The translations under genes were made by a program, and so were the position numbers. From the NCBI GenBank assembly GCA_016931225.1, contig JAFGFE010000018.1, positions 62,001 to 126,000 on the forward strand: DNA of 64,000 bases. Reading direction: 5' to 3'. Source of the DNA: Candidatus Zymogenaceae bacterium (GTDB lineage: Bacteria > Desulfobacterota > Zymogenia > Zymogenales > Zymogenaceae). Under the pieces are notes generated by a model. That model saw only the letters and a program-made list of their open reading frames with translations. It had not been told where the DNA came from and ran no database searches. Below, in pieces: positions 1 through 64,000 of the stretch (its first letter is position 1; the number at the start of each line of letters is the position of its first letter).

Positions 1-150
1 TTGGAATGGTCAATCGATATTGAGTTCGGATGGAAACCGGAGATAACGAGTCAGCCATATAAAAAGATACGGTTTCGCCGTTATTTTCAGGAGGCCGTTG
101 ATTTTTGTGATGGTTTTATGTCTGTGCCCGAGTGGTCGGTCAATAGATAA
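1..150 (+). CDS. C-terminal end of an unidentified protein (partial)
   Basis: The window opens inside a reading frame that stays open for 49 codons and stops at TAA, 19 bases before the pseudaminic acid synthase gene. The visible tail is rich in aromatic and charged residues (it ends FMSVPEWSVNR). It matches no family that I can name from so short a piece. The close spacing to pseI suggests it is part of the same sugar-biosynthesis operon, perhaps an earlier step of nonulosonate synthesis, but that is only context. Confidence 0.6.
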   Translation: MEWSIDIEFGWKPEITSQPYKKIRFRRYFQEAVDFCDGFMSVPEWSVNR

Positions 151-169
151 ATAATTCAGGCAATACGAT

Positions 170-1237
170 ATGAAGGATTATATTCAGATCGGGAAGAGAA
201 AAGTCGGGAAAGGCTTTCCGGTATATATTATTGCGGAGATGTCGGCAAACCATATTCAGAATTATGACCTGGCTGTTGAGATAATACATGCCGCGCATTC
301 ATCGGGAGCGGATGCCGTAAAACTTCAGACATATACTCCCGATACATTAACGATGGATTGCAATAACGAATACTTCCAGATAAAAGGAACCCTCTGGGAC
401 GGGATGACCCTGTATGGATTGTATCGGCAAACCTACACCCCCTGGGAGTGGCAGCCGAAGCTAAAGAAAATCGCCAATGATCTGGGCATGGATCTTTTTT
501 CAAGCCCGTTTGATGAAACCGCCGTCGATTTTTTGGAGAAGATGAATGTCCCCGCATATAAGATCGCTTCATTGGAAATCGTTGATTTTTTTCTCCTCAA
601 AAGGATCGCACGTACGAAAAAACCGGTTATTATGTCTACCGGTACAGCCGGCCTGGGTGAAATTGATGAAGCCGTAAGGACATTACGCAGAGCGGGATGT
701 AAGGAGCTTGCCCTGCTGAAGTGTACCAGCGCGTATCCATCACTTCCCGAAGAGATGAATATCAGGACCATTCCTCATCTTGCAGATTCATTTTCAGTCC
801 CCACCGGGCTTTCCGATCACACGTTAGGAATAGAGATACCCATCGCCGCCGTGGCGCTTGGAGCGTGCATTATCGAGAAACACTTTATTATTTCTCGAGA
901 CAGCTCAAGCTTCGACAGGGCCTTTTCCCTCGAGCCGGATGAATTCAAGGCAATGGTTGATGGAGTCAGAATAGTAGAAAAGGCGCTGGGATCGATTCGC
1001 TATGAGGTGATGGAGAATGAGGAAAAAATTTCAACGTACAGGCGCTCGTTGTTTGTCACACAAGACATGAAAAAGGGCGAGCAATTTTCGAAACGCACCG
1101 TCCGCTCAATACGTCCGGGTCACGGGCTCCATCCAAAATTTCTGGACATGGTATTGAACAAGAGAGCGGCAATGGATATCAAGAAAGGCACGCCGTTGAA
1201 CTGGGGCCTTCTTGATGATATACCCGGTGATTCATGA
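170..1237 (+). CDS. pseI: Pseudaminic acid synthase
   Basis: Predicted to condense phosphoenolpyruvate with 2,4-diacetamido-2,4,6-trideoxy-L-altrose to give pseudaminic acid, a nonulosonic acid of surface glycans. The 355-residue protein has the NeuB-type barrel (about 1-280) with AEMSANH (22-28) and KLQTY (51-55), then SSPFDETAV, KIASLE, MSTGTAGL, GLSDHTLG and IIEKHF, and a C-terminal SAF/antifreeze-like domain (about 285-350). AEMSANH and the TYTPWEW stretch favour PseI over sialic (NeuB) or legionaminic acid synthases. Length is normal for the family. The earlier steps (PseB, PseC, PseG, PseH) are not visible and may lie upstream of the window. The substrate assignment is by family resemblance only. 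Confidence 0.9.
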   Translation: MKDYIQIGKRKVGKGFPVYIIAEMSANHIQNYDLAVEIIHAAHSSGADAVKLQTYTPDTLTMDCNNEYFQIKGTLWDGMTLYGLYRQTYTPWEWQPKLKKIANDLGMDLFSSPFDETAVDFLEKMNVPAYKIASLEIVDFFLLKRIARTKKPVIMSTGTAGLGEIDEAVRTLRRAGCKELALLKCTSAYPSLPEEMNIRTIPHLADSFSVPTGLSDHTLGIEIPIAAVALGACIIEKHFIISRDSSSFDRAFSLEPDEFKAMVDGVRIVEKALGSIRYEVMENEEKISTYRRSLFVTQDMKKGEQFSKRTVRSIRPGHGLHPKFLDMVLNKRAAMDIKKGTPLNWGLLDDIPGDS

Positions 1238-1423
1238 ATTGTATTATTGCAATTTTCCCCGGCAGAGCGGCCGATAAGAGGAGTTGATTCTTAGTTATAA
1301 AGAGCCGCTTCCATGCATGGACGTGATGGTGGTGTTCAGCCGTCCGATCATGGTTGCAGGTGTAAAAACCAAAACCAACCGTATACCACAAGGAGAATAC
1401 CAAGACCGCACGGAAGAAGCTGA

Positions 1424-1663
1424 CATAAAACAGCCTTATATTTCTACAGTGAGTCGAAAACATGCAGTAAGCACGCTGTATCCCGCATCCGGTTCTACGG
1501 GTGCAAGAAAGCGTTTCTGAAATACGGTTTGGAAAGGCTGATCAATAAGCTCCTTATCCCAGGTTCCCATCCCAATGAGCTGCCCGGTGAAATAAAGACC
1601 AGAATCATCGAGTTTGCCCTTCAATGCCCGACTGACAGTCAGCAGGGATTGGGGACCGGTTAA
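1424..1663 (+). pseudogene. Degraded transposase N-terminus (helix-turn-helix remnant)
   Basis: Between pseI and the aminotransferase lies about 520 bp without an intact gene. One plus-strand frame here is open from about 1424 to a TAA at 1661. It contains SKHAVSRIRFYGCKKAFLKYGLERL followed shortly by LPGEIKTRIIEFALQCPT (the first given as two blocks: SKHAVSRIRF and YGCKKAFLKYGLERL). This reads like the DNA-binding start of IS481/IS3-type transposases: a helix-turn-helix, then a basic linker, then a second helix ending HPTWG in intact copies. There is a stop just upstream and no DDE catalytic domain follows, so it is a relic. I saw no terminal inverted repeats. The rest of the gap shows no gene. 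Confidence 0.55.
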
Positions 1664-1759
1664 CGTCTCAGGGCATGGTGGTGTACGCCGCGTCTGGCCG
1701 AAACGTCAGGATGAGGGGGGATATTTAAATTTAGCGTTGCAACAAAATGTAACAGGGTA

Positions 1760-3088
1760 ATGCCCATGATTGACAATTACAAGATGTCTCTTTTATATCA
1801 GGAGAGGGCCAAAAAGAGAATTCCCGGTCTTTCTCAACTCCTGTCCAAGAGGCCGGACCAATTTTCTCTGGGAGTATGGCCCGGGTACTTCAAGAAGGCT
1901 CGGGGGGCGGAGGTATGGGACCTCGATGATAATCGGTATATCGATATGAGCATATCCGGGATCGGCGCCAATGTGCTCGGGTATGCCGATCCGGACGTGG
2001 ATGCGGCGGTCAAACAAGCCATCGACCAGGGCAGCAGCTCGTCTCTCAACTGCCCGGAGGAGGTGGACCTGGCGGACCTCTTGTGTGAACTGCACCCCTG
2101 GGCCGACATGGTTCGATATACGCGAACAGGCGGTGAGGCGATGGCGGTGGCGGTCCGTATCGCCCGGGCTTACACGGGGCGGGATAACGTGGCGTTTTGC
2201 GGATATCACGGGTGGCATGACTGGTATCTGGCGGCGAACCTCGGTACGGAGGACGCACTGGGGGAACATCTCCTGTCCGGCCTCGATCCCAACGGTGTCC
2301 CCCGCTGCCTGCAGGGAACGGCGTTTCCCTTCAGGTACAACAACCTCGATGAGTTGAAAAAAATCGTTGAGACACAGCGAAAGAGCCTTGCCGCCGTTGT
2401 GATGGAGCCGATTCGTGGAGACTCGCCGACGGCTGAATTTCTTGAAGGTGTCAGAACAATTGTGGACGACATCGGCGCGGTATTGATCCTGGATGAGGTA
2501 TCCGCCGGTTTCCGTCTGAATACCGGAGGGGCCCACCTGACGCTTGGGCTCCGACCCGACGTTGCGGTATTCTCAAAGGCTCTGGGAAACGGCTACCCGA
2601 TTGCCGCGATAATCGGGACCGGCGCGGTGATGGAAGCCGCCCAGACGACGTTCATCAGCAGCACGAACTGGACCGAGAGGACGGGGCCCGCTGCGGCCAT
2701 CGCAACAATACAGAAACACAGAGACGTTGATGCGGGCGCGCGACTTATCGCCCTCGGTAAAATGGTTCAGGAAGGGTGGCGATCTTTTGCCGACAAAAAC
2801 GGTCTGGATATCGACATCGGCGGCATATTTCCGATGGGTCATTTTGCTTTCAAAAATGTCGATCACCTGGCCGCAAAGGCCTTTTTCGTCCAGGAGATGC
2901 TTCACCGCGGATTTTTGGCGTCTACTCTGTATTATGCCATGTATGCCCACGAGGATGATCACGTAGGGAAATATCTGTCGGCGGTTGATGAGGTGTTTAA
3001 GGAAATTTCCGGGGCAATTACAAATGGTGATCTTACAAAAAGACTTCGGGGGGCCCCGGCTGTTTCCGGCTTTAAACGCCTGACATAA
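1760..3088 (+). CDS. PLP-dependent class III aminotransferase, glutamate-1-semialdehyde aminomutase-like
   Basis: A 442-residue fold-type I PLP enzyme related to HemL. It shows the GANVLGYADPDV stretch near the N-terminus, TRTGGEAMAVAVRIAR (cofactor phosphate loop), YHGWHD, LILDEVSAGFR (Asp that contacts the PLP pyridine nitrogen) and FSKALGNGYP with the Schiff-base lysine at about K273. In a glycan locus, such HemL relatives usually act as sugar or polyol aminotransferases or aminomutases rather than in tetrapyrrole synthesis. The aldo/keto reductase and SpsF-like genes follow with gaps of 17 and 3 bases, so the three form a unit. The start could also be the ATG two codons later; neither has a strong ribosome-binding site. 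Confidence 0.85.
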   Translation: MPMIDNYKMSLLYQERAKKRIPGLSQLLSKRPDQFSLGVWPGYFKKARGAEVWDLDDNRYIDMSISGIGANVLGYADPDVDAAVKQAIDQGSSSSLNCPEEVDLADLLCELHPWADMVRYTRTGGEAMAVAVRIARAYTGRDNVAFCGYHGWHDWYLAANLGTEDALGEHLLSGLDPNGVPRCLQGTAFPFRYNNLDELKKIVETQRKSLAAVVMEPIRGDSPTAEFLEGVRTIVDDIGAVLILDEVSAGFRLNTGGAHLTLGLRPDVAVFSKALGNGYPIAAIIGTGAVMEAAQTTFISSTNWTERTGPAAAIATIQKHRDVDAGARLIALGKMVQEGWRSFADKNGLDIDIGGIFPMGHFAFKNVDHLAAKAFFVQEMLHRGFLASTLYYAMYAHEDDHVGKYLSAVDEVFKEISGAITNGDLTKRLRGAPAVSGFKRLT

Positions 3089-3105
3089 CATACGGGTGAC
3101 AGATA

Positions 3106-4014
3106 ATGGCCGATGTGTCATCTCTCATACTCGGTACCGCCCAAATCGGGCATCCCTATGGTATCGCAAACAGGCACCGCGAGCCTGACCGCGCACGGGC
3201 GGTACGTGTCATACAGGAGGCCGTCGGGAGGGGCATCTTTTCGATTGATACCGCCCAGGCCTACGGGGTAAGCGAAAAGATGGTCGGCGCCGCATTGAAA
3301 GAGATCGGCTGCCGGGACAAGATGCGCGTCATAAGCAAGTTCCACCCGGATTTGAATCATCTGGACTCAAAAACAATGCTGGATTCTCTTGACGGCTCGC
3401 TGGCTCGACTCGGCGTCGACGTCATGGGCGGTATGCTCTTTCACCGGGAGGCGAGCATCGATCTTCTGGACCGGGGACTCTCGGACGTCATCCGATCGTT
3501 GCTCTTCACCGGCAGGGTTGAAAAGATCGGGGTTTCGGTCTACTCGCCGGATTTTGCCCTGAGGGCGTTGATGAGTGACGGGATCTCAATCGTCCAGGTG
3601 CCGACCAATATCCTGGACCGGCGCTTCATCGACGAAGGGGTGTTTGATCTGGCCGAGTCTTTGGGGAAAGAGGTTCATGTGCGAAGTGTGTTTCTCCAGG
3701 GCTTGATCCTGATGAAGCCGGAAGAACTTCCGGAATACATGAGCTTTGCACGGCATATCGTGGAGGAGATCCGGTTGTTGTCACAGAGGCTTTCCGTATC
3801 CCCGAAACAGATGGCCCTGGATTTTCTCAAGGTGTCGGTGCCGCAGGCACGAATTGTATTCGGTGCGGAGATTCCCGAGCAGGTTCAGGAGAACTGGGAA
3901 TTTTGGAAATCCGAACCCCGAGAAGATGTGTTGGGGCATCTCGAGGCAATTTGTAAAACATGCGATGAGCGAATCATAAACCCTTCACAATGGAAGCAGC
4001 AGGGAGAGACATAG
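3106..4014 (+). CDS. Aldo/keto reductase
   Basis: A 302-residue NAD(P)H-dependent reductase of the AKR superfamily (TIM barrel). The catalytic tetrad is visible: D48 and Y53 in IDTAQAY, K78 in ISKFH and H113 in LFHRE. It lies between the HemL-like aminotransferase and the SpsF-like nucleotidyltransferase with almost no spacing. A likely role is reduction of a keto-sugar or aldehyde intermediate of the same activated surface sugar. Similar triads (aminotransferase, AKR, SpsF) occur in spore-coat and LPS sugar loci, which is general knowledge; the substrate here is unknown. Confidence 0.85.
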   Translation: MADVSSLILGTAQIGHPYGIANRHREPDRARAVRVIQEAVGRGIFSIDTAQAYGVSEKMVGAALKEIGCRDKMRVISKFHPDLNHLDSKTMLDSLDGSLARLGVDVMGGMLFHREASIDLLDRGLSDVIRSLLFTGRVEKIGVSVYSPDFALRALMSDGISIVQVPTNILDRRFIDEGVFDLAESLGKEVHVRSVFLQGLILMKPEELPEYMSFARHIVEEIRLLSQRLSVSPKQMALDFLKVSVPQARIVFGAEIPEQVQENWEFWKSEPREDVLGHLEAICKTCDERIINPSQWKQQGET

Positions 4015-4017
4015 GAC

Positions 4018-4767
4018 ATGATCGGAGCCGTAATTCAGGCGAGGATGACTTCCACACGACTGCCGGGAAAGGTATTGATGGAAGTAAACGGGAAACCATT
4101 GCTTGAGTATCTTGTAGAGCGTATCTCGTATTGTAGAAATGTCGACAGAATCGTAATTGCGACGACCACCAACGAAGCCGATAATCCGATAGCGGCCTTT
4201 GCGAATAAACGCGGGATATGTTGTTATCGCGGCTCCGAGGATGACGTGTTGGAGAGATATTTCAAGGCGGCGAAGAAATTTGATATCGATACGGTGATAC
4301 GTGTTACGGCGGATTGTCCGTTGATCGACCCGTATCTCTGTGATGCTATCGTTGAAAAATTCAAGAATGAACACTATGAGTATATTGGAACGGCGCCTTC
4401 TTTTGCAGAGGGGTTGGATATTGAAATTATGTCCGTTCATGCCCTTCAAAAGGCTCATAGAGAGGCAAAGAACAAATCCGAAAGGGAGCACGTCACTCTC
4501 TACATTACAAGCAATCCACATCTTTTTCGAAGTGTACGGTTGGAAAATGAAACCGATGACAGTATGTATCGCATTACGGTTGATGAGGAGGTGGATTTCA
4601 AAGTTGTTGAGTCAATCATTGATGCGCTTTACAAGGAGGGCGAGAGGCCTTTTGATCAATTTCAGATCAAGCGTTTTCTGGACGATCATCCTGAAATTTA
4701 TAACCTGAACAGGCATATTATCAGAAACGAAGGGCTCCTTAAATCATTCAGGGAAGAAGGGACGTAG
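4018..4767 (+). CDS. SpsF-like cytidylyl/nucleotidyltransferase
   Basis: A 249-residue nucleotidyltransferase of the GT-A-like NTP_transf_3 group. The N-terminal signature IQARMTSTRLPGKVL (6-20) is diagnostic of the SpsF/acylneuraminate cytidylyltransferase family and binds the nucleotide. VTADCPLIDP (about 96-105) carries the metal-binding acidic residue. The probable reaction is transfer of CMP (or another NMP) to a sugar acid or amino sugar, giving the donor for a glycosyltransferase. It starts 3 bases after the AKR stop. It could activate the product of pseI, but canonical PseF proteins are a different subgroup, so I leave the symbol empty. Confidence 0.8.
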   Translation: MIGAVIQARMTSTRLPGKVLMEVNGKPLLEYLVERISYCRNVDRIVIATTTNEADNPIAAFANKRGICCYRGSEDDVLERYFKAAKKFDIDTVIRVTADCPLIDPYLCDAIVEKFKNEHYEYIGTAPSFAEGLDIEIMSVHALQKAHREAKNKSEREHVTLYITSNPHLFRSVRLENETDDSMYRITVDEEVDFKVVESIIDALYKEGERPFDQFQIKRFLDDHPEIYNLNRHIIRNEGLLKSFREEGT

Positions 4768-4977
4768 GATTCATCCACGATTGAAAAACGGGAATGAAAA
4801 AAAGAGGCGGAAAAAGCCATCGGTGTCGATAAATCTCCGATGGGCGAAAAGCTTCGATAAAACAACCCCCAGGTAAAGCGATACTCTGTATGGCTCGTGG
4901 TGATAAAAACGAAACATGCGCCATGTGGAACGCGGTAATAACTGAGGACGGCAAGAGAGACGGAAGGTAAATCCGGT

Positions 4978-6726
4978 ATGCGATCAATGGTCATCATCCA
5001 TGGGATTGAAGACGCGATTCATTGTGTCGAAAACACCCTGTATACAGATAACATCTTGGTTTCGACACATCCATCTGTTGAAGTATTCCTGAAGGAGATG
5101 TATGGAGTTGACTGTATGTCTCTCAGTAGTTTTCTCCGTACGGAGGAGTGCTTTGCCTTCAAAGAGAAGGCGACCGCCCTTATAGACGAAATCGTTCTCA
5201 ATCTGGATACGCATATTTCTCCGCTGATTAACAGCCCCCTTGATCTTAAAATGAATTGGTTTACAGCTCGGTATCAATACAGGGTAAAACATCAGTGTTT
5301 GAGCTATATGTGTTTTATCCATTCCCTCAGAATGGGTATCGAAAGACATAATGTTGATTATATAAAATCATACAAATATGTCTGTAATAGTTTGATGGAT
5401 ACGTCTTCGGATATATCGTATATTCTCGAGATTTTTTTTGAAAACCACGAATTTACGACGATCGAAAACGAGTATTCTCCCGCCGGTAATGAAAATAGAA
5501 GCTTTCGGGCTTTTGCGGCCACGCTGCGCAGCAATATTATTGAATATCTCAGGCATATCGGCGGCATAAAATCCGGGAGGAAGAAGACCCTTTTTTGCGA
5601 CTTGATATACAACCTCCATTTTTTAAAAGACACGCTGCCCGAAAAATATAACATGTTGACACTCCGGGATGTTCAAGATGAGATGGATAACAAAAAAGTC
5701 CGCTCTCTGTTGAAAAACGGAGTGAATTATAACAGCCTGCTCGATTTTGAGAAGTGTTATAGATCGCCTGAATTCGCCCAACTGGAAGGGCTTATTCTGA
5801 AAGATATTAAAGAGGATTTTATATGCAACAGTGATGTGTTTTTGGGAACGGCCTTGGCCATGAGAGAATTGCACAAAAAGCACCCGATCTCCCTCGGTAT
5901 TTCGGGACTGCCTCGGGTGGATAAGGTGGGGGCAATCGCCTTTGAATACCTCAGGTCTGAAAATATTGACGTAGTAATCGGTCAACACGGCTATTCGTAC
6001 GGCGAGTTATATAATACGTGGCACTTCGATTTAGACTTCGATTTGTGCAGTTACTTTTTCAGTTACGGCTTTACCTTCGATGATCTACAGAGGCTCTATC
6101 CTGAAAGGAATGTGACATGCGAAATTGTTCCTATTGGGTATAACTCACCGCTCAGGCGCACGCCAAGAGAAGAAATAGATCTTCTTTTCCCAATGACGTT
6201 TTCAAGCTCTTTTTTTCATGGCGGATTCAATAAAATTCTCCCTCACTTGCTCCTTGAAAGACAGATCGCATTATTGGAGTTTTTGGATTCACTCAAAGAT
6301 CTCAACATCGTGGTGAAACCTCTCGCTGGATCCAATTTTGACAACTGCGCAGTGTTACCGGTCCTAAAAAGGCTAAAAAATATTCGGACGATTCAAGATG
6401 TTACGCTTACAAGATTCCTTGAAAAATACAAGCCGAGGGCGGTCTTGGTCGAATTTCCCTCCACTCCATTGATCGAAGTGATCGGATTGGACACCGAGAT
6501 ATTTTTCATGGGTGATGACATGTTTCCCTATGATGGTAAGATATTGGAGATGCTCAGGAAAAGAGTGTATTTCTTTTCGGATGTGAAAGACGTTACAGAG
6601 CATATTGAACGGTTTTTTCAGGGGAAACTCGAAAAAAAGAGGGATACTGAATACTGCTCCAACTATTTACGCACGGAGAATGTGAAAGAGAACGCCCTGA
6701 GAAAAATTGAAAAAATCATTGAATAA
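4978..6726 (+). CDS. Large protein of a polysaccharide locus, possibly a GT-B-type transferase
   Basis: A 582-residue protein with no signal peptide or membrane segment. The C-terminal half looks like a GT-B fold: VVIGQHGYSYGELYNTWHFD (around residue 330) resembles the QHG/HGG loop of capsule and LIC12162-type surface-carbohydrate transferases. Later come VVKPLAG and LVEFPSTPLIEVIG, which resemble a donor-binding loop. The N-terminal half is alpha-helical and I do not recognise it. It has a fair ribosome-binding site (GGAAGG, 10 bases before ATG) and ends 8 bases before the flippase gene. A+T content is higher than in its neighbours, which fits lateral acquisition. Transfer of the CMP-activated sugar is an inference from position. 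Confidence 0.55.
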   Translation: MRSMVIIHGIEDAIHCVENTLYTDNILVSTHPSVEVFLKEMYGVDCMSLSSFLRTEECFAFKEKATALIDEIVLNLDTHISPLINSPLDLKMNWFTARYQYRVKHQCLSYMCFIHSLRMGIERHNVDYIKSYKYVCNSLMDTSSDISYILEIFFENHEFTTIENEYSPAGNENRSFRAFAATLRSNIIEYLRHIGGIKSGRKKTLFCDLIYNLHFLKDTLPEKYNMLTLRDVQDEMDNKKVRSLLKNGVNYNSLLDFEKCYRSPEFAQLEGLILKDIKEDFICNSDVFLGTALAMRELHKKHPISLGISGLPRVDKVGAIAFEYLRSENIDVVIGQHGYSYGELYNTWHFDLDFDLCSYFFSYGFTFDDLQRLYPERNVTCEIVPIGYNSPLRRTPREEIDLLFPMTFSSSFFHGGFNKILPHLLLERQIALLEFLDSLKDLNIVVKPLAGSNFDNCAVLPVLKRLKNIRTIQDVTLTRFLEKYKPRAVLVEFPSTPLIEVIGLDTEIFFMGDDMFPYDGKILEMLRKRVYFFSDVKDVTEHIERFFQGKLEKKRDTEYCSNYLRTENVKENALRKIEKIIE

Positions 6727-6734
6727 TTCACAAC

Positions 6735-8276
6735 GTGGATACACTCAGAAAACGATATTTTTATAAGCTCTCCACCAACCTGGTCGGGTTCCTGCTCGGC
6801 CTGATCACCATGGGTATTGTCCCGAAAGGTCTCGGTCCGAAGGCGTATGGTGATTTCAACTTCCTGACAAATTTCTTCACCCAGGTCTCCGGTTTTCTGG
6901 ACATGGGCACTTCCACCTGTTTCTACACGAACCTCTCCCGGAGACAGAATGATTATGGGCTTGTTTCCTTCTATTTCTACTTTTCCGTCATTCTCTCCGC
7001 AGTCATGGCCCTTTTTGTTCTCGGGGCGCATCTCAGCAGGGCGTATCAACATATCTGGCCGGATCAGAATATCATTTATATTTATGCCGCGCTTTTGTTC
7101 GGCATCTTGAGCTGGTTTGTTACCATAATGACCCAAATGATGGACGCATGGGGCCTGACGACACAGTCGGAGGTGGCCCGGATGATACAGCGGGTGGTGG
7201 CTACGACTCTCGTGTTAATTCTCTTTGTTGTGGGGTGGCTGAACCTGGAGAATTTCTTCTTTTATCACTATTTTCTGTTCTTTTTTCTCGGAGGTTGTTT
7301 TCTTTTTCTAATATGGAGAAACAAGGGATCGGGTGTGCGAAACCTGGTCACCCGCAGGGTGGAATTAAAAAAATATATCCCGGAATTTTATCATTACAGC
7401 CATCCCATCTTCGTGTTTTCGACAATAAGCTTTGTCGTTGGTATCCTTGATCGCTGGATTCTGCAGCTCTTCGGCGGGAGTGTGGAGCAGGGCTTTTACA
7501 GCCTCTCATTCAAGATCGGAGAGATCATTTTTATGTTTACCAGCGCAATGACGCCTCTGTTGATGAGGGAGTTTTCCATTTCCTTCGCCTCCAATGATAA
7601 CAATCAGATACGCTACAACTTCAACAGGTATGTTCCCCTTCTGTTTTCTGTCACCGCATATTTTACCTGTTTTTCCGCCGTGCGGGCTGACATATTGATA
7701 GAACTGCTGGGGGGCGCGGAGTACAAAAACGCCCTGGCGGCGGTGATCATCATGTCCTTTTATCCCATATTCCAGGTGTATGGACAGATGACGACATCCG
7801 TCTTCTTTGCCACCGACAGGACCCGTCAGATGCGAAACATCAGGGTGGTGATTATACTCGCCGGGCTGCCCGTAACCTATTTCATGCTGGCGCCTGCTGA
7901 AATGATGGGGCTTGATGCGGGGGCGACGGGACTTGCGATAAAGATGGTCGGCGTACAGTTCTTTGGGGTCAATGTTTTGTTGTATTTCGTGGCGAGGATT
8001 CTCGGATTTTCCTTCTGGAGTCATATCCGCCATCAGATCACCTGTGTCGGCATCCTGGTGGTCCTTGCGCTTGCGGCCGTTTTTGCGGTTGATAGCCTCT
8101 TTGGATTCGGGGACAGGAGAATCCTGGATTTCGTCGCCTCCGGTTTCATATATTCGCTGTTTACGCTGATGCTTTTGTTCATCAGCCCGACTGTTCTGGG
8201 GTTGAAACGGGATGATCTCAGGATGATAATCGAGGTGGTAAAAAACAGGGGCGGCGGTAGAGGAGCAAAGCGGTAA
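6735..8276 (+). CDS. Polysaccharide flippase, Wzx/MATE-like
   Basis: A 513-residue integral membrane protein with about 12-14 hydrophobic segments. It begins at GTG with STNLVGFLLGLITMGIVPKGLGPKAYG, quoted here as its two diagnostic parts: a first membrane helix, then the GLGPKAYGDFNF turn typical of polysaccharide transport (Wzx/RfbX) proteins. This family flips undecaprenyl-linked repeat units across the inner membrane. It lies 8 bases after the unidentified 582-residue protein, so they are probably co-transcribed. About 230 bp without a gene follow. The only structure there is an 8-bp inverted repeat with a long loop near 8331-8373, which is too weak to call a terminator. Confidence 0.85.
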   Translation: MDTLRKRYFYKLSTNLVGFLLGLITMGIVPKGLGPKAYGDFNFLTNFFTQVSGFLDMGTSTCFYTNLSRRQNDYGLVSFYFYFSVILSAVMALFVLGAHLSRAYQHIWPDQNIIYIYAALLFGILSWFVTIMTQMMDAWGLTTQSEVARMIQRVVATTLVLILFVVGWLNLENFFFYHYFLFFFLGGCFLFLIWRNKGSGVRNLVTRRVELKKYIPEFYHYSHPIFVFSTISFVVGILDRWILQLFGGSVEQGFYSLSFKIGEIIFMFTSAMTPLLMREFSISFASNDNNQIRYNFNRYVPLLFSVTAYFTCFSAVRADILIELLGGAEYKNALAAVIIMSFYPIFQVYGQMTTSVFFATDRTRQMRNIRVVIILAGLPVTYFMLAPAEMMGLDAGATGLAIKMVGVQFFGVNVLLYFVARILGFSFWSHIRHQITCVGILVVLALAAVFAVDSLFGFGDRRILDFVASGFIYSLFTLMLLFISPTVLGLKRDDLRMIIEVVKNRGGGRGAKR

Positions 8277-8505
8277 AAAAGAGGGTGTCCGGGTGCGGAA
8301 AGCGTCGATCGGGGGGAAAGACGGTGGACGCATGCTCCGTCTTCCTTTTGTACGATGGATCGTCCCGGAGCATTTTACGATACGGAACGGGAAAACGGAT
8401 TTTTAGGCTTGACCGGTTTTTACTGTCTCCATATAATGCAACGCATATAACCGGCTGAGAAGTAAATAAGAGGCGAATTTATACCACCATGAGGTTGTGA
8501 TTTTC

Positions 8506-9279
8506 ATGAAAGATATCGGAATAAAACAAAAAATCAAGGACGGGCGGCTCCTATTGGGCTCGTGGATTACCCTGTCGCACCCTTCAATCGCGGAGATCAT
8601 GTCGGAATCCGCTTTTGACTGGCTTGTCGTGGATATGGAGCATAGTGCGATATCCCTTTCGGACGCCCAGGCATTGATACGTGTCATGGAACTGAAGGGT
8701 ACGGCGCCGCTGGTGCGTGTGGGTGAAAACAGTGCGAACCTGATCAAGCGGGTGATGGACGCCGGTGCGCATGGCGTCGTTGTCCCCATGGTGAATTCCG
8801 CCGCGGATGCGGAGAGGGCGGTATCGGCGGTGAAGTATCCGCCGCGGGGCACCCGGGGTGTGGGCTTGGCCCGGGCGCAAAAATACGGATTCGGGTTTTC
8901 CGAATATCTGAAATGGAACCAGGAAAATTCGATCGTCATCGTTCAGATTGAGCACATAGACGCGGTAAACAATTTTGAAGAGATCCTTGCCGTTGACGGC
9001 GTCGACGGCTTCATTATCGGGCCGTACGATCTTTCGGGCTCTCTCGGCGTGCCGGGGGAATTTGAAAATGAAAACGTGAAACGCGCGCTGGATCGGGTGA
9101 AGGAGGTTTCCCGGAAATCGCCGCATATTATGCCGGGATTTCACGTGGTGGACCCCGATCCCGACATGCTGCGCGAAAAATACGAGGAAGGGTATCGTTT
9201 TCTCGGTTACGGCCTGGATACGATATTTTTGGGGAAAGCCGTTCAGGGTGCGCTTTCACCGCTGAAGGATCTGAAATAG
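8506..9279 (+). CDS. HpcH/HpaI-family aldolase
   Basis: A 257-residue class II pyruvate aldolase of the HpcH/HpaI/citrate-lyase-beta fold. Visible family residues are the base histidine in VVDMEHS (about 41-47), an arginine in PLVRVGE, a metal-binding Glu in IVQIEH and Asp in GPYDLSGSLG. The family makes or breaks 2-keto-3-deoxy acids from pyruvate and an aldehyde. ATG is chosen over a GTG three codons upstream because GAGG sits 11 bases before it. A KdsB-like CMP-transferase follows 31 bases later, so I infer synthesis of a keto-deoxy sugar acid for the glycan rather than aromatic catabolism. The aldehyde acceptor is unknown. Confidence 0.85.
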   Translation: MKDIGIKQKIKDGRLLLGSWITLSHPSIAEIMSESAFDWLVVDMEHSAISLSDAQALIRVMELKGTAPLVRVGENSANLIKRVMDAGAHGVVVPMVNSAADAERAVSAVKYPPRGTRGVGLARAQKYGFGFSEYLKWNQENSIVIVQIEHIDAVNNFEEILAVDGVDGFIIGPYDLSGSLGVPGEFENENVKRALDRVKEVSRKSPHIMPGFHVVDPDPDMLREKYEEGYRFLGYGLDTIFLGKAVQGALSPLKDLK

Positions 9280-9310
9280 ACCATACACACAGAGGGGGCA
9301 GAACAAACAC

Positions 9311-10096
9311 ATGGCGGAAAAGAGAATTATAGGAATCATCCCGACCCGTATGGGCTCAAGCAGATTTCCGGGCAAGCCTCTTGAAAAGATTCACGGCATG
9401 CCGATGGTCGGGCATTGTTTCTTCAGATCGAAGATGAGCACTCTTTTGTCTGACGTCTACATCGCCACGTGCGATCAGGAGATTTTCGACTACTCCAATG
9501 AAATCGGGGCGAAGGTCGTCATGACGGGCAGCCATCATAAGAGGGCGACCGATCGAACCGCGGAGGCGGTGTTGAAAATCGAGGAGGACACCGGCTCGTC
9601 GATAGATATCGTGGTGATGATCCAGGGCGACGAGCCCATGATTTACCCGGATATGATCGATGCGGTCGTATCTCCCCTGATCGAGGATTCGAGCATCGTT
9701 ATCTCAAACGGATTCGCGCCGCTCATGAACCGGCGGGAGCAGGATGATCCGAATGAAGTAAAGGTGGTCATAGACAGGCAGGGATTCGCCATGTACTTTT
9801 CGCGGGAGCCGATCCCCTCGTGGAAGATGGGAGCCGAAAGCGTCCCGATGAACAAGCAGGTGTGCATCATTCCCTTTCAGCGTGATTTTCTGCTGACGTT
9901 TCTCGATTTGGAGCCGACGCCGCTGGAAATCGTTGAATCCGTGGACATGCTCAGGGCGATGGAGCACGGATACAGGGTCAAGATGATTCGGATGGACAGG
10001 GAGACATACGCGGTTGATACGCGGGATGATCTGGAGAACGTCGAGTCCCTGATGGAACATGATCCGCTGATGAAAGAGTATATCAAAAACCGGTAA
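9311..10096 (+). CDS. KdsB-like CMP-ulosonic acid cytidylyltransferase
   Basis: A 261-residue member of the 3-deoxy-manno-octulosonate cytidylyltransferase family. IIPTRMGSSRFPGKPL (9-24) is the CTP-binding loop, and VVMIQGDEPMI (about 100-110) holds the metal-binding acidic residue. It also has the KRATDRTAEA stretch, in which ATDR corresponds to the usual GTDR of KdsB. The family activates Kdo or related acids as CMP-sugars. Because an HpcH/HpaI aldolase gene precedes it and an epimerase follows, it may be specialised for the acid made by that aldolase rather than being the cell's housekeeping KdsB. That is inference. Confidence 0.8.
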   Translation: MAEKRIIGIIPTRMGSSRFPGKPLEKIHGMPMVGHCFFRSKMSTLLSDVYIATCDQEIFDYSNEIGAKVVMTGSHHKRATDRTAEAVLKIEEDTGSSIDIVVMIQGDEPMIYPDMIDAVVSPLIEDSSIVISNGFAPLMNRREQDDPNEVKVVIDRQGFAMYFSREPIPSWKMGAESVPMNKQVCIIPFQRDFLLTFLDLEPTPLEIVESVDMLRAMEHGYRVKMIRMDRETYAVDTRDDLENVESLMEHDPLMKEYIKNR

Positions 10097-10128
10097 CACG
10101 ATACCGTACCGAGAGAAAGGGTGGTTTG

Positions 10129-11064
10129 ATGGGAAGCTATTTGGTTACGGGCGCCGCGGGTTTTATCGGATCCGCGATCGCGCGGCGTCTTGTCACAGAG
10201 GGAAATGAAGTTGTCACGATAGACAACCTCTCCACCGGATTCCTGGAAAATATCCCTGAGGGAGTCTCGTTTATTCAGGGGAATTGCCAAGACCCGGATG
10301 TTATTGAAAAGCTGCGGAAAAAGTGTTTTGACGCCATTCTACATATTGCCGGGCAGTCGTCCGGGGAGATCAGCTTTGATAATCCTTCGTATGACCTTGC
10401 GACAAATACGGAGTCGACGCTTCGGCTGATCTCATACGGGCTCGAGACGGGATGCACGCGCTTTATATATGCGAGCAGCATGTCGGTGTACGGCACGGTG
10501 GCGGATACCGCCATCGACGAAAAACACGTGACGTATCCCCTTTCGTTTTACGGCGTCGGAAAGCTTGCCAGCGAACACTACATGCGAATCTATGAAACAA
10601 TGGGATTGAGGCCGACGGCGCTCCGTTATTTCAACGTGTATGGCCCGGGTCAGAACATGAGCAATCTTCGCCAGGGGATGGTCAGCATTTTCTTGGCCCA
10701 GGCGCTGGAGACCGGGAACGTCGTTGTGAAGGGGAGCCCGGATCGGTACCGCGATTTCATTTATATAGACGATGTCGTTGACGTAACGCTTTCGACGATT
10801 GCCAACGAAAAAGCCGTCGGCGAGGTATTCAACGTGGGTACGGGTGTCAAGACGACGGTGGAGAAGCTGTTGTTGTTGATCAAGGATGGACTGGGCGGCG
10901 ATATAGGGATTGAATTCTCGTCCGGAACGCCCGGCGATCAAAAGGGCATCTATGCGGATATCACAAAGCTCAAGACTGTTTTGGGATTTACTCCGAAAAC
11001 GGTTCTGAAGGACGGTCTGGAGTCAATGATACAGTGGGCTTCAAAGAACAACTCAAATATATAA
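10129..11064 (+). CDS. NAD-dependent sugar epimerase/dehydratase (extended SDR)
   Basis: A 311-residue extended short-chain dehydrogenase. The Rossmann motif TGAAGFIG has glycines at about 8, 11 and 14. Catalytic Y141 and K145 lie in FYGVGK after ASSMSVYG, and LRYFNVYGPGQ and RDFIYIDD are typical of UDP-glucose 4-epimerase relatives. The ATG is preceded by GAAAGGG at good spacing; the in-frame TTG one codon upstream is not needed. It sits 32 bases after the KdsB-like gene and 9 bases before a methyltransferase, so it probably edits a nucleotide sugar of the same branch. Epimerase versus dehydratase cannot be decided. Confidence 0.85.
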   Translation: MGSYLVTGAAGFIGSAIARRLVTEGNEVVTIDNLSTGFLENIPEGVSFIQGNCQDPDVIEKLRKKCFDAILHIAGQSSGEISFDNPSYDLATNTESTLRLISYGLETGCTRFIYASSMSVYGTVADTAIDEKHVTYPLSFYGVGKLASEHYMRIYETMGLRPTALRYFNVYGPGQNMSNLRQGMVSIFLAQALETGNVVVKGSPDRYRDFIYIDDVVDVTLSTIANEKAVGEVFNVGTGVKTTVEKLLLLIKDGLGGDIGIEFSSGTPGDQKGIYADITKLKTVLGFTPKTVLKDGLESMIQWASKNNSNI

Positions 11065-11073
11065 GGAGAATCC

Positions 11074-11979
11074 TTGAAAGCGCCTCGATGTCGATTTTGT
11101 GATGCACCGTCAAAAAGCCAGACGATCAAGGGACATTATGTGTACGGAGGGACCGAGGACCAGCATTTCTGGCGTTGCGATGAGTGTGGAATGATATATT
11201 TGTATCCGGTGCCCTCGGAGAAGGAGGAGGATCGCTTTTATCTGGAAGATTTTGAAGGATTTATGAGCGAACGGTCCGGCGGTGATAAGGACTGGTCCGC
11301 CCCCGACAGGCATTTCAAGGCGAATCGTGCTGAAGTCGCGCGGCGCATGAAAGTGCTCGGTGAATATGTGAAGCCGGGCGGGACGCTCCTCGAAATAGGG
11401 TGTTCCAGCGGATTCATGCTCGACGAGATGAAGAAAAGGGGTATGGACGTATACGGTATCGAGCCCTCGAAAGTATACGGGGAGTATACCCGCGCCCTCG
11501 GCATAGAGGTTTTTAATGACTTTGAAGGTCTCGTCGCCTCAAAAAAAGATCAATTCGACCTGATAATCCACTACTATGTTCTCGAACATATCAGAAATCC
11601 GGTCATGTTTCTTGAGGATGTCGCAAAGCTGGGGAAAAAGGGCGGGAAGATGATTTTCGAGGTGCCGTCCGCGACCGAGCCGTTGATCGAAACGTATAAC
11701 ATCGACGCATTCGACAAGTTCTACTGGTCCGTCGTTCACCACTGGTACTTCACTCCGGACAGCCTGCGGCGGGTGTTGTCACAATTGAACAGGCCGTTTG
11801 AGCTGCTTCCGGAGCAGAGATATGATCTGTCGAATCACATGACATGGATGCACCATGGGAAGCCGGGGGGACTGGGGAAGTACTCGGAGATCTTCGGGGA
11901 GGATTTGGACGGGATCTACAGGGAGCGGCTGAAGGAATTGTGGCGTTGCGATACGATAATCGCCGTTATCGACCTGTAG
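11074..11979 (+). CDS. SAM-dependent methyltransferase with N-terminal zinc-binding motif
   Basis: A 301-residue class I methyltransferase. It begins with CRFC (6-9) and CDEC (about 35-38), the four-cysteine element seen in TylCIII/NovU-like sugar C-methyltransferases and their relatives. The SAM-binding motif LLEIGCSSGFMLDEM (about 107-121) and the acidic IEPS follow. The start is TTG: AAGGAG lies 5 bases upstream and no better codon is near. It probably methylates a nucleotide sugar or a glycan residue. A second gene of the same design follows after a gap of about 230 bp in which I see nothing, and a third lies at 32.1 kb. Confidence 0.8.
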   Translation: MKAPRCRFCDAPSKSQTIKGHYVYGGTEDQHFWRCDECGMIYLYPVPSEKEEDRFYLEDFEGFMSERSGGDKDWSAPDRHFKANRAEVARRMKVLGEYVKPGGTLLEIGCSSGFMLDEMKKRGMDVYGIEPSKVYGEYTRALGIEVFNDFEGLVASKKDQFDLIIHYYVLEHIRNPVMFLEDVAKLGKKGGKMIFEVPSATEPLIETYNIDAFDKFYWSVVHHWYFTPDSLRRVLSQLNRPFELLPEQRYDLSNHMTWMHHGKPGGLGKYSEIFGEDLDGIYRERLKELWRCDTIIAVIDL

Positions 11980-12210
11980 GGAAATGATACAGGATGTGGT
12001 ATGCGTTGTCCGCGTATGTTCATCTCCCGATAATGGTATAACGCCGGACGAAATGCCGAATCACACGATATTTCATGGCGGGTAATCCTTACGGAAGAAC
12101 CCGCACCCGCCGAAAAAAACCCGTCGCGGGAGCCGTACGGGGGGGGTGGGGATAGCCGGGAAAGCCGTCGTTTGTCTCGGCATGTGCGTAAAAGAAGCTG
12201 AAGGCGCAAT

Positions 12211-13200
12211 ATGAAGGAAAAGGATATACGTCCCGACGATTTGTTCAAGGAATACCTGGAACTCGCGGTCAAGGACAGCACGGATTTTTTTTCGGATGAT
12301 GATTTCGTGCATGTCACCTGTCCCGCATGCGGCGGCAAGGAGAGGGCGGGAGAATTCGAGAAACACGCATTTACGTATGTGCACTGTCGGGAGTGTCGCA
12401 CCCTCTATGTGTCTCCCCGGCCGTCGAGAAGCCCCCTCATGCGGTATTACGGCAGCGCCCCGTCCAGTCTTTTTTGGACGAAATTCTATCGGAACATGTG
12501 GGATGCCAGGAGGGAGAAAATTTTCGTCCCCAGAGCGAAAATGGTTCATGACATGTGTTCTGAATATGCGGGTGACTGTTCGAACGTGTACGACATCGGC
12601 GGCGGACACGGCATCATGTGCGATGAAATGAGAAAGCTCTCTCCGCATGCGTCGTTCGTCGTCATTGAACCGTCCCACGGGCTGGCGGAGATGGCGCGGG
12701 AAAACGGGTTGTTCGTCGTCGAGAAATTTATGGAAGACGTCGTCCCGCAGGACATGCCGAATCGCGCCGACGGCTATGCCGTGGCGATGTGTTTCGAGAT
12801 ATTGGAACACCTGTTCGACCCGTTGACGTTCCTCAGGGCGGTTCGCGCCGTGCTTTCTTCGGGCGATATCTTTGTTGTGACGTTTTTGAACAATCTCGGT
12901 TTCGATCTTTCCCTCCTCTGGGAGGAGTCCGACAGCATTCATCCTCCCCAGCATGTCACGATTTTCAATATCGAATCGCTCCCGCTGCTGCTTGAGCGCG
13001 CCGGCTTCACCGTGCTCTCGATGACCACGCCGGGAAAGCTCGATGTGGAGCTGGTAAATAAAAAGAAAGAGAAGGTGAAGGACCCGTTCCTTCGATACAT
13101 GATGCGCACGCTTGACGAGGCGGCCATGGGCGAGCTGCAGCGATTTTTGTCGAGCAACCTGCTGAGCTCATTCAGCATGTGCATGGCGCAGGTTGCGTGA
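12211..13200 (+). CDS. SAM-dependent methyltransferase with N-terminal zinc-binding motif
   Basis: A 329-residue relative of the preceding methyltransferase. Two CxxC pairs, CPAC (37-40) and CREC (59-62), form a probable zinc site. A degenerate SAM motif VYDIGGGHGIMCDEM follows, then FEILEHLFDPLTFLR, the motif II/post-motif region of Methyltransf_11/23 domains. It differs from the previous protein in having about 30 extra N-terminal residues. Its gene overlaps the start of the acyltransferase gene by a few bases if the latter's TTG is used, so the two are likely co-translated. The target is unknown; glycan methylation is inferred from the locus. Confidence 0.78.
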   Translation: MKEKDIRPDDLFKEYLELAVKDSTDFFSDDDFVHVTCPACGGKERAGEFEKHAFTYVHCRECRTLYVSPRPSRSPLMRYYGSAPSSLFWTKFYRNMWDARREKIFVPRAKMVHDMCSEYAGDCSNVYDIGGGHGIMCDEMRKLSPHASFVVIEPSHGLAEMARENGLFVVEKFMEDVVPQDMPNRADGYAVAMCFEILEHLFDPLTFLRAVRAVLSSGDIFVVTFLNNLGFDLSLLWEESDSIHPPQHVTIFNIESLPLLLERAGFTVLSMTTPGKLDVELVNKKKEKVKDPFLRYMMRTLDEAAMGELQRFLSSNLLSSFSMCMAQVA

Positions 13201-13852
13201 GAGCTGTTTCCCCTTGGAAGGGGGAATCAATACGTTTTATCGGACGGCGACAAGGAAGAGCGACGGCACAGTGAGATTTTTTATCCAGGAACTGAAACAT
13301 GCGGCGAAATTCGCCCTCGCTTTCTTCCCGGGCGGGACCGGCGAGAGGCTGAGGTCCGCATATATCAAGAGAAAATCGAGAACGTGCGGCGGGGGGATCA
13401 GGATCGGGATCGGCGTGGAGATAACGGGCATAGAGAATATCGAATTCGGTGAGAACGTCTCGATCATGAAGTATTCGTCGCTCTACGCCCATGACGGAGA
13501 AATCATCCTCGGCAGCAACATCAGCATAAATGCAAACGTGACGATCGGGGCGGCGGACGGCGGAAAAATCGTCCTGGGCGACGATGTCATCATCGGCCAG
13601 AACACGGTTTTAAGGGCCAGCGATCATGAACACCGCAGCATCGACGTTCCCATAAAAATGCAGGGGCATGCCGGGGGGACGATCACCGTTTCGGAGGGGG
13701 TGTGGATCTCCGCGAATTGTGTTGTCACGAGGGATGTCGACATCGGAAAACATTCCATTATCGCGGCGGGGGCGGTCGTCACGAAAGATGTCGTCCCCTA
13801 TGCGCTGTATGGTGGAGTTCCGGCCCGGAAGATAACAATGAGAAAGAAGTGA
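13193..13852 (+). CDS. Left-handed beta-helix acyltransferase (WbbJ/LacA-like)
   Basis: A sugar O- or N-acetyltransferase of the hexapeptide family, up to 219 residues. From about residue 75 it shows repeated [LIV]GxxxxI turns (for example IEFGENVSIM, IVLGDDVIIGQ, VDIGKHSIIAAGAVV). The active-site histidine lies in RASDHEHRS, and the end VPYALYGGVPARKI is typical of WbbJ/LacA proteins. The TTG start overlaps the upstream methyltransferase gene by 8 bases. A GTG at 13271, preceded by AAGGAAG, is an alternative that would remove 26 residues. It is the last plus-strand gene before a convergent junction. Acetyl-CoA as donor is assumed from the family. Confidence 0.8.
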   Translation: MRESCFPLEGGINTFYRTATRKSDGTVRFFIQELKHAAKFALAFFPGGTGERLRSAYIKRKSRTCGGGIRIGIGVEITGIENIEFGENVSIMKYSSLYAHDGEIILGSNISINANVTIGAADGGKIVLGDDVIIGQNTVLRASDHEHRSIDVPIKMQGHAGGTITVSEGVWISANCVVTRDVDIGKHSIIAAGAVVTKDVVPYALYGGVPARKITMRKK

Positions 13853-14193
13853 CCGGAGCCGGGGTGGGTATCGCCGATCTGTAGAGTTTTAGGGCCCCTG
13901 TTTCTTTTGAGTGTGACTCACCGTTGCGGCGATCGGGCCTCCCGAGGCGTCGGCGGCGGGGATACGGCCGTCATCACACGCCGTTTTTTTATCATACCGC
14001 CGTTTCCCAATCCAACCAGCCTTTTACCCGTTTTTATTGCATTCTTGGTCGAACCGGGGGATCCGCCGCGCGGTTACGCCGCCCCCTTCTCCGGGATCGG
14101 GTCGGTTTCAGGGAGCGGTGTGGTTTCATCCTCCGTCTGGGGCGCTTTGCCGCAGCGCTCGGAGCCATAAATCTGTTTCGCCCCCTTTTTCCA
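13853..14193. other. Convergent intergenic region
   Basis: About 340 bp separate the plus-strand acyltransferase gene from the 3' end of the minus-strand glycosyltransferase gene. I see no convincing terminator hairpin and no gene. On the minus strand, the glycosyltransferase frame stays open for 39 further codons past its TGA, down to a TAA at 14074-14076. Confidence 0.5.
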
Positions 14194-15285
14194 TCAACTC
14201 TTTTTTGAATGAAGGCGGGTTCCGTCGGGTGGGGAGGTGAGCTCACCGAAGACGCGCACCAGCTCGTTTCGTCGGATGGCAATCGCATACCGATTTGCGG
14301 CCCGCTCCCTGGCCCTCGGGGCGAGGGCGGAGTTCATCGCATCCCTGATCGCCGTTTTGACGGCAACCGCATCCCTTCTTTCGACGACGAAACCGGCGTC
14401 TCCGATGATATCCGGGATGCCGTTGACCGCGCTCCCCACCGGGATACAGCCGCAGAGCATCGCCTGAATGAGCGAATTCGGCAGGCCTTCGCTCACCGAA
14501 AGCTGCGTATATACCTTCGATCGCCTGAGCTGCGACAGGAGCTCTTCGTGATTCACAAAACCGAGGAGCGTCAGGTTGCCCGGCGGCTCCGCGACCAGTT
14601 GATCGAAGAGGTGCGGATCGTAATCCCCGATGTGAACGAATTGATATTCGGGGATCCTGCGGGCGGCTTCGACGAAGTCCGCCATGGCCTTCAGCTCGTA
14701 ATTCAACCCGGTCTTTATATTCCCGACGGTGAGAACGACACGCTCCTTTTCCGTATCGCCGGGCGACCAGAAGTCCGTATCAAATCCGGACGGGATGACG
14801 ACTATGCGCCCCCTGATGCCGTCAAAAAGGTTCAGGATGCCTTCTTTCACGGTATTGTATTCGCTGTATCTGTTTTCCACTCGTACCAACGACGCATGGA
14901 CGGGTATGATGAGGGAGGCGGAACGGTAGACGAAACCGCACAGGGAGCGGGAAATCCTCTTATGATAGACGCCGTACGCCAATGCCGGCAGCCAATTGGC
15001 GTCGAAACCGCCGATACTCAACGCGAGGGGCACCCCGGCGATTCGACACAACAAAGCCGGGATGATCAAATACCAGCTCACGAAAAAGGCGTAGACGGCG
15101 TGCGCGTGTCTGATGTTACAAAGCAGCCAGAGCGTCATCTTTAAAAGACTGACGGCATACGCAGGGCGGGGGGCCGTTTTGAGGGTAAAGGAGTTTACCT
15201 CGAATGCGTCTTTGAGGATGTTTTCGTCCTCGGTGATGAAGGGGGAGTCCGATAATTTTATATACAGAATACTTTTTTTTGACAT
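14194..15285 (-). CDS. Glycosyltransferase family 4 (GT-B)
   Basis: A 363-residue retaining glycosyltransferase. The C-terminal donor domain contains VVLTVGNIKTGLNYELK, FVHIGDYD and SEGLPNSLIQAMLCGCIPVG, the last corresponding to the GT4 E-x7-E region although the second Glu is replaced by Gln. The N-terminal domain has ALSIGGFDANWL. I start it at the ATG giving MSKKSILYIK; the longer frame adds a histidine-rich, unconserved leader. It is the last gene of the minus-strand set that begins with the nucleotide-sugar dehydrogenase. The frame continues past its TGA for 39 codons with a Pro/Glu/Thr-rich tail. Confidence 0.8.
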   Translation of the reverse strand: MSKKSILYIKLSDSPFITEDENILKDAFEVNSFTLKTAPRPAYAVSLLKMTLWLLCNIRHAHAVYAFFVSWYLIIPALLCRIAGVPLALSIGGFDANWLPALAYGVYHKRISRSLCGFVYRSASLIIPVHASLVRVENRYSEYNTVKEGILNLFDGIRGRIVVIPSGFDTDFWSPGDTEKERVVLTVGNIKTGLNYELKAMADFVEAARRIPEYQFVHIGDYDPHLFDQLVAEPPGNLTLLGFVNHEELLSQLRRSKVYTQLSVSEGLPNSLIQAMLCGCIPVGSAVNGIPDIIGDAGFVVERRDAVAVKTAIRDAMNSALAPRARERAANRYAIAIRRNELVRVFGELTSPPDGTRLHSKKS

Positions 15286-15401
15286 AATGCTTTCGTTACG
15301 GGTGGTTGTGTGCATGTGCCGGGGAAGATTCCCTCCGCCGTGCGTATGGGTTTTCACAGGTACACATCGGCCTTCTGCGTAATGGGATCGCTTCGAGGGG
15401 G

Positions 15402-16505
15402 TTATGGGGAATATGCGGAGAGGAGAATATCACATACCCTCTCGCTGGTTTTCCCGTCCCACAGGGGCGGACGCCCCCCCGTTTTGTAGGTTCCCTCGCG
15501 GATGTTTTTTATGGTTTCTCCAAACGCCGCCTTGTCCGTCCCCACGACGGTGTTCGTCCCGATTTCCACCGTGGCGGGACGCTCCGTATTCTCCCTGAGC
15601 GTCACGCATGGAATCCCGAGAAAGGTCGTCTCCTCCTGGATGCCGCCGCTGTCGGTGATGACATAGTGCGCCCCGGCCATCATGCCGACGAAACCGACAT
15701 ACCCGATGGGCGGCACGAGGTAGATGTTTCCCGGCTCGGGGGATTCGGGGAAACGCGGCTCTTGGAGGAAGTGTTTTTCGAGTCCAAATAGGATCAGGTT
15801 TTTTTTCGTCCGCGGGTGGGCCGGCATGACGACCGGGTGATGTTTCGCGGCGTCGCTGAGCAGGTCGATGATTTTTGAAAGGGACGCGGCGTCGTCGACG
15901 TTGGACGGACGATGGATGGTGGCCGCTATGTATTCTCCGGCCGTCGGCTTCTCTTTGTGAGCCTTGGGGAGTATTCTGTTGAGGGAGTCGATCATGATAT
16001 TCCCGACGAAGTGCACCCGGTCGTCCGGTATTCCCTCACGCTTCAGGTTGTCGATGCCGGATTGCTCGGAGACCAGAAGAAAATCGCTCACGTGATCGGT
16101 GAGAATGCGGTTGACCTCCTCGGGCATCGCCATGTCGAAGCTCCGTAGCCCGGCCTCCACGTGCGCCAGCGGGATACGCTGCTTGGAAGCCACCAGGGAG
16201 GATGCCAGGGTCGAATTGACGTCTCCCACGACGATAATCAGGTGCGGATTGAGCTCCGTGCAGATTTCCTCGAGAGCGATCATCACCGAGGCCGTTTGGT
16301 AGGTATGGGTGCCCGAGCCGACGTTTAAAAAGAAATCCGGTTCGCCGAGAGACAGGTCCTCAAAAAAGGCCTGGCTCATTTCATAGTCGTAATGCTGCCC
16401 GGTATGGACGATCTTATAATCGGCGAACGACCGCCGTTCGAACTCCCACACGATGGGGGCGATTTTCATGAAATTCGGTCGTGCGCCGGCAATAATAAGA
16501 ATCAT
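15402..16505 (-). CDS. wecB: UDP-N-acetylglucosamine 2-epimerase (non-hydrolysing)
   Basis: Predicted to interconvert UDP-GlcNAc and UDP-ManNAc. All family marks are present in 367 residues: AGARPNFMKIAP at the N-terminus, HTGQHYDYEMS, VVGDVNSTLA, HVEAGLRSFD, PEEVNRILTDH, TIHRPSNVD and ITDSGGIQEE. The length is normal for WecB/MnaA. With the nucleotide-sugar dehydrogenase at the other end of this minus-strand set it gives a plausible route to UDP-ManNAcA. Its gene ends 45 bases before the annotated longer frame of the next glycosyltransferase and begins 13 bases after the previous one, so the genes are probably co-transcribed. Confidence 0.92.
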   Translation of the reverse strand: MILIIAGARPNFMKIAPIVWEFERRSFADYKIVHTGQHYDYEMSQAFFEDLSLGEPDFFLNVGSGTHTYQTASVMIALEEICTELNPHLIIVVGDVNSTLASSLVASKQRIPLAHVEAGLRSFDMAMPEEVNRILTDHVSDFLLVSEQSGIDNLKREGIPDDRVHFVGNIMIDSLNRILPKAHKEKPTAGEYIAATIHRPSNVDDAASLSKIIDLLSDAAKHHPVVMPAHPRTKKNLILFGLEKHFLQEPRFPESPEPGNIYLVPPIGYVGFVGMMAGAHYVITDSGGIQEETTFLGIPCVTLRENTERPATVEIGTNTVVGTDKAAFGETIKNIREGTYKTGGRPPLWDGKTSERVCDILLSAYSP

Positions 16506-16517
16506 GGCAACGAAAAA

Positions 16518-17828
16518 CTATTGTGTGTTTGATGATCGATCCGACACCATCCGGTGGATCAGTGCCGCGAATCGTCCCGCTACTTCCCGATATGTATATT
16601 TTTTTACGGCCTCGGCATCGGGCGCATACGGCGTCGCGCCGTGCTTTCGGTAGTCCCGATATAAAGAGAGTATCGCCTCTTTGACCTCGCCCGCCGTCGT
16701 GACGAAAAATCCGGTATTGGTCTCCTCGAGGATCTCCGCGACGGCGCCCCGGTATTTCCCCAGGCACAGGATGGTGCTTCCCGCGCCGAGGTATTCATAT
16801 ATCTTGGCCCCGACCCCCTGGGACTCGGGGGAGTCGCCCATCCAGTCTATCATTAAAAGGACCTGGGCCGCCATCTGCTTTTTCTTGATTTCCGCCGAAG
16901 GCAGATATCCATGTAATGAAACGCATTTCTCCAGCCCATATTGTACCATCAGGTCATGGACGTATTCCAGTCTCCTGCCGTAGAAGGATATATCGACGGC
17001 GGACTCCTCCAGGTCTTCCGCGTCGAGAAGCTCCCGGAGGGCAATAAAGAGAAGGTGCGGGTCTCGAAACTTCGGATACATGATGCCGGTATAGACGATG
17101 CTGAACCGTCGGTCCTTTGAGACCGTATCGGCATAATCGTCCTCGTCGAATCCGTTGGTGATGACCGTAACGTCCCTGTTGTGGAGATCCGAGAGCAGAC
17201 GGGCGTATGGGGCGGTCACCGACACGATTTTGTCGCTTCTTCGTATCGATGATACCTCGAGACGGCGATCGATGCGGGCGAAGAGCCCGGATTTCGCGTA
17301 GTTCAGGTTGCTGTTTGACCAGAGATCCCTGAAATCGGCGATCCAGGGGATGCCCGTCTTCTTTCGAATGTACGACGCCAAAAGGTGGCCGGAGAACGGC
17401 GGCGCGGTTGAAATGATGAGTTGAATGTTCTCTTTCCTGCATATTTTCAGAAGTTTTCTGCGGGAGAGGAGACACCATCCCAGCTGGGTGTCGGGCAGGG
17501 AGAAGATATTGTGGTAGATACGGGACATGCGGGACTGCCCGACGGCGGCGGACTTTTTCATCGAACCGACGGAGCCGGGGAGGAAAAATCCGATGATCGT
17601 CTTGAGTAGTTGGGAGGTGTCCAGGGTTTTCGTCCTGTACACGGTGATGTTCGGGATCTCCATCCCCGGATCATAGAAGTCGCTCTTTTCGAAGGTCCCG
17701 GTCTCCGTCGTGAAGACCACCGGTGTAATATCGTATTCCGGGAAATACCGTGAAAGCTTCAGCGCCCTGACCGATCCGATGACGTTGAGCGGAGGATACC
17801 AGTAGGCGATGATGAGCACTTTTATCAT
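16518..17828 (-). CDS. Glycosyltransferase, GT4-like (WbuB-type)
   Basis: A 436-residue GT-B glycosyltransferase. The N-terminal half has AYWYPPLNVIGSVRA (acceptor-side loop of WbuB/WcaI-like enzymes), IISTAPPFSGHLLA and WIADFRDLW. The C-terminal half has VVTGIMY-like (IVYTGIMYPKF), CVSLHGYLP and a GAKIYEYLGAGSTILCL donor loop. It is likely to transfer a sugar to the lipid-linked repeat unit at the inner face of the inner membrane. The gene directly precedes wecB. Upstream of it are about 450 bp in which no gene is recognised, so it may have its own promoter there. Confidence 0.8.
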   Translation of the reverse strand: MIKVLIIAYWYPPLNVIGSVRALKLSRYFPEYDITPVVFTTETGTFEKSDFYDPGMEIPNITVYRTKTLDTSQLLKTIIGFFLPGSVGSMKKSAAVGQSRMSRIYHNIFSLPDTQLGWCLLSRRKLLKICRKENIQLIISTAPPFSGHLLASYIRKKTGIPWIADFRDLWSNSNLNYAKSGLFARIDRRLEVSSIRRSDKIVSVTAPYARLLSDLHNRDVTVITNGFDEDDYADTVSKDRRFSIVYTGIMYPKFRDPHLLFIALRELLDAEDLEESAVDISFYGRRLEYVHDLMVQYGLEKCVSLHGYLPSAEIKKKQMAAQVLLMIDWMGDSPESQGVGAKIYEYLGAGSTILCLGKYRGAVAEILEETNTGFFVTTAGEVKEAILSLYRDYRKHGATPYAPDAEAVKKYTYREVAGRFAALIHRMVSDRSSNTQ

Positions 17829-18281
17829 GGATTGAATGATTCTCTGTGTTTCCTGTAATGCTGAAATTGTCGATATACATCAATCAAGGAGATGGATTCT
17901 CCCGCCTCCGGGTCATCCGTACATCACCGGTGTTCGCGTCGATAACGGTTTCAGGATAATCCGACGTCTCACGTATTTTAGCTCATGTCTTTCCACTGGG
18001 AGGCATGGAAAATCGGAAAGTCACGCCCGGGCGGTCACGATGATAACCGCTTTTTTTGAGATATATATCCTCCGCCTTCAGCATCGTGAATATTTTTCAT
18101 CCGATCATCTCGAAGGCCTTCATGCTCTTTTTGGCATCGATGCGACGGGACGGCCGCCACGGCATCTCAGTTGGTTTCAATCCCGTCGTGTTCCGCAATG
18201 AAGCCGTCTCTGATGATATGACCCCAACGCGGAGAAGAGCTCTTCACAAGATTACGGATCGATACCGTGGGCTTCACAATA
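17829..18281. other. Intergenic region without a recognisable gene
   Basis: This gap between the carbamoyltransferase and glycosyltransferase genes is long for an otherwise compact set. I translated the minus strand in all frames and found only short pieces broken by stops, none resembling a known family. It may hold the leader and promoter of the downstream glycosyltransferase gene or the residue of a lost gene; I cannot tell which. Confidence 0.4.
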
Positions 18282-20072
18282 TCACGCTTTGAATGAATTG
18301 TACGTGTCAAGTATCTTCGAAAAATGGGTGGATGTATCAATGCTCTTTTTCGAAATCAGAACATTGTTGATCATGAGGTGCTGTATTTCGGAGTTGTCGA
18401 ACACATACATGGCGTCTTCAGGGTAATGCACGATGGGATACCCATGAAGGTTGAAGCTTGTGTTTAAGACCGCACCTCGTCCGGTTAGGCTTTTAAAATG
18501 TGAAATGAGTGCATGATACGCGGGATTGTGCTTTTTGTGTACAATTTGGGGGCGAACGGTGAAATCCTGCGGGTGAATCCCGGCGATTATCTCGGGAAAT
18601 CGATCCGTTGTGTCAAACGTGATGATCATATAGGGGGCTTCGATCCCGGCGTCGTTTTTCAGATATGTACGTTCGTCTTCTTCCAATATTGAGCAGGCAA
18701 AGGGCATCCAGAAATCGCGCAGCTTGATCATCTCGTTGATCACCCGGATGACCCAGGGATTTTTGGGGTCGGCGAGAATCGACCTGTTTCCCAGCGCCCG
18801 CGCGCCGAATTCTTCTCTTCCCGAAAAGCGTGCGACGACCTGGCCTTCCGCCAGTAACCTGGCGGCGGCGACTTCGGGATTTTCGACACGTGTGATGGAT
18901 ATGTCTGATTCGAAGGAATATGTCTCCACCTTTTTTTCCACGTCTTTATCTGAAAAATTCGGTCCCAGGTAGAAATCGCCCAACGGCGGGATCTCCTCGG
19001 GATCGTTGTGCGCACCCCATGCGTACAACGCCGCGCCGATTGAATTTGTCTCGTCGCCGCACGAGGGATAAATGAACAGCTTCTCGACCTCCGGCAATTC
19101 GGAGATTATCATATTCGCCTTGACATTCATAAACACCCCGCCCCCCAGGGCGACCGTATGAATATTGGTGTAGGCGATCGCCTTTTTCACCCATTCGCTG
19201 AGAAAGTCTTCAAAATATGATTGTATAGCGCCGGCGATGGTGTCGAATCGTTGTTGTTTGATGATTTTTTGAAATAACTTGTTGCCCGAGAACATTCGCG
19301 GTATCGATGAGCCGCGTTTCCAGATGGGTTCCGGACCCGAATGGTGAATAAGGATGTTTTCAAAATCCCGCTTGAGATCGGAATAGTATTTTTCGCTGCT
19401 GTATGGAGCCATCCCCATGATTTTGTATTCATGCTCCAGGGGGGTCATGCCCATCAGGTATGTTACCGTCGAGTAAATATAGCCGAGGGATTCGTACGGG
19501 GACATGGAAAACAGTTTTTTGATCTTCCCGTTTCTTCCGATGTTGACGGTTGCGGAGCTGACATCACCCGCCCCATCGCACGTCAGAACAAGCACATCTT
19601 CGTTATATATGCCCATTCCATGATACGCCGCGGCGGCGTGACACATGTGATGATCGATGAACTCAACCGGCTTGTTGTCAAGATCCAAGGATTTCAAATT
19701 GGCCATTCGCAGTGTATACAGCTTTCTGTTCAGTATGCTCCTTTTAATCTTCTGTAGGAGACCAACCCGTCCCAGTACGTTCCGTATCGTCTTAATGACC
19801 CCCGTTCTTTTCGCATAGAGTTTTTTGGAGGTGACATTCGTCATGTATTGATTGTATTCCGTTCCGGAAAACACGATGAGGTCTATCGACGCCGGTGTTA
19901 TCCCGGCGTAATTCATGGTCTCACGTATACTTTCCCGTGGAAAGCCGGCGTAATTCTTTATACGATTTATTCGTTCTTCCTGTAAGGCGAACACTATTTT
20001 TCCGTGATCCACCAAACATACGGACGCATTATGTGCATCGTGAATACCGAGTACAAGCATTTTATTCCTCAT
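18282..20072 (-). CDS. Carbamoyltransferase, NodU/CmcH family
   Basis: A 596-residue O-carbamoyltransferase that would use carbamoyl phosphate and ATP to carbamoylate a hydroxyl group, as NodU does on Nod factors and CmcH on cephems. The N-terminal (Kae1-like) domain shows LGIHDAHNASVCLV, DHHMCHAAAAYHG, LTCDGAGD and VALGGGVFMNVKAN. The C-terminal domain has REEFGARALGNRSILADP and LNTSFNLHGYPIV, both standard for the family. It lies between an AsnB-like gene and a glycosyltransferase gene, so a carbamoylated sugar in the surface polysaccharide is the likely product. The start could be the ATG at the fifth codon. Confidence 0.88.
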   Translation of the reverse strand: MRNKMLVLGIHDAHNASVCLVDHGKIVFALQEERINRIKNYAGFPRESIRETMNYAGITPASIDLIVFSGTEYNQYMTNVTSKKLYAKRTGVIKTIRNVLGRVGLLQKIKRSILNRKLYTLRMANLKSLDLDNKPVEFIDHHMCHAAAAYHGMGIYNEDVLVLTCDGAGDVSSATVNIGRNGKIKKLFSMSPYESLGYIYSTVTYLMGMTPLEHEYKIMGMAPYSSEKYYSDLKRDFENILIHHSGPEPIWKRGSSIPRMFSGNKLFQKIIKQQRFDTIAGAIQSYFEDFLSEWVKKAIAYTNIHTVALGGGVFMNVKANMIISELPEVEKLFIYPSCGDETNSIGAALYAWGAHNDPEEIPPLGDFYLGPNFSDKDVEKKVETYSFESDISITRVENPEVAAARLLAEGQVVARFSGREEFGARALGNRSILADPKNPWVIRVINEMIKLRDFWMPFACSILEEDERTYLKNDAGIEAPYMIITFDTTDRFPEIIAGIHPQDFTVRPQIVHKKHNPAYHALISHFKSLTGRGAVLNTSFNLHGYPIVHYPEDAMYVFDNSEIQHLMINNVLISKKSIDTSTHFSKILDTYNSFKA

Positions 20073-20247
20073 GGGTGATTGTGCTTGATTGACGTTGCAT
20101 TATCCATCATTGTTTTCAGTAGTATACTATGATGTAGGATTCTTGAATCGCTTCAGTAACGGCGAGAGTATCTGCTGCAATCAATTCATACATATATTCA
20201 AAGGTACGCTTTTAGCATTTCTTCTCATACCTGTCAACCTCTCTGTT

Positions 20248-22194
20248 TCAGCGGGAGAGTGAACGCAACCACAGAGACAAGTTCACCCATCGCCAGATTC
20301 TCTTTACGTCCCCGTCGCCGGTCGAGAGAAATTTCTGAAGAGATCTCCGTGACGCGCCGATGTCGAGATAGCTTTCAAGAGAGTCGTGGGCGTATATCGC
20401 GCCGTTCAGGATATCGGTGCCCCCGAGCAGCCATGCGCGCTCCGGGGTGGTGAACCCCTTTTTGTCCTTTCGCCAGGTGATCTCCCCGGGAAGAATGTCC
20501 CTCATGGCGTTTCTGAGAATCCACTTCGTATATCCGTCGTTGATCTTCAGCTCATTCGGCAGCGCGAAGGCGCGCTCCACCAGCCGGTAATCGAGGAAGG
20601 GGACCCGGGATTCCAGGGAGAACGCCATGGAGCTGCGGTCCTCATACCGGAGCAGGGCCGGGATGCTTCTCTGAAAGGTGTCCAACCGCAATTGATTCTC
20701 AAGGTTTTTCACGCTCCCCATCCGGCTGAGGGCGGGATTTCTTCGGGCATACGTGTTCACAAAATCTTTGTTGAGGCCGAGAGTGTCCGAAGCGGTGGAT
20801 TCGCGAAGCCCTGAGAGGGGCAGCAGGTGAAACAGCATGCCCTGTATCGCGATCGATCGCTCTCCCGCCCCAATTCCTTCGCCCGCAAGCTCCCTCCAGG
20901 CGGATGAGAGACGCCCGGATGAGACGAGCTGGGCGAGCCATCTTCCGCGGTATCCGGGATATCCGGCGAGGATCTCGTCCGATCCCTGTCCGTCCAGGAG
21001 CACCGTCACATCGGTTTCTTTCACCAACCCCATGACCCGGTACTGGGCGTACATGCTCGTGCTGGCGAAGGGTTCGTCCTGGACCGTGATGAAATGCTCG
21101 ATATCCCGCCAGAGCTCGTCGCCCGTCGGATGGACGATGTATCTCTGGGCCCCGGCGAAGTCCGCCGCGATCTTGGAAAAGCGGCTCTCGTCGGCTTCGT
21201 CGTCGTGGTAGCAGGACGAGAACGTCCGCTGCTTTGGCCCCAGGGCGTTGGAGAGGCGGGCGTCGCCCCCTGCTTTGGCCGCGAGAATTCTGCTGATGAT
21301 CGCCACGATGGAGGACGAATCGAGCCCGCCGGAAAGGCACGTCCCCACGGGCACGTCGCTGATGAGCCGAAGCCTGATGCTGTCCTCAAGGATATCCCGA
21401 AACTCTTCGGTCGTATTGTTGACGTCGTCGACGGGGTCCCGCGCAAGTGATTCGGGATCGATATGCCAGTATCTTTTATATGCCGCTTTCCCGTCGACGC
21501 CGACGACGGCGGTATGCCTGGCGGGGAATGAGTGAATGTGTGTGAAAAAGGTCTCGTCGGTATGATCGTTGTATCCCCGGGTGAGGTAATCGAAGACGAT
21601 GCCGTCGTTGACGTCCCGGGGGATTCCCGCCGCCAGAAGCCCCTTGATCTCCGAGGCGAAAAGGAGGCAGCCGTCCTGCTCAGCATAATAGAGCGGCTTG
21701 ATGCCGAATCGGTCCCGGGAGATGAAGAGGCGTTTTCGCTCGACGTCATACAGGATGAACGCCCACATGCCGTTGAATCGCCGCACACAGCTCTCCCCCC
21801 ACTCACGGTATGCGGCCAGGATCACCTCTGTATCGCAATCCGATCGAAATCGGTGCCCCTTGCCCCTCAGCTCGTCTCGAATCGACTGGTAGTTGTATAT
21901 TTCTCCATTGTGGATAATCCAGAGCGATCTGTCTTCTGTGGACATGGGCTGGTGGCCCAAAGGAGAGAGGTCCAGTATGGACAGCCGCCGGTGGCCCATG
22001 CCCAGGATATATTCGGTCGTGTCTCCGGAAAGCTCCCGTGGATTTTTCACGGCGCGGGCGTTCCCAAATGGGTCGAAGAACACGAACCCCTCGTCGTTCG
22101 GGCCCCGGTGGGCCAGGGCGTCCGTCATGCGAACGAGGGCCTGTGGGTCGATCGGCTTCCCGGAAAAATTATACGTGAGGGTGATGCCGCACAT
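20248..22194 (-). CDS. Asparagine synthase-like glutamine amidotransferase
   Basis: A 648-residue AsnB-type enzyme. The N-terminal glutaminase domain begins MCGI, with the nucleophile Cys2, followed by ALAHRGPNDEG, MGHRRLSILD and HNGEIYNY. The synthetase domain has the ATP-pyrophosphatase loop CLSGGLDSSS and the later LLDGQGSDEILAGYPGYR. The gene ends 3 bases after the start side of the dehydrogenase unit (gap of 3 bp), so the two are almost certainly co-translated. In O-antigen loci, AsnB homologues of the WbpS/WbmI type convert uronic acids to uronamides. That role fits here better than free asparagine synthesis, but the sequence alone does not prove it. Confidence 0.85.
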   Translation of the reverse strand: MCGITLTYNFSGKPIDPQALVRMTDALAHRGPNDEGFVFFDPFGNARAVKNPRELSGDTTEYILGMGHRRLSILDLSPLGHQPMSTEDRSLWIIHNGEIYNYQSIRDELRGKGHRFRSDCDTEVILAAYREWGESCVRRFNGMWAFILYDVERKRLFISRDRFGIKPLYYAEQDGCLLFASEIKGLLAAGIPRDVNDGIVFDYLTRGYNDHTDETFFTHIHSFPARHTAVVGVDGKAAYKRYWHIDPESLARDPVDDVNNTTEEFRDILEDSIRLRLISDVPVGTCLSGGLDSSSIVAIISRILAAKAGGDARLSNALGPKQRTFSSCYHDDEADESRFSKIAADFAGAQRYIVHPTGDELWRDIEHFITVQDEPFASTSMYAQYRVMGLVKETDVTVLLDGQGSDEILAGYPGYRGRWLAQLVSSGRLSSAWRELAGEGIGAGERSIAIQGMLFHLLPLSGLRESTASDTLGLNKDFVNTYARRNPALSRMGSVKNLENQLRLDTFQRSIPALLRYEDRSSMAFSLESRVPFLDYRLVERAFALPNELKINDGYTKWILRNAMRDILPGEITWRKDKKGFTTPERAWLLGGTDILNGAIYAHDSLESYLDIGASRRSLQKFLSTGDGDVKRIWRWVNLSLWLRSLSR

Positions 22195-22197
22195 GTA

Positions 22198-23541
22198 TCA
22201 GACGGACCCCGTGTTTCCCTTGCCGATACCGCGATAGACGAAGCCCGCGTCCCGGGCGGCGTTCGGATCTATGGCGTCCCGTCCGTCCACGAGGATGCGA
22301 TTGCGCATTGATCCAGCAAGTTTCTTCAGATCCATCGTGAGGTATTCCCGGTGTTTGGTGACCAACAGCAGCGCGTCGGCGTTGTGCGCGGCGGCCTGAA
22401 GATCCCGGGTCAGCTCCGTCCCGGGTAACTCCCGGACGAATGGATCGTGGACGATCACGTCCGCCCCGTAGGCACTGAGACGGGAGACCACCTGGGAGGT
22501 GGGGGTGTTCCGGGTATCGTCGGAGTTTTCCAGATACGCCGCCCCCAGGACGACCACCTTGACGTCCGGGTATTCCAGGCCGGCGTTGCGAAAGCATTCG
22601 GTGGCGAGATCCACCAGGTGGTGCGGCATGGATTCGTTGATGGTGCGGGCCAGCTCCACAAAGTGGGTCTCGATGGGGCGCCTTCCGTACGTTTTCAGGC
22701 CGTACAGCAACAGCCAGGTGTCCTTCGGCAGGCAGTGTCCTCCCACGCCGGCGCCGGGGAGGTGCATCAGCCGCTCTTTCCGTGTGTTGATGAGCCGCTG
22801 CACCTCGTAGACGTCGATCCCGAGACTTTCGCAGATGAGCGCCATCTCGTTGGCGAACGCGATGTTCACGTCCCGATAGGCGTTCTCAATCGTCTTGCTG
22901 GTTTCGGCGGTCAGGACGTCGGTGGTATGGATGGACGCCCTGACGATGTTCGAGTACATCTCTTTCGCGCGGCGCTCGCTCTCATCGTCGATGCCGCCCA
23001 CGATCCGGGGGAGGTCCTGGATGTATTCGATGAGCTTGCCCGGCATGAGCCGCTCGTAGGAGTAGGCCAGACTGAAATCTTCTCCCGCGGTCAGTCCCGA
23101 TCGCCTCTCCAGGATCGGCCTGATGACGTGCTCCGTGGTCCCCGGCGCCACGGTGGACTCGGTGATCACCAGCACGCCCTTTTTCATGTTTTCACCGATC
23201 CCCCGGCACGCCTCCTTCAGGGAGTAGTATTTCGGCTGGTGTTCCGAGCCGTCGGTGGGGGTCTGCACCGCGATCAATATGATATCCATATCTTTCAGGA
23301 CCGAGTAGTCGTCCGTCGCCCGGAAAGAGCCGTTTTTCACGATGCGCTTGATGAGCTCATCCAGTCCGGGCTCGTCGCCCTCGATGGGGGATTTCCCGGC
23401 GTTGAGGGTGTTTATTTTCCATTCGCTGACCGGAGAGCCCTTCTCCACGCCGGTTACGGTATATCCGTCCACGTCCGCCAGAAGCGCGGCGCACGGGATA
23501 CCCACATAGCCCATGCCGATTACTGCGATGTGTGTGGTCAT
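22198..23541 (-). CDS. wecC: UDP-N-acetyl-D-mannosaminuronate dehydrogenase-like (nucleotide-sugar dehydrogenase)
   Basis: A 447-residue NAD-dependent four-electron dehydrogenase of the UDP-glucose/ManNAc group. It has the Rossmann motif IAVIGMGYVGIP at the N-terminus, VQTPTDG, ESTVAPGTTE, YSYERLMPG, KTIENAYRDVNIAFANE and the catalytic cysteine in GVGGHCLPKD. The C-terminal domain has VVLGAAYLENSDDTRNTP. MPG after YSYERL, together with wecB in the same set, favours UDP-ManNAc as substrate, although UDP-GlcNAc or UDP-GalNAc are possible. GAAGGA precedes the ATG. It heads the minus-strand set and is divergent from lipB. Confidence 0.82.
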   Translation of the reverse strand: MTTHIAVIGMGYVGIPCAALLADVDGYTVTGVEKGSPVSEWKINTLNAGKSPIEGDEPGLDELIKRIVKNGSFRATDDYSVLKDMDIILIAVQTPTDGSEHQPKYYSLKEACRGIGENMKKGVLVITESTVAPGTTEHVIRPILERRSGLTAGEDFSLAYSYERLMPGKLIEYIQDLPRIVGGIDDESERRAKEMYSNIVRASIHTTDVLTAETSKTIENAYRDVNIAFANEMALICESLGIDVYEVQRLINTRKERLMHLPGAGVGGHCLPKDTWLLLYGLKTYGRRPIETHFVELARTINESMPHHLVDLATECFRNAGLEYPDVKVVVLGAAYLENSDDTRNTPTSQVVSRLSAYGADVIVHDPFVRELPGTELTRDLQAAAHNADALLLVTKHREYLTMDLKKLAGSMRNRILVDGRDAIDPNAARDAGFVYRGIGKGNTGSV

Positions 23542-23567
23542 TCGCGTTCCTTCATCTGTCTATTACG

Positions 23568-23591
23568 AGAGGACGCCGTATGAAGTCCTCT
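23568..23591. repeat. Inverted repeat in the wecC leader
   Basis: AGAGGAC and GTCCTCT are exact complements separated by 10 bases, lying 27-50 bases upstream of the wecC start codon. It could be an mRNA leader hairpin or an operator for the uronate operon. No T-run follows on either strand, so it is not a simple terminator. Confidence 0.4.
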
Positions 23592-23673
23592 ATTTGTTTC
23601 AGTGATATGTTTGTTAAAATATATAAAATTGTGTAAAATAAAAAATACCGCGTCGTGCGGGTGAAATCCTGTG

Positions 23674-24432
23674 ATGAAACACATACGGAATATATGGGAC
23701 ATGACCTTACAGACACAAGCGGGATCGATTTCCTTAGAAATTCACGACCTGGGTCATGCCGACTACGAAAAAACCTTAAAGCTTCAATATAGCTTACAAA
23801 ATAGACGCCGTCAAGGGAAAGTACGTGACACGGTATTGATAGTGGAGCATACGCCCACGATAACCTTCGGCGTGCGCGGGAGTGTCAACCGGCTTGTCAC
23901 CGGTCGGGACACCCTGGGGCGGATGGGCATCGCCCTGGTGGACACCAGCCGGGGCGGCGGGGCGACGGCCCATAATCCCGGCCAGGTCGTCTGTTACCCC
24001 ATCATTGACCTCAAAGAACGCTTCATGCATGTGGACGAGTATATTTCAATCCTCGAAGATATCGGCGTCTGTCTTCTCGAGAAACTGGGCGTGACGGCCA
24101 TGCGAAGGGAGGGATTCCCCGGCCTGTGGGTGGAAGTTGCCGGCGGTGAGGGATCGTTTCTTTTGAAAAAAATCGCCTCCATCGGCATCCACCTTTCGGG
24201 CATGGTGACTTCCCACGGCATGGCAATAAACATCCAGAACGATCTTTCGATATTCGATCACATCGTACCCTGCGGCATTGAGGGTATCTCCCTCACCTCC
24301 GTGAAGGAAGAGACCGGTACGGAACACGACATGGGAAAGGTCAGAAAAATCCTCGCGGGATGTGTGAAGGATCACCTGGCTCCGTCTGAGACATGTTCGA
24401 CGAGGACCTCGGGCGATGTGGACGGCATGTGA
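23674..24432 (+). CDS. lipB: Octanoyl-[acyl-carrier-protein]:protein N-octanoyltransferase (lipoyl synthesis)
   Basis: Moves octanoate from acyl carrier protein to lipoyl domains, the first step of lipoate assembly in the cytoplasm. In a 252-residue protein, RGGGATAHNPGQ (93-104) is the substrate pocket. The catalytic Lys lies in KKIASIGIH (K166) and the acyl-accepting Cys in VPCGI (C200). The body is normal LipB, with about 15-25 extra residues at the N-terminus. ATG at 23701 is an alternative start. It is divergent from wecC and followed by a 213-bp gap. It has no functional link to the polysaccharide genes around it, and lipA is not in the window. Confidence 0.9.
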   Translation: MKHIRNIWDMTLQTQAGSISLEIHDLGHADYEKTLKLQYSLQNRRRQGKVRDTVLIVEHTPTITFGVRGSVNRLVTGRDTLGRMGIALVDTSRGGGATAHNPGQVVCYPIIDLKERFMHVDEYISILEDIGVCLLEKLGVTAMRREGFPGLWVEVAGGEGSFLLKKIASIGIHLSGMVTSHGMAINIQNDLSIFDHIVPCGIEGISLTSVKEETGTEHDMGKVRKILAGCVKDHLAPSETCSTRTSGDVDGM

Positions 24433-24540
24433 GGGTGAAGATACTATCTATGTCGGCCGATCATGTGTCGTGTGTGAGATCGGGAACAGGCCGGGATGAT
24501 CGGACGACCGAGAGGGTCGACACTGAAGCTGAAAAATGTA

Positions 24541-24569
24541 TTGACACGGCCTTCATAATTGATAGTGTA
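24541..24569 (+). promoter_or_regulatory. Possible sigma70 promoter for the sulfatase genes
   Basis: TTGACA at 24541-24546 is followed by an AT-rich stretch with TAGTGT/GTGTAT as a rough -10 (spacer 16-18), about 75 bases before the first sulfatase start. The -35 is exact and the -10 is poor. Confidence 0.4.
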
Positions 24570-24645
24570 TGAAAAGCGGGGGAGCGGCGGGGGCGGGTGT
24601 CGTCTGGAATTATTATATTTTTTTATATAAACGGGGATAGAACTC

Positions 24646-26094
24646 ATGAAACACCGCATGACACGACGAGAGCTGCTGAAGGGTGCGGCGGTTGTGGGGG
24701 CAGGGATCGGCATGGGTGCGAACCTGTCGCTTCTTTCCGGCGTGTCCCGCGTATTCGCCCAGGAGGGGACGAAGGGAAGCATGCTCCCCGCCGGGAAGGA
24801 GCGCCCGAACATCGTTTTCATCATGGCGGACGACCTTGGGTACGGGGACCTGGAGTGCTACGGGAGCATGGCCATCAAAACCCCCAATATAGACACCCTT
24901 TCAGATGACGGCATGAGGTTCACCGATTTCTACGTCTGCTCGCCGGTCTGCACGCCCTCCCGGTACGGCCTCTTGACCGGGCGATACCCGGCCCGGGCGG
25001 ACCTGAACCTTGCGTTTCTGCCGCCGGACATCGTCTTTAAAAAGCGCATCGAATACGGATTTTACCAGAAGCTCTCCGACGTCGGTATTCTCGACTCCGG
25101 CGATCCGGGGACGTGTCAGGGATTGAGCGGCGATGAATTCTCCCTGGCCCGGGGCCTCAAGGACGCGGGCTACGCCACGTGCCTCGTGGGAAAGTGGCAC
25201 CTGGGGTATACCGAGGAGTATCTTCCCTGTGCCAACGGGTTCGACTATTTTTACGGGACCCCGGGCGTGAACGACATGAAGCCCTTTCGCCTGATGAGAA
25301 ACAACGAGGTGATCGAGGACGACGTTGCCGACCAGGGAACCCTCACCAAGCGATACACGGAGGAGGCCCTGGCGTTCATTGATCGGGAGAAGGATCGCCC
25401 CTTCTTCCTCTATTTCTCCCATACCTTTCCCCACATCCCCCTTCACGCCTCGGAGGACTTTCTGGGGACGTCGGAGGGGGGGCTGTATGGAGATACCGTG
25501 GAAGAGATCGACTGGAGTGTGGGCAAGGTCCTGGAGAAGCTGGATGAGCTGGGGCTTTCGGAAAACACCATCGTCGTCTTCACCAGCGACAACGGCCCCT
25601 GGTACGAGGGGAGTCCCGGGGGCTTGAGAGGCGGAAAGGGCCTGGCCTACGAGGGGGGCTTTCGGGTGCCGATGATCATCAGGTGGCCGGGAGTGGTGTC
25701 TCCGGGCACGGTCAATCACGCCGTTGCCAGCAACCTGGATTTCTGCCCCACGTTTCTGGCCCTGGCAGGGGTTGAGATGCCCGAAGACAGGGTGATAGAC
25801 GGCGTGGATATCCTGCCGCTTTTTCTCGGCTCTGAGGAGTCGCCCCATGAGGCGATTTACTACTACCACGCGGAGAAGGTGGAGGGGATACGGGTCGGCG
25901 AGTGGAAGTATCTCAGGCGTCACAACGTCTACGTATGGCCGTCCAACCTCCAGCTCAAGGGTCCCTGGCTCTTCAACATGGAGACCGATCCCCGGGAGCG
26001 GTACGACCTGGGCACGAATCATCCGGACATCGTCGAGAGACTTGAGGGGATGATCACTGACTGGGAAGCGTCGATTGAGGCGACGCGACCATAA
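24646..26094 (+). CDS. Tat-exported arylsulfatase
   Basis: A 482-residue type I sulfatase. A twin-arginine signal, TRRELLKG (6-13) followed by a hydrophobic stretch to about residue 38, sends it folded to the periplasm. The catalytic domain starts with IVFIMADDLGYGD (metal-binding Asp pair). It carries the maturation motif CTPSR with C102, whose conversion to formylglycine is needed for activity, within PVCTPSRYGLLTGRYP. GKWHLG and FTSDNGPW supply further active-site residues. A close paralogue follows 25 bases later. No maturase (FGE or anSME) is visible in this window. The substrate is unknown; sulfated polysaccharide or another sulfate ester is possible. Confidence 0.88.
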   Translation: MKHRMTRRELLKGAAVVGAGIGMGANLSLLSGVSRVFAQEGTKGSMLPAGKERPNIVFIMADDLGYGDLECYGSMAIKTPNIDTLSDDGMRFTDFYVCSPVCTPSRYGLLTGRYPARADLNLAFLPPDIVFKKRIEYGFYQKLSDVGILDSGDPGTCQGLSGDEFSLARGLKDAGYATCLVGKWHLGYTEEYLPCANGFDYFYGTPGVNDMKPFRLMRNNEVIEDDVADQGTLTKRYTEEALAFIDREKDRPFFLYFSHTFPHIPLHASEDFLGTSEGGLYGDTVEEIDWSVGKVLEKLDELGLSENTIVVFTSDNGPWYEGSPGGLRGGKGLAYEGGFRVPMIIRWPGVVSPGTVNHAVASNLDFCPTFLALAGVEMPEDRVIDGVDILPLFLGSEESPHEAIYYYHAEKVEGIRVGEWKYLRRHNVYVWPSNLQLKGPWLFNMETDPRERYDLGTNHPDIVERLEGMITDWEASIEATRP

Positions 26095-26119
26095 CATCAG
26101 AATAAAGTAGGGTGCTATC

Positions 26120-27538
26120 ATGACACGAGATATGACGCGACGGACGTTGTTGAAACTCCTGGGGGCAGCGGGGCTTTCCTCGCTGGCGGGCCCGCTCCTG
26201 GGCGGCGTGTCGGCTTTTGGGGAGGATGCGGGGGGAAGCGGCGGCCGACTTCTAAATATCGTTTTAATCAACGTCGATGACATGGGATACGGGGATCTGG
26301 GGTGCTACGGCGGTGGGGCCATCAAAACACCCAACATAGACGCCCTTGCCGAGGACGGCATGAGGTTCACCGATTTCTACGCCTGCTCCCCGGTCTGTTC
26401 GCCGTCCCGCTTCGGCCTGTTGACGGGGCGCTACCCGATCCGCATCGGCCTCCATGCGGCGCTCTTCCCCACCAACATGCCGTTGAAAAACAGCATGACG
26501 CTTCGATTCCACGAGACGCTGGGCGGCATGGATCTCCTCGACATGAAGGGGAGAGGAACCGCCGTGGGCATCCCGACCGAAGAGATCACCATCGCGGAGC
26601 TCCTGAAAGGGAGGGGATACAAAACCGGCATGGTGGGCAAGTGGCACCTGGGGGATGAGACGCCCTACCTCCCCACAGATAACGGTTTCGACAGCTTCTT
26701 CGGCGTTCCCTACTCCAACGATATGACACCCTTCCCCCTCTACCGGGACGATGAGATCATTGAGGAGAACATCACAGATCAAAGCACCCTCACGAAGCGC
26801 TATACCGAGGCGGCGCTTTCGTTCATCGATGAGAATCGCGACACTCCCTTTTTCTTCTATTTCGCCCATACCTTTCCCCACATTCCGCTCTTCGCCTCGG
26901 AGGATTTTCGCGGGACGTCCGACGGGGGCCTCTACGGCGACACGGTGGAGGAGCTGGACTGGAGCGTGGGCGAGGTCATGAAAAAGCTCGACGAGCTGAA
27001 TCTTTCTGAGAACACCATCGTCCTTTTCACCAGCGATAACGGCTCCTGGTACGAGGGGAGCCCGGGCGATTTTCGGGGGGGCAAGGGGACCAGCTATGAG
27101 GGAGGCTTCCGGGTGCCGCTGATCGTCAGGTGGCCCGGGGTGGTCTCCCCCGGGAGCGAGTGTGATGAGGTGGCGAGCAACATGGATCTCTTCCCGACCC
27201 TGGCCGCCGCCTGCGGCGTCCCGGTTCCCGATGATCGGGTCATCGACGGACGGGATATCACAGAGCTTTTGACCGACACCGGCCCGTCCCCCCACGAGGC
27301 CCTCTACTTCTATCACTACGACGAGGTCCAGGGGATACGGAGTGGAGACTGGAAGTACATGCGGAAGCTCCATGTGTACGACTGGCCGTCGAACATCCAG
27401 AAAAAGGGCCCGTGGCTCTTCAACATGAAAACCGATCCCCAGGAGCGGTACGACCTGACCGAGACGCATCCCGACATCGCCGAGAAGCTCGAGGGGATGA
27501 TTTCCGACTGGGAGAAAAAAACGGCGCTCGAGCTGTAA
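26120..27538 (+). CDS. Tat-exported arylsulfatase (tandem paralogue)
   Basis: A 472-residue type I sulfatase, closely related to the preceding one along its whole length. The Tat signal is TRRTLLKLLG (6-15). LINVDDMGYGD provides metal ligands, and the maturation motif is CSPSR with C93, so both copies are Cys-type sulfatases that differ at the second motif residue. GKWHLG and FTSDNGSW are conserved. The regions that differ most from the first copy are the signal peptide and the segment after LLTGRYP (about 100-150), which suggests altered substrate choice. A strong terminator follows the stop. Confidence 0.88.
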   Translation: MTRDMTRRTLLKLLGAAGLSSLAGPLLGGVSAFGEDAGGSGGRLLNIVLINVDDMGYGDLGCYGGGAIKTPNIDALAEDGMRFTDFYACSPVCSPSRFGLLTGRYPIRIGLHAALFPTNMPLKNSMTLRFHETLGGMDLLDMKGRGTAVGIPTEEITIAELLKGRGYKTGMVGKWHLGDETPYLPTDNGFDSFFGVPYSNDMTPFPLYRDDEIIEENITDQSTLTKRYTEAALSFIDENRDTPFFFYFAHTFPHIPLFASEDFRGTSDGGLYGDTVEELDWSVGEVMKKLDELNLSENTIVLFTSDNGSWYEGSPGDFRGGKGTSYEGGFRVPLIVRWPGVVSPGSECDEVASNMDLFPTLAAACGVPVPDDRVIDGRDITELLTDTGPSPHEALYFYHYDEVQGIRSGDWKYMRKLHVYDWPSNIQKKGPWLFNMKTDPQERYDLTETHPDIAEKLEGMISDWEKKTALEL

Positions 27539-27558
27539 GGATCATTCCGTCGTGACAA

Positions 27559-27595
27559 CCGGAGGCGACGCGATGCGTCGTCTCCGGCCTTTTTA
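27559..27595 (+). terminator. Rho-independent terminator of the sulfatase pair
   Basis: A 13-bp stem with one mismatch (CCGGAGGCGACGC paired with GCGTCGTCTCCGG), a 3-base loop and CCTTTTT directly after, 20 bases past the sulfatase stop codon. Confidence 0.88.
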
Positions 27596-27651
27596 TTGTG
27601 TCTCCCGACATCCGGGGTATGTTCGGATTTTTCAGACGGCATCGTTGAAGG

Positions 27652-27680
27652 TTGACAAGAAGGGTAATCGTTTATATACT
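27652..27680 (+). promoter_or_regulatory. Sigma70-type promoter of the SDR gene
   Basis: TTGACA (27652-27657), a 17-base spacer and TATACT (27675-27680), about 55 bases upstream of the SDR start. This is one of the best matches to the housekeeping consensus in the window and follows directly after a terminator. Confidence 0.75.
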
Positions 27681-27734
27681 CGATGAGCTTGAAACCCGCG
27701 GGATGTGTTTTCCCTAAAGAAGGGTAATTTTTTT

Positions 27735-28571
27735 ATGAGTGAGAGGAACCAGCGTATGCAGAAGCGGGTTTTCATTACCGGGGCCTCCCGGGGCATCGGG
27801 GCGGCCATCGCCCTCTATCTGGCGGAGCGGGGGTGTCGGGTTGTCGGCACCACCAGGGACGTCGCGAAGCTTGGGGATGATGCGCCGAATCACCTAAACA
27901 TCACGATGATATCAATGGACGTCACGGATGTCGGATCGATCAACAAGGCCGTCGCCCAAGCCAGGGACACAATGGCCGGCATAGACGTCCTCATTAACAA
28001 TGCCGGTATCAGCCACCTGGGTCCGTTCGAGGAGATGCCGGACGAACAGGGCCGGGCGATCATGGAGACGAACTTCTTCGGATTGATCGCTGTGACGAAG
28101 GCCGTCGTCCCCGTAATGCGGGATGCGGGCTCGGGCCTTGTGATCAACATCAGTTCCCTGGGGGGGAAGGTGGGCGTTCCCTTCCAGTCCTACTACGTCG
28201 CCAGCAAGTTCGCCCTGGAGGGATGGAGCGAGGCGGCGAGGATGGAGCTTGGAACCCAAGGCATCACGCTTGTCATCGTGGAGCCGGGGGATATCAAGAC
28301 CGATATCGCATCGCATCACCTCCTGTGCGGGAGCGATTCTCCCAATTACAAGGAGCCGTACGAGATCGTCTGCCGCAGCGTTCGGGGGAACGTCTCCCAC
28401 GCGGGCCCGCCCGAGGACGTGGCGAAGGTGGTGTATGCCGTCATCGGCAAAAAACGGCCCGGGGTGCGCTATCCTGCGGGGAAGGGGGCGAAGATGCTCT
28501 CCATTTTGCTGACGCTGGTGCCCGATCGGCTGGTTGAGCGGCTGGTGGTGAAAAGCTACGGACTGCGGTAG
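27735..28571 (+). CDS. Short-chain dehydrogenase/reductase
   Basis: A 278-residue classical SDR. TGASRGIG near the N-terminus binds NAD(P), NNAG follows at about 95, and the catalytic Ser/Tyr/Lys are in NISSLGG and YYVASK. VEPGDIKT after the active site is typical of oxidoreductases acting on steroids, retinoids or hydroxyacyl substrates. The start is ATG with AAGAAGGG upstream; a longer frame exists but lacks a ribosome-binding site. It has its own promoter and neighbours that are not pathway-related, so the substrate cannot be guessed. Confidence 0.85.
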   Translation: MSERNQRMQKRVFITGASRGIGAAIALYLAERGCRVVGTTRDVAKLGDDAPNHLNITMISMDVTDVGSINKAVAQARDTMAGIDVLINNAGISHLGPFEEMPDEQGRAIMETNFFGLIAVTKAVVPVMRDAGSGLVINISSLGGKVGVPFQSYYVASKFALEGWSEAARMELGTQGITLVIVEPGDIKTDIASHHLLCGSDSPNYKEPYEIVCRSVRGNVSHAGPPEDVAKVVYAVIGKKRPGVRYPAGKGAKMLSILLTLVPDRLVERLVVKSYGLR

Positions 28572-28654
28572 AATAGTATGATCTGCGATAGAGAGAACGT
28601 TGAGAGAAACGACGTCGGACGGGATTATTTTCCACAATTTTGAGAGACTTCTCC

Positions 28655-28985
28655 AATGTATCATTGGAAATATTCGTGACTCCTCCGGTGTTTCATCCGT
28701 TGTTAAAAAATACTGATGTTGTTTTCAATACGGCTGCCCTGAAAAAGTGCCGACGTGCGAATATGTGTATGAGACCGATGCCGCCGGGGATACAACCGGG
28801 ATAAGAAATCAAGAGATTTTAAAAAAGCATACTATTCTTCCGACTATATCATCACAAAGAATAAGCTCAAGGAGCTTCCCGGAAAAAAGAAGTTTTTGAT
28901 AGAGGACGAACCTGATTTTTCGTGTGAAATGTTCGTCCAAAGAGTTGTAATCAACAGCTACGTTGTGGACGTAATATGGAAAAGC
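28655..28985 (+). pseudogene. Frameshifted remnant of a CapD/FlaA1-type nucleotide-sugar dehydratase plus an unidentified fragment
   Basis: The 400-bp gap before the O-antigen ligase gene holds coding debris in three successive frames. The first contains NTDVVFNTAALKK and the next EKVPTCEYVYETD. Together these match the HAAALKHVPxCEYxPxEA stretch that is characteristic of CapD/PseB-type UDP-GlcNAc 4,6-dehydratases. The third frame is open from about 28773 and reads YNRDKKSRDFKKAYYSSDYI onward to about 28985, then runs into the ligase gene; I do not recognise that part. The frame changes and missing Rossmann start show the gene is dead. An RmlD-like reductase gene downstream would be its natural partner. 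Confidence 0.55.
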
Positions 28986-30292
28986 GAATTGAAAAACCCG
29001 ATGTCAACTCCATCATCCTTGTCATTCTTATCGCCCTGCTCCCGTTGATTTTTCGATTCTCCCCCATCCCCTTTTTCGGAAAGTTCTTCGGTCATAAGAT
29101 ACAGCTTCTCGAGATACTGTTTCCCCCTCTTGTGGTCGTCTGGTTTTTTTCATCTCTCCGCCAAAAAACACTGAAGCCGGTATTTCCGCCGGGAACGATA
29201 TTCTTTCTCGCCTTCGTGGGTGTTTCATTCATCTCCTCGATGCTGTCGATCGACACGGGACGGGCGTGTATCGAGACGGCCGGATATGTCTATCTCTATC
29301 TTCTCTATTTCTTTTTTTACAATCTCATCGTTGATGAGAGTCATGTGAACGTCTCGCTCAGGTGTTTTCTCGTCATATCATTTGTGATCGGCATGATAGG
29401 AATTGTTGGATTGTTGCTCTATACAGTCTTTGACGTCACAACATTCCCCATAGAGGTATTTGAAAATTATCTCGGCATAGATCTCATCAGGATTCGTTCA
29501 ACATTTTTTACGAGCAACTATTTTCTCAGCTATATGGGATTCGCGTGTGCCGTAAGCATTCCCCTCATTAAATATGATGAGAAAAAATGGATACGGGTAC
29601 TCGCGTCATTGCTGATTCTCATGGTTGTCGCGATTCTGCTGACGGCCCTCTACCGGGGCGCGTTCGTCATTTGGGGAATTCTCTTTTTCGGCCTTAGGTA
29701 TTTCAAGAATGCACGGGCGTTTGTATTTCTCAGGGTCGCCGCCGCCGGATTGTTTCTTGCGTTTTTTCTCCTGTTCGCCCTCCAGGGGTACATCAATATC
29801 TCCCCGGTCGAGATTTCTCATGACGCCTCCAGTCACAGGCTGGAAACCTCCATTTCGACGCAGCCGTCCGTCTATGCGAACCTCCATCTGACGGCGATAC
29901 ATATCATACGGGAACACCCCCTCGTAGGGGTGGGTCCCGGCCTGTACAATGAATATATGAACCGTCCTGAATTCGGCTATGATTTCGAGACATATCCCTG
30001 GACAAACCTCGATCCGCACAGCACGTATCTGGGATATTGCGCCGAGACGGGCGTTTTCGGCGTCTTGTTCTTATTGCTCTTTTTTGGAAGCATTATCGTT
30101 CATGTGAGTCGGGCAAAAACGGACACGGACATGCTGAGAAGCGCCAAGAGGCTTTTTCTCGCCTATTTTGTTCTCATGCTGGTATACGCCCTTTTCGTTG
30201 ACATCTTTACCTTACGATTTCTCTATTTTGCGTATGCCCTCTCTCTTTCTCTCGGCGGCCCTCTCACGGGCGGGTATGAAAAAGAGAGATAA
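28976..30292 (+). CDS. O-antigen ligase/polymerase-like membrane protein (WaaL/Wzy family)
   Basis: A 438-residue inner-membrane protein with about 11-12 hydrophobic segments. It has a large periplasmic loop after residue 270 containing HPLVGVGPGLYNEYM and DPHSTYLGYCAETGVFG, the Wzy_C/O-antigen-ligase signature. Members either polymerise O-antigen repeat units or ligate the chain to lipid A-core; the two cannot be separated by sequence here. It begins inside degraded coding sequence, with only a weak ribosome-binding site. Three more polysaccharide genes follow on the same strand. The window has no other clear Wzy or WaaL. Confidence 0.82.
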   Translation: MEKRIEKPDVNSIILVILIALLPLIFRFSPIPFFGKFFGHKIQLLEILFPPLVVVWFFSSLRQKTLKPVFPPGTIFFLAFVGVSFISSMLSIDTGRACIETAGYVYLYLLYFFFYNLIVDESHVNVSLRCFLVISFVIGMIGIVGLLLYTVFDVTTFPIEVFENYLGIDLIRIRSTFFTSNYFLSYMGFACAVSIPLIKYDEKKWIRVLASLLILMVVAILLTALYRGAFVIWGILFFGLRYFKNARAFVFLRVAAAGLFLAFFLLFALQGYINISPVEISHDASSHRLETSISTQPSVYANLHLTAIHIIREHPLVGVGPGLYNEYMNRPEFGYDFETYPWTNLDPHSTYLGYCAETGVFGVLFLLLFFGSIIVHVSRAKTDTDMLRSAKRLFLAYFVLMLVYALFVDIFTLRFLYFAYALSLSLGGPLTGGYEKER

Positions 30293-30337
30293 CCACATCA
30301 CGCAAAAAACGGATAACGTGTCAATAGGATTATCTTC

Positions 30338-31231
30338 ATGTCAAGAGACAAAGAATCGAAGCGGCGGTATAAAATCATAGTACTTGGTTCTCAGGGAATG
30401 CTGGGGAGTGCTCTGGTATATTACCTCCGCGCACAGGGGCACACGGTTATTGCCTCCAGCAGGCAGACATTCGATGTGCTCACTGATTCCGTTGAAAAGA
30501 TTGATCTTTCCGGTGTTGACTATGTTATCAACGCCATCGGTCTGACAAACAGAAGGTTTTCCGAGGATGATACACGTTTCTATTTGATCAACAGTATATT
30601 TCCGAGAATCCTGGCGGATTTTTGCGGCGAGAATTCCGTTCGGTTCATACATATCTCCACGGACTGTGTCTTCGATGGGGAACATGCGCCGTTTTACGAG
30701 AAGAGTCTGTTCCGTGCCGATGATCTCTATGGTCGCTCCAAGTTTTTTGGCGAACCGGCCAACTGCATGGTTCTTCGTACCTCTATTATCGGGCCGGAAT
30801 TGAAAAACCAGTACAATTTATTGAGCTGGGCGCTCTCTCAGTCCGGAGAAAGCCGGGGCTATAAGAATCATCGATGGAATGGAATGACGACGATAGAACT
30901 GAGTCGGATTATCGATACAATACTCTCTGAAGACCTTTTTTCACACACCCTCCGTCATGTTTTCAGCGGCGATACGACCAAAATGGAATTGCTCGAAATG
31001 ATTTATGAGGCATATAAACATCCGGTGAGGGTGATTCCGTGGGATGATGTCGAATCCAGAGATACACGCTTACGGACGGATTTTTTGGAGGATCTCCAAA
31101 GGCTCGGAATACGGGACTTGAAAGACCAGATCGCAGAGATGAGCACGGTGAGCACGAAAAAGGGGTTGTGGAAGGATCTTCCCGAACTGGACGATATATC
31201 TGACGGAACACCGATAAAGGATAAAGAATGA
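30338..31231 (+). CDS. RmlD-like NAD(P)-dependent sugar reductase
   Basis: A 297-residue SDR of the RmlD substrate-binding family. It has a Rossmann loop LGSQGMLGSAL near residue 16, NAIGLTNR, HISTDCVFDGEHAPFYE, and catalytic YGRSK in DDLYGRSKFFGE. Family members reduce 4-keto sugars: RmlD for dTDP-rhamnose and WbjC/Cap5F for UDP-2-acetamido-2,6-dideoxytalose. The dead CapD-like dehydratase fragment just upstream makes the second class attractive. If so, this enzyme may now depend on a dehydratase encoded elsewhere. Its stop overlaps the start of the GT2 gene in ATGA. Confidence 0.78.
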   Translation: MSRDKESKRRYKIIVLGSQGMLGSALVYYLRAQGHTVIASSRQTFDVLTDSVEKIDLSGVDYVINAIGLTNRRFSEDDTRFYLINSIFPRILADFCGENSVRFIHISTDCVFDGEHAPFYEKSLFRADDLYGRSKFFGEPANCMVLRTSIIGPELKNQYNLLSWALSQSGESRGYKNHRWNGMTTIELSRIIDTILSEDLFSHTLRHVFSGDTTKMELLEMIYEAYKHPVRVIPWDDVESRDTRLRTDFLEDLQRLGIRDLKDQIAEMSTVSTKKGLWKDLPELDDISDGTPIKDKE

Positions 31232-31977
31232 AGCTGTGTGTCCTTGTGCCCGCCTATAATTGCGCCCACTTTCTTCCCGAGCTCGTTGAGCGTATCACGC
31301 TTCCCGGGAAGGATGATGAAATCATCGTAGTGGATGACTCCAGCGATGACGATACCGAGAAAGTCGCAAAAAGCCTGCCGCGGGTTATTGTGAAGAAAAA
31401 CCCTAAAAATCTTGGATACGGGGGCACAAGTCAACGTCTCTATGAGTTGGCGGCGGAACGTGGGGCGGATATCACGATAAACATGCACGGAGATCTCGGT
31501 CATCGCCCGGAGGATATGCCTTTGCTCTTTGAAAGACTTCAAAGGAACGATTGTGACATAGTTGTGGGCTCCAGATTACAATTTATCTATAAAAGCGCGT
31601 CACAGGAGGGGTGGCTTAAGTGTCTGTACTCTCCTGAACTTCGGGGCGGCATGCCCTTAATCAGGCTTTTTGGACACGTGGCAACCACCACATTTCAGAA
31701 TCTCTGTTTCGGGACGAACCTGCACTCGTTTCATGAAGGTATGCGGGGGTGTTCCCGTCCTGTCATTGATTGGATCCTTAAAACCGAATTTTCAACATGG
31801 TATAACTATGATGTTGAAGTTCTTTTGAGCGCGTATCGATATGGATTTCGTATCGCTGAAATACCTGTCGCACCGAATTACACTGATCACGCCAAATCCT
31901 CCGCTCCACCCTTTCGATACGGTCTCAAAGTTGTTGAACACGCATGGAAGACATATCGTGGGAACAACAGAAAATAG
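31228..31977 (+). CDS. Glycosyltransferase family 2
   Basis: A 249-residue GT-A glycosyltransferase. VLVPAYNCAHFLPELV begins the nucleotide-binding domain, IIVVDDSSDDDT carries the first acidic motif, and HGDLGHRPEDMP corresponds to the metal-binding DxD region with His-Gly-Asp. FRIAEIPVAPNY is a DPM1/GtrB-like C-terminal element, but no C-terminal membrane helices follow. So it is either a soluble polyprenyl-phosphate glycosyltransferase of the dolichyl-phosphate-mannose synthase type or an ordinary repeat-unit transferase. Translation is coupled to the RmlD-like gene by a 4-base overlap. Confidence 0.83.
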   Translation: MKLCVLVPAYNCAHFLPELVERITLPGKDDEIIVVDDSSDDDTEKVAKSLPRVIVKKNPKNLGYGGTSQRLYELAAERGADITINMHGDLGHRPEDMPLLFERLQRNDCDIVVGSRLQFIYKSASQEGWLKCLYSPELRGGMPLIRLFGHVATTTFQNLCFGTNLHSFHEGMRGCSRPVIDWILKTEFSTWYNYDVEVLLSAYRYGFRIAEIPVAPNYTDHAKSSAPPFRYGLKVVEHAWKTYRGNNRK

Positions 31978-32087
31978 TATGTAGACTGACTATTTTTCTC
32001 CATGTTCACTCAATTAGATGTTGAAAGTCTTCATTTTTCCGATACAGAGACAGGTATTTCAGGTATCGCATGCGAAAGGATATGTGT

Positions 32088-33002
32088 ATGTATTTTGAAG
32101 CACGCGAATATATTCCCTGTGATCTCTGTGGAGAGGATGATTACGGCATCTTCATAAATGAAAAACTTAAACGATCTATCGTGGAGAGTGATTTTTCAGT
32201 TTTCGGCGAGCAGTGCGAACACCCGAGATTAGTGAAATGCCGAAAGTGTGGATTGATATATGCAAACCCGAGAGATTATTGGAACGATCTTGAGAAAAAA
32301 TATGATGGTTTGAATATTGATGGATATATAAGTGAAGAGCAATCACGCCGATTAACAGCTCAGGCGTGCGTTGAATTGGTAAAAAGATATGTTGAGAACG
32401 GTAAGGTGCTTGACATCGGATGCTCGGCGGGTTTTTTTCTGGACAGTCTTCCTGATAGCTTCGAACCCTATGGTGTAGAGCCTGGAGCGGAGGCGGCTTG
32501 CATTGCAAAACAATTAATAGGAGAAAAAGCTGTTTATCATGGTTTTTTCGATGATATAGCGTATGAGGATGAATTTTTTGATGTTATTACTCTCTGGGAT
32601 GTAATAGAACATTTGCCGAGCCCGAAAGGGACTCTCATGAAAACAAAAAGCATCCTGAAAAAAGGAGGGTTTCTTTTCATAGCGACTCCGGATGTGGGAA
32701 GTCTGTTTGCACGGCTTATGGGGAAACAGTGGCCACACTTTATTCGACAACATCTTTATTATTTTAACAGAAAGACGTTACCGTATCTCTTAAAGAGCTG
32801 CGGTTTTAAACGTATCTATCAATCAACTTTTTCAAGAAAATTTAAACTGGGATATATATTAAGACGGGCAAGACCGTTGCTGTTTTCAGAAAAAAGAATC
32901 AAGAATATGTCGGAAAAAAAAATATTGTCAAGAATTCTCAATGCCACCATATCAATCGATTTGGGAGATATGATTCTTCTTGTGGCAAAAAAAATTGAAT
33001 AA
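32088..33002 (+). CDS. SAM-dependent methyltransferase with N-terminal zinc-binding motif
   Basis: The third methyltransferase of this architecture. CDLC near the N-terminus and CRKC about 40 residues later form the putative zinc site. VLDIGCSAGFFLDSL binds SAM, LWDVIEHLPSP is the post-motif, and QHLYYFNRKTLPYLL is shared with the two copies at 11-13 kb. I start it at the third in-frame ATG because GAAAGGA lies 8 bases upstream. The gene is clearly more A+T-rich than its surroundings, with Lys/Ile/Phe codons ending in A/T, which points to recent acquisition. Target: probably a nucleotide sugar or the polysaccharide terminus. Confidence 0.8.
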   Translation: MYFEAREYIPCDLCGEDDYGIFINEKLKRSIVESDFSVFGEQCEHPRLVKCRKCGLIYANPRDYWNDLEKKYDGLNIDGYISEEQSRRLTAQACVELVKRYVENGKVLDIGCSAGFFLDSLPDSFEPYGVEPGAEAACIAKQLIGEKAVYHGFFDDIAYEDEFFDVITLWDVIEHLPSPKGTLMKTKSILKKGGFLFIATPDVGSLFARLMGKQWPHFIRQHLYYFNRKTLPYLLKSCGFKRIYQSTFSRKFKLGYILRRARPLLFSEKRIKNMSEKKILSRILNATISIDLGDMILLVAKKIE

Positions 33003-33152
33003 TATATCAAGAATGATGTTCATGTTTATGATTTGTTTCAGAAAAATTCATCCGGAATAACGGTCATATGACGCGTGAAAAAATAGTCTGGGAATATCTC
33101 ATATCTCATATGATATATTACCCGTGCGGCGCCTGAATACGGCGGCGTTTTT

Positions 33153-33998
33153 TTGGAACATACTTTTTTATACAGGGGAGATACGATAACGATACAAGTC
33201 GGCACCAGCGGATTTTCCTTCGACGACTGGGTGGGGCCGGTCTATCCGGAGGGGCTGAAAAAGGCCGAGTGGCTCGGGTACTACGAGCGGGGGCTGGGCT
33301 TTTCGGCCCTGGAGGTCAACTACACCTATTACGCCATGCCCCAGGCGAGGACCCTCGCCGCCATGAGCGCCAAGACCACGGACGGATTCCAGTTCGTCGT
33401 CAAGGCCCACAAATCCATGACCCATGAGTTGTGGACCGATAAGAAAAGAACCGAGCGGGTTGACAACGCCGACGTCTTCCCCCTCTTCGTGGAGGCCCTT
33501 TCGCCGCTTCTCGACGCTGGCAAGCTCTCCTGTGTGCTGGCGCAGTTCCCCTATTTTTTTTACCGAAACCGGGATAACGCCGAGTACCTCCGGGTCTTTC
33601 GAGAGAGACTCGGGAATATTCCCGTGGTGATAGAGTTTCGAAACAGGGAGTGGCACGACGATCAGACCATGCGGTATCTCACGGATCAGAACCTGGGATA
33701 CTGCGTGGTGGATGAGCCGAAGCTCAAGGGATTGATGCCCTTTCACCCCGCCGTCACCACGGAGCTCGCCTATTTTCGATTCCACGGTCGAAACACCGAC
33801 TGGTTTCGGGCGCCGATGGAGGTGCGTTACGATTACCTCTACTCCACCGACGAGCTGACGGAACTCCTGGAGGGAATCATGGCGGTCTCGAAAGATGCGA
33901 AGAAGACCCTGGCGTTTTTCAACAATTGCCATGCGGGCCAGGCGGCGAAGAACGCCGTTGAGATGGTCAAGATGCTCCAGGAAGAGCTGGAGCAGTAG
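33153..33998 (+). CDS. DUF72 family protein (YecE-like)
   Basis: A roughly 270-280-residue TIM-barrel-like protein of the DUF72 family, which has no established biochemical function. Diagnostic stretches are VGTSGFSFDDWVGPVYPEG at the start, FSALEVNYTYYAMP, FVVKAHKSMTH, LAQFPYFF, VVIEFRNREWH, YFRFHGRN and FFNNCHAGQAAKNA near the end. The start is uncertain. TTG at 33153 has no ribosome-binding site, while a good AGGGGAG at 33174-33180 is followed by ATA codons instead of ATG. The gene stands alone between the polysaccharide genes and the hydrolase pair. Confidence 0.85.
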   Translation: MEHTFLYRGDTITIQVGTSGFSFDDWVGPVYPEGLKKAEWLGYYERGLGFSALEVNYTYYAMPQARTLAAMSAKTTDGFQFVVKAHKSMTHELWTDKKRTERVDNADVFPLFVEALSPLLDAGKLSCVLAQFPYFFYRNRDNAEYLRVFRERLGNIPVVIEFRNREWHDDQTMRYLTDQNLGYCVVDEPKLKGLMPFHPAVTTELAYFRFHGRNTDWFRAPMEVRYDYLYSTDELTELLEGIMAVSKDAKKTLAFFNNCHAGQAAKNAVEMVKMLQEELEQ

Positions 33999-34115
33999 CG
34001 GCCGGGAAGGGTGTCACGGCGGTGTGGGGGGAGGCGGCATGAGGCCGTGTGTGTCTTCGCGGTTTTTTTAACGGATCAAACAAGACAATAGATACGGGAG
34101 AAAGGAGATTTGAAA

Positions 34116-35081
34116 ATGGGCGATGCACAACGCGGACGAACACCGATACTGTATGCGGCAATTCTTCTCTTTTCCATCTTTATATTTGGGGTATGGGGGT
34201 GTGCCCACGTCGGTGTGAACACATCAGAGACGGCGGGTGAATATACCGGCATGGAGGGTGAATACGTGTTGGTACAGGACATGAACATCCATACCTATGC
34301 CTCCGGAGTCGGGTGTGGCGAACGGATACCGGTGGTGTTCATCCACGGATTCGCGGCGTCCTTCTACTGCTGGAGGTTCAACGTCGAACCCCTGGCTGTG
34401 GACGGGCCGGTGTACGCCATGGATCTCCCCGGATTCGGCCTGAGCGACAAGCCCAAGGGCCATGACTACTCCCTTGACGGCTACGCCGATTTCATCGCCG
34501 CCTACATGGACGCGATGGGTATTGAGCGGGCGGTGCTGGTGGGAAACTCCATGGGCGGAGGCATCGCCGTAAAGACACAAATCCGGCACCCGGATCGGGT
34601 CGCCGGGCTCGTCCTCATCGATGCGCTGGGTTATTTCAACAACGAGTTCTATCTCTATCGGGCACTGGGGACATATCCCCTGGGCGAGATCCTCTTATCC
34701 TGCAACAATCGCCTGATCATGAAGACCATCCTGAAAACCAAGGTGTACCGTGATAATGCCTATGTCACCAAAGACGTGGTGGATTCCTTCATGGCCGTCA
34801 ATAAAACCGAGAACGGCAGGCGCTCTCCGGTATGGGTTCTCAGGGCGATGGGAACCTACCCGGTCATCCCGACAGAAGAGATAAAGAGCGTCTCGGCCCC
34901 CACCCTCATCATCTGGGGAGAGAAGGATCGAGTTTTGCCGGTCTCCCACGCGGAGCTCTTCTCCCGGGATATTGAGCACACCGAGACGGTCATTTTCCCC
35001 GATGTCGGGCACATGCCCATGGAGGAGAGGAGCGGGGAGGTGAATGATTTAATCGGGGCGTTTATCGAGGATCTCTTGTGA
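34116..35081 (+). CDS. Alpha/beta hydrolase, membrane-anchored or lipoprotein
   Basis: A 321-residue alpha/beta hydrolase. The N-terminus has one hydrophobic segment ending FGVWGCAH, which could be a lipobox, although Trp at -2 is unusual. The catalytic core has FIHGFAASFYCWR (oxyanion loop), the nucleophile elbow GNSMGG (S145), the acid in IIWGEKDRVLP and the histidine in VGHMPMEE. ATG is chosen because AAAGGAG lies 8 bases upstream; the earlier TTG is too close to it. A paralogue follows 121 bases later. The substrate is unknown; esters, haloalkanes or epoxides are hydrolysed by this large family. Confidence 0.83.
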   Translation: MGDAQRGRTPILYAAILLFSIFIFGVWGCAHVGVNTSETAGEYTGMEGEYVLVQDMNIHTYASGVGCGERIPVVFIHGFAASFYCWRFNVEPLAVDGPVYAMDLPGFGLSDKPKGHDYSLDGYADFIAAYMDAMGIERAVLVGNSMGGGIAVKTQIRHPDRVAGLVLIDALGYFNNEFYLYRALGTYPLGEILLSCNNRLIMKTILKTKVYRDNAYVTKDVVDSFMAVNKTENGRRSPVWVLRAMGTYPVIPTEEIKSVSAPTLIIWGEKDRVLPVSHAELFSRDIEHTETVIFPDVGHMPMEERSGEVNDLIGAFIEDLL

Positions 35082-35202
35082 GAAGGGAATTTTCGCCGAT
35101 CGTCGGTTCCAGCGGATTCGGGGCGGTTTTGTGTGGAGATATCAGTTCGATCATGTCATAATGTCCGGGATTATTGGTTAAAAAAATGGTGGGGTACATG
35201 CG

Positions 35203-36150
35203 ATGAAAAAAATTCTTTCTTTTATCGGCGTTATCATCCTGATTCTTATTCTGGCCGTCGCCGTCAACTGGGGGGTACAGGAACTGCGTCCTGTAAAGAT
35301 GGGTCTGGAGCTGGTGGAGGACGGTAACTTCATCGATATAGACGGGATCGGTGTCCATTACTGGGATCAGGGAAAGGGGGACGTCCTGATCCTGGTGCAC
35401 GGTTTTTCCTCGAATGTCTATACCTGGAGGCTCAACGTCGATGCCTTGTCCGAGGAATTTCGGGTGATCGCCCTGGATCTTCCCGGCTTTGGGTATACGG
35501 ACAATCCAAAAGATTTCGACTACACACACGAAGGATACAGCCGATTCCTGGTTGACTTCATGGACGCGATGGATATCGACACAGCGACACTGGCGGGGAA
35601 CTCCATGGGCGGGGGGGTGGTCCTGACCACGGCCCTCCTCTTTCCCGAAAGAGTCGACGGCCTCATCTTGGTCGATTCCGTGGGATATCCGGAACAGGAA
35701 GATGAAGAGAAGGTGTTTCTGCCGTTTCTCCTGATGGGCGTCCCGGGGGCCGGAGAGGTGTTAATGAGCCTCAGTTATCGATCGGTTCTTGAAGAAAGCC
35801 TGAAGGGGGGAGTGTACTACGACAACAGCTTCGTGACCGAGGAGATGGTCGAATACTACTATAATGTATACAGGATGGAAAACGGGCGAAAGGCCCCCCT
35901 GTGGGTGATGCGAAACATGATGGATATCCCGCCCATCGGATCGGAGCGCATCAGCGAGGTATCGGCGCCGACCCTCATCATCTGGGGGGAGGAGGACAAC
36001 CTGATCCCGGTGGGACACGCGTCGCTCTTTGAGAGGGACATCGCCGGCTCCCGGGCGGTGGTGATCGGTGAGGCCGGGCACCTTCCCCACGAGGAAAAGG
36101 CGGAATTCGTCAATGGGTTGATCGCCGATTTCATGAAGGAGGGGAACTGA
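35203..36150 (+). CDS. Alpha/beta hydrolase with N-terminal membrane anchor (tandem paralogue)
   Basis: A 315-residue homologue of the preceding hydrolase. It starts with a single hydrophobic helix (FIGVIILILILAVAV) and no lipobox. The triad is in GNSMGGG (Ser), IIWGEEDNLIP (Asp) and GEAGHLPHEE (His), with VHGFSSNVYTWR as the oxyanion loop. Sequence order and spacing mirror the neighbour, so this is a tandem duplication with divergence of the anchor and of the cap domain after VDSVGYP. Both are probably tethered to the periplasmic side of the inner membrane or, for the first copy, to a lipid. Confidence 0.83.
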   Translation: MKKILSFIGVIILILILAVAVNWGVQELRPVKMGLELVEDGNFIDIDGIGVHYWDQGKGDVLILVHGFSSNVYTWRLNVDALSEEFRVIALDLPGFGYTDNPKDFDYTHEGYSRFLVDFMDAMDIDTATLAGNSMGGGVVLTTALLFPERVDGLILVDSVGYPEQEDEEKVFLPFLLMGVPGAGEVLMSLSYRSVLEESLKGGVYYDNSFVTEEMVEYYYNVYRMENGRKAPLWVMRNMMDIPPIGSERISEVSAPTLIIWGEEDNLIPVGHASLFERDIAGSRAVVIGEAGHLPHEEKAEFVNGLIADFMKEGN

Positions 36151-36221
36151 TACCCGTGCCGCCCCGCGTGGGGATGGAATCGACGTAAAAGAATTGCGAG
36201 AAACAAAGCGAAATTCGAGAC

Positions 36222-36731
36222 ATGAGAATACGATCATTGAGCCAGGCGGGGCTTCTGGTGGCGGATATCGACAAAAGCCTCGAGTTCTACTGCGGCATTC
36301 TGGGATTGAAGCTGGTGAAGCTCTTCGAGATGCCGTCTCACGTCGTCACGCACCTGTACGGCGTGAGGGACCGCACGGTTCGAATGGCGCTCATCCGCTG
36401 CGGCTGGGGGAGCTTCATAGAGCTGATCGAATATACCCCCTCTAATACGAAAGAGACCCTGCCCCGAACGCGTCCCGGGATGACGCACATCGCCCTGGAC
36501 GTGAGGAACGTTCAGAAAATCTGCCGGGAGCTGACGGAGCGGGGGCTTGAGCTTCTGGATGAGCCGGTGCGGGAGGGAAATACCGAGTTCGCCTTCGTCC
36601 TGGACCCGGACGGCCACCTGGTGGAATTTATCGACATGAAACTCCTCTATCTCGCCAACAAGCTCCTCGGCGGCGTCATCGGCGCGCTGAACATGCGGGG
36701 AAAGTATCGCCGGTATCGCAGGGCCGATTGA
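36222..36731 (+). CDS. Glyoxalase/VOC superfamily protein
   Basis: A 169-residue vicinal-oxygen-chelate protein with two beta-alpha-beta-beta-beta units. AGLLVADIDKSLEFYCGILGLKLV opens the first (quoted as AGLLVADIDKSLEFY, then GILGLKL), and MTHIALDVRNVQKICREL opens the second. ELIEY and FIDM supply Glu candidates for the metal site, together with H in MTHIALDV. The short C-terminal extension after DPDGHLVEFID is basic. Family members include lactoylglutathione lyase and methylmalonyl-CoA epimerase; I cannot choose between them. It follows the hydrolases by 71 bases and is closed by a terminator downstream. Confidence 0.8.
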   Translation: MRIRSLSQAGLLVADIDKSLEFYCGILGLKLVKLFEMPSHVVTHLYGVRDRTVRMALIRCGWGSFIELIEYTPSNTKETLPRTRPGMTHIALDVRNVQKICRELTERGLELLDEPVREGNTEFAFVLDPDGHLVEFIDMKLLYLANKLLGGVIGALNMRGKYRRYRRAD

Positions 36732-36870
36732 AGGATGGGGCAACAGTTTTGTTTTCGGGCGAGGTGATCGTGTCGGGAGTGAATCCGGCGTCGTGATTGT
36801 TATTTCGCGGGGGAGGGAGGGAAGGGGGGCGGGAGATGTCGCCCCGAGAAATTTCCATATTCACGTAAAA

Positions 36871-36906
36871 AACCGGGAGCGGTAGAGATTCCGCTCCCGG
36901 TTTTGT
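36871..36906. terminator. Bidirectional Rho-independent terminator
   Basis: A perfect 12-bp stem, AACCGGGAGCGG with CCGCTCCCGGTT, and an 8-base loop. TTTTGTTTG follows on the plus strand and an A-run precedes it, so it can end both the plus-strand VOC transcript and the minus-strand cam transcript. Confidence 0.85.
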
Positions 36907-36934
36907 TTGTTCACACAAAAGTGTCGGGGGTGTG

Positions 36935-37570
36935 CTACTTCCCGCGCTGGCCGGAGGAGATGTCCGACCTGTTGTATCCGTCGGCGAGATGTGTGTTGAC
37001 GTGTATGACGCCGGCGTTGAGGGTTCTGAAGGCGTAGTCTTCGGTGATCTCGGGGAGGGCTTCCGCATCCGCCTGGTCCGTCAGGATCGTACCGCAGGGG
37101 ACGTAGCGCCCGTCCGGGACGGAGACGCCCATCAGGGTACAGCCGGGCTCCACCACACAGCCCCTTCCCACCCGGGATCTGAACACCAGGGACTGCATGC
37201 CTATAAAAGTGTCGTCTCCCACGGCGGCGGGGCCGTGTATCTGCACCTGATGGGCCAGGGACACCCGGCGTCCCACATACACGGCGTATTTTGTGCCGTC
37301 GATCTCCACCAGGTTTTTCTCGATCGGTTTCCCCTCGTGTTCCGTCTCCAGGGCGTGGATAATGACGCCGTCCTGAACGTTGGATTCATCCCCCACGAAG
37401 AGCGGCTGCCCCTCGTCGCCGCGAACAGCCGCGAATGGAGACACCAAGACCCGCCTGCCGATGGTGACGTTGCCGATAACCGCGGCCAGGGGGTGTATGA
37501 AGGCGGTTTCGTCGATTGTCGGCTCGTGCGCCTGGCTGGAAAAGTCGGTAATCACGTTTTTATGAATCAT
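36935..37570 (-). CDS. cam: Gamma-class carbonic anhydrase, Cam type
   Basis: Interconverts CO2 and bicarbonate in a trimer of left-handed beta-helices with metals at the subunit interfaces. The 211-residue protein has every residue known from Methanosarcina Cam: R50 (in AAVRGDEG), E53, H72 and E75 in IIHALE, and H107 and H112 in SLAHQVQIHGP. The acidic loop after HALE (ETEHEGKPIEKN) separates true Cam from the shorter CamH/YrdA proteins. No signal peptide is seen, so it is predicted to act in the cytoplasm. CTGGAG lies upstream of the ATG. A role in CO2 supply for carboxylation or acetate metabolism is inference. Confidence 0.92.
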   Translation of the reverse strand: MIHKNVITDFSSQAHEPTIDETAFIHPLAAVIGNVTIGRRVLVSPFAAVRGDEGQPLFVGDESNVQDGVIIHALETEHEGKPIEKNLVEIDGTKYAVYVGRRVSLAHQVQIHGPAAVGDDTFIGMQSLVFRSRVGRGCVVEPGCTLMGVSVPDGRYVPCGTILTDQADAEALPEITEDYAFRTLNAGVIHVNTHLADGYNRSDISSGQRGK

Positions 37571-37843
37571 CGCTTTGTTCTCCAGAATGAGTGGGAGAAT
37601 AGTAGTATGACCGTATCGCCACGGGAAGGGTTGCCTCTCGGCCGCCGTCCTCGTGCAACGGTCGGTGCAACGGTCGACTCAGTATATATGGATGCACCGG
37701 AGAGGGAATGGTTTCCGAGATGATGATCTAACGAGGGAGAAGCCGATGAGGCCGCCGTACACACACCGGGACGAAACGTGAAAAGGATGGGAGGGGATTC
37801 CCGTCGATCCCGTATATCCGGTGTGGTTCCCAATGGTGTGACG

Positions 37844-39058
37844 CTACTGAAACGACACCTCAATAAAGCGGCGCTTTCCCACCTTGAACAGAATCCGGTC
37901 GCCGGGGGAGAAGGACCTGTTCTCGTCGGTGATTCGGTCTCCGTCGGCGCTCACGGCGCCCTGCTGTATCATTCGCTTCCCCTCGGAGGTGGACGCGGTC
38001 ATTTGGAGGTCTGTGAGCAGCCTGGGGATCCAGATATCCTCGCCGGCGTCGTAATCGGCGCTCTGTACGTCCTCCGGGCGCTTCCCCTGGGAGAAGACCC
38101 GCCGGAAATGCTCCTGGGCGGCTTCCGCTTCATCCCCGCCGCAGAACCGGGCGGTCAGCTCCAGGGCCAGCCGTTCCTTGGCCTCCTTCGGATTGAGGGA
38201 GCCGTCCTTCATGGCCGCCCGCATACTTCTCAGCTCGTTCGGGGAGATATTCGAGATCAGCTCAAAATAATCTATCATCACCTCATCGGATAAACTCATG
38301 ACCTTGCCGTAGATGTCCGCGGCCTCCTCGGTGATGCCGATGTAATTCCCGTAGGACTTACTCATCTTCTTGATGCCGTCGGTCCCCACCAGGATCGGCA
38401 CGGTGATGACCACCTGGGGCTTCTGGCCGTAGTATCTCTGCAGGTCCCGGCCCACCAGCAGGTTAAAGATTTGGTCGGTTCCCCCCAGCTCCACGTCGGC
38501 TTTGAGGGCCACTGAATCGTACCCCTGGACCAGCGGGTAGAGAAATTCGTGGATGGCGATGGGAAGGTTCTTCTGAAAACGGTTTTTAAAATCCTCACGC
38601 TCCAGTATCCGTGCCACAGTCTGCTGGGCGGCGAGCTCGATCATGCCCGCGGCGCCGAGCTCTTCCATCCACCGGGAGTTGAAATCGATGACGGTTTTTT
38701 TCTTGTCCAGAATCTTGAAGACCTGGGTCTTGTATGTCTCCGCGTTTTCCAGAAGCTGCTCTCGGGTCATCGGTTCCCGGGTCTCCGCTCTGCCCGAGGG
38801 ATCGCCGATGAGCCCCGTGAAGTCCCCAATGAGAAACACCGCGGTATGCCCCAGGTCCTGGAAGTGTTTCAGCTTCTGGATGAGGACGGTGTGTCCCAGG
38901 TGGAGGTCGGGAGCGGTGGGGTCGAAGCCCGCCTTGGCGATGAGCGGCGTCTTCGTCTTTATCGCGCCCGCCAGTTTCTCCTCCAGTTCCTCCTCGGAGA
39001 TGACCTCCACAGCCCCCCTCAGGATGTGATCCATGTGTTCATTCAGGTTGGTGTTCAT
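37844..39058 (-). CDS. tyrS: Tyrosyl-tRNA synthetase
   Basis: Charges tRNA-Tyr. The 404-residue class I synthetase has the HIGH-like motif in DLHLGHTVL (around residue 52), the tyrosine-binding GGTDQIFN, the KMSKS loop ([12 protein letters not shown]) and a C-terminal S4-like RNA-binding domain (about 340-404). The extended spacing before KMSKS places it with the TyrZ/TyrRS-2 type. Its ATG overlaps the ymdB stop by 4 bases, so the two are translationally coupled. It is the last gene of the ygfA-rny-ymdB-tyrS run; about 270 bp without a gene separate it from cam. Confidence 0.95.
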
Positions 39059-39882
39059 GATCTCCCTTTTTGTACGTGTCTCACTCGAAATCGCTCGATT
39101 GAACGGGCTCGGCCGCTCTGCGGCTCGATATGTATTAAAACCCCCTGGGCCTCGATCCCGGCCTTGGCCGTCTCGAAACGCTGGGGGATTGATGTCAGGA
39201 ATCGGGCGACGGCCCGCTCCTTCTTGACGCCGATGACCGAATCGGTGGGTCCGGTCATCCCCGCGTCGGTGATAAACGCGGTGCCGAGGGGCAGAATCCG
39301 TTCGTCGGCGGTCTGAACATGGGTATGGGTTCCGATGACGGTGCTGACCCGACCGTCCAGGTACCTGGCCAGGGCGGCCTTTTCACGGGTGTCTTCGCCG
39401 TGAAAATCGACGATAATGACGGGTGTTTCCCGCTTCGCCTCATCGACAATCCTATCGGCCAGGGCGAATGGATCGTCGAACAGTCCCATGAATCGGCGTC
39501 CGATCAGGTTCAGGACGAGCACCCGAACACCGGAATGGGTGGTCACCAACGCCGTGCCGCCGCCGGGCGTGCCGTTCGGGTAATTTGCCGGCCTCAGAAT
39601 CGTCGGCGCCTGTTCGAGATAGTCGATGATCTCCTTTTTATCCCAGATGTGGTTGCCCGAGGTAATGATATCGACGCCGGCATCGAACATCTCCCGGGCG
39701 ACATCGACGGTCAGGCCGAAGCCGCCGGAGGCGTTTTCCCCGTTTGCGATAATCAGGTCCGGGTGGTGCTTTTCAGAAAGCTCGGGCAAAAACTCTTTCA
39801 TCGCCCGCCGTCCCGGTTTTCCCACGAGGTCCCCGAAAAAAAGGACGCTTATGGTATCCTGGCTGTCATACGATGCTGTCAT
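39055..39882 (-). CDS. ymdB: YmdB-family metallophosphoesterase (2',3'-cyclic nucleotide phosphodiesterase)
   Basis: A 275-residue dimetal phosphoesterase. The ligands lie in [44 protein letters not shown] and [11 protein letters not shown], the full YmdB (TIGR00282) pattern. Bacillus YmdB hydrolyses 2',3'-cAMP/cGMP and influences biofilm and motility choice. The gene lies immediately after rny, encoding the RNase with which YmdB is genetically associated in Firmicutes and elsewhere, and overlaps tyrS by 4 bases. That arrangement supports an RNA-turnover role. Confidence 0.92.
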
Positions 39883-39932
39883 TGCGTCCCTTTTTCGGCG
39901 TTCAATCGCACGCGGTCTCTTGTTTCCTGTAA

Positions 39933-41501
39933 TTATCGGGCGAATTCAACGGCTCGGGTCTCACGAATGACCGTCACCTTGATCTGTCCCGGATACGTCA
40001 GCTCCTCCTCGATTTTTTTGGCAATGTCTTTTGACAGCAGCAGCGATTCTTCGTCGTTCACCTGGTCGCTGGTGACGATGATGCGAAGCTCCCGTCCCGC
40101 CTGAATGGCGTAGGTTTTGGATACCCCCGAAAATTCCCGGGCGATTTTTTCCAGATCATCAAGTCGCTTGACGTAGGTTTCGAGCATCTCCTTCCTGGCG
40201 CCGGGGCGGGCGGCGGAAAGGGTATCTGCCGCCTGGACTAGAACGGCCAGGGGCGATTCCGGCTTTTCGTCATCGTGGTGAGCCGCGATGGCATGCACGA
40301 TCCGGGGTGATTCTCCGTAGCGCCTGGCCAGGTCCGCGCCGATGACGGCGTGGGGTCCCTCTACCTCGTGGTCCACGGCCTTGCCGATGTCGTGAAGGAG
40401 TCCGGCGCGCTTGGCCTGCCTGATGTTGAGCTTCAACTCTGCTGCCATCACGCCCATCAGGAAGGCGACCTCCAGCGAGTGCTGATAGACGTTCTGAGCG
40501 AAGCTGGTGCGGTACTTCAACCGACCGATCAGCTTGATGATTTCAGGATGCAGTCCGTGAAGCCCCAGGTCGAAGCACGCCTGTTCCCCCGATTCGCGAA
40601 CCTCCACGTCCAGTTCTTCCTGTACCTTCTCAACTATCTCCTCGATGCGGGCTGGGTGGATGCGTCCGTCGGAAATCAATCGCTCAAGGGAGAGGCGGGC
40701 GATCTCCCGCCTGATCGGGTTGTGCGACGACAGGATGACCGCCTCCGGGGTGTCGTCGATAACGAGATCCACCCCGGTAGCCGCTTCGATGGCCCGGATA
40801 TTTCGTCCCTCACGACCGATGATCCGTCCCTTCATCTCGTCGCTGGGGAGGTTGACGATGGAGACGGTGCGCTCCATGACGTAATCCCCGGCATACCGCT
40901 GAATGGCGGTGGAGATGATCTCTTTCGCCTTTTTGTCGGCGTTTTCCTTGAGCTCTTCCTCAATTTTTCTCAGGCTTTTCGCCGCCTCGTGTTTTGCGTC
41001 GTCTTCTATCATGGAGACCAGCTCCGACTTGGCCTGTTCTCCGGTGACGCCGCTGATGCGCTCGAGGGTTTTTATCTGTTCTCCAACCAATTCGTTGTAT
41101 TTCGCCTCCTGCTCTTCAAGCGTCTTGACCTTGGCGTTCAGGCTCTTTTCCTGCTTTATGAGGTTTGTATCCCGCTGGTCGATCTGTTCCTGCTTTTTGT
41201 CAAGATGTTCTTCCTTGGAAAGCAGACGCTTCTCAAGATTGCTCAGGCTGTTTCTGCGCTCTTTTGTTTCCTTCTCAAATTCAACCTTGAGCTGATAGAG
41301 GGTATCTTTCGCCGTGAGGGCGGTTTCTTTTTTTATGGCGTCCGCGGCGCGATGCGCCTCCTCGAGGATTTTTGTGGCCATGTCCTCGGCGGACTCGACC
41401 TTTTTTCGTGCCAGCATTTTATTCGTGAGAATACCCGCGATCAATCCGAAAACGGCTCCTACAACTACCGCCAGTATTATTTCTGCGAGAAGACCATTCA
41501 C
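39933..41501 (-). CDS. rny: Ribonuclease Y
   Basis: A membrane-anchored endoribonuclease that starts mRNA decay. The 522 residues run in order: one N-terminal membrane helix (about 5-30), a long Glu/Lys-rich coiled coil (about 40-205), a KH RNA-binding domain around [17 protein letters not shown], and a metal-dependent HD domain with [12 protein letters not shown] and [13 protein letters not shown] start it at GTG because AAGGAGG lies 10 bases upstream; a longer frame to 41549 lacks such a site. It begins 8 bases after ygfA, within the same minus-strand run as ymdB. Confidence 0.95.
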
Positions 41502-41508
41502 TTCTTGT

Positions 41509-42120
41509 TTACCTCCTTGTACAGGGGGGGTGTGCATGAGTACCGGCAATCATGCGGTTTTCCGTAACTATACAGTCAACGGGTACGTCATGATCGTGTC
41601 TGGGCAGTCGCTCGACGACCTGGAAATCGTACACGATCGCCGTCGAATATGCCCTCACCGACGGATCGGAAAGCAGCCGGTCGTAATACCCACCGCCGTA
41701 TCCGATACGGAATCCGTCCTCATCAAGCAAAACGGCCGGAACGATTATCATATCCAGCTCATGGACGGCTATTTCCGGAGTACGGTGTATATCCGGTTCC
41801 TTGATCCCGTATGTCCCCGGAATCAACCGATCAGGTTCATCCACGGAGAAGAAACGAAGCGTGTTATGAGCTTTGTTGACGAGAGGATACGCCGTCGTTT
41901 TCTCCAACCGCCGGGCCTCATGAAAAATACATTCTGTGTCGACTTCATGTCGTATGGGCGAGTACAGCGCTATGACCGATGACTCATGAAACGGATCGGT
42001 TGCGATGACCTTCCTATAGATCGCCTTGCTTTTTTCGATCCGTTCCGCCTCGGGCATGGCCTGACGAGACGCTATGAATGTTTTCCTCAGGGCGTCTTTT
42101 TCATTCACTTCGTCAGGCAT
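41509..42120 (-). CDS. ygfA: 5-formyltetrahydrofolate cyclo-ligase
   Basis: Converts 5-formyl-THF with ATP to 5,10-methenyl-THF, recycling an inactive folate. The 203-residue protein shows [14 protein letters not shown] with the basic N-terminal residues, [36 protein letters not shown] (quoted in parts: [10 protein letters not shown] and [11 protein letters not shown]) and a C-terminal [11 protein letters not shown]. The ATG chosen is preceded by CCGGAG; a longer frame would add 34 unconserved residues. The 6S RNA gene lies 170 bases upstream on the same strand, the ssrS-ygfA order known from many proteobacteria. Confidence 0.92.
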
Positions 42121-42288
42121 ATCGTTGAAGCTCCGGGATGTACTCCATTGAGGGCAAACGATATCTTCACTGAAGAGGTTCGTTTCGATACCCGGTGATT
42201 CACACTCGCCCCGATCCGGCATGAATACCCTGCCGCCCCGATCGCGCGCCTGTGTCGCCCGGTCGGGGTGGTAAGTCTTTTACAAAAG

Positions 42289-42476
42289 GGTCATGCCCCC
42301 CGATGGATGCCGTGTGTCGGCGTCATTTGAACCAGTTGGTTCACGTGGGTGCCATATTACGGCTTTCGGTTTCCTTGTACTCTAAGGCATACACGCCACC
42401 GCAAGGGACGGCCCCCGTTCTTTTAGTGTTGGCTCAAAAAGTATATCCTTCATCACGCACATCTCAGGGGGCATGA
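42289..42476 (-). ncRNA. ssrS: 6S RNA
   Basis: A minus-strand RNA of about 188 nt that would bind sigma70-RNA polymerase and mimic an open promoter. Its ends pair exactly: TCATGCCCCC at the 5' side with GGGGGCATGA at the 3' side. CTGAGATGTG follows the 5' stem as in the known family. Near the 3' side the conserved hairpin TGAACCAACTGGTTCA is present, preceded by GGCACCCACG and followed by a GGCATCC strand, matching the order in E. coli 6S RNA. The size fits (184 nt in E. coli), and it lies upstream of ygfA in the same direction, the usual neighbourhood. Exact ends are estimated from the closing stem. Confidence 0.85.
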
Positions 42477-42488
42477 ACAATCCATCAT

Positions 42489-42494
42489 GTTATA
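42489..42494 (-). promoter_or_regulatory. Probable -10 element of ssrS
   Basis: On the minus strand TATAAC lies about 12 bases before the closing stem of the 6S RNA. No good -35 is visible at 16-18 bases spacing (ACATGC is the best), so only the -10 is supported. Confidence 0.45.
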
Positions 42495-43117
42495 CATCGG
42501 AAGGCTGCGTGGCATGTAGCACCATCAGTGCCCGGTCGAGGCATGAACGGGTGGATGTGCAACTTCGCAAAAAGCCGAAATCCGGATCGGTGGACTCCGT
42601 CCAATGCGTTATTGAAACACAATGACACTGGATGTGTGGGATGGTGATTATATACGAAGGATACCTACACGGGCGGTGCAGATACGATCATGATGTGCCG
42701 ATGAATGTATATGTTCCGGAACCTCTGAGTCTCTGTATACATGTGTCAATTTATTTGTTCCGGTATTCGGAAATGTCCGGACGGGTTTTTCGCCCTCTCC
42801 GTCGCTTCATCGTAATTCATGTTCGTGTTGATATCCTTTTCGTTCCGTATCGCCATGTGATACATGTATGGCGACGCTCGTCATGTCGTAGCGTATTTTT
42901 TTTGTTCGCTACCGAATAGTATGCGACTTTTCCACACCAGTGTCATCGGTCACCGGATTTCACTCGCAGCTCTGATTCCCGATGTGTAACGGCATCCCGT
43001 TTTTGTGCCGAAAAACGCACAAGGGGATACCTTACCGACTTCATTATGGGTGCTGGTCGCAGAAAAGTCAAGAATTTTGTTATGTTAAGGTAAAGATGGA
43101 GTGGTGGGGACGTGCGA
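42495..43117. other. Long intergenic region between ssrS and ftsY
   Basis: About 620 bp with no protein gene that I can support in any frame. It contains a good minus-strand promoter match near 43043-43071 and, just downstream of it, a hairpin TTGTGC...GCACAA (near 43001-43022). Near 42851-42904 two small hairpins stand before eight T residues on the plus strand, which could terminate a plus-strand transcript. A small RNA in either direction is possible. Confidence 0.4.
43043..43071 (-). promoter_or_regulatory. Promoter-like element downstream of ftsY
   Basis: On the minus strand TTGACT, a 17-base spacer and CATAAT point away from ftsY into the gene-free region that leads to ssrS. No protein gene follows in the next 900 bases on this strand, so the transcript would be non-coding or a long leader. 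Confidence 0.5.
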
Positions 43118-44047
43118 TCAGACCGAAAACAGGGCGTCGATAAACGTGTCGGAATCGAAGGGCTGCAGATCGTCCGCCGATTCTCCAACACCGATGAATT
43201 TTATAGGGATTTTCAGCTCGTCGTACAGGGGGAACAGGGATCCCCCCTTGGCGGTTCCGTCGAGCTTGGTCAATACGATGCCCGAAATATCAATGCTTTC
43301 CGTAAAGGCGCGGGCCTGTGCGATGTTGTTCTGGCCGATCCCTGCATCCAGGACCAGCAGCGTTTCGTGAGGGGCGGTTGGATCCGTCCGCTGGAGAACC
43401 CGCTTGATTTTTTTCAGCTCCTCCATGAGATTGTGCTTGGTATGGAGCCGTCCGGCGGTATCTATGAAGAGATACGTGACGCCATTGTTTCGGGCATGGT
43501 TCAGCGCGTCGAAGGCGACGGCCGCGGGGTCGGCGCCCTGTTTTTGGGCGATAACCTCCACGCCTAAGCGATCCCCCCATTGCTGGAGCTGCTCGATGGC
43601 CGCGTCTCGAAAGGTATCCCCCGCCGCAAGCATGACCGAACCGCCGGATGCAGCGATGCGGCCGGCGATCTTTGCAATGGTGGTGGTCTTGCCGGTGCCG
43701 TTTACGCCGACCACCAGCACGACGGTCGGCGGGGCGCCGTTTTTGGAAAGCTCTCCCTCGGCGCCCTCAAGGATTGCCCCGAGCTGTTTCTTCAGCTCTC
43801 CCCTCAGCTCCTCAGGTGAGGGGCCGTGTTTTTTCGCCCAGCGTCTCAGGTTTTCCAGCACCTTTTCCGTAATGGCGAGGCCAGCGTCCGCCGTCAGGAG
43901 CAGCTCTTCAAGCCCCTCCCACACCTCGTCGTCCCAGCCCTTTCGATTCCCGATGATCATATCGACGGAATCGAGGTTATCCGAAATGAGCGTACGTGTC
44001 TTGGTGAGTCCCGACACGAGTCGGGAGAAAAACCTGTCCTTGGTCAT
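43118..44047 (-). CDS. ftsY: Signal recognition particle receptor FtsY
   Basis: The membrane-associated SRP GTPase that receives ribosome-nascent chain complexes. The 309 residues comprise an N domain (about 1-100, with LLTADAGL and the SRP54_N helices) and a G domain with P-loop GVNGTGKTTT (114-123), DTFRDAAIEQL, FIDTAGRLHTK, TKLDGTAKGG and GVGESADDLQPF. The long acidic A domain of E. coli FtsY is absent, as in many bacteria. Its ATG overlaps the stop of the Roadblock gene by 4 bases, giving a coupled smc - Roadblock - ftsY operon. smc-ftsY adjacency is known elsewhere; the inserted gene is the unusual part. Confidence 0.95.
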   Translation of the reverse strand: MTKDRFFSRLVSGLTKTRTLISDNLDSVDMIIGNRKGWDDEVWEGLEELLLTADAGLAITEKVLENLRRWAKKHGPSPEELRGELKKQLGAILEGAEGELSKNGAPPTVVLVVGVNGTGKTTTIAKIAGRIAASGGSVMLAAGDTFRDAAIEQLQQWGDRLGVEVIAQKQGADPAAVAFDALNHARNNGVTYLFIDTAGRLHTKHNLMEELKKIKRVLQRTDPTAPHETLLVLDAGIGQNNIAQARAFTESIDISGIVLTKLDGTAKGGSLFPLYDELKIPIKFIGVGESADDLQPFDSDTFIDALFSV

Positions 44048-44403
44048 GAGGATTCCTCGATGATGCTGGAGATAGCCTTTTTGAGTTGGGACACCGTGGG
44101 GGTGATAGTGGGTGACGGCGAAAGCCTCAGGACGATATAGAGCTGGTTTTCCAGCGGGGCGCTGATGATATAGGCCGAATCGGTCCTGATGATGATTTCT
44201 TCATGAAGTCCGGTGTTTATCCGCCCGGATATCGCTTCCAGCCGGTGGTGAATGGGAACCAGGTGCGCTCCCAGAAGCTTCATTTCGTATTCGTTTTCCT
44301 CGGCGAAGGAGACGATCTCCTCACCGTTGGTATCAACCAGGATGGCGCCGTTTGCCTCGGGAACCCGGTTCACCAGTTCTTGTAGGGTTTCTTGAAACAA
44401 CAC
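44044..44403 (-). CDS. Roadblock/LC7-like domain protein
   Basis: A 119-residue protein predicted to be a single Roadblock/LC7 (longin-related) domain. It has an N-terminal helix (FQETLQELVNRVPEANGA), then the strand ILVDTNGEEIVSF typical of MglB-like proteins, a central helix (LLGAHLVPIHHRLEAIS) and strands IIIRTDSAYIISAPL and LYIVLRLS. It starts at GTG within the smc stop (TAGTG) and its own stop overlaps the ftsY ATG, so it is translationally coupled on both sides. Roadblock proteins usually dimerise and regulate small GTPases. Coupling to the FtsY GTPase or to the SMC complex is therefore possible, but nothing in the sequence shows a partner. Confidence 0.7.
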   Translation of the reverse strand: MLFQETLQELVNRVPEANGAILVDTNGEEIVSFAEENEYEMKLLGAHLVPIHHRLEAISGRINTGLHEEIIIRTDSAYIISAPLENQLYIVLRLSPSPTITPTVSQLKKAISSIIEESS

Positions 44404-47400
44404 TATGTCTCCTTCTGGGTCAGTTTTACCGAGATCATCTTGGATATCCCGGCCTCTTCCATGGTAACGCCGTAGAGGCTGTCCGCCAGCTCCATGGTTT
44501 TCTTGTTGTGCGTAATCAGGATGATCTGAGAGGTCTGGGAGATTTCCTTGAGCAGTTCTATGAAACGCTCGATATTGATGTCGTCCAACGGGGCGTCGAC
44601 CTCATCGAGAAAGCAAAAGGGAGACGGGTTGACGAGGAAAATGGCGAAAATCAGGGCGATGGCCGTCAGCGCCTTTTCCCCGCCGGACAAGAGCGTAATG
44701 CCCGACAGCTTCTTGCCGGGGGGCTGCGCCATCATCTCCACGCCGCTTTCGAGGGGGTCCCCCTCGTCGGTCAAAAGCAGCTGCGCCTTGCCGTTGGGGA
44801 CAAGTCGTGAAAATACATAGGCGAACTGTGTGTTGATGGCGTCGAACGTAGCGGTGAAGCGCTCCTTCGATTTCCTGTCGATCTTCCTGATGGTTTTCTT
44901 GAGAGATTCCAGGGATTCCACCAGGTCCCGCTCCTGTGTCAAAAGAAATTCATGGCGCTCGGTGAGGGCGTTGAATTCGGACAGGGCCATCAAATTCACC
45001 TCACCGAACCGCCCGATGCGATCAGTCAGCCTCTGGATTTCAGACGCAAGGTCTTCGTTGGAGATATCCCGTGCCGCCATCTCCGTCGCCCGCCGGGAGA
45101 GATCGATATGATATCGCTCTTCAATCCGGGTCGTGAGGTGATCTTGCTCCCGGGTTTGTTCGTTCAGCTCGGTTTGGATCTCCTGGACCCGCTCCCGGGC
45201 CTGTGTGAGGATTCGGGATGTCTCCTTTCGCTTTTCTTCCAGCTCCCGTTGGTGGGCGATGCTGCTTTCCATGGTCGCCCGGGCGTCGGAGAGCTTATTC
45301 TCCAGGCTCTTGGTGCTTGAGATGTGGGCATGGAGGTTCTGTTCCGCGTCCGACTTGCGGGCGTGGAGATTTTCGATCTCCACATGCCCGTCCGCGACGG
45401 CGGATGTTTTATCGGCGATGGTTTGATCCGCCCGTGCCGTCTGTCGATCATACTCCTCAACGGTCTCCGTCAGGTGCGCCGCAAGGTCGGTCGCCTTGTG
45501 GACGGCAAGCTTGAGATCCATCTCCCGCTCTTCCAGATTTTTCAGCTCCTCTTCCGCGATGGAGAGAGACTGCTTGACGGCATTGGTCCTGTCTGCCAGG
45601 CCGGTCTCCTGCTGTTCGGTTTCTAAAAGCTCCGTCCGGTATGCCTCAAGCTCGCCCGCATATTGCTCCGTCTCGGCGGCGTGGCGGGTGATGTCTTCGG
45701 CCAGAGACGTCTCGGCCCGCTGGGTACGATCCAGCTCCCGATGGGCGGCGGCACACTCTCGATCCAGCTCCGACGCCCGTATCTTCAGGTCGGAAAGGAC
45801 GTCCTTGTGTTCGGTGAGGGATGCCTCCTGACTGAGCTTTTGCTCCCGCAGCCGCTCGATATCCTCCTCCAGGACCGTCAGGGTTTCTTCGGCGTCGTCA
45901 AAACCACGGGCGACACGCTCCATCTCCCGCTTGTTCTGCAAGAGGCCCACACCGACCCTTTCCGCCCCGCCGCTCACCAGGCCCTGGGGGGTGATTACCT
46001 CTCCGTCCAGCGTCACCAGGGAGAATCCGGGGCGGCGCTCCTGCCAGATGGTCATCGCCGTGTCAAGATCGGAAACCAGGTGGGTGTTTCCGATGAGCGA
46101 AAGAATCGTATCCTTTCGCTGATCCGATATCGTCACGTGATCGGCGAGCCTGCCGATGACGCCCGGCTCGGTGAGGACGGTATCGGGGTCGGCGCCGTTG
46201 AGGGAGTTGACCGGGATGAAAAGCACCCTGCCGGAATCACTGGATTTGATCTTTTTGATGTGTTGGGAGATGTCGGATATCTTTTGAATCATCACCGCCG
46301 ACAGTGTGTTGCCCAGAAATCCGGAAACGGCGCGCTCGAGGTCCTCATCGGAATCGATGAAATCGGCCAGGATTCCCACGATGCCCTCACGGTTTCCGCT
46401 CATTATCTGCCGAACCCCCTCGCCCGCCCCTTCGTAGGAGGCGATCATCTCGGCTATGGCGTCCTTCTTGAGAGAAAGCTCCGTCTTGTTGCGGTGGACC
46501 TCATCCCGTTTTTTCCCGAGGGCTGCTTCTGTCTCCCTGAGGGAGGCGAGCGTTTCGGTCAGGCGTTTCACCACGGCGTCGGTCTTTTCGATGGAGGAGG
46601 ATACCTTCTCCCGCTCGCCTTCCCGGGAGGCGATGTCCTTTGTCAGGCTTTCGTGCTCCTCCCGGAGGGTTTCGAGCTGGGTCTGTTTCCGCTCGTACTC
46701 AATGGTGTAGGTTCGTATCCATTTTTCCGCATCGCTGATGGCGTTTTTTATCCGGCTGACCTTCGATGAAAACGTAACCTGGTCGGACCGGACGCCGTCC
46801 CATTCCTCCCTGAGGGTCTGCGCCCGGTCTCGGGCGGCCTCGATCTGTTCGGTCAGGGCTTCGAGGTTGTGTGTGCCGGTCTTCTCGTCTGTGCGGGCCT
46901 TGTCGATGCGCAGGAGCACGGCATGCTTCTTTTCGTTTGTTTCCTCTATGAGCTGTTCCAGGTCGCGAATCTCTGTTTCGTATCGTTCGTTTTGAATCCG
47001 CGCGGCCTCGATCCTGTCGGTAATGTGCCGGATCGATTCCTCAAGGGTCTTTATCTCCGTCTCGTTGGAGAAGAATTGTTTCTGGATGGCTTGAAATTCC
47101 TCTTCGTTTTCCAAAGATGTAAATTTCAGGGATTCCAGGCTTTCCTCGAGGCCGGAGAGCGTCGAGGCGCCCCTGCTCTCTTCTTCCAGGGCGTCTGCGA
47201 GCAGGGCCTTCTTTTGTTCCAAGCTGTCGGTCATGGAGATATACCGCCGTGCGGCGTCGGTCATCTCGTATTCCTTCAGCTCGTCCTTGATATGCTTGAA
47301 GGTTTCGGCTCGCTTCGCCTGCTGGGAGAGGGAATTCATCTGCCGCTTGACCTCTCCTACGATATCACCGATCCGAAGCAGGTTCTGTTGTGTCGCCTCC

Positions 47401-47951
47401 ATCTTTCGGGAGGCCTCCTGCCTTCTGGATTTGTACTTGGTGATGCCCGCCGCCTCTTCGATCAGGTAGCGGCGGTCCTGGGGCCGGGCGGTGATGACGG
47501 AGCCGATCTGTCCCTGAGCGATGATGGAATACGCCTTGGATCCGGCCCCGGTGCCCATGAGGAGTTCGTTGATGTCTCTGAGACGGCAGGGGGTTTTATT
47601 GAGGTAGTATTCGCTTTCTCCCGAGCGGAAGATGCGCCGGCGGACCGAAACCTCGCTGTATTTTCCGAACTGTTGGGGGAGTCTGCCGCCGACGTTTCTG
47701 AACGTCACGGTGACCTCCGCCATGCCCAGGGGTTTTTTCTCGACGGAGCCGTTGAAGATGACGTCTTCCATCGATCGACCCCGGAGGGTCTTTGCGCTCT
47801 GCTCCCCCAGAGCCCACTTGATGGCGTCGACGATGTTGGATTTTCCCGAACCGTTGGGACCGACGATAGCGGTAATGCCCGCCGGGAAGGTGAGGGATGC
47901 CTTGTCGACGAAGGATTTGAATCCTAATATTTCGAGTTTTTTTATTTTCAT
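44403..47951 (-). CDS. smc: Chromosome segregation protein SMC
   Basis: The ATPase of bacterial condensin. In 1182 residues it has the N-terminal head with Walker A GPNGSGKSNIVDAIKW, then a coiled coil (about 165-500). The hinge (about 510-640) contains GVRQIMSG and GILADFID, and a second coiled coil runs to about 1000. The C-terminal head has the signature TLLSGGEKALTAIAL and Walker B FCFLDEVDAPLDD. Length and order are normal. scpA and scpB are not in the window. It is the first gene of the smc - Roadblock - ftsY operon. Confidence 0.96.
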   Translation of the reverse strand: MKIKKLEILGFKSFVDKASLTFPAGITAIVGPNGSGKSNIVDAIKWALGEQSAKTLRGRSMEDVIFNGSVEKKPLGMAEVTVTFRNVGGRLPQQFGKYSEVSVRRRIFRSGESEYYLNKTPCRLRDINELLMGTGAGSKAYSIIAQGQIGSVITARPQDRRYLIEEAAGITKYKSRRQEASRKMEATQQNLLRIGDIVGEVKRQMNSLSQQAKRAETFKHIKDELKEYEMTDAARRYISMTDSLEQKKALLADALEEESRGASTLSGLEESLESLKFTSLENEEEFQAIQKQFFSNETEIKTLEESIRHITDRIEAARIQNERYETEIRDLEQLIEETNEKKHAVLLRIDKARTDEKTGTHNLEALTEQIEAARDRAQTLREEWDGVRSDQVTFSSKVSRIKNAISDAEKWIRTYTIEYERKQTQLETLREEHESLTKDIASREGEREKVSSSIEKTDAVVKRLTETLASLRETEAALGKKRDEVHRNKTELSLKKDAIAEMIASYEGAGEGVRQIMSGNREGIVGILADFIDSDEDLERAVSGFLGNTLSAVMIQKISDISQHIKKIKSSDSGRVLFIPVNSLNGADPDTVLTEPGVIGRLADHVTISDQRKDTILSLIGNTHLVSDLDTAMTIWQERRPGFSLVTLDGEVITPQGLVSGGAERVGVGLLQNKREMERVARGFDDAEETLTVLEEDIERLREQKLSQEASLTEHKDVLSDLKIRASELDRECAAAHRELDRTQRAETSLAEDITRHAAETEQYAGELEAYRTELLETEQQETGLADRTNAVKQSLSIAEEELKNLEEREMDLKLAVHKATDLAAHLTETVEEYDRQTARADQTIADKTSAVADGHVEIENLHARKSDAEQNLHAHISSTKSLENKLSDARATMESSIAHQRELEEKRKETSRILTQARERVQEIQTELNEQTREQDHLTTRIEERYHIDLSRRATEMAARDISNEDLASEIQRLTDRIGRFGEVNLMALSEFNALTERHEFLLTQERDLVESLESLKKTIRKIDRKSKERFTATFDAINTQFAYVFSRLVPNGKAQLLLTDEGDPLESGVEMMAQPPGKKLSGITLLSGGEKALTAIALIFAIFLVNPSPFCFLDEVDAPLDDINIERFIELLKEISQTSQIILITHNKKTMELADSLYGVTMEEAGISKMISVKLTQKET

Positions 47952-48120
47952 GGATGCAAAAACCCCATATTATTTCTTAACACAGGGTTCGGCTGCATGT
48001 AAAGCAAAAAAGAATTATATGTGTCATATGTAGCGGTTATGGAACAAAAAACACCACATATTGTATGGTATTGACGAAATGCTCTGCGGGTGTACCGACG
48101 GTGAAAATGGGAGGGTACAA

Positions 48121-49221
48121 TCAGGTGTGCTTTTTCGTCATGGAGGCGGGAACGTAGGGACACAGCGGCTCCGGCCCCATGTAATCGCCGGACGACTCAA
48201 AGGCCCGGGCCCGGCACCCGCCGCATATGTCGGTGTATTCACACCGGCCGCATTTCCCGGAGAGCTGTGCATAATCCCTGAGGCGGGTGAAAACGGGGGA
48301 CGACTCCCAGATATCCCGAATGGGGGTCGTACGGATGTTTCCGCCGTTGATTTCCAGGTATCCGCAGGGCTGGGTGTCGCCGCAGTGGGAGATGAACAGA
48401 AAGGAGATCCCCCCGAGGCACCCCCTGGTGGTTGCGGCGAGGCCGTGGCCCCCGTGGGGCCCCACGGGGAGCGTGCGCCCCTCTTTTTGCGCCAGGGTCT
48501 GTCGGATGCGCATGTATTGGGGGGCGCAGGTGACCTTGACCTGGTGGGCTGCGGTGGTTTCGTATCGGTAGATATCTGTCAGAACCCGCTCGTACTCCCG
48601 GGCCGAGAGGGAGTCCTGGGCCATCTCACTCCCCCGGCCGGTGGGGACCAGCAAAAAGAGATGATGGGCGTCGGCGCCGAGGTCGGACGCCATGGCCGAA
48701 ATCTCCTGAAGCTCATCCACGTTCCGCCGGGTGACGGTGGTGTTCAGCTGGAACGAGAGGCCCTCACTTTTTGCATTTTCTATGCCGGACATCGCCCCGG
48801 AGAACGCCCCGGAGACTCCCCGGAGGTGATCGTGGGAGGTCTCGTCTTTGCCGTCGATGCTTATGGAGATGCGTTTGATCCCGACGGTGACCAGCTCCTT
48901 GGCCAGGGGGCGTGTCAGGAGAGTGCCGTTGGTGGCGAGCACCATCCTGAGACCCAGCTCCGTCCCGAATGAGGCGATATCCAGGATGTCATCGCGAAAG
49001 AGCGGCTCGCCTCCGGTGAGGATCATGATGGGAGAGGAGAAGGCGGCGATATCCTCCAGGAGCTTTTTCGCATCTTTGGTGGAAAGCTCGTCCGGGTAGG
49101 GGCCGCGTTCCGCCGACGCCCGGCAGTGCCTGCAGGAAAGATTGCACGATCGGGTCAGCTCCCACGCGACGAGCCTGAGGGTACTGTCTGTGCCGTTTGT
49201 GCGTGGATCGGTTTTTTTCAT
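48121..49221 (-). CDS. ahbD: AhbD-like radical SAM heme synthase (siroheme-dependent heme pathway)
   Basis: Predicted to decarboxylate two propionates of iron-coproporphyrin III to give heme b, the last step of the alternative pathway of sulfate reducers and archaea. In 366 residues the radical-SAM cluster ligands are C26, C30 and C33 in SCNLSCRHC. LTGGEPLFRDD follows, and a C-terminal auxiliary-cluster region has CGRCEYTDICGGCRA and GPEPLCPY. LLVPTGRG and QPCGYLEI are shared with AhbD proteins. Adjacency to hemB, 6 bases away, repeats the Desulfovibrio hemB-ahbD order. The related deacetylase AhbC is the main alternative, and the other ahb genes are outside the window. Confidence 0.75.
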   Translation of the reverse strand: MKKTDPRTNGTDSTLRLVAWELTRSCNLSCRHCRASAERGPYPDELSTKDAKKLLEDIAAFSSPIMILTGGEPLFRDDILDIASFGTELGLRMVLATNGTLLTRPLAKELVTVGIKRISISIDGKDETSHDHLRGVSGAFSGAMSGIENAKSEGLSFQLNTTVTRRNVDELQEISAMASDLGADAHHLFLLVPTGRGSEMAQDSLSAREYERVLTDIYRYETTAAHQVKVTCAPQYMRIRQTLAQKEGRTLPVGPHGGHGLAATTRGCLGGISFLFISHCGDTQPCGYLEINGGNIRTTPIRDIWESSPVFTRLRDYAQLSGKCGRCEYTDICGGCRARAFESSGDYMGPEPLCPYVPASMTKKHT

Positions 49222-49227
49222 ATGTCG

Positions 49228-50205
49228 TTATGTTTCGGTCAGGATTCGAACCGCCTCGGGGGCGAAATAGGTGATTATCAGGTCCGCCCCGGCTCGCTTG
49301 ATGGAGAGAAGCGACTCCATCATTACCGCGTTCCGGTCGATCCAGCCCAATTGGGCGGCGGCGGCGATGAGGGAATATTCACCGCTGACGCTATATGCGC
49401 AGACGGGAACGTCAAAGCGATCCCTGACCCGCCTGATGATATCCAGGTACGCCAGCGCGGGTTTCACCATGACGATGTCCGCCCCCTCTTCGATGTCCAG
49501 CGCCGTCTCAAGAAGCGCCTCCCGGGCGTTTGACGGCGGCATCTGGTGGGAGCGGCGGTCTCCGAACGACGGGGCGGAATCCACCGCCTCGCGAAACGGG
49601 CCGTAGAAGGCCGACGCGTATTTCGCCGCGTACGACATGATGGGCGTGTTCCTGAATCCCTCGGCGTCCAGTCCCTTTCGGATCGCCGCCACCCGGCCGT
49701 CCATCATATCCGACGGCGCCACCATGTCGGCCCCCGCCCTGGCATGGGAAACCGCCATCTGAGCCAAGAGATCCAGGGTGGGATCGTTTTTTATCTCCCC
49801 GTCCGCCACGATGCCGCAGTGGCCGTGACTGGTATATTCGCACAGACAGACGTCGGTTATCACGATGATGTCCGGCACCGCATCCTTGACGGCCCGTATC
49901 GCCCGTTGGATGATGCCGTCATCGTCGTAGGCCTCGCTTCCCACTTCGTCCTTCTGTTTCGGTATGCCGAATAAAAGCACCGCCAGGATGCCGAGGCTTC
50001 GAGCCTGTTTGACCTCTTCCACAAGCCGATCCATGGAGTAGCGAAAGTTGCCCGGCATCGTGGAGATTTCGTCCCTGACATCCCTGCCGTGCTGGACGAA
50101 GAGCGGGTAGATCAGGTCGTCGGCTGTGAGGACGGTCTCGGCCACCATCGCCCTGAGTTCTTTGTTCATCCTGAGGCGTCTCAGTCGCGTCTGTGGGAAG
50201 GACAC
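49228..50205 (-). CDS. hemB: Delta-aminolevulinic acid dehydratase (porphobilinogen synthase)
   Basis: Condenses two 5-aminolevulinates to porphobilinogen. The 325-residue protein has both Schiff-base lysines, K195 in [14 protein letters not shown] and K248 in [10 protein letters not shown]. The metal site is the cysteine type: C120, C122 and C130 in [14 protein letters not shown], indicating zinc rather than a magnesium-only enzyme. A good minus-strand promoter lies just upstream. ahbD follows after 6 bases, so the operon joins the first common step of tetrapyrrole synthesis with a late heme step. Confidence 0.95.
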
Positions 50206-50238
50206 GCTCTTTTCTCCCTCTTAAAAATGTGTGAAAGA

Positions 50239-50267
50239 ATAGTAACAGAAAGCATACACTTTTTCAA
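50239..50267 (-). promoter_or_regulatory. Sigma70-type promoter of hemB-ahbD
   Basis: On the minus strand TTGAAA (50267-50262), a 17-base spacer and TACTAT (50244-50239), ending 34 bases before the hemB start. It is back to back with a plus-strand promoter at 50274. Confidence 0.7.
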
Positions 50268-50273
50268 GCTCCA

Positions 50274-50302
50274 TTGACCTTCCGGGAAAAAGGGAGTAAA
50301 AT
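50274..50302 (+). promoter_or_regulatory. Sigma70-type promoter of the lipase-like gene
   Basis: TTGACC (50274-50279), a 17-base spacer and TAAAAT (50297-50302), 48 bases before the start codon. It diverges from the hemB promoter, with the two -35 boxes only 6 bases apart. Confidence 0.65.
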
Positions 50303-50349
50303 ATTTTCAATGGTATGTATCACCAGAATGTATAATTTGTGAAGGACAT

Positions 50350-51117
50350 ATGAAACGACTTTGTATCATAACATCGGTGCTTGTCTGCTTCGCGTTGACG
50401 GCGATCATTCCGGAGGCGTCCATGGGACAGGTCCCCAAGAAAGAGGACCCGGCGAAGATCGTCGTGCTGGTTCACGGCTTTCGCAGATCGAAGAACTCCA
50501 TGTATTTCCTCCAGAAGTCCCTGGAGGACAGGGGATATGAGGTGGTCAACCGTACCTATCCGAGCGGGAAGAACACCATCGAAAACAACGCCACGTTCAT
50601 CGACGACTTTGTGAACGACAAGCTCAAGGATTTTCCGCCGGATACGGAGCTCTATTTCGTCACCCACAGCATGGGGGGGCTGGTGGTGCGGTGTTATCTT
50701 GAGACATACCGCCCCGCGCAGGCCGAGCGCCTGGTGATGATCGCCCCTCCGAACCGCGGGGCGACGATGGCCGAGTACCTGGATATGTATCCGATCACCG
50801 ACGTCCTGTTGGGCCCCAGCGGCGAGGAGATGGCGATGGGCGAGGATTACCTGGAGGGTCTCTGCGGCGGCGCCCCGGATATTGAATTCGGCATCATCGC
50901 AGGCGGGCGGGGAGACGGTGAGGGATACTCGCCGCTTTTGGAGGGGGATGACGACGGGACGGTCAGCGTCTGGACGACCTACCTGCCGGGGGCGGTGGAT
51001 TTCCTCGTCCTGGATCATATCCATACATTCATCTGTGACCATCAGGACACCATCGACAACGTCATTAGTTTTCTGGAAACCGGACAGTTTATGCTGCATA
51101 CCGCCCCACCCGATTAG
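50350..51117 (+). CDS. Secreted lipase/alpha-beta hydrolase-like protein
   Basis: A 255-residue protein with a signal peptide (about 1-26; cleavage near ASMGQ). It has an alpha/beta hydrolase core: VVLVHGFRRSKNSMYFL (oxyanion loop), the nucleophile elbow FVTHSMGGLVVR, and IAPPNRGATMAEYLD, as in triacylglycerol lipases and the PGAP1-like DUF676 group. The acid is probably in DDDGTVSVW and the base in LDHIHTFICDH. GAAGGA lies 6 bases before the ATG and a promoter stands upstream. It is likely periplasmic and acts on lipid or ester substrates. Confidence 0.78.
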   Translation: MKRLCIITSVLVCFALTAIIPEASMGQVPKKEDPAKIVVLVHGFRRSKNSMYFLQKSLEDRGYEVVNRTYPSGKNTIENNATFIDDFVNDKLKDFPPDTELYFVTHSMGGLVVRCYLETYRPAQAERLVMIAPPNRGATMAEYLDMYPITDVLLGPSGEEMAMGEDYLEGLCGGAPDIEFGIIAGGRGDGEGYSPLLEGDDDGTVSVWTTYLPGAVDFLVLDHIHTFICDHQDTIDNVISFLETGQFMLHTAPPD

Positions 51118-51308
51118 AAAAATTGATGTATGCCAAGGCCGTCGATACCGACACCGGCGCGGCGGCTTTTGAGATATCGACGGCGGGAAAAGTGCGGGGT
51201 TGTTCGCTTTTCATGTTTTTTCAGCCGGCGGCATTAAAAAGCTTTGCTTTTTGTTGTTTTTGTGCTATTCAATTGAATGTGATGAAAGATTATGAGGAGG
51301 TGATGCGA

Positions 51309-51755
51309 TTGAAAAGGACAGCGAAGGGAAACGGTGAGGACCTCAAGGTCCGCACGTACCCGGCGAGCTTCGTGATGGAATTGTTCGACATCACCCGACA
51401 GCAGCTCTACTACTGGAGAAAGAACCTCTTGACCGCACGGGGGATGGGCACCGGGAATGAGACCAGGTATTCCTTTGAGGACCTGGTGGCGATCAGGACC
51501 ATTCTGAAACTCAGGGAAGAGGGCGTCTCCACCCATATGATCACCCGGGTCATCAAAAAATCAAAAGAGCTGTTTCCGGATATGGAAAACCTGCTGTCGA
51601 GCACACCGGTTATACCCTCCGGCGGCCGCCTGATCGTCATTCACCGAGGACAGGCCTATGAAGGCACGACGGGTCAGGGCGTGTTTATCAGCCTGATGGA
51701 GGTAGAGCAGGAGGTGGAGGAGAGCATCAGGGAAAAACTGAAGATCACAGCCTGA
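51309..51755 (+). CDS. MerR-like transcriptional regulator
   Basis: A roughly 149-residue protein with a MerR-type winged helix-turn-helix: VMELFDITRQQLYYWRKN, then RYSFEDLVAIRTILKLREEGV (quoted as RYSFEDLV and LRTILKLREEG-like segment AIRTILKLREEG) and STHMITRVIKKSK. The C-terminal part (IVIHRGQAYEGTTGQGVF) is a small beta-rich unit rather than a known effector domain. The frame is open far upstream. I choose TTG because AGGAGG lies 8 bases before it; ATG at 51303 is only 2 bases from that site and ATG at 51282 has none. DNA target unknown; no partner gene is obvious. Confidence 0.7.
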   Translation: MKRTAKGNGEDLKVRTYPASFVMELFDITRQQLYYWRKNLLTARGMGTGNETRYSFEDLVAIRTILKLREEGVSTHMITRVIKKSKELFPDMENLLSSTPVIPSGGRLIVIHRGQAYEGTTGQGVFISLMEVEQEVEESIREKLKITA

Positions 51756-51940
51756 TGATGTGAGAGCCGAATAACCATCCCGATCCAGTTATACTTTTAT
51801 ACCACAATCACCATACACCGTTACAGTCGTACTCATATATCGGATAGACATACAAAACGGAACATCTTTCTGAGTAAACTCTCGCAGCAATGAACATGAT
51901 GACTGTATGGTTTTCTTTCAATCAGTCGTAAGAGTATATT

Positions 51941-51976
51941 CCCCGAGATCATAACCGCATGTTTTCGGGGATTTTT
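51941..51976 (+). terminator. Possible Rho-independent terminator
   Basis: CCCCGA pairs with TCGGGG across an 18-base loop and is followed by ATTTTTG. The stem is short and the loop long, but the position, between the regulator and the HIT-like gene, is sensible. Confidence 0.45.
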
Positions 51977-52029
51977 GTAGCGATTTCATCCATATCCATG
52001 TATCTCGTCTTTCCATGTGTCGGCTTGTG

Positions 52030-52503
52030 ATGAACTGTCCCCTCTGTCATTCCGATCCCTCCCTGACGTTGCTCGAAAGCAACCACTTCTCCGTGGCGTC
52101 GGCGGCCGCATCGAGAGAATATATTATCTATCCCAGGGAACATATCACGTCGCTTGCGGATATTCCCGAATCCTGGCTGGAGGAATTTCACCGTCTCAAG
52201 GAATTGGTCCATCGAATGATTCGGGCGGATTGCGGATCGTCCGCGCTGTATGAATACGCCGGACGGAACGGGTGGGATTCATATCTGGATCATCGGGATG
52301 ATCATGATCACGCGCACATGCACTGCGCCTCGTCGCTCGCCGCCAGCGGCGTCGGGCGCATCGTCACCCCGGATTGCCGAATCCTCACATCCTGGCGGGA
52401 TATATGGCACCTTCGCCGGGAGTCCCTGGCAGGGCTCCCCTATCTGTACCTGGAAGATGAAACGGGGCGTTGTGTGGTGATGTCGGACGGGGAAACCGCA
52501 TGA
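52030..52503 (+). CDS. HIT-like (histidine triad superfamily) protein
   Basis: A 157-residue protein with an N-terminal CPLC pair, as in GalT/HIT-type zinc sites. It also has the sequence HDHAHMHC, which fits the HxHxH core of histidine triad hydrolases and transferases; the third position is followed by Cys instead of a hydrophobic residue plus His. IIYPREHITSLADIPESW resembles the P-x-x-H strand-helix of HIT proteins. ATG at 52030 gives MNCPLC; ATG at 52015 is also open and neither has a ribosome-binding site. Function is probably nucleotidyl-substrate hydrolysis, but no substrate can be named. Confidence 0.65.
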   Translation: MNCPLCHSDPSLTLLESNHFSVASAAASREYIIYPREHITSLADIPESWLEEFHRLKELVHRMIRADCGSSALYEYAGRNGWDSYLDHRDDHDHAHMHCASSLAASGVGRIVTPDCRILTSWRDIWHLRRESLAGLPYLYLEDETGRCVVMSDGETA

Positions 52504-52513
52504 TGGGCGTCGA

Positions 52514-53989
52514 TTAATCCATATCCGTATGCCGCCCAAGGTGCTCGGCATAGCGGGTCAACGCCGCCAGGGAGGCCGCCGCTCTTCGGGGTGAGGGAAA
52601 GAGCAGCACACCCCTATCTTTGAGAATTTCAACGAATGTTCCCCTCTCTTCGATGATCCCCTGATCCACCACCGGAATGATCGGCTTCCCATAGGCGTCG
52701 ATCATCTCGACGATGCCCTCGGCCGTCTCTTCATCCTCGGTGATGAACTTCTCTCCGAGGTTCTTCATCCCGTACATATCCGCATAGGGGGAATTGGCGA
52801 AAAAGCTTCCCCGGGACGAGCCGTACCCGAAACCGCACAAAACCAGGGAATCTATATAGTCCGCGGAGAGGAGAACTTCGAGGCATTTCTTCAGGTCGCC
52901 CTCCCTCAGGCCCGCCACCGTGTCCACCGGATTCCCCCGGCTCCACCAGGAAGGCAGGACGGTATCGAGCGTCGCGATGGTCGCGGGAGTCAGCGGGGTG
53001 ACGAAAAGCCCCTCCACCGCCAGGGCGTCCGCCGCCAGCACGCCCCATCCCCCGCCCAGGGTCAGGATTCCCACGCGCCTGCCCCGGGGGAGGGGCTGAT
53101 TGATTAGGACCGAGGTGTAGTCGATAAGCTGATCCAGGCTCGCCGCCCTGAGGGCCCCGGTCTGGACGAGGGCGGCCCCATAGAGCTCATCGGCACCGGC
53201 CATGGCGCCGGTGTGTGAGTTCCCGGCCCGGGCGCCGGCGTCGGTATGCCCCGCCTTGAGGACGACCACCGGCTTTTTCGGCGTGGTTTCCGAAAGGGCG
53301 GAGATAAAATCGCGCCCCTCGTCGATCCCCTCCACGTAGGAGAGGATGACCCGGGTGTGTTCGTCGTCGCCGAGGGCGCGGATAAAATCGGAGGTTGTCA
53401 GGTCGGCCTCGTTGCCGCTGGAGATGGAGCGGCACACGCCGATACCCCGACCGGAGAGCGCCCGGGCCAGGGAATAGCCCACATTGCCGCTCTGGGAGAC
53501 GATGGATACCGAGCCGTCGGTGGGGATGAACGAGGGCATCCACGCGGTAAGCTTCATGGGGATGAGGCTGGCGACGCCCATACAGTTGGGACCGATCAGG
53601 CGAATGCCGAGGGCCCTCGCCCGGGTGACGATCGCTTCCTCGATGCTTTTGCCGTCATCGCCTGTTTCGGAAAAACCGGCGGTGATGATCACCGCCATCC
53701 GCACACCCTTTTCGGCGGCGTCGATCAAAACGTCCTCTACCTTCCGAGGGGGAACCACAACGAAGACCAGATCCACCTCACCCGGAATCGCCCGCAGCGA
53801 CGGATACGCGTTGATGCCGAAGATATCCCGTGCTGAGGGATTGACCGGGTATACCTTCCCGGTATATCCCCCCCTGAGGATGTTGTGCAGGATGATGGAT
53901 CCCCATTTGGGAAAGTTCGGTGATGCGCCGGCCACCGCAACGGATCTGGGGTGAAAGAGGTGTGAGAAATCAGTGGTATCAGGTTTCAT
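52514..53989 (-). CDS. CoA-binding protein, ADP-forming acyl-CoA synthetase alpha-subunit type
   Basis: A 491-residue protein of the acetate-CoA ligase (ADP-forming)/Pat family without the ATP-grasp beta domain. It comprises a CoA-binding Rossmann domain (about 10-140, with SVAVAGASPNFPKWG and VYPVNP) and two succinyl-CoA-ligase-like domains. The phosphorylatable histidine is in GNSHTGAMAG. These enzymes make ATP from acyl-CoA in fermenters, or the reverse. The beta subunit with its ATP-grasp domain is not adjacent and would have to be encoded elsewhere. The gene lies alone on the minus strand, convergent with the HIT-like gene with a 10-bp gap. Confidence 0.82.
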   Translation of the reverse strand: MKPDTTDFSHLFHPRSVAVAGASPNFPKWGSIILHNILRGGYTGKVYPVNPSARDIFGINAYPSLRAIPGEVDLVFVVVPPRKVEDVLIDAAEKGVRMAVIITAGFSETGDDGKSIEEAIVTRARALGIRLIGPNCMGVASLIPMKLTAWMPSFIPTDGSVSIVSQSGNVGYSLARALSGRGIGVCRSISSGNEADLTTSDFIRALGDDEHTRVILSYVEGIDEGRDFISALSETTPKKPVVVLKAGHTDAGARAGNSHTGAMAGADELYGAALVQTGALRAASLDQLIDYTSVLINQPLPRGRRVGILTLGGGWGVLAADALAVEGLFVTPLTPATIATLDTVLPSWWSRGNPVDTVAGLREGDLKKCLEVLLSADYIDSLVLCGFGYGSSRGSFFANSPYADMYGMKNLGEKFITEDEETAEGIVEMIDAYGKPIIPVVDQGIIEERGTFVEILKDRGVLLFPSPRRAAASLAALTRYAEHLGRHTDMD

Positions 53990-54002
53990 ACGGCTGTAAC
54001 GA

Positions 54003-54190
54003 TCATTTTTCTGTACGGAATACGATGGTCCTCTGTTCGAGGGGGGAAAGAAACACGATCGACGGACGATTCCAGGTAATGACGCCGCCGATGTTGCGTT
54101 TCACCCCGCATACGCCGATGGCGCCCTCCCTCAGACGGCACCGGTTGAAACATCCCCGGCATCGGACCTGTGGGCGAAGCCGCGGGGGTC
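54003..54190 (-). pseudogene. Remnant of an AmrS-type radical SAM gene (N-terminal cysteine motif only)
   Basis: A 92-codon minus-strand frame contains VRCRGCFNRCRLREGAIGVC followed by GVKRNIGG. This is the hallmark of AmmeMemoRadiSam-system radical SAM proteins, normally VxCxLCxHxCxIxxGxxGVCGVRxNxGG. The next stretch PSIVFLSPLEQRTIVF is a worn version of the family's PxxxxxDPIEKKPLYHF segment. The frame then stops, before any radical-SAM CxxxCxxC, so only about a quarter of the gene is left. Its upstream part is also scrambled. I call it a dead fragment. Confidence 0.6.
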
Positions 54191-54617
54191 GGGGAGGGAG
54201 GGGCTGGGATGATGCGTTGTTGTTCAGATACGGGGCAATGGAGACGACGGTTGCCATAAGAGTGTCCGTTCCGGGTCGCATGGTTTCAAAAAATATATAT
54301 ATAGTATCCGCCGTTTCACGTCAAGGTGATTTTCCTTAAACCGAGTGGGCGCCGGGACGTTGAGACACCTCCGTCTGTTCGGGGCGTGCCCCCTGCCGTG
54401 GGGTCGAAGTGGGCGCAACCTCGGTTTTGCCGGGACGGTGCGTCGGTGCCGTGACGTGAAACGGCGGCGACATTCGTCGCGCACCGTTTCATGTATCAGT
54501 ATCCGTCATAATTTGCTTTCAATGATCGGTACGAACATGGTAGATTCGAAGCGGGGGAAATCATCAGACTGATTATATCGTTGATGGAAAAATCGAGACA
54601 GATGGAGACGGGACGCC
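54191..54617. other. Intergenic region upstream of glcD
   Basis: No gene or terminator is supported. The stretch is a mixture of GC-rich sequence and an AT-rich patch (AAAATATATATATAG near 54289-54303) that could contain promoter elements for either direction. It probably includes more of the worn AmrS gene, unrecognisable by eye. Confidence 0.35.
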
Positions 54618-56042
54618 ATGACCTACCGATCCGTTGATGACGCCGTTATAGGGAGGCTTCAGGCCCTCCTGGGTGCGGACGCGGTATTTTCAGACGAGGA
54701 CAATCTGGAGCGATACTCACGGGATGAGACCACCGAGCTCTCCGGCCGCCCGGAGGTCGTGGTCAAACCGGAAAATACAGAAGGCGTGTCTCTGGTGATG
54801 CGTTTGGCGGATGAACTGGTCGTTCCGGTGACGGCCAGAAGCGGCGGCACCGGCGTTACCGGGGGAGCCGTGGCGTCGATGGGGGGGATCGTCCTCTCGT
54901 TTGAGCGGATGAATACCATCATCGAGGTGGATGCGGACAACCTGATGGCGGTGGTCCAGCCGGGGGTGATCACGGGCGTCTTGGCCCGGGCGGCGGCCGC
55001 GGACGGCCTGATGTATCCGCCGGACCCTGCCAGCATCGATTCCTGCTGCATCGGCGGAAACGTGTCGGAATCCGCCGGCGGCCCGAGCGCGGTCAAGTAC
55101 GGCACGACGAAGGACTACGTGACCGGGCTGGAGGTGGTGTTCGCCGACGGTTCTCTCTCCCGGCTGGGGGGGAAGGTCGTCAAGAACGCCACCGGCTACA
55201 ACCTCATCGGGCTGATGATCGGCAGCGAGGGGACCCTGGGACTCTTTACGGAGATCACCGTCCGGCTTATCCCGATGCCCGCCTTCACGATGGACCTCCT
55301 CGTCCCCTTCGACGACCTTTTCTGTGCCGCCCGGGCGGCAAGCGATATCATCCGGGCGCGGGTCGTCCCCGCCACCATCGAGTTCATCCAGCGGGAGGCG
55401 ACTGAGATGGCCGAGCGCTTTTTGCAAAAAAAGGTGCCCTTTGCCGATGCCGGCGCCCAGCTTCTCATACGGCTGGACGGGGACGACCGGAACGACGTGG
55501 AGCGGCAGATGGAGCGGCTCTGGGAGGCGGCATCGGCCCACGGCGCACAGGATATCATCACCGCCGATTCCACTGCCACGTCCGACAGGCTCTGGGAGGC
55601 CAGGAGATGCCTCCGGGAGGCCATCGTGGCCGAAAGCGAGGCGAAGGAGGGGGAGGATGTGGTGGTACCCCGAAAGGAGATTCCTCCCTTCGTCGCCGGG
55701 GCGAAGGATCTGTTGGACGGCCTCGGGCTGTCGTCGATATTCTTCGGCCATATCGGCGACGGGAACGTCCACGTGGAGATCATCAAGGGTCGTATGAGTG
55801 CTGATGAATGGAAAAGGGCGCTCCCCGCGGCTCGGGAGGGGCTGTATCGGCTGGCGGCCCGGATGGGGGGACTCTTGACGGGCGAGCACGGCATCGGCTC
55901 CATCCGCCGGGAGTATCTCCCGATCAGCCTGGATGCGGCCCAGATGGACGTCATGCGGAGGATCAAGACGACCCTCGATCCCAAAAACATCCTGAACCCG
56001 AAGAAAATCTTTCCGGAAATCGACCCGTCCCCGGAAAAATAA
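54618..56042 (+). CDS. glcD: FAD-linked oxidase, glycolate/D-lactate dehydrogenase subunit
   Basis: A 474-residue protein of the GlcD/Dld group. The N-terminal PCMH-type FAD domain (about 40-215) has VPVTARSGGTGVTGGAV, YPPDPASIDSCCIGGNVSES (20-residue stretch) and NATGYNLIGLMIGSEGTLG. The C-terminal FAD-oxidase domain (about 225-465) has FGHIGDGNVHVEI and LTGEHGIGSIRREYL. It oxidises 2-hydroxy acids such as glycolate or D-lactate to 2-oxo acids. Electron partners (GlcE/GlcF or an Etf) are not next to it. A good GGAGACGGG precedes the ATG. The exact substrate cannot be told. Confidence 0.86.
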   Translation: MTYRSVDDAVIGRLQALLGADAVFSDEDNLERYSRDETTELSGRPEVVVKPENTEGVSLVMRLADELVVPVTARSGGTGVTGGAVASMGGIVLSFERMNTIIEVDADNLMAVVQPGVITGVLARAAAADGLMYPPDPASIDSCCIGGNVSESAGGPSAVKYGTTKDYVTGLEVVFADGSLSRLGGKVVKNATGYNLIGLMIGSEGTLGLFTEITVRLIPMPAFTMDLLVPFDDLFCAARAASDIIRARVVPATIEFIQREATEMAERFLQKKVPFADAGAQLLIRLDGDDRNDVERQMERLWEAASAHGAQDIITADSTATSDRLWEARRCLREAIVAESEAKEGEDVVVPRKEIPPFVAGAKDLLDGLGLSSIFFGHIGDGNVHVEIIKGRMSADEWKRALPAAREGLYRLAARMGGLLTGEHGIGSIRREYLPISLDAAQMDVMRRIKTTLDPKNILNPKKIFPEIDPSPEK

Positions 56043-56087
56043 AGAAACAACAGGTATGACTGTACGATGACCGGCCGGGTGGTGGGG

Positions 56088-57104
56088 CTATCGCCTGAAG
56101 ATGCTCACGTGCGTCCCGGCCCGATCGCCCATCGGCATGCCGTCCACCCAGGAGCGAAACATTTCGGACAGCGTCTCCGTCGTCCGTTTGGGCGTAAACT
56201 CAAGGTAATCCCTCGCCCGTGTCGCATCGATGATCGTCTGGGGGTGATGGAGGATGTGTGCGTCGGTGCCCAGGGGCGGGATGCCCATGCGTCCGAGCAG
56301 GCCCGTAAGCGGCGTCAACGGGGCGGGGAGGAAAAGCGGGCGTGACGGCGATTCGGCGAATTCTACCAGGAAATCGAATAGCTCCCGCTGGGTGATGATA
56401 TCATCCGCGGCCACGTTGAGGGTGAGAAGCCCCTTGGTGTTCGTCTTGATGCCCCGGACCATGGCGGATACCAGGTCCTCCACGTCGAGGTACTGAACGG
56501 GGTGCTTCCCCGAGCCGATGAGGGGGATCGATTTTCCAAAAAACGCCCGTCTGAAGGAGGCATGGAGGCTGGGATGGGCGGCGGGGGGGATGCCCCATCC
56601 GGTCACGGGGGGGATGCGAAGAATGATGACGGTCAGATTCCGGGGGACCATCGTTTCCACCAGGTAGCGCTCCACCGCCAGGTGGCGCCTGCCTGTTCGG
56701 GATACGGGCCTCGGTTTTTCGCTTTCCCGATAGAGTTCCTCCCGGGAGGGGCCGTATACCTGAGCGCTGGAAACGTATACGAAGGTCTTGGTCCCCAGGC
56801 TTTTGGCCACGTTGGCGAGCTTGATGGTGGAGGTGAGGTGCGCCTTCAGGGTGTCGCCGGTTTTGCGGGCCGTCAAGAGGCCGGGGCCGCTCAGGTTCTG
56901 CAGGTGGAAAACGTGGTCGATGTCCCGGGCGATACGGGAAATAACGGTGCTTTTATCGATGTCGTCGAAGACATACTCCACACCCCTCAGCGTATCGGCC
57001 GTTTCGAAAAGGTCGAAGCCTCGTACAAAAAAACCCAGGCTCAACAGCCGGGGTATCAAACGGAGACCTACAGAGGATCCCGCGCCGGTGACCAGGGCTC
57101 GAAT
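56088..57104 (-). CDS. NAD-dependent epimerase/dehydratase, apparent ATT start
   Basis: A 339-residue extended SDR. A conventional start (TTG at 57059) would cut off the cofactor loop. Reading further upstream in frame gives IRALVTGAGSSVGLRLIP, the complete GxxGxxG Rossmann motif, up to an ATT at 57104-57102 with GGGGAGG only 5 bases before it. No ATG, GTG or TTG exists between there and the upstream in-frame stop, which belongs to the CHAT gene. VYVSSAQVYGPSREE and a later PVQYLDVEDL are family marks. The usual YxxxK is not obvious: RTGRRHLAVERYL stands where it should be, so catalytic ability is uncertain. It follows the CHAT gene by 33 bases. Confidence 0.7.
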   Translation of the reverse strand: MRALVTGAGSSVGLRLIPRLLSLGFFVRGFDLFETADTLRGVEYVFDDIDKSTVISRIARDIDHVFHLQNLSGPGLLTARKTGDTLKAHLTSTIKLANVAKSLGTKTFVYVSSAQVYGPSREELYRESEKPRPVSRTGRRHLAVERYLVETMVPRNLTVIILRIPPVTGWGIPPAAHPSLHASFRRAFFGKSIPLIGSGKHPVQYLDVEDLVSAMVRGIKTNTKGLLTLNVAADDIITQRELFDFLVEFAESPSRPLFLPAPLTPLTGLLGRMGIPPLGTDAHILHHPQTIIDATRARDYLEFTPKRTTETLSEMFRSWVDGMPMGDRAGTHVSIFRR

Positions 57105-57137
57105 GACTGCCTCCCCATATATATTTTTAGACCGCTG

Positions 57138-58325
57138 TTACTTGTATGATCCATACAGGACGAACGGCGCCCAGTATCCCGGATGGGCAAGGCGGCGGTA
57201 CCCCTTTTTTTCTTCCGAATCGATAACCATCTGCTGTGAAAGACGCAGGGCCTCGGCCTTGTCGTGATCGGTCAGGTTGTTATAGAAAAACTCCATAAAG
57301 ACCGCGGTCACCCCCCGGTCGATGGTCCAGACCGTCGCCAATACCGAATCGGCCCCGGCCAGCAGGAACGCGCCGGGGAATCCCCCGGAGCCGCTCCAGA
57401 TAAGCGCCGTTCTATCCGCGGAAAGGGTGACGAGGTTCACGTCCATGTAGCTGTAGAGAACCTCGCTCACCGTCAGGTTGCCGTCCTGGCCGTCGCCCCC
57501 GGCCAGCAGGATCCGGGACGATTCGTCGTTGCCCGTTTTTATCACGCTGTGGCTGGTGATGTGGACGACAGAGATGCCCCCCTTCGCCATCTCGTCCCAG
57601 AAGAGCGCCTCCGTGGCGCTCTCTTTTTCATACATCACGGCGCCCGGGATCTCCGCCGTCACCGCCTTCATCTCCAGCGGTGCAACCTTCAGATACGCAA
57701 AACCGCCGGGATAGGGGGAGTTTCCCATGACCAGGCCCCCGAGATTTGTGGACGCATCCAGGGCCAAGGAATCCGCCAAAAGGCTTATGGCGGGGGAGTA
57801 GAAGAGGGCGTAGTCATCCATCAAAAACCGGGGACGGGGCATGAAATCGTTCGTCTTGTCCTTTTCTGAGACGAGGGCGGCGAACGAAAGCTTTCTGAGG
57901 GTGAAGCCGGGAATGATCGCCAGGCGGGAGGCGCCGGCGATATCCTCCTTCACCGGCCCTATCAGTATCTGATAAAGGGCGTACGCCTCGTCCTGGAAGT
58001 TTACCAGCGGGTCCAACGCCTCCATGGATTCCACGAAGGTCTTGACGCGGGTCTCCAGCGGCTCGTCCGTCTCGGGAAGGGTCCGGGTGGCGGTGCCTCC
58101 GGAGGTGATTACCAGTACCTTCATGGTGTCCGCGTTGTATACCAGCACCGCGGTGTCGTCGTCAATCAGGTCTCTGATGATATCGATGGTGGAGGGGCCG
58201 GACGCCTCGACCGGGGCATCTTCCTGGGGGAACGCCGCGGGCGCCGCCGATACGAGGGCGATTGTCAAAATACATGTGATAATAAAAGACCTGGTCGATA
58301 GGATCGCGTGTTTTCTCAAGGTCAC
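57138..58325 (-). CDS. Secreted CHAT-domain protein lacking the catalytic cysteine
   Basis: A 395-residue protein starting at GTG, with AGGGAGG close upstream. Residues 1 to about 34 are a signal peptide. The rest resembles a CHAT (caspase HetF-associated with TPRs) domain: IIPGFTLRKLSFAALV, YSPAISLL, VVHITSHSV (the HxxxH region, H255 and H259), VNLVTLSADRT and FPGAFLLAGADSVLATVW. In active CHAT proteases the last-but-one motif is LSACET; here it is LSADRT, so the nucleophile position holds D304. The only cysteine in the whole protein is in the signal peptide. It is therefore likely a non-proteolytic, exported scaffold or binding protein. No TPRs are present. Genes for nadA and an epimerase flank it on the same strand. 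Confidence 0.72.
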   Translation of the reverse strand: MTLRKHAILSTRSFIITCILTIALVSAAPAAFPQEDAPVEASGPSTIDIIRDLIDDDTAVLVYNADTMKVLVITSGGTATRTLPETDEPLETRVKTFVESMEALDPLVNFQDEAYALYQILIGPVKEDIAGASRLAIIPGFTLRKLSFAALVSEKDKTNDFMPRPRFLMDDYALFYSPAISLLADSLALDASTNLGGLVMGNSPYPGGFAYLKVAPLEMKAVTAEIPGAVMYEKESATEALFWDEMAKGGISVVHITSHSVIKTGNDESSRILLAGGDGQDGNLTVSEVLYSYMDVNLVTLSADRTALIWSGSGGFPGAFLLAGADSVLATVWTIDRGVTAVFMEFFYNNLTDHDKAEALRLSQQMVIDSEEKKGYRRLAHPGYWAPFVLYGSYK

Positions 58326-58412
58326 GAGGCCTCCCTTCCTCCGCCTTTTTTGTGCATCAAAGAAAAATGGTAAAAAACATGGTCGGCGGTGGACTTCGGC
58401 CGCCCGTTGTTG

Positions 58413-59330
58413 CTAATCGTCCTTTTTGATGGCGATCATCCGATCCAGGGCGATCTTCGCCCCCTTCGCCACGTCCTCGGGGACGACGACCCGGTTTTTC
58501 TCCCCCTTCAGGCAATCCCGGATGTCCGCAAGCGATGTCTTTTTCATATTGACGCAGACCATCTTTTCCGATACCGGGTAGATGTTTTTCTCCGGTGATG
58601 CACATCTCAGGGGGTGGAGTATGCCGATTTCCGTTCCAATCAAAAACGTGTGGTGGGACGATTCTTTCACGTATTTCAGCATGCCGGAGGTGCTGGCCAC
58701 CTGGTCGGCCATGTCGATCACCTCGGGCCGACATTCCGGGTGGACCAGGAGCTCCGCGTCCGGATGGGCGTCCCGGGCTTTTTGCACGTCTTCGGGGGTG
58801 AGTTGTTCATGCACGATGCAGTAGCCGTCCCAGAAGACGATCTCCCGGTCGGTGAAGCGGGCGGTATACTGGGCCAGGTTCCGATCCGGCGCCATGAGGA
58901 CCATGTCGCTCTTGGTGGCGCCGACCACCCGGATGGCGTTGGCCGACGTGCAGCAGATATCGCATTCGGCCTTGGCGGCGGCCGACGAGTTGATGTACAT
59001 CACCAGCTCCGCCCCCGGATACCGTTCCTTGAATGTTCGGGCGTCTTCGGAGGTTATCATGTCCGCCATGGGGCATCCCGCATCGAGCTTGGGGATGAGG
59101 ACCTTTTTTTTCGGTGAGAGGATGGCGGCGCTTTCCGCCATGAAGTGCACGCCGGAAAACACAATGATGTCCGCATCGGTCTCGGACGCCTGAATGGAAA
59201 GACCCAGGGAGTCTCCCACGAAGTCAGAGACATCCTGCACCTCGCTGACGGTGTAATTGTGTGCAAGGAGAACGGCGTTCTTTTTACGCGCCAGTTCCCT
59301 GATTTCTTCGTGAAGCCGCGTCGTTTCCAT
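58413..59330 (-). CDS. nadA: Quinolinate synthase
   Basis: Condenses iminoaspartate and dihydroxyacetone phosphate to quinolinate, the precursor of NAD. In 305 residues the three [4Fe-4S] ligands expected for NadA are C86 in DAGCPMAD, C171 in DGYCIVHEQ and C259 in EKMVCVNMK. LLAHNYTVSEVQD, YINSSAAAKAECD and VHPECRPEV are other family blocks. ATG at 59330 (METTRL) is preferred to a TTG nine codons upstream. A strong promoter precedes it. nadB and nadC are not in the window. Confidence 0.94.
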   Translation of the reverse strand: METTRLHEEIRELARKKNAVLLAHNYTVSEVQDVSDFVGDSLGLSIQASETDADIIVFSGVHFMAESAAILSPKKKVLIPKLDAGCPMADMITSEDARTFKERYPGAELVMYINSSAAAKAECDICCTSANAIRVVGATKSDMVLMAPDRNLAQYTARFTDREIVFWDGYCIVHEQLTPEDVQKARDAHPDAELLVHPECRPEVIDMADQVASTSGMLKYVKESSHHTFLIGTEIGILHPLRCASPEKNIYPVSEKMVCVNMKKTSLADIRDCLKGEKNRVVVPEDVAKGAKIALDRMIAIKKDD

Positions 59331-59358
59331 GGTGATTTCCGATGATTGTCTGTTCAAA

Positions 59359-59387
59359 ATAGTATCCGTTCATCGCTCGTATGTCAA
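59359..59387 (-). promoter_or_regulatory. Sigma70-type promoter of nadA
   Basis: On the minus strand TTGACA (59387-59382), a 17-base spacer and TACTAT (59364-59359), ending 28 bases before the nadA ATG. Confidence 0.78.
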
Positions 59388-59401
59388 ATGAATTTTCCCC
59401 C

Positions 59402-59431
59402 TTGACAGTGCTCGATCGGTACGGGTAGTAT
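59402..59431 (+). promoter_or_regulatory. Sigma70-type promoter of the MltD-like gene
   Basis: TTGACA (59402-59407), an 18-base spacer and TAGTAT (59426-59431), 36 bases before the start codon. It diverges from the nadA promoter with 14 bases between the two -35 boxes. Confidence 0.75.
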
Positions 59432-59467
59432 CTGTAGTGGCTGTATACCCCGAAGAAGACACTCCGA

Positions 59468-60463
59468 ATGAAGGATATTTTTTCTCGCATTGTCGTGTGC
59501 ACGCTGTTTTGGGCTGTGACGCTTCCCCTCTCGGGATGCGCGTCGTTTTCCCTCTCCGTGGGCGTGTCGCTCCCGTTTTCCGACACAGAGCAGGAGATCA
59601 TCTCCTCCTTTTCCGAGGATGGAGTGTATTTTCCCCTGGTGGTCAATGACGAGGTGCTCGACGAGCTGGAGGCGCTCTCCCGATCGCCTTATTCCATCAA
59701 GAAGTGGTTGTCCCGCTCCCAGCGCTATGCTCCCATGATGCGGGGGATATTCCGGGAATACGGGGTGCCGGAGGAGTTGGTCTACGTCGCCATCATCGAG
59801 AGCGGGTTCGACGCCGACGCGGTGTCGGTCAAAGACGCCGGCGGTCCCTGGCAGTTCATCCCGTCGACAGCCCGGAAGATGGGCATGCGCATCGACGAGT
59901 GGGTGGATGAGCGTAAGGACTACGAGAAGTCCACCATGTACGCCGCGAAGTATCTGCGCTATTTTTACAATACCTTCGACGACTGGCACCTGGCCCTGGC
60001 CGGATACAACTGCGGCGGCGCCCCCATCAGAAGCGCCCTCAAGGCGTGCGGGGATGTGGGTCTGTGGGAGATGGGGCGTCAAGGGAGGCTTTCGTTTCAG
60101 GCCGGGGGATACGTGCCCCGAATCATCGCCATGATCATCATTATGGAACATCCCGAGGCCTACGGCTTCGCCGTTCCCATTGATGTGACGCCGCTGGAAT
60201 ACGACAAGGTATATGTGCCGGGTGGGGTGACGCTTTCGTTCATGGCCGATGTCCTGGAGGTCAAGACCTCGACCCTGGAACGGCTCAATCCGGAGCTTCT
60301 GAAGGGGGTGACCCCGCCGGATGTGGATCTGTATGAGCTGAAGGTGCCGGTGGGCTCCAAGCCGGTCTATTTGAAGAACTTCCTTGACGCATATTCCAAT
60401 CGTGAGGAATCCCTGGAGCGGGCGGGTGAGCGTATGCGGGACCGGCCCGATGATTTTATGTAA
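59468..60463 (+). CDS. Membrane-bound lytic murein transglycosylase, MltD-like lipoprotein
   Basis: Predicted to cleave peptidoglycan glycan strands, leaving 1,6-anhydro ends, from the periplasmic face. The 331-residue protein has a lipoprotein signal ending LSGC (C24). It has an SLT domain (about 90-215) with catalytic E111 in IIESGFDADAVSVKDAGG, then WQFIPSTARKMGM and LALAGYNCGG. A C-terminal segment (TLSFMADVLEVKTSTLERLN) resembles a degenerate LysM or LysM-like repeat. It is shorter than E. coli MltD (452 residues), which carries two LysM repeats. It has its own promoter, divergent from that of nadA. Confidence 0.88.
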   Translation: MKDIFSRIVVCTLFWAVTLPLSGCASFSLSVGVSLPFSDTEQEIISSFSEDGVYFPLVVNDEVLDELEALSRSPYSIKKWLSRSQRYAPMMRGIFREYGVPEELVYVAIIESGFDADAVSVKDAGGPWQFIPSTARKMGMRIDEWVDERKDYEKSTMYAAKYLRYFYNTFDDWHLALAGYNCGGAPIRSALKACGDVGLWEMGRQGRLSFQAGGYVPRIIAMIIIMEHPEAYGFAVPIDVTPLEYDKVYVPGGVTLSFMADVLEVKTSTLERLNPELLKGVTPPDVDLYELKVPVGSKPVYLKNFLDAYSNREESLERAGERMRDRPDDFM

Positions 60464-60521
60464 ATCCGTTTTCGTCCGCGCAATCGGTTTTTTTGTATAT
60501 ACATCTACTGATCGGTGACCC

Positions 60522-61304
60522 ATGAGCACGGAAGTTTCAATAACGACACTGTCCAACATCGCCCGCAGTGCGGGCCGGGCGGTGATGGAGGTGTACGACG
60601 GGGAGGATATCTCCGTAACAAATAAGGACGACGATTCGCCCCTGACCCGGGCGGACACCGCGTCCCACGCGGTTATCGTCCGGGAGCTGGGCAAGGCATA
60701 CCCCGATATCCCGATCATCTCCGAGGAGGGGAAGGACGTCCCCCCACAGGTTAGGCAGGAATGGCCGATTTTTTTCCTGGTCGATCCCCTGGACGGCACG
60801 AAGGAGTTCATCCGGCGAAACGGAGAGTTTACCGTCAACATCGCCCTGGTGAAGGATCACCTGCCGATTGCGGGGGTGGTCTTCGCCCCGGTGATCGATC
60901 TCCTCTACGGCGGAACGGAGGGCGGCGACGCCTTTCGGGAGGAGAAGGGTGAGAGGGAGTCGATTCCCCGAAAGACCCCCGGCGGGCGGGGACGGGTGGC
61001 GGTACGCAGCAGGTCCCACGCGAATCCCGACGAGGAAGAGATCCTCTCCCGCTATAATGTGGTCGACACCGTTTCCATGGGGAGCTCGCTGAAGTTCTGC
61101 CTGGTGGCGGACGGCACGGCGGATATATACGTTCGAAGCGGCCCCACCTATGAGTGGGACACGGCGGCGGCCCACGCGGTGGTGCGGGCCGCGGGCGGCC
61201 GGGTTGTGGCCGGCGGGGAGGAGCTTTCCTACAACAAGGAGACGCTCCTCAACCCGGGATTCATCTGCCTGGGGAGGGGGGTCGATTTCGTCGGGCCGGG
61301 GTAA
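60522..61304 (+). CDS. cysQ: 3'(2'),5'-bisphosphate nucleotidase
   Basis: Hydrolyses 3'-phosphoadenosine 5'-phosphate (PAP), a by-product of sulfotransfer and phosphopantetheinylation. The 260-residue protein of the inositol-monophosphatase fold has metal ligands in ISEEGKD (E68-E69), VDPLDGTKEF (88-97) and EWDTAAAHAVV (about 212). DPLDGTKEF with Lys after GT, and LGKAYPDIPIISEE, separate CysQ from ordinary inositol monophosphatases. It follows the transglycosylase gene by 58 bases. The sulfatases at 24-27 kb are unrelated in position. Confidence 0.9.
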   Translation: MSTEVSITTLSNIARSAGRAVMEVYDGEDISVTNKDDDSPLTRADTASHAVIVRELGKAYPDIPIISEEGKDVPPQVRQEWPIFFLVDPLDGTKEFIRRNGEFTVNIALVKDHLPIAGVVFAPVIDLLYGGTEGGDAFREEKGERESIPRKTPGGRGRVAVRSRSHANPDEEEILSRYNVVDTVSMGSSLKFCLVADGTADIYVRSGPTYEWDTAAAHAVVRAAGGRVVAGGEELSYNKETLLNPGFICLGRGVDFVGPG

Positions 61305-61515
61305 GCGGGTATCCGGAGGAAAGGGGTGGTGGATGAGGAGAGGGCTGTGAAGCGGTGAAGCTTTTCGCGGCGCTTTATCCGCGTCATGGGGGGTGAACGA
61401 TATCGACATCACCCCGTCACCGTCCATTCGGTCCGCATCGGCGGACGGGGGGATACGATAAGGAACGCCGATATCGCCCGTATCTCTTCATGGATGGGTC
61501 GGCCGCATATTTTGT

Positions 61516-61555
61516 GAAAAAAAGACGCCGCCCCGATGAAATCATCGGGGCGGCG
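61516..61555 (-). terminator. Rho-independent terminator of the propeller-protein gene
   Basis: A perfect 14-bp stem (CGCCGCCCCGATGA with TCATCGGGGCGGCG) with a 2-base loop. On the minus strand it is followed by CTTTTTTT (from the A-run at 61517-61523). It ends the transcript of the minus-strand gene 70 bases upstream. The remainder of the 320-bp gap holds nothing that I recognise. Confidence 0.88.
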
Positions 61556-61623
61556 TGATGTCTGGTATATTTACAATATTATCGAGGAGCGGTGAAAGTC
61601 GCCCCCCCCCGTCGGGGCGGTCC

Positions 61624-62799
61624 CTACTTCCTCAGCGATGGATTCTGCCCACTCCCCAGTACCCAGTAGACGTCCCGCTTTAAATCGATCACCCGGATCA
61701 CGTCGCTCTCCAAAAACTGGTCGAGGTTGTATTTGTTCACCTCATCACCGCCGATTTCCTCTTCATCGTTCATCCGGTATATCTTTTCGACAAAGGCCTC
61801 GTTGATGGTGTCCGGTCCCAGGATCATCGGAACATCGCCCTCGTCGGTGATGTGCGTGAAGGAGGGCTGGGCCGCGGTGTTGATGAGGAAATAGGCGACG
61901 GTTTCGTCGTCCGGGGCGATGGAAAGACGAAAGATCGGCCCCGGCTCCTGGGTGAGTCCTTTGACCTCGTCGTCATCGATGTCGATCTTAAACACCCGGC
62001 CGCCCGAGGCGTCGTTATAGATGAAAAGCGCCGTGTTCTCCCCGGAGAAAAACCTCGGTTCGGAAAAGCCGACCGGCGCCCCCGCCGGGGGGACTTCATC
62101 CAGGGTGCCGGTTTTGATCACGGTTTTTTCGCCGAATCCCGAGCCGGTCAGCTCGATTTTCGATAGAGACGACTCCATTTCCACGGTTTCCACCATCAGT
62201 ATCGTCTTCCCGTCCGGGGAGATGTCCATATCCGACACCGATCCCTTTTGAGAAAACCGCACCCGAAAGCCAGCGGGATCGTCCGACGGACGTGCGGCGA
62301 TCGTCACGCCGCCGCCTGTGAGATACGCAAGGATCGTTCCGTCCCCGGACCAGCGGGGGGCGGTTCCCGGCCCCAAGTCCGCGATCACCGTGCCTTCCGG
62401 ATCGATAACGAGCACGCGGTCCTCGTCAAGGGTCTGGACCACGGCGATGGCGTCACCGGTGGGGGAGATTTCAAAATCGGTGATGTTCGTGGTCACATCC
62501 CGCGGCTTCCCCTCGTCGATGTCGTAGTATCTCAGCTTTGCGTAATTATCGATAAAGTAGACACCCTCGCCCACCGTATCCCAGGCGACAAAGACGCCCT
62601 TTGCCGCCTTCTCGGTGAATTCACCCTTGAAGTCGGAGAAGTAGATGGTTCCGTCGTTGATGAATACCACGTCATAGTCGTCGGGGGTAAAAAACGTCTC
62701 TTCATCCTTCCGTAAGAACAGGAAGTAGATGATAAAAAAGATGGCGAAAAAAATGATGGTCGTCACCATGAACTGGGACGTCTTGTTCTGATTACTCAT
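61624..62799 (-). CDS. Membrane-anchored WD40/TolB-like beta-propeller protein
   Basis: A 391-residue protein with one N-terminal membrane helix (about 11-29) and a body of repeated beta-strand units that carry propeller-like phrases: FEISPTGDAIAVVQ, RWSGDGTILAYLTG, MDISPDGKTILMVE, FSGENTALFIYND and LSIAPDDETVAYFL. This is the PD40/TolB-like pattern, probably six or seven blades, exposed to the periplasm. The second-last segment is acidic. AAAGGAG precedes the ATG at good spacing and a terminator follows. No Tol-Pal genes are near, so a binding or scaffolding role is all that can be said. Confidence 0.72.
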   Translation of the reverse strand: MSNQNKTSQFMVTTIIFFAIFFIIYFLFLRKDEETFFTPDDYDVVFINDGTIYFSDFKGEFTEKAAKGVFVAWDTVGEGVYFIDNYAKLRYYDIDEGKPRDVTTNITDFEISPTGDAIAVVQTLDEDRVLVIDPEGTVIADLGPGTAPRWSGDGTILAYLTGGGVTIAARPSDDPAGFRVRFSQKGSVSDMDISPDGKTILMVETVEMESSLSKIELTGSGFGEKTVIKTGTLDEVPPAGAPVGFSEPRFFSGENTALFIYNDASGGRVFKIDIDDDEVKGLTQEPGPIFRLSIAPDDETVAYFLINTAAQPSFTHITDEGDVPMILGPDTINEAFVEKIYRMNDEEEIGGDEVNKYNLDQFLESDVIRVIDLKRDVYWVLGSGQNPSLRK

Positions 62800-62976
62800 G
62801 CCGTTCTCCTTTGTGAGAAACCGGGGTGGAGGTAATACATTATATACTTGCGTTTCCGCCCCGATACGGATATCCTGAATAGAGAGTGTCGGTGCCCTCG
62901 TTTTGTTTTACACGGGATTCTTCGCCCGTTTCATTGATTCTTTGTATATACCACCATCAATCCGGATAAGTCAATA

Positions 62977-64000
62977 GTGACAACAATTCCCGAGGAGAGC
63001 CGGGACACCCGCGCGGAGCCGGGCATCGAGGAGATTTTTGGAGACGACGGCGCTTTGTCCGCGGTTCTGGAAAGATACGAGTTTCGAGACGGCCAATTGA
63101 CCATGTCCCGGGCCGTGCGGGACGCTCTTGTGGATCGGGAATGTCTGATGGTGGAGGCCGGTACGGGTACCGGCAAAACTCTTGCCTACCTGGCCCCGGC
63201 CGTGCTGTCGGGCAGAAAGGTGGTCGTCTCCACGGCCACGAAAAACCTCCAGGACCAGATAATCAATCAGGACGTGCCCCTGCTTTCCGATATTCTGGAC
63301 AGGCCGGTGACCGCCGTACACCTGAAGGGACGGCGAAATTATCTCTGTCTGCGTCACTACGACCGATTCATCCGCCAGGGCACCTTTTCATTCAAGGACG
63401 ACGCCCTGCTCTTTCGCACAGTCGAAAAATGGGTTCAGACCACCCAAACCGGGGACCGGGCGGAGATCGACCGGCTCCCGGATTCCTACACCCCCTGGAA
63501 CGAAATATGCTCCACCGCGGACACCTGCACGGGCGCAAATTGCCCCCACCATGAGCGGTGTTTCGTGATGAAAAGGCGCCGGGAGGCGAGGGAGGCGGAC
63601 CTGGTGGTGGTCAACCACTATCTCTTTTTCGCGGACCTCATGATCAAGCACCTGGGGGGGATGGGTATCATCCCGGAGCATGATGCGGTGATCTTCGACG
63701 AGGCCCACCATCTTGAGGATGTTTGTGCCGCCTATTTCGGGTGCTCCCTCTCCCGGTTTCGTATCGACGAGCTGATGAGAGACCTGCTTCGGGAAATGGG
63801 TCACGAAGGAGTGGTCGATGAACGGGTCGCCGGGGCCGCGGAAAAGCTGACCGGCGCCTCGAACACGTTTTTCGGTGACATTCACCGCAGGCTGTTTCAA
63901 TCCCGGGGCGAGGGAAGGGTGCGCATGCGCCGGGGGTTCTTCTCGAAGGAGGACGCGCAAAACGCGGTCCAACTCAGGGAGCGTCTCACCCTCCTGTCCG
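62977..64000 (+). CDS. dinG: DinG/YoaA-family ATP-dependent helicase (5' part)
   Basis: The first 341 codons of a gene that runs off the window. It starts at GTG with a weak GGATAAG upstream. RYEFRDGQLTMSRAV (Q-motif region) is followed by Walker A EAGTGTGKTLAYLAP (about 60-74) and VVSTATKNLQDQI (motif Ia). Cysteines in YLCLRHY and in EICSTADTCTGANCPHHERC (20 residues) should form the [4Fe-4S] cluster of XPD/DinG helicases. VVVNHYLFFADL and the DEAH box FDEAHH follow. The family unwinds DNA 5' to 3' in repair and at R-loops. The C-terminal helicase domain lies outside the window. Confidence 0.9.
   Translation, partial: MTTIPEESRDTRAEPGIEEIFGDDGALSAVLERYEFRDGQLTMSRAVRDALVDRECLMVEAGTGTGKTLAYLAPAVLSGRKVVVSTATKNLQDQIINQDVPLLSDILDRPVTAVHLKGRRNYLCLRHYDRFIRQGTFSFKDDALLFRTVEKWVQTTQTGDRAEIDRLPDSYTPWNEICSTADTCTGANCPHHERCFVMKRRREAREADLVVVNHYLFFADLMIKHLGGMGIIPEHDAVIFDEAHHLEDVCAAYFGCSLSRFRIDELMRDLLREMGHEGVVDERVAGAAEKLTGASNTFFGDIHRRLFQSRGEGRVRMRRGFFSKEDAQNAVQLRERLTLLS

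Follow-up and report, generated by a model that had tools for sequence, protein, structure and literature searches.

In the window, by which we mean the whole stretch of 64,000 nucleotides that was analysed, a cluster of three genes lies on the minus strand, in the order nadA, a CHAT gene and an SDR/epimerase-like gene. The first gene, nadA (58413..59357, −), encodes quinolinate synthase (Pfam NadA, 2.1e-119), and upstream of it lies a candidate sigma-70-like promoter (TTGACA-17-TACTAT, 59359..59387, −), which is a consensus match only. The second gene (57138..58325, −), delimited by its open reading frame, its Pfam match and an AlphaFold2 model, encodes a protein of 395 aa, with a strong Shine-Dalgarno sequence GGAGGAAGGGAGG preceding the GTG start and with the stop codon TAA at 57138-57140. 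The third gene (56088..57104, −) matches Pfam Epimerase (2.3e-19). On this strand of the window, neither of the junctions between the three genes has a terminator-like site, and a lytic transglycosylase gene adjoins nadA in the divergent orientation.

The 395-aa protein matches the Pfam CHAT family (PF12770) with E = 1.5e-43 and a score of 149.8 bits against the curated cut-off of 24, with residues 112-393 aligned to positions 2-289 of the 289 in the model. CHAT is the only Pfam family matched, with no TPR repeats found in the chain and no match to the C14/p20 profile of Pfam or to the anti-phage models of PADLOC at E up to 1. The NCBIfam profile of Csx29 (NF041237), whose cut-off is 300, scores only 10.9 bits, and the neighbours of the gene are nadA and the SDR gene, not Cas7-11.

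At the N-terminus a signal peptide of about residues 1-31 (58233..58325, −) can be read from the sequence, having an n-region with K5 and R12, the h-region FIITCILTIALVSA and a putative cleavage site in the region APA/AF, and an N-terminal signal is also present in the three orthologs described below. The sole Cys, C18, is inside this signal peptide, so that the mature chain has no Cys. The His residues are at positions 6, 255, 259, 354 and 381, of which H255 and H259 are those of the motif HITSH (57549..57563, −), where the Gly of the usual HG is replaced by Ser (S260). In the survey alignment of CHAT domains the position of the catalytic Cys is occupied by D304 (codon GAT, 57414..57416, −), with SADRT of LSADRT beginning at residue 302, and R337 (codon 57315..57317, −) stands at a column where each of the 111 intact CHATs has Asp. 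The preliminary description had proposed an exported CHAT protein that keeps the CHAT histidines, has Asp for the catalytic Cys and has no Cys in its mature chain, and all these points hold.

The AlphaFold2 model of the protein, built from an alignment of 45 sequences, has a pLDDT of 90.7 and a pTM of 0.87. With Foldseek, the chains of the Craspase TPR-CHAT and Csx29 are the best matches to the model (E ~3e-13), followed by the separases, and VIA-align superposes the model on separase 5fc2 with Z = 27.6 over 300 residues at 3.0 Å and on the Craspase TPR-CHAT 8d9f with Z = 27.6 over 303 residues at 2.9 Å. The predicted fold is thus that of CHAT and separase, as had been expected, rather than another one. 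When the protein alone was used as query against the PDB sequences, the sole match was a proteasome hit at chance level (E 0.57). It is also observed that two chains of the ciliary central apparatus, 7n6g_1N (Z 18.6) and 9ijj_B (Z 16.5), superpose on the model, so separase-like folds may serve there as structural parts.

The class Candidatus Zymogenia (Desulfobacterota) is represented in the genome set by four genomes of three genera (G000, the genome of the window, and G001-G003), and each of them has an ortholog, with identities of 49-54%. In a scan of the phylum (395 genomes) the orthologs score 657-739 bits and the next best protein about 144 bits or less, and a pattern scan of ~85,000 GTDB species genomes, of limited sensitivity, gave no further ortholog with identity above 34%. 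When the GTDB contigs were searched, a single-sequence query gave no ortholog while a four-row profile did, the nearest named contigs being those of Candidatus Zymogenus and Ca. Zymogenaceae. The family therefore looks specific to Zymogenia, as far as such searches reach.

None of the four orthologs has Cys at the catalytic column, where the residue is Asp in G000 and G001 and Pro in G002 and G003; the G001 ortholog likewise has a mature chain free of Cys, and those of G002 and G003 have 2-3 Cys elsewhere. The loss is therefore not a one-off mutation, and the homologues looked for in the preliminary description, sharing both the loss of Cys and the signal peptide, are found in every Zymogenia genome, with no close homologue having an intact Cys. 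Among the 116 non-redundant domains of the survey, that is, the four orthologs and 112 others, Cys stands at the catalytic column in 111 of the 112, and the exception (L077, from candidate division KSB1) is a degenerate domain beside an intact CHAT in the same protein. This second CHAT of L077 (frame residues 623-964) is very divergent, with Thr at the Cys column. Ten columns are invariant in the intact CHATs, E218, H255, H259, C304, G324, W333, D337, Y348, P382 and W385, where the invariance of P382 and W385 arises partly by construction because the survey was partly picked by the motif HP..WA.F. The two motif His are invariant in the 111 intact CHATs and in the four orthologs alike. In the clade of the four pseudo-CHATs, as we call the orthologs, C304 and D337 are lost in all four members (R/R/R/K at the D337 column) and W333, four residues before D337, in three; the loop after the Cys position is four residues shorter, and R305 and W310, found in fewer than 10% of the intact CHATs at those positions, are invariant. 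We do not claim the loss of D337 to be a direct swap of the S1 Asp: by our own count, separase D2151, which is replaced by K670 in Craspase (PMC9729208), lies four residues beyond the D337 column.

The dN/dS ratio of the pseudo-CHATs is 0.07-0.40 where it is computable (<0.45), with dS near saturation, and for comparison it is 0.14-0.29 for the SDR gene and 0.04-0.27 for NadA. Since the Cys is lost class-wide, the predicted fold is that of CHAT and dN/dS is low, the protein is a conserved pseudoprotease. In the tree the four pseudo-CHATs group together (support 100) on a stem of 1.33 changes per site, and the six intact Zymogenia CHATs form a clade that does not include them; with this separate position and long stem, an origin as a recent duplicate of the Zymogenia TPR-CHATs is not supported. 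In a comparison of only four pseudo-CHATs with six intact Zymogenia CHATs, sets of unlike divergence, the active-site segments of the pseudo-CHATs have 17 of 38 columns invariant versus 96 of 241 elsewhere (p = 0.6), and those of the intact CHATs have 25 of 38 versus 75 of 224 (p = 2e-4). The conservation of the pseudo-CHATs peaks instead at residues 276-285, 356-365 and 366-385 and up to the C-terminus, with a clade-specific insertion sitting in the C-terminal stretch 351-395.

The preliminary description regarded export as unusual, CHATs being usually cytoplasmic, which is not borne out for the relatives of this protein. By a simple home-made heuristic, not SignalP, a signal-like N-terminus is present in 64 of 74 complete TPR-CHATs versus 8 of 74 internal-start controls, the same rule being positive for 66 of 168 unrelated large non-CHAT ORFs. 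The six intact Zymogenia TPR-CHATs, which carry TPRs and are not genomically linked to the pseudo-CHAT gene, all have, as judged by eye, a clear signal sequence at the N-terminus, such as MKRIAPVLLALFVFIGTISAGPAAG. To judge from these N-termini, the intact and the dead CHATs use the same export route in the same cells, which gives a regulatory model some footing.

Besides these proteins, each of the four Zymogenia genomes encodes a further exported protein, 944-981 aa long, which has TPRs and, at the C-terminus, a degenerate CHAT (L164 at G000:C14:84811-87081 in the genome of the window; L165, L147 and L149 in the others). Its first CHAT half is still recognisable, the Pfam CHAT match in G002 having 1.4e-7 and covering model positions 2-89 only, and the His and Cys motifs were not found in the degenerate CHAT. 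In the tree of the first half common to both, the two dead families are sisters with weak support (51/74), and on that tree it is possible that one early loss or two independent losses gave rise to them. In G002 and G003 the gene of this second dead CHAT adjoins one for an exported protein of ~1160 aa that has TPRs only; G000 and G001 also have long TPR frames of a similar kind.

Each of the four Zymogenia genomes has the genes nadA, CHAT and SDR in this order and on a single strand, so the adjacency of CHAT and epimerase proposed earlier is indeed conserved, and so is that of CHAT and nadA. Since the wider synteny is also partly kept across the four genomes, the adjacency of the three genes alone is weak evidence for a joint function; in G001 and G003 a related gene pair is present at the place where the lytic transglycosylase gene adjoins nadA in the window. 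The motif YxxxK is missing in all four SDR orthologs (SRTGRRHL, SRRGKELL, SRRGKDLL, TPAGKEYL), as the preliminary description had noticed for the window, and the glycine motif is atypical, so that the SDR is likely itself a pseudo-oxidoreductase. Its structure prediction has a pLDDT of 47, from a shallow alignment. The SDR opens directly with the Rossmann strand, with no obvious export signal, and is therefore probably cytoplasmic. The products of the SDR and CHAT genes are thus probably in different compartments, and because of this a direct partnership of the exported CHAT with the SDR is unlikely: the coupling proposed earlier stands for the genes but not for their products.

It is noted in passing that the SDR gene has no ATG, GTG or TTG ahead of the Rossmann strand in the genome of the window and in G002, and that a standard start is possible in G003 (TTG) and G001 (GTG). 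All four genomes share an Ile codon (ATT/ATC/ATT/ATA) at an equivalent position, 5-8 nt downstream of GGAGG, and reading from it gives I(R/K)(A/V)LV[TI]G[AS]G (the window, L020, L021 and L022). A non-canonical start at ATT 57102-57104 (−) is thus probable, and the pattern suggests an infC-like start at AUU, AUC or AUA, or one at CUG.

Based on these results, we propose a model for the role of the protein. In the model, the exported dead separase/CHAT is kept by purifying selection as a binding module, and it would act as a scaffold or adaptor in the envelope, with the periplasm as the probable site. The binding would involve not the old active-site cleft but a different surface, with the conserved loop 276-285 and the C-terminal stretch 351-395 as the best candidate surfaces, and the partner would most plausibly be an exported intact TPR-CHAT or a regulator of such TPR-CHATs. 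We hold the chances that this model is right to be evenly balanced. An important point is that, in contrast to the intact relatives, the old cleft shows no conservation beyond that of the remaining domain, which favours a scaffold or adaptor over a substrate decoy. Of the two roles put forward in the preliminary description, a periplasmic scaffold or an inhibitor-like decoy, we thus favour the former, the cleft being under no special constraint of the kind expected for the latter.

In the decoy or inhibitor scenario, which is c-FLIP-like, the dead CHAT would occupy, through its old cleft, the substrates or activators of the intact exported TPR-CHATs and dampen them. This would fit with the presence of the intact TPR-CHATs in the same genomes with the same export route, with the retention of the fold as a whole and of the two motif His, and with the precedent that mammalian caspase homologues whose catalytic residues are missing can regulate negatively (cited in PMC3501461). 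However, a decoy acting through the old cleft should keep the cleft, while the active-site segments are not preferentially conserved and the invariant Asp is lost together with, in three of the four orthologs, the Trp of the same loop; by contrast, the cyanobacterial pseudo-orthocaspases keep an acidic specificity pocket (PMC6426788). The scenario is thus weakened, and we consider it unlikely. It is also rather improbable, in our estimate, that the protein is a structural one of the envelope, its CHAT fold being a building block that associates with TPR or cell-wall proteins and has no link to proteases. The match of the model to the ciliary chains and the lytic transglycosylase gene beside nadA, with the related pair in G001 and G003, are consistent with such a role.

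Very unlikely, in our judgement, is an alternative enzyme, in which H259, Asp/Pro304 and R305 would serve a different reaction in a reshaped pocket: the pseudo clade keeps R305 and W310 throughout, but the variation of residue 304 between Asp and Pro is unsuited to a conserved catalytic group, and the cleft shows no extra conservation. That the gene is a decaying pseudogene or an assembly artefact, for which only the long stem branch would speak, is hardly conceivable and is rejected, since dN/dS is well below 1 and four independent genomes of three genera have intact frames, a signal peptide and an unchanged order of the genes. The scaffold or adaptor model can be extended, as a doubtful proposal that we make only tentatively, to an envelope CHAT system of Zymogenia, in which the intact exported TPR-CHATs are accompanied by the two dead exported CHAT families as regulators or scaffolds. 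If this proposal is true, the system would be a bacterial parallel to the pairs of caspases and pseudo-caspases.

Bacterial CHATs are relatives of separase and have been studied as switchable proteases of cell death and defence. In Zymogenia, a selected, lineage-wide loss of the Cys has occurred in an exported CHAT beside intact exported CHATs in the same genomes, which suggests for this CHAT an envelope role without cutting. It would be a natural separation of the binding functions of CHAT from its proteolysis, and it draws attention to the cell envelope, the apparent destination of most of the related TPR-CHATs, where their function has been little studied. Among openly licensed papers we found no description of a pseudo-CHAT.

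Compared with the bacterial TPR-CHATs (PF12770), the pseudo-CHAT has in common the full-length CHAT profile, the separase-like fold, both His and, with most of these relatives, the export signal, whereas it differs in having no TPRs, no catalytic Cys and no invariant Asp after the Trp, in the post-Cys loop that is shorter by 4 residues and in the clade-specific C-terminal insertion. DdvA (8rot), a CHAT-containing anti-sigma factor that spans the membrane, is also similar in having a CHAT fold in a membrane-linked protein (Z 22, rmsd 6.7), but its CHAT keeps ATHG and ACEG and belongs to a large TPR-containing protein. Separase (5fc2, 5fby) and the Craspase TPR-CHAT/Csx29 (8d9f, 7y9x) have a similar fold (Z ~27) but are intracellular and have the His-Cys dyad, which is H585/C627 in Craspase (PMC9729208), whereas the pseudo-CHAT has lost the Cys of the dyad and appears to be exported. 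The pseudo-orthocaspases of cyanobacteria and Alphaproteobacteria (PMC6426788, PMC7889975) resemble the pseudo-CHAT in that a bacterial family of the caspase fold has lost the His-Cys dyad and the loss is conserved. Among C14 orthocaspases, 858 of 9,994 have no catalytic dyad (PMC6426788); the cyanobacterial YS type has a TAT-like N-terminus (PMC6426788, PMC7889975), and SyOC, the pseudo-orthocaspase of Synechocystis, affects survival of oxidative stress (PMC7889975). They differ in belonging to the C14 p20 family, in often having Tyr-Ser for His-Cys and in keeping the acidic pocket, whereas in the pseudo-CHATs the Asp is replaced by Arg or Lys. By analogy, the pseudo-orthocaspases are thus a precedent for the loss of the dyad in a sister family.
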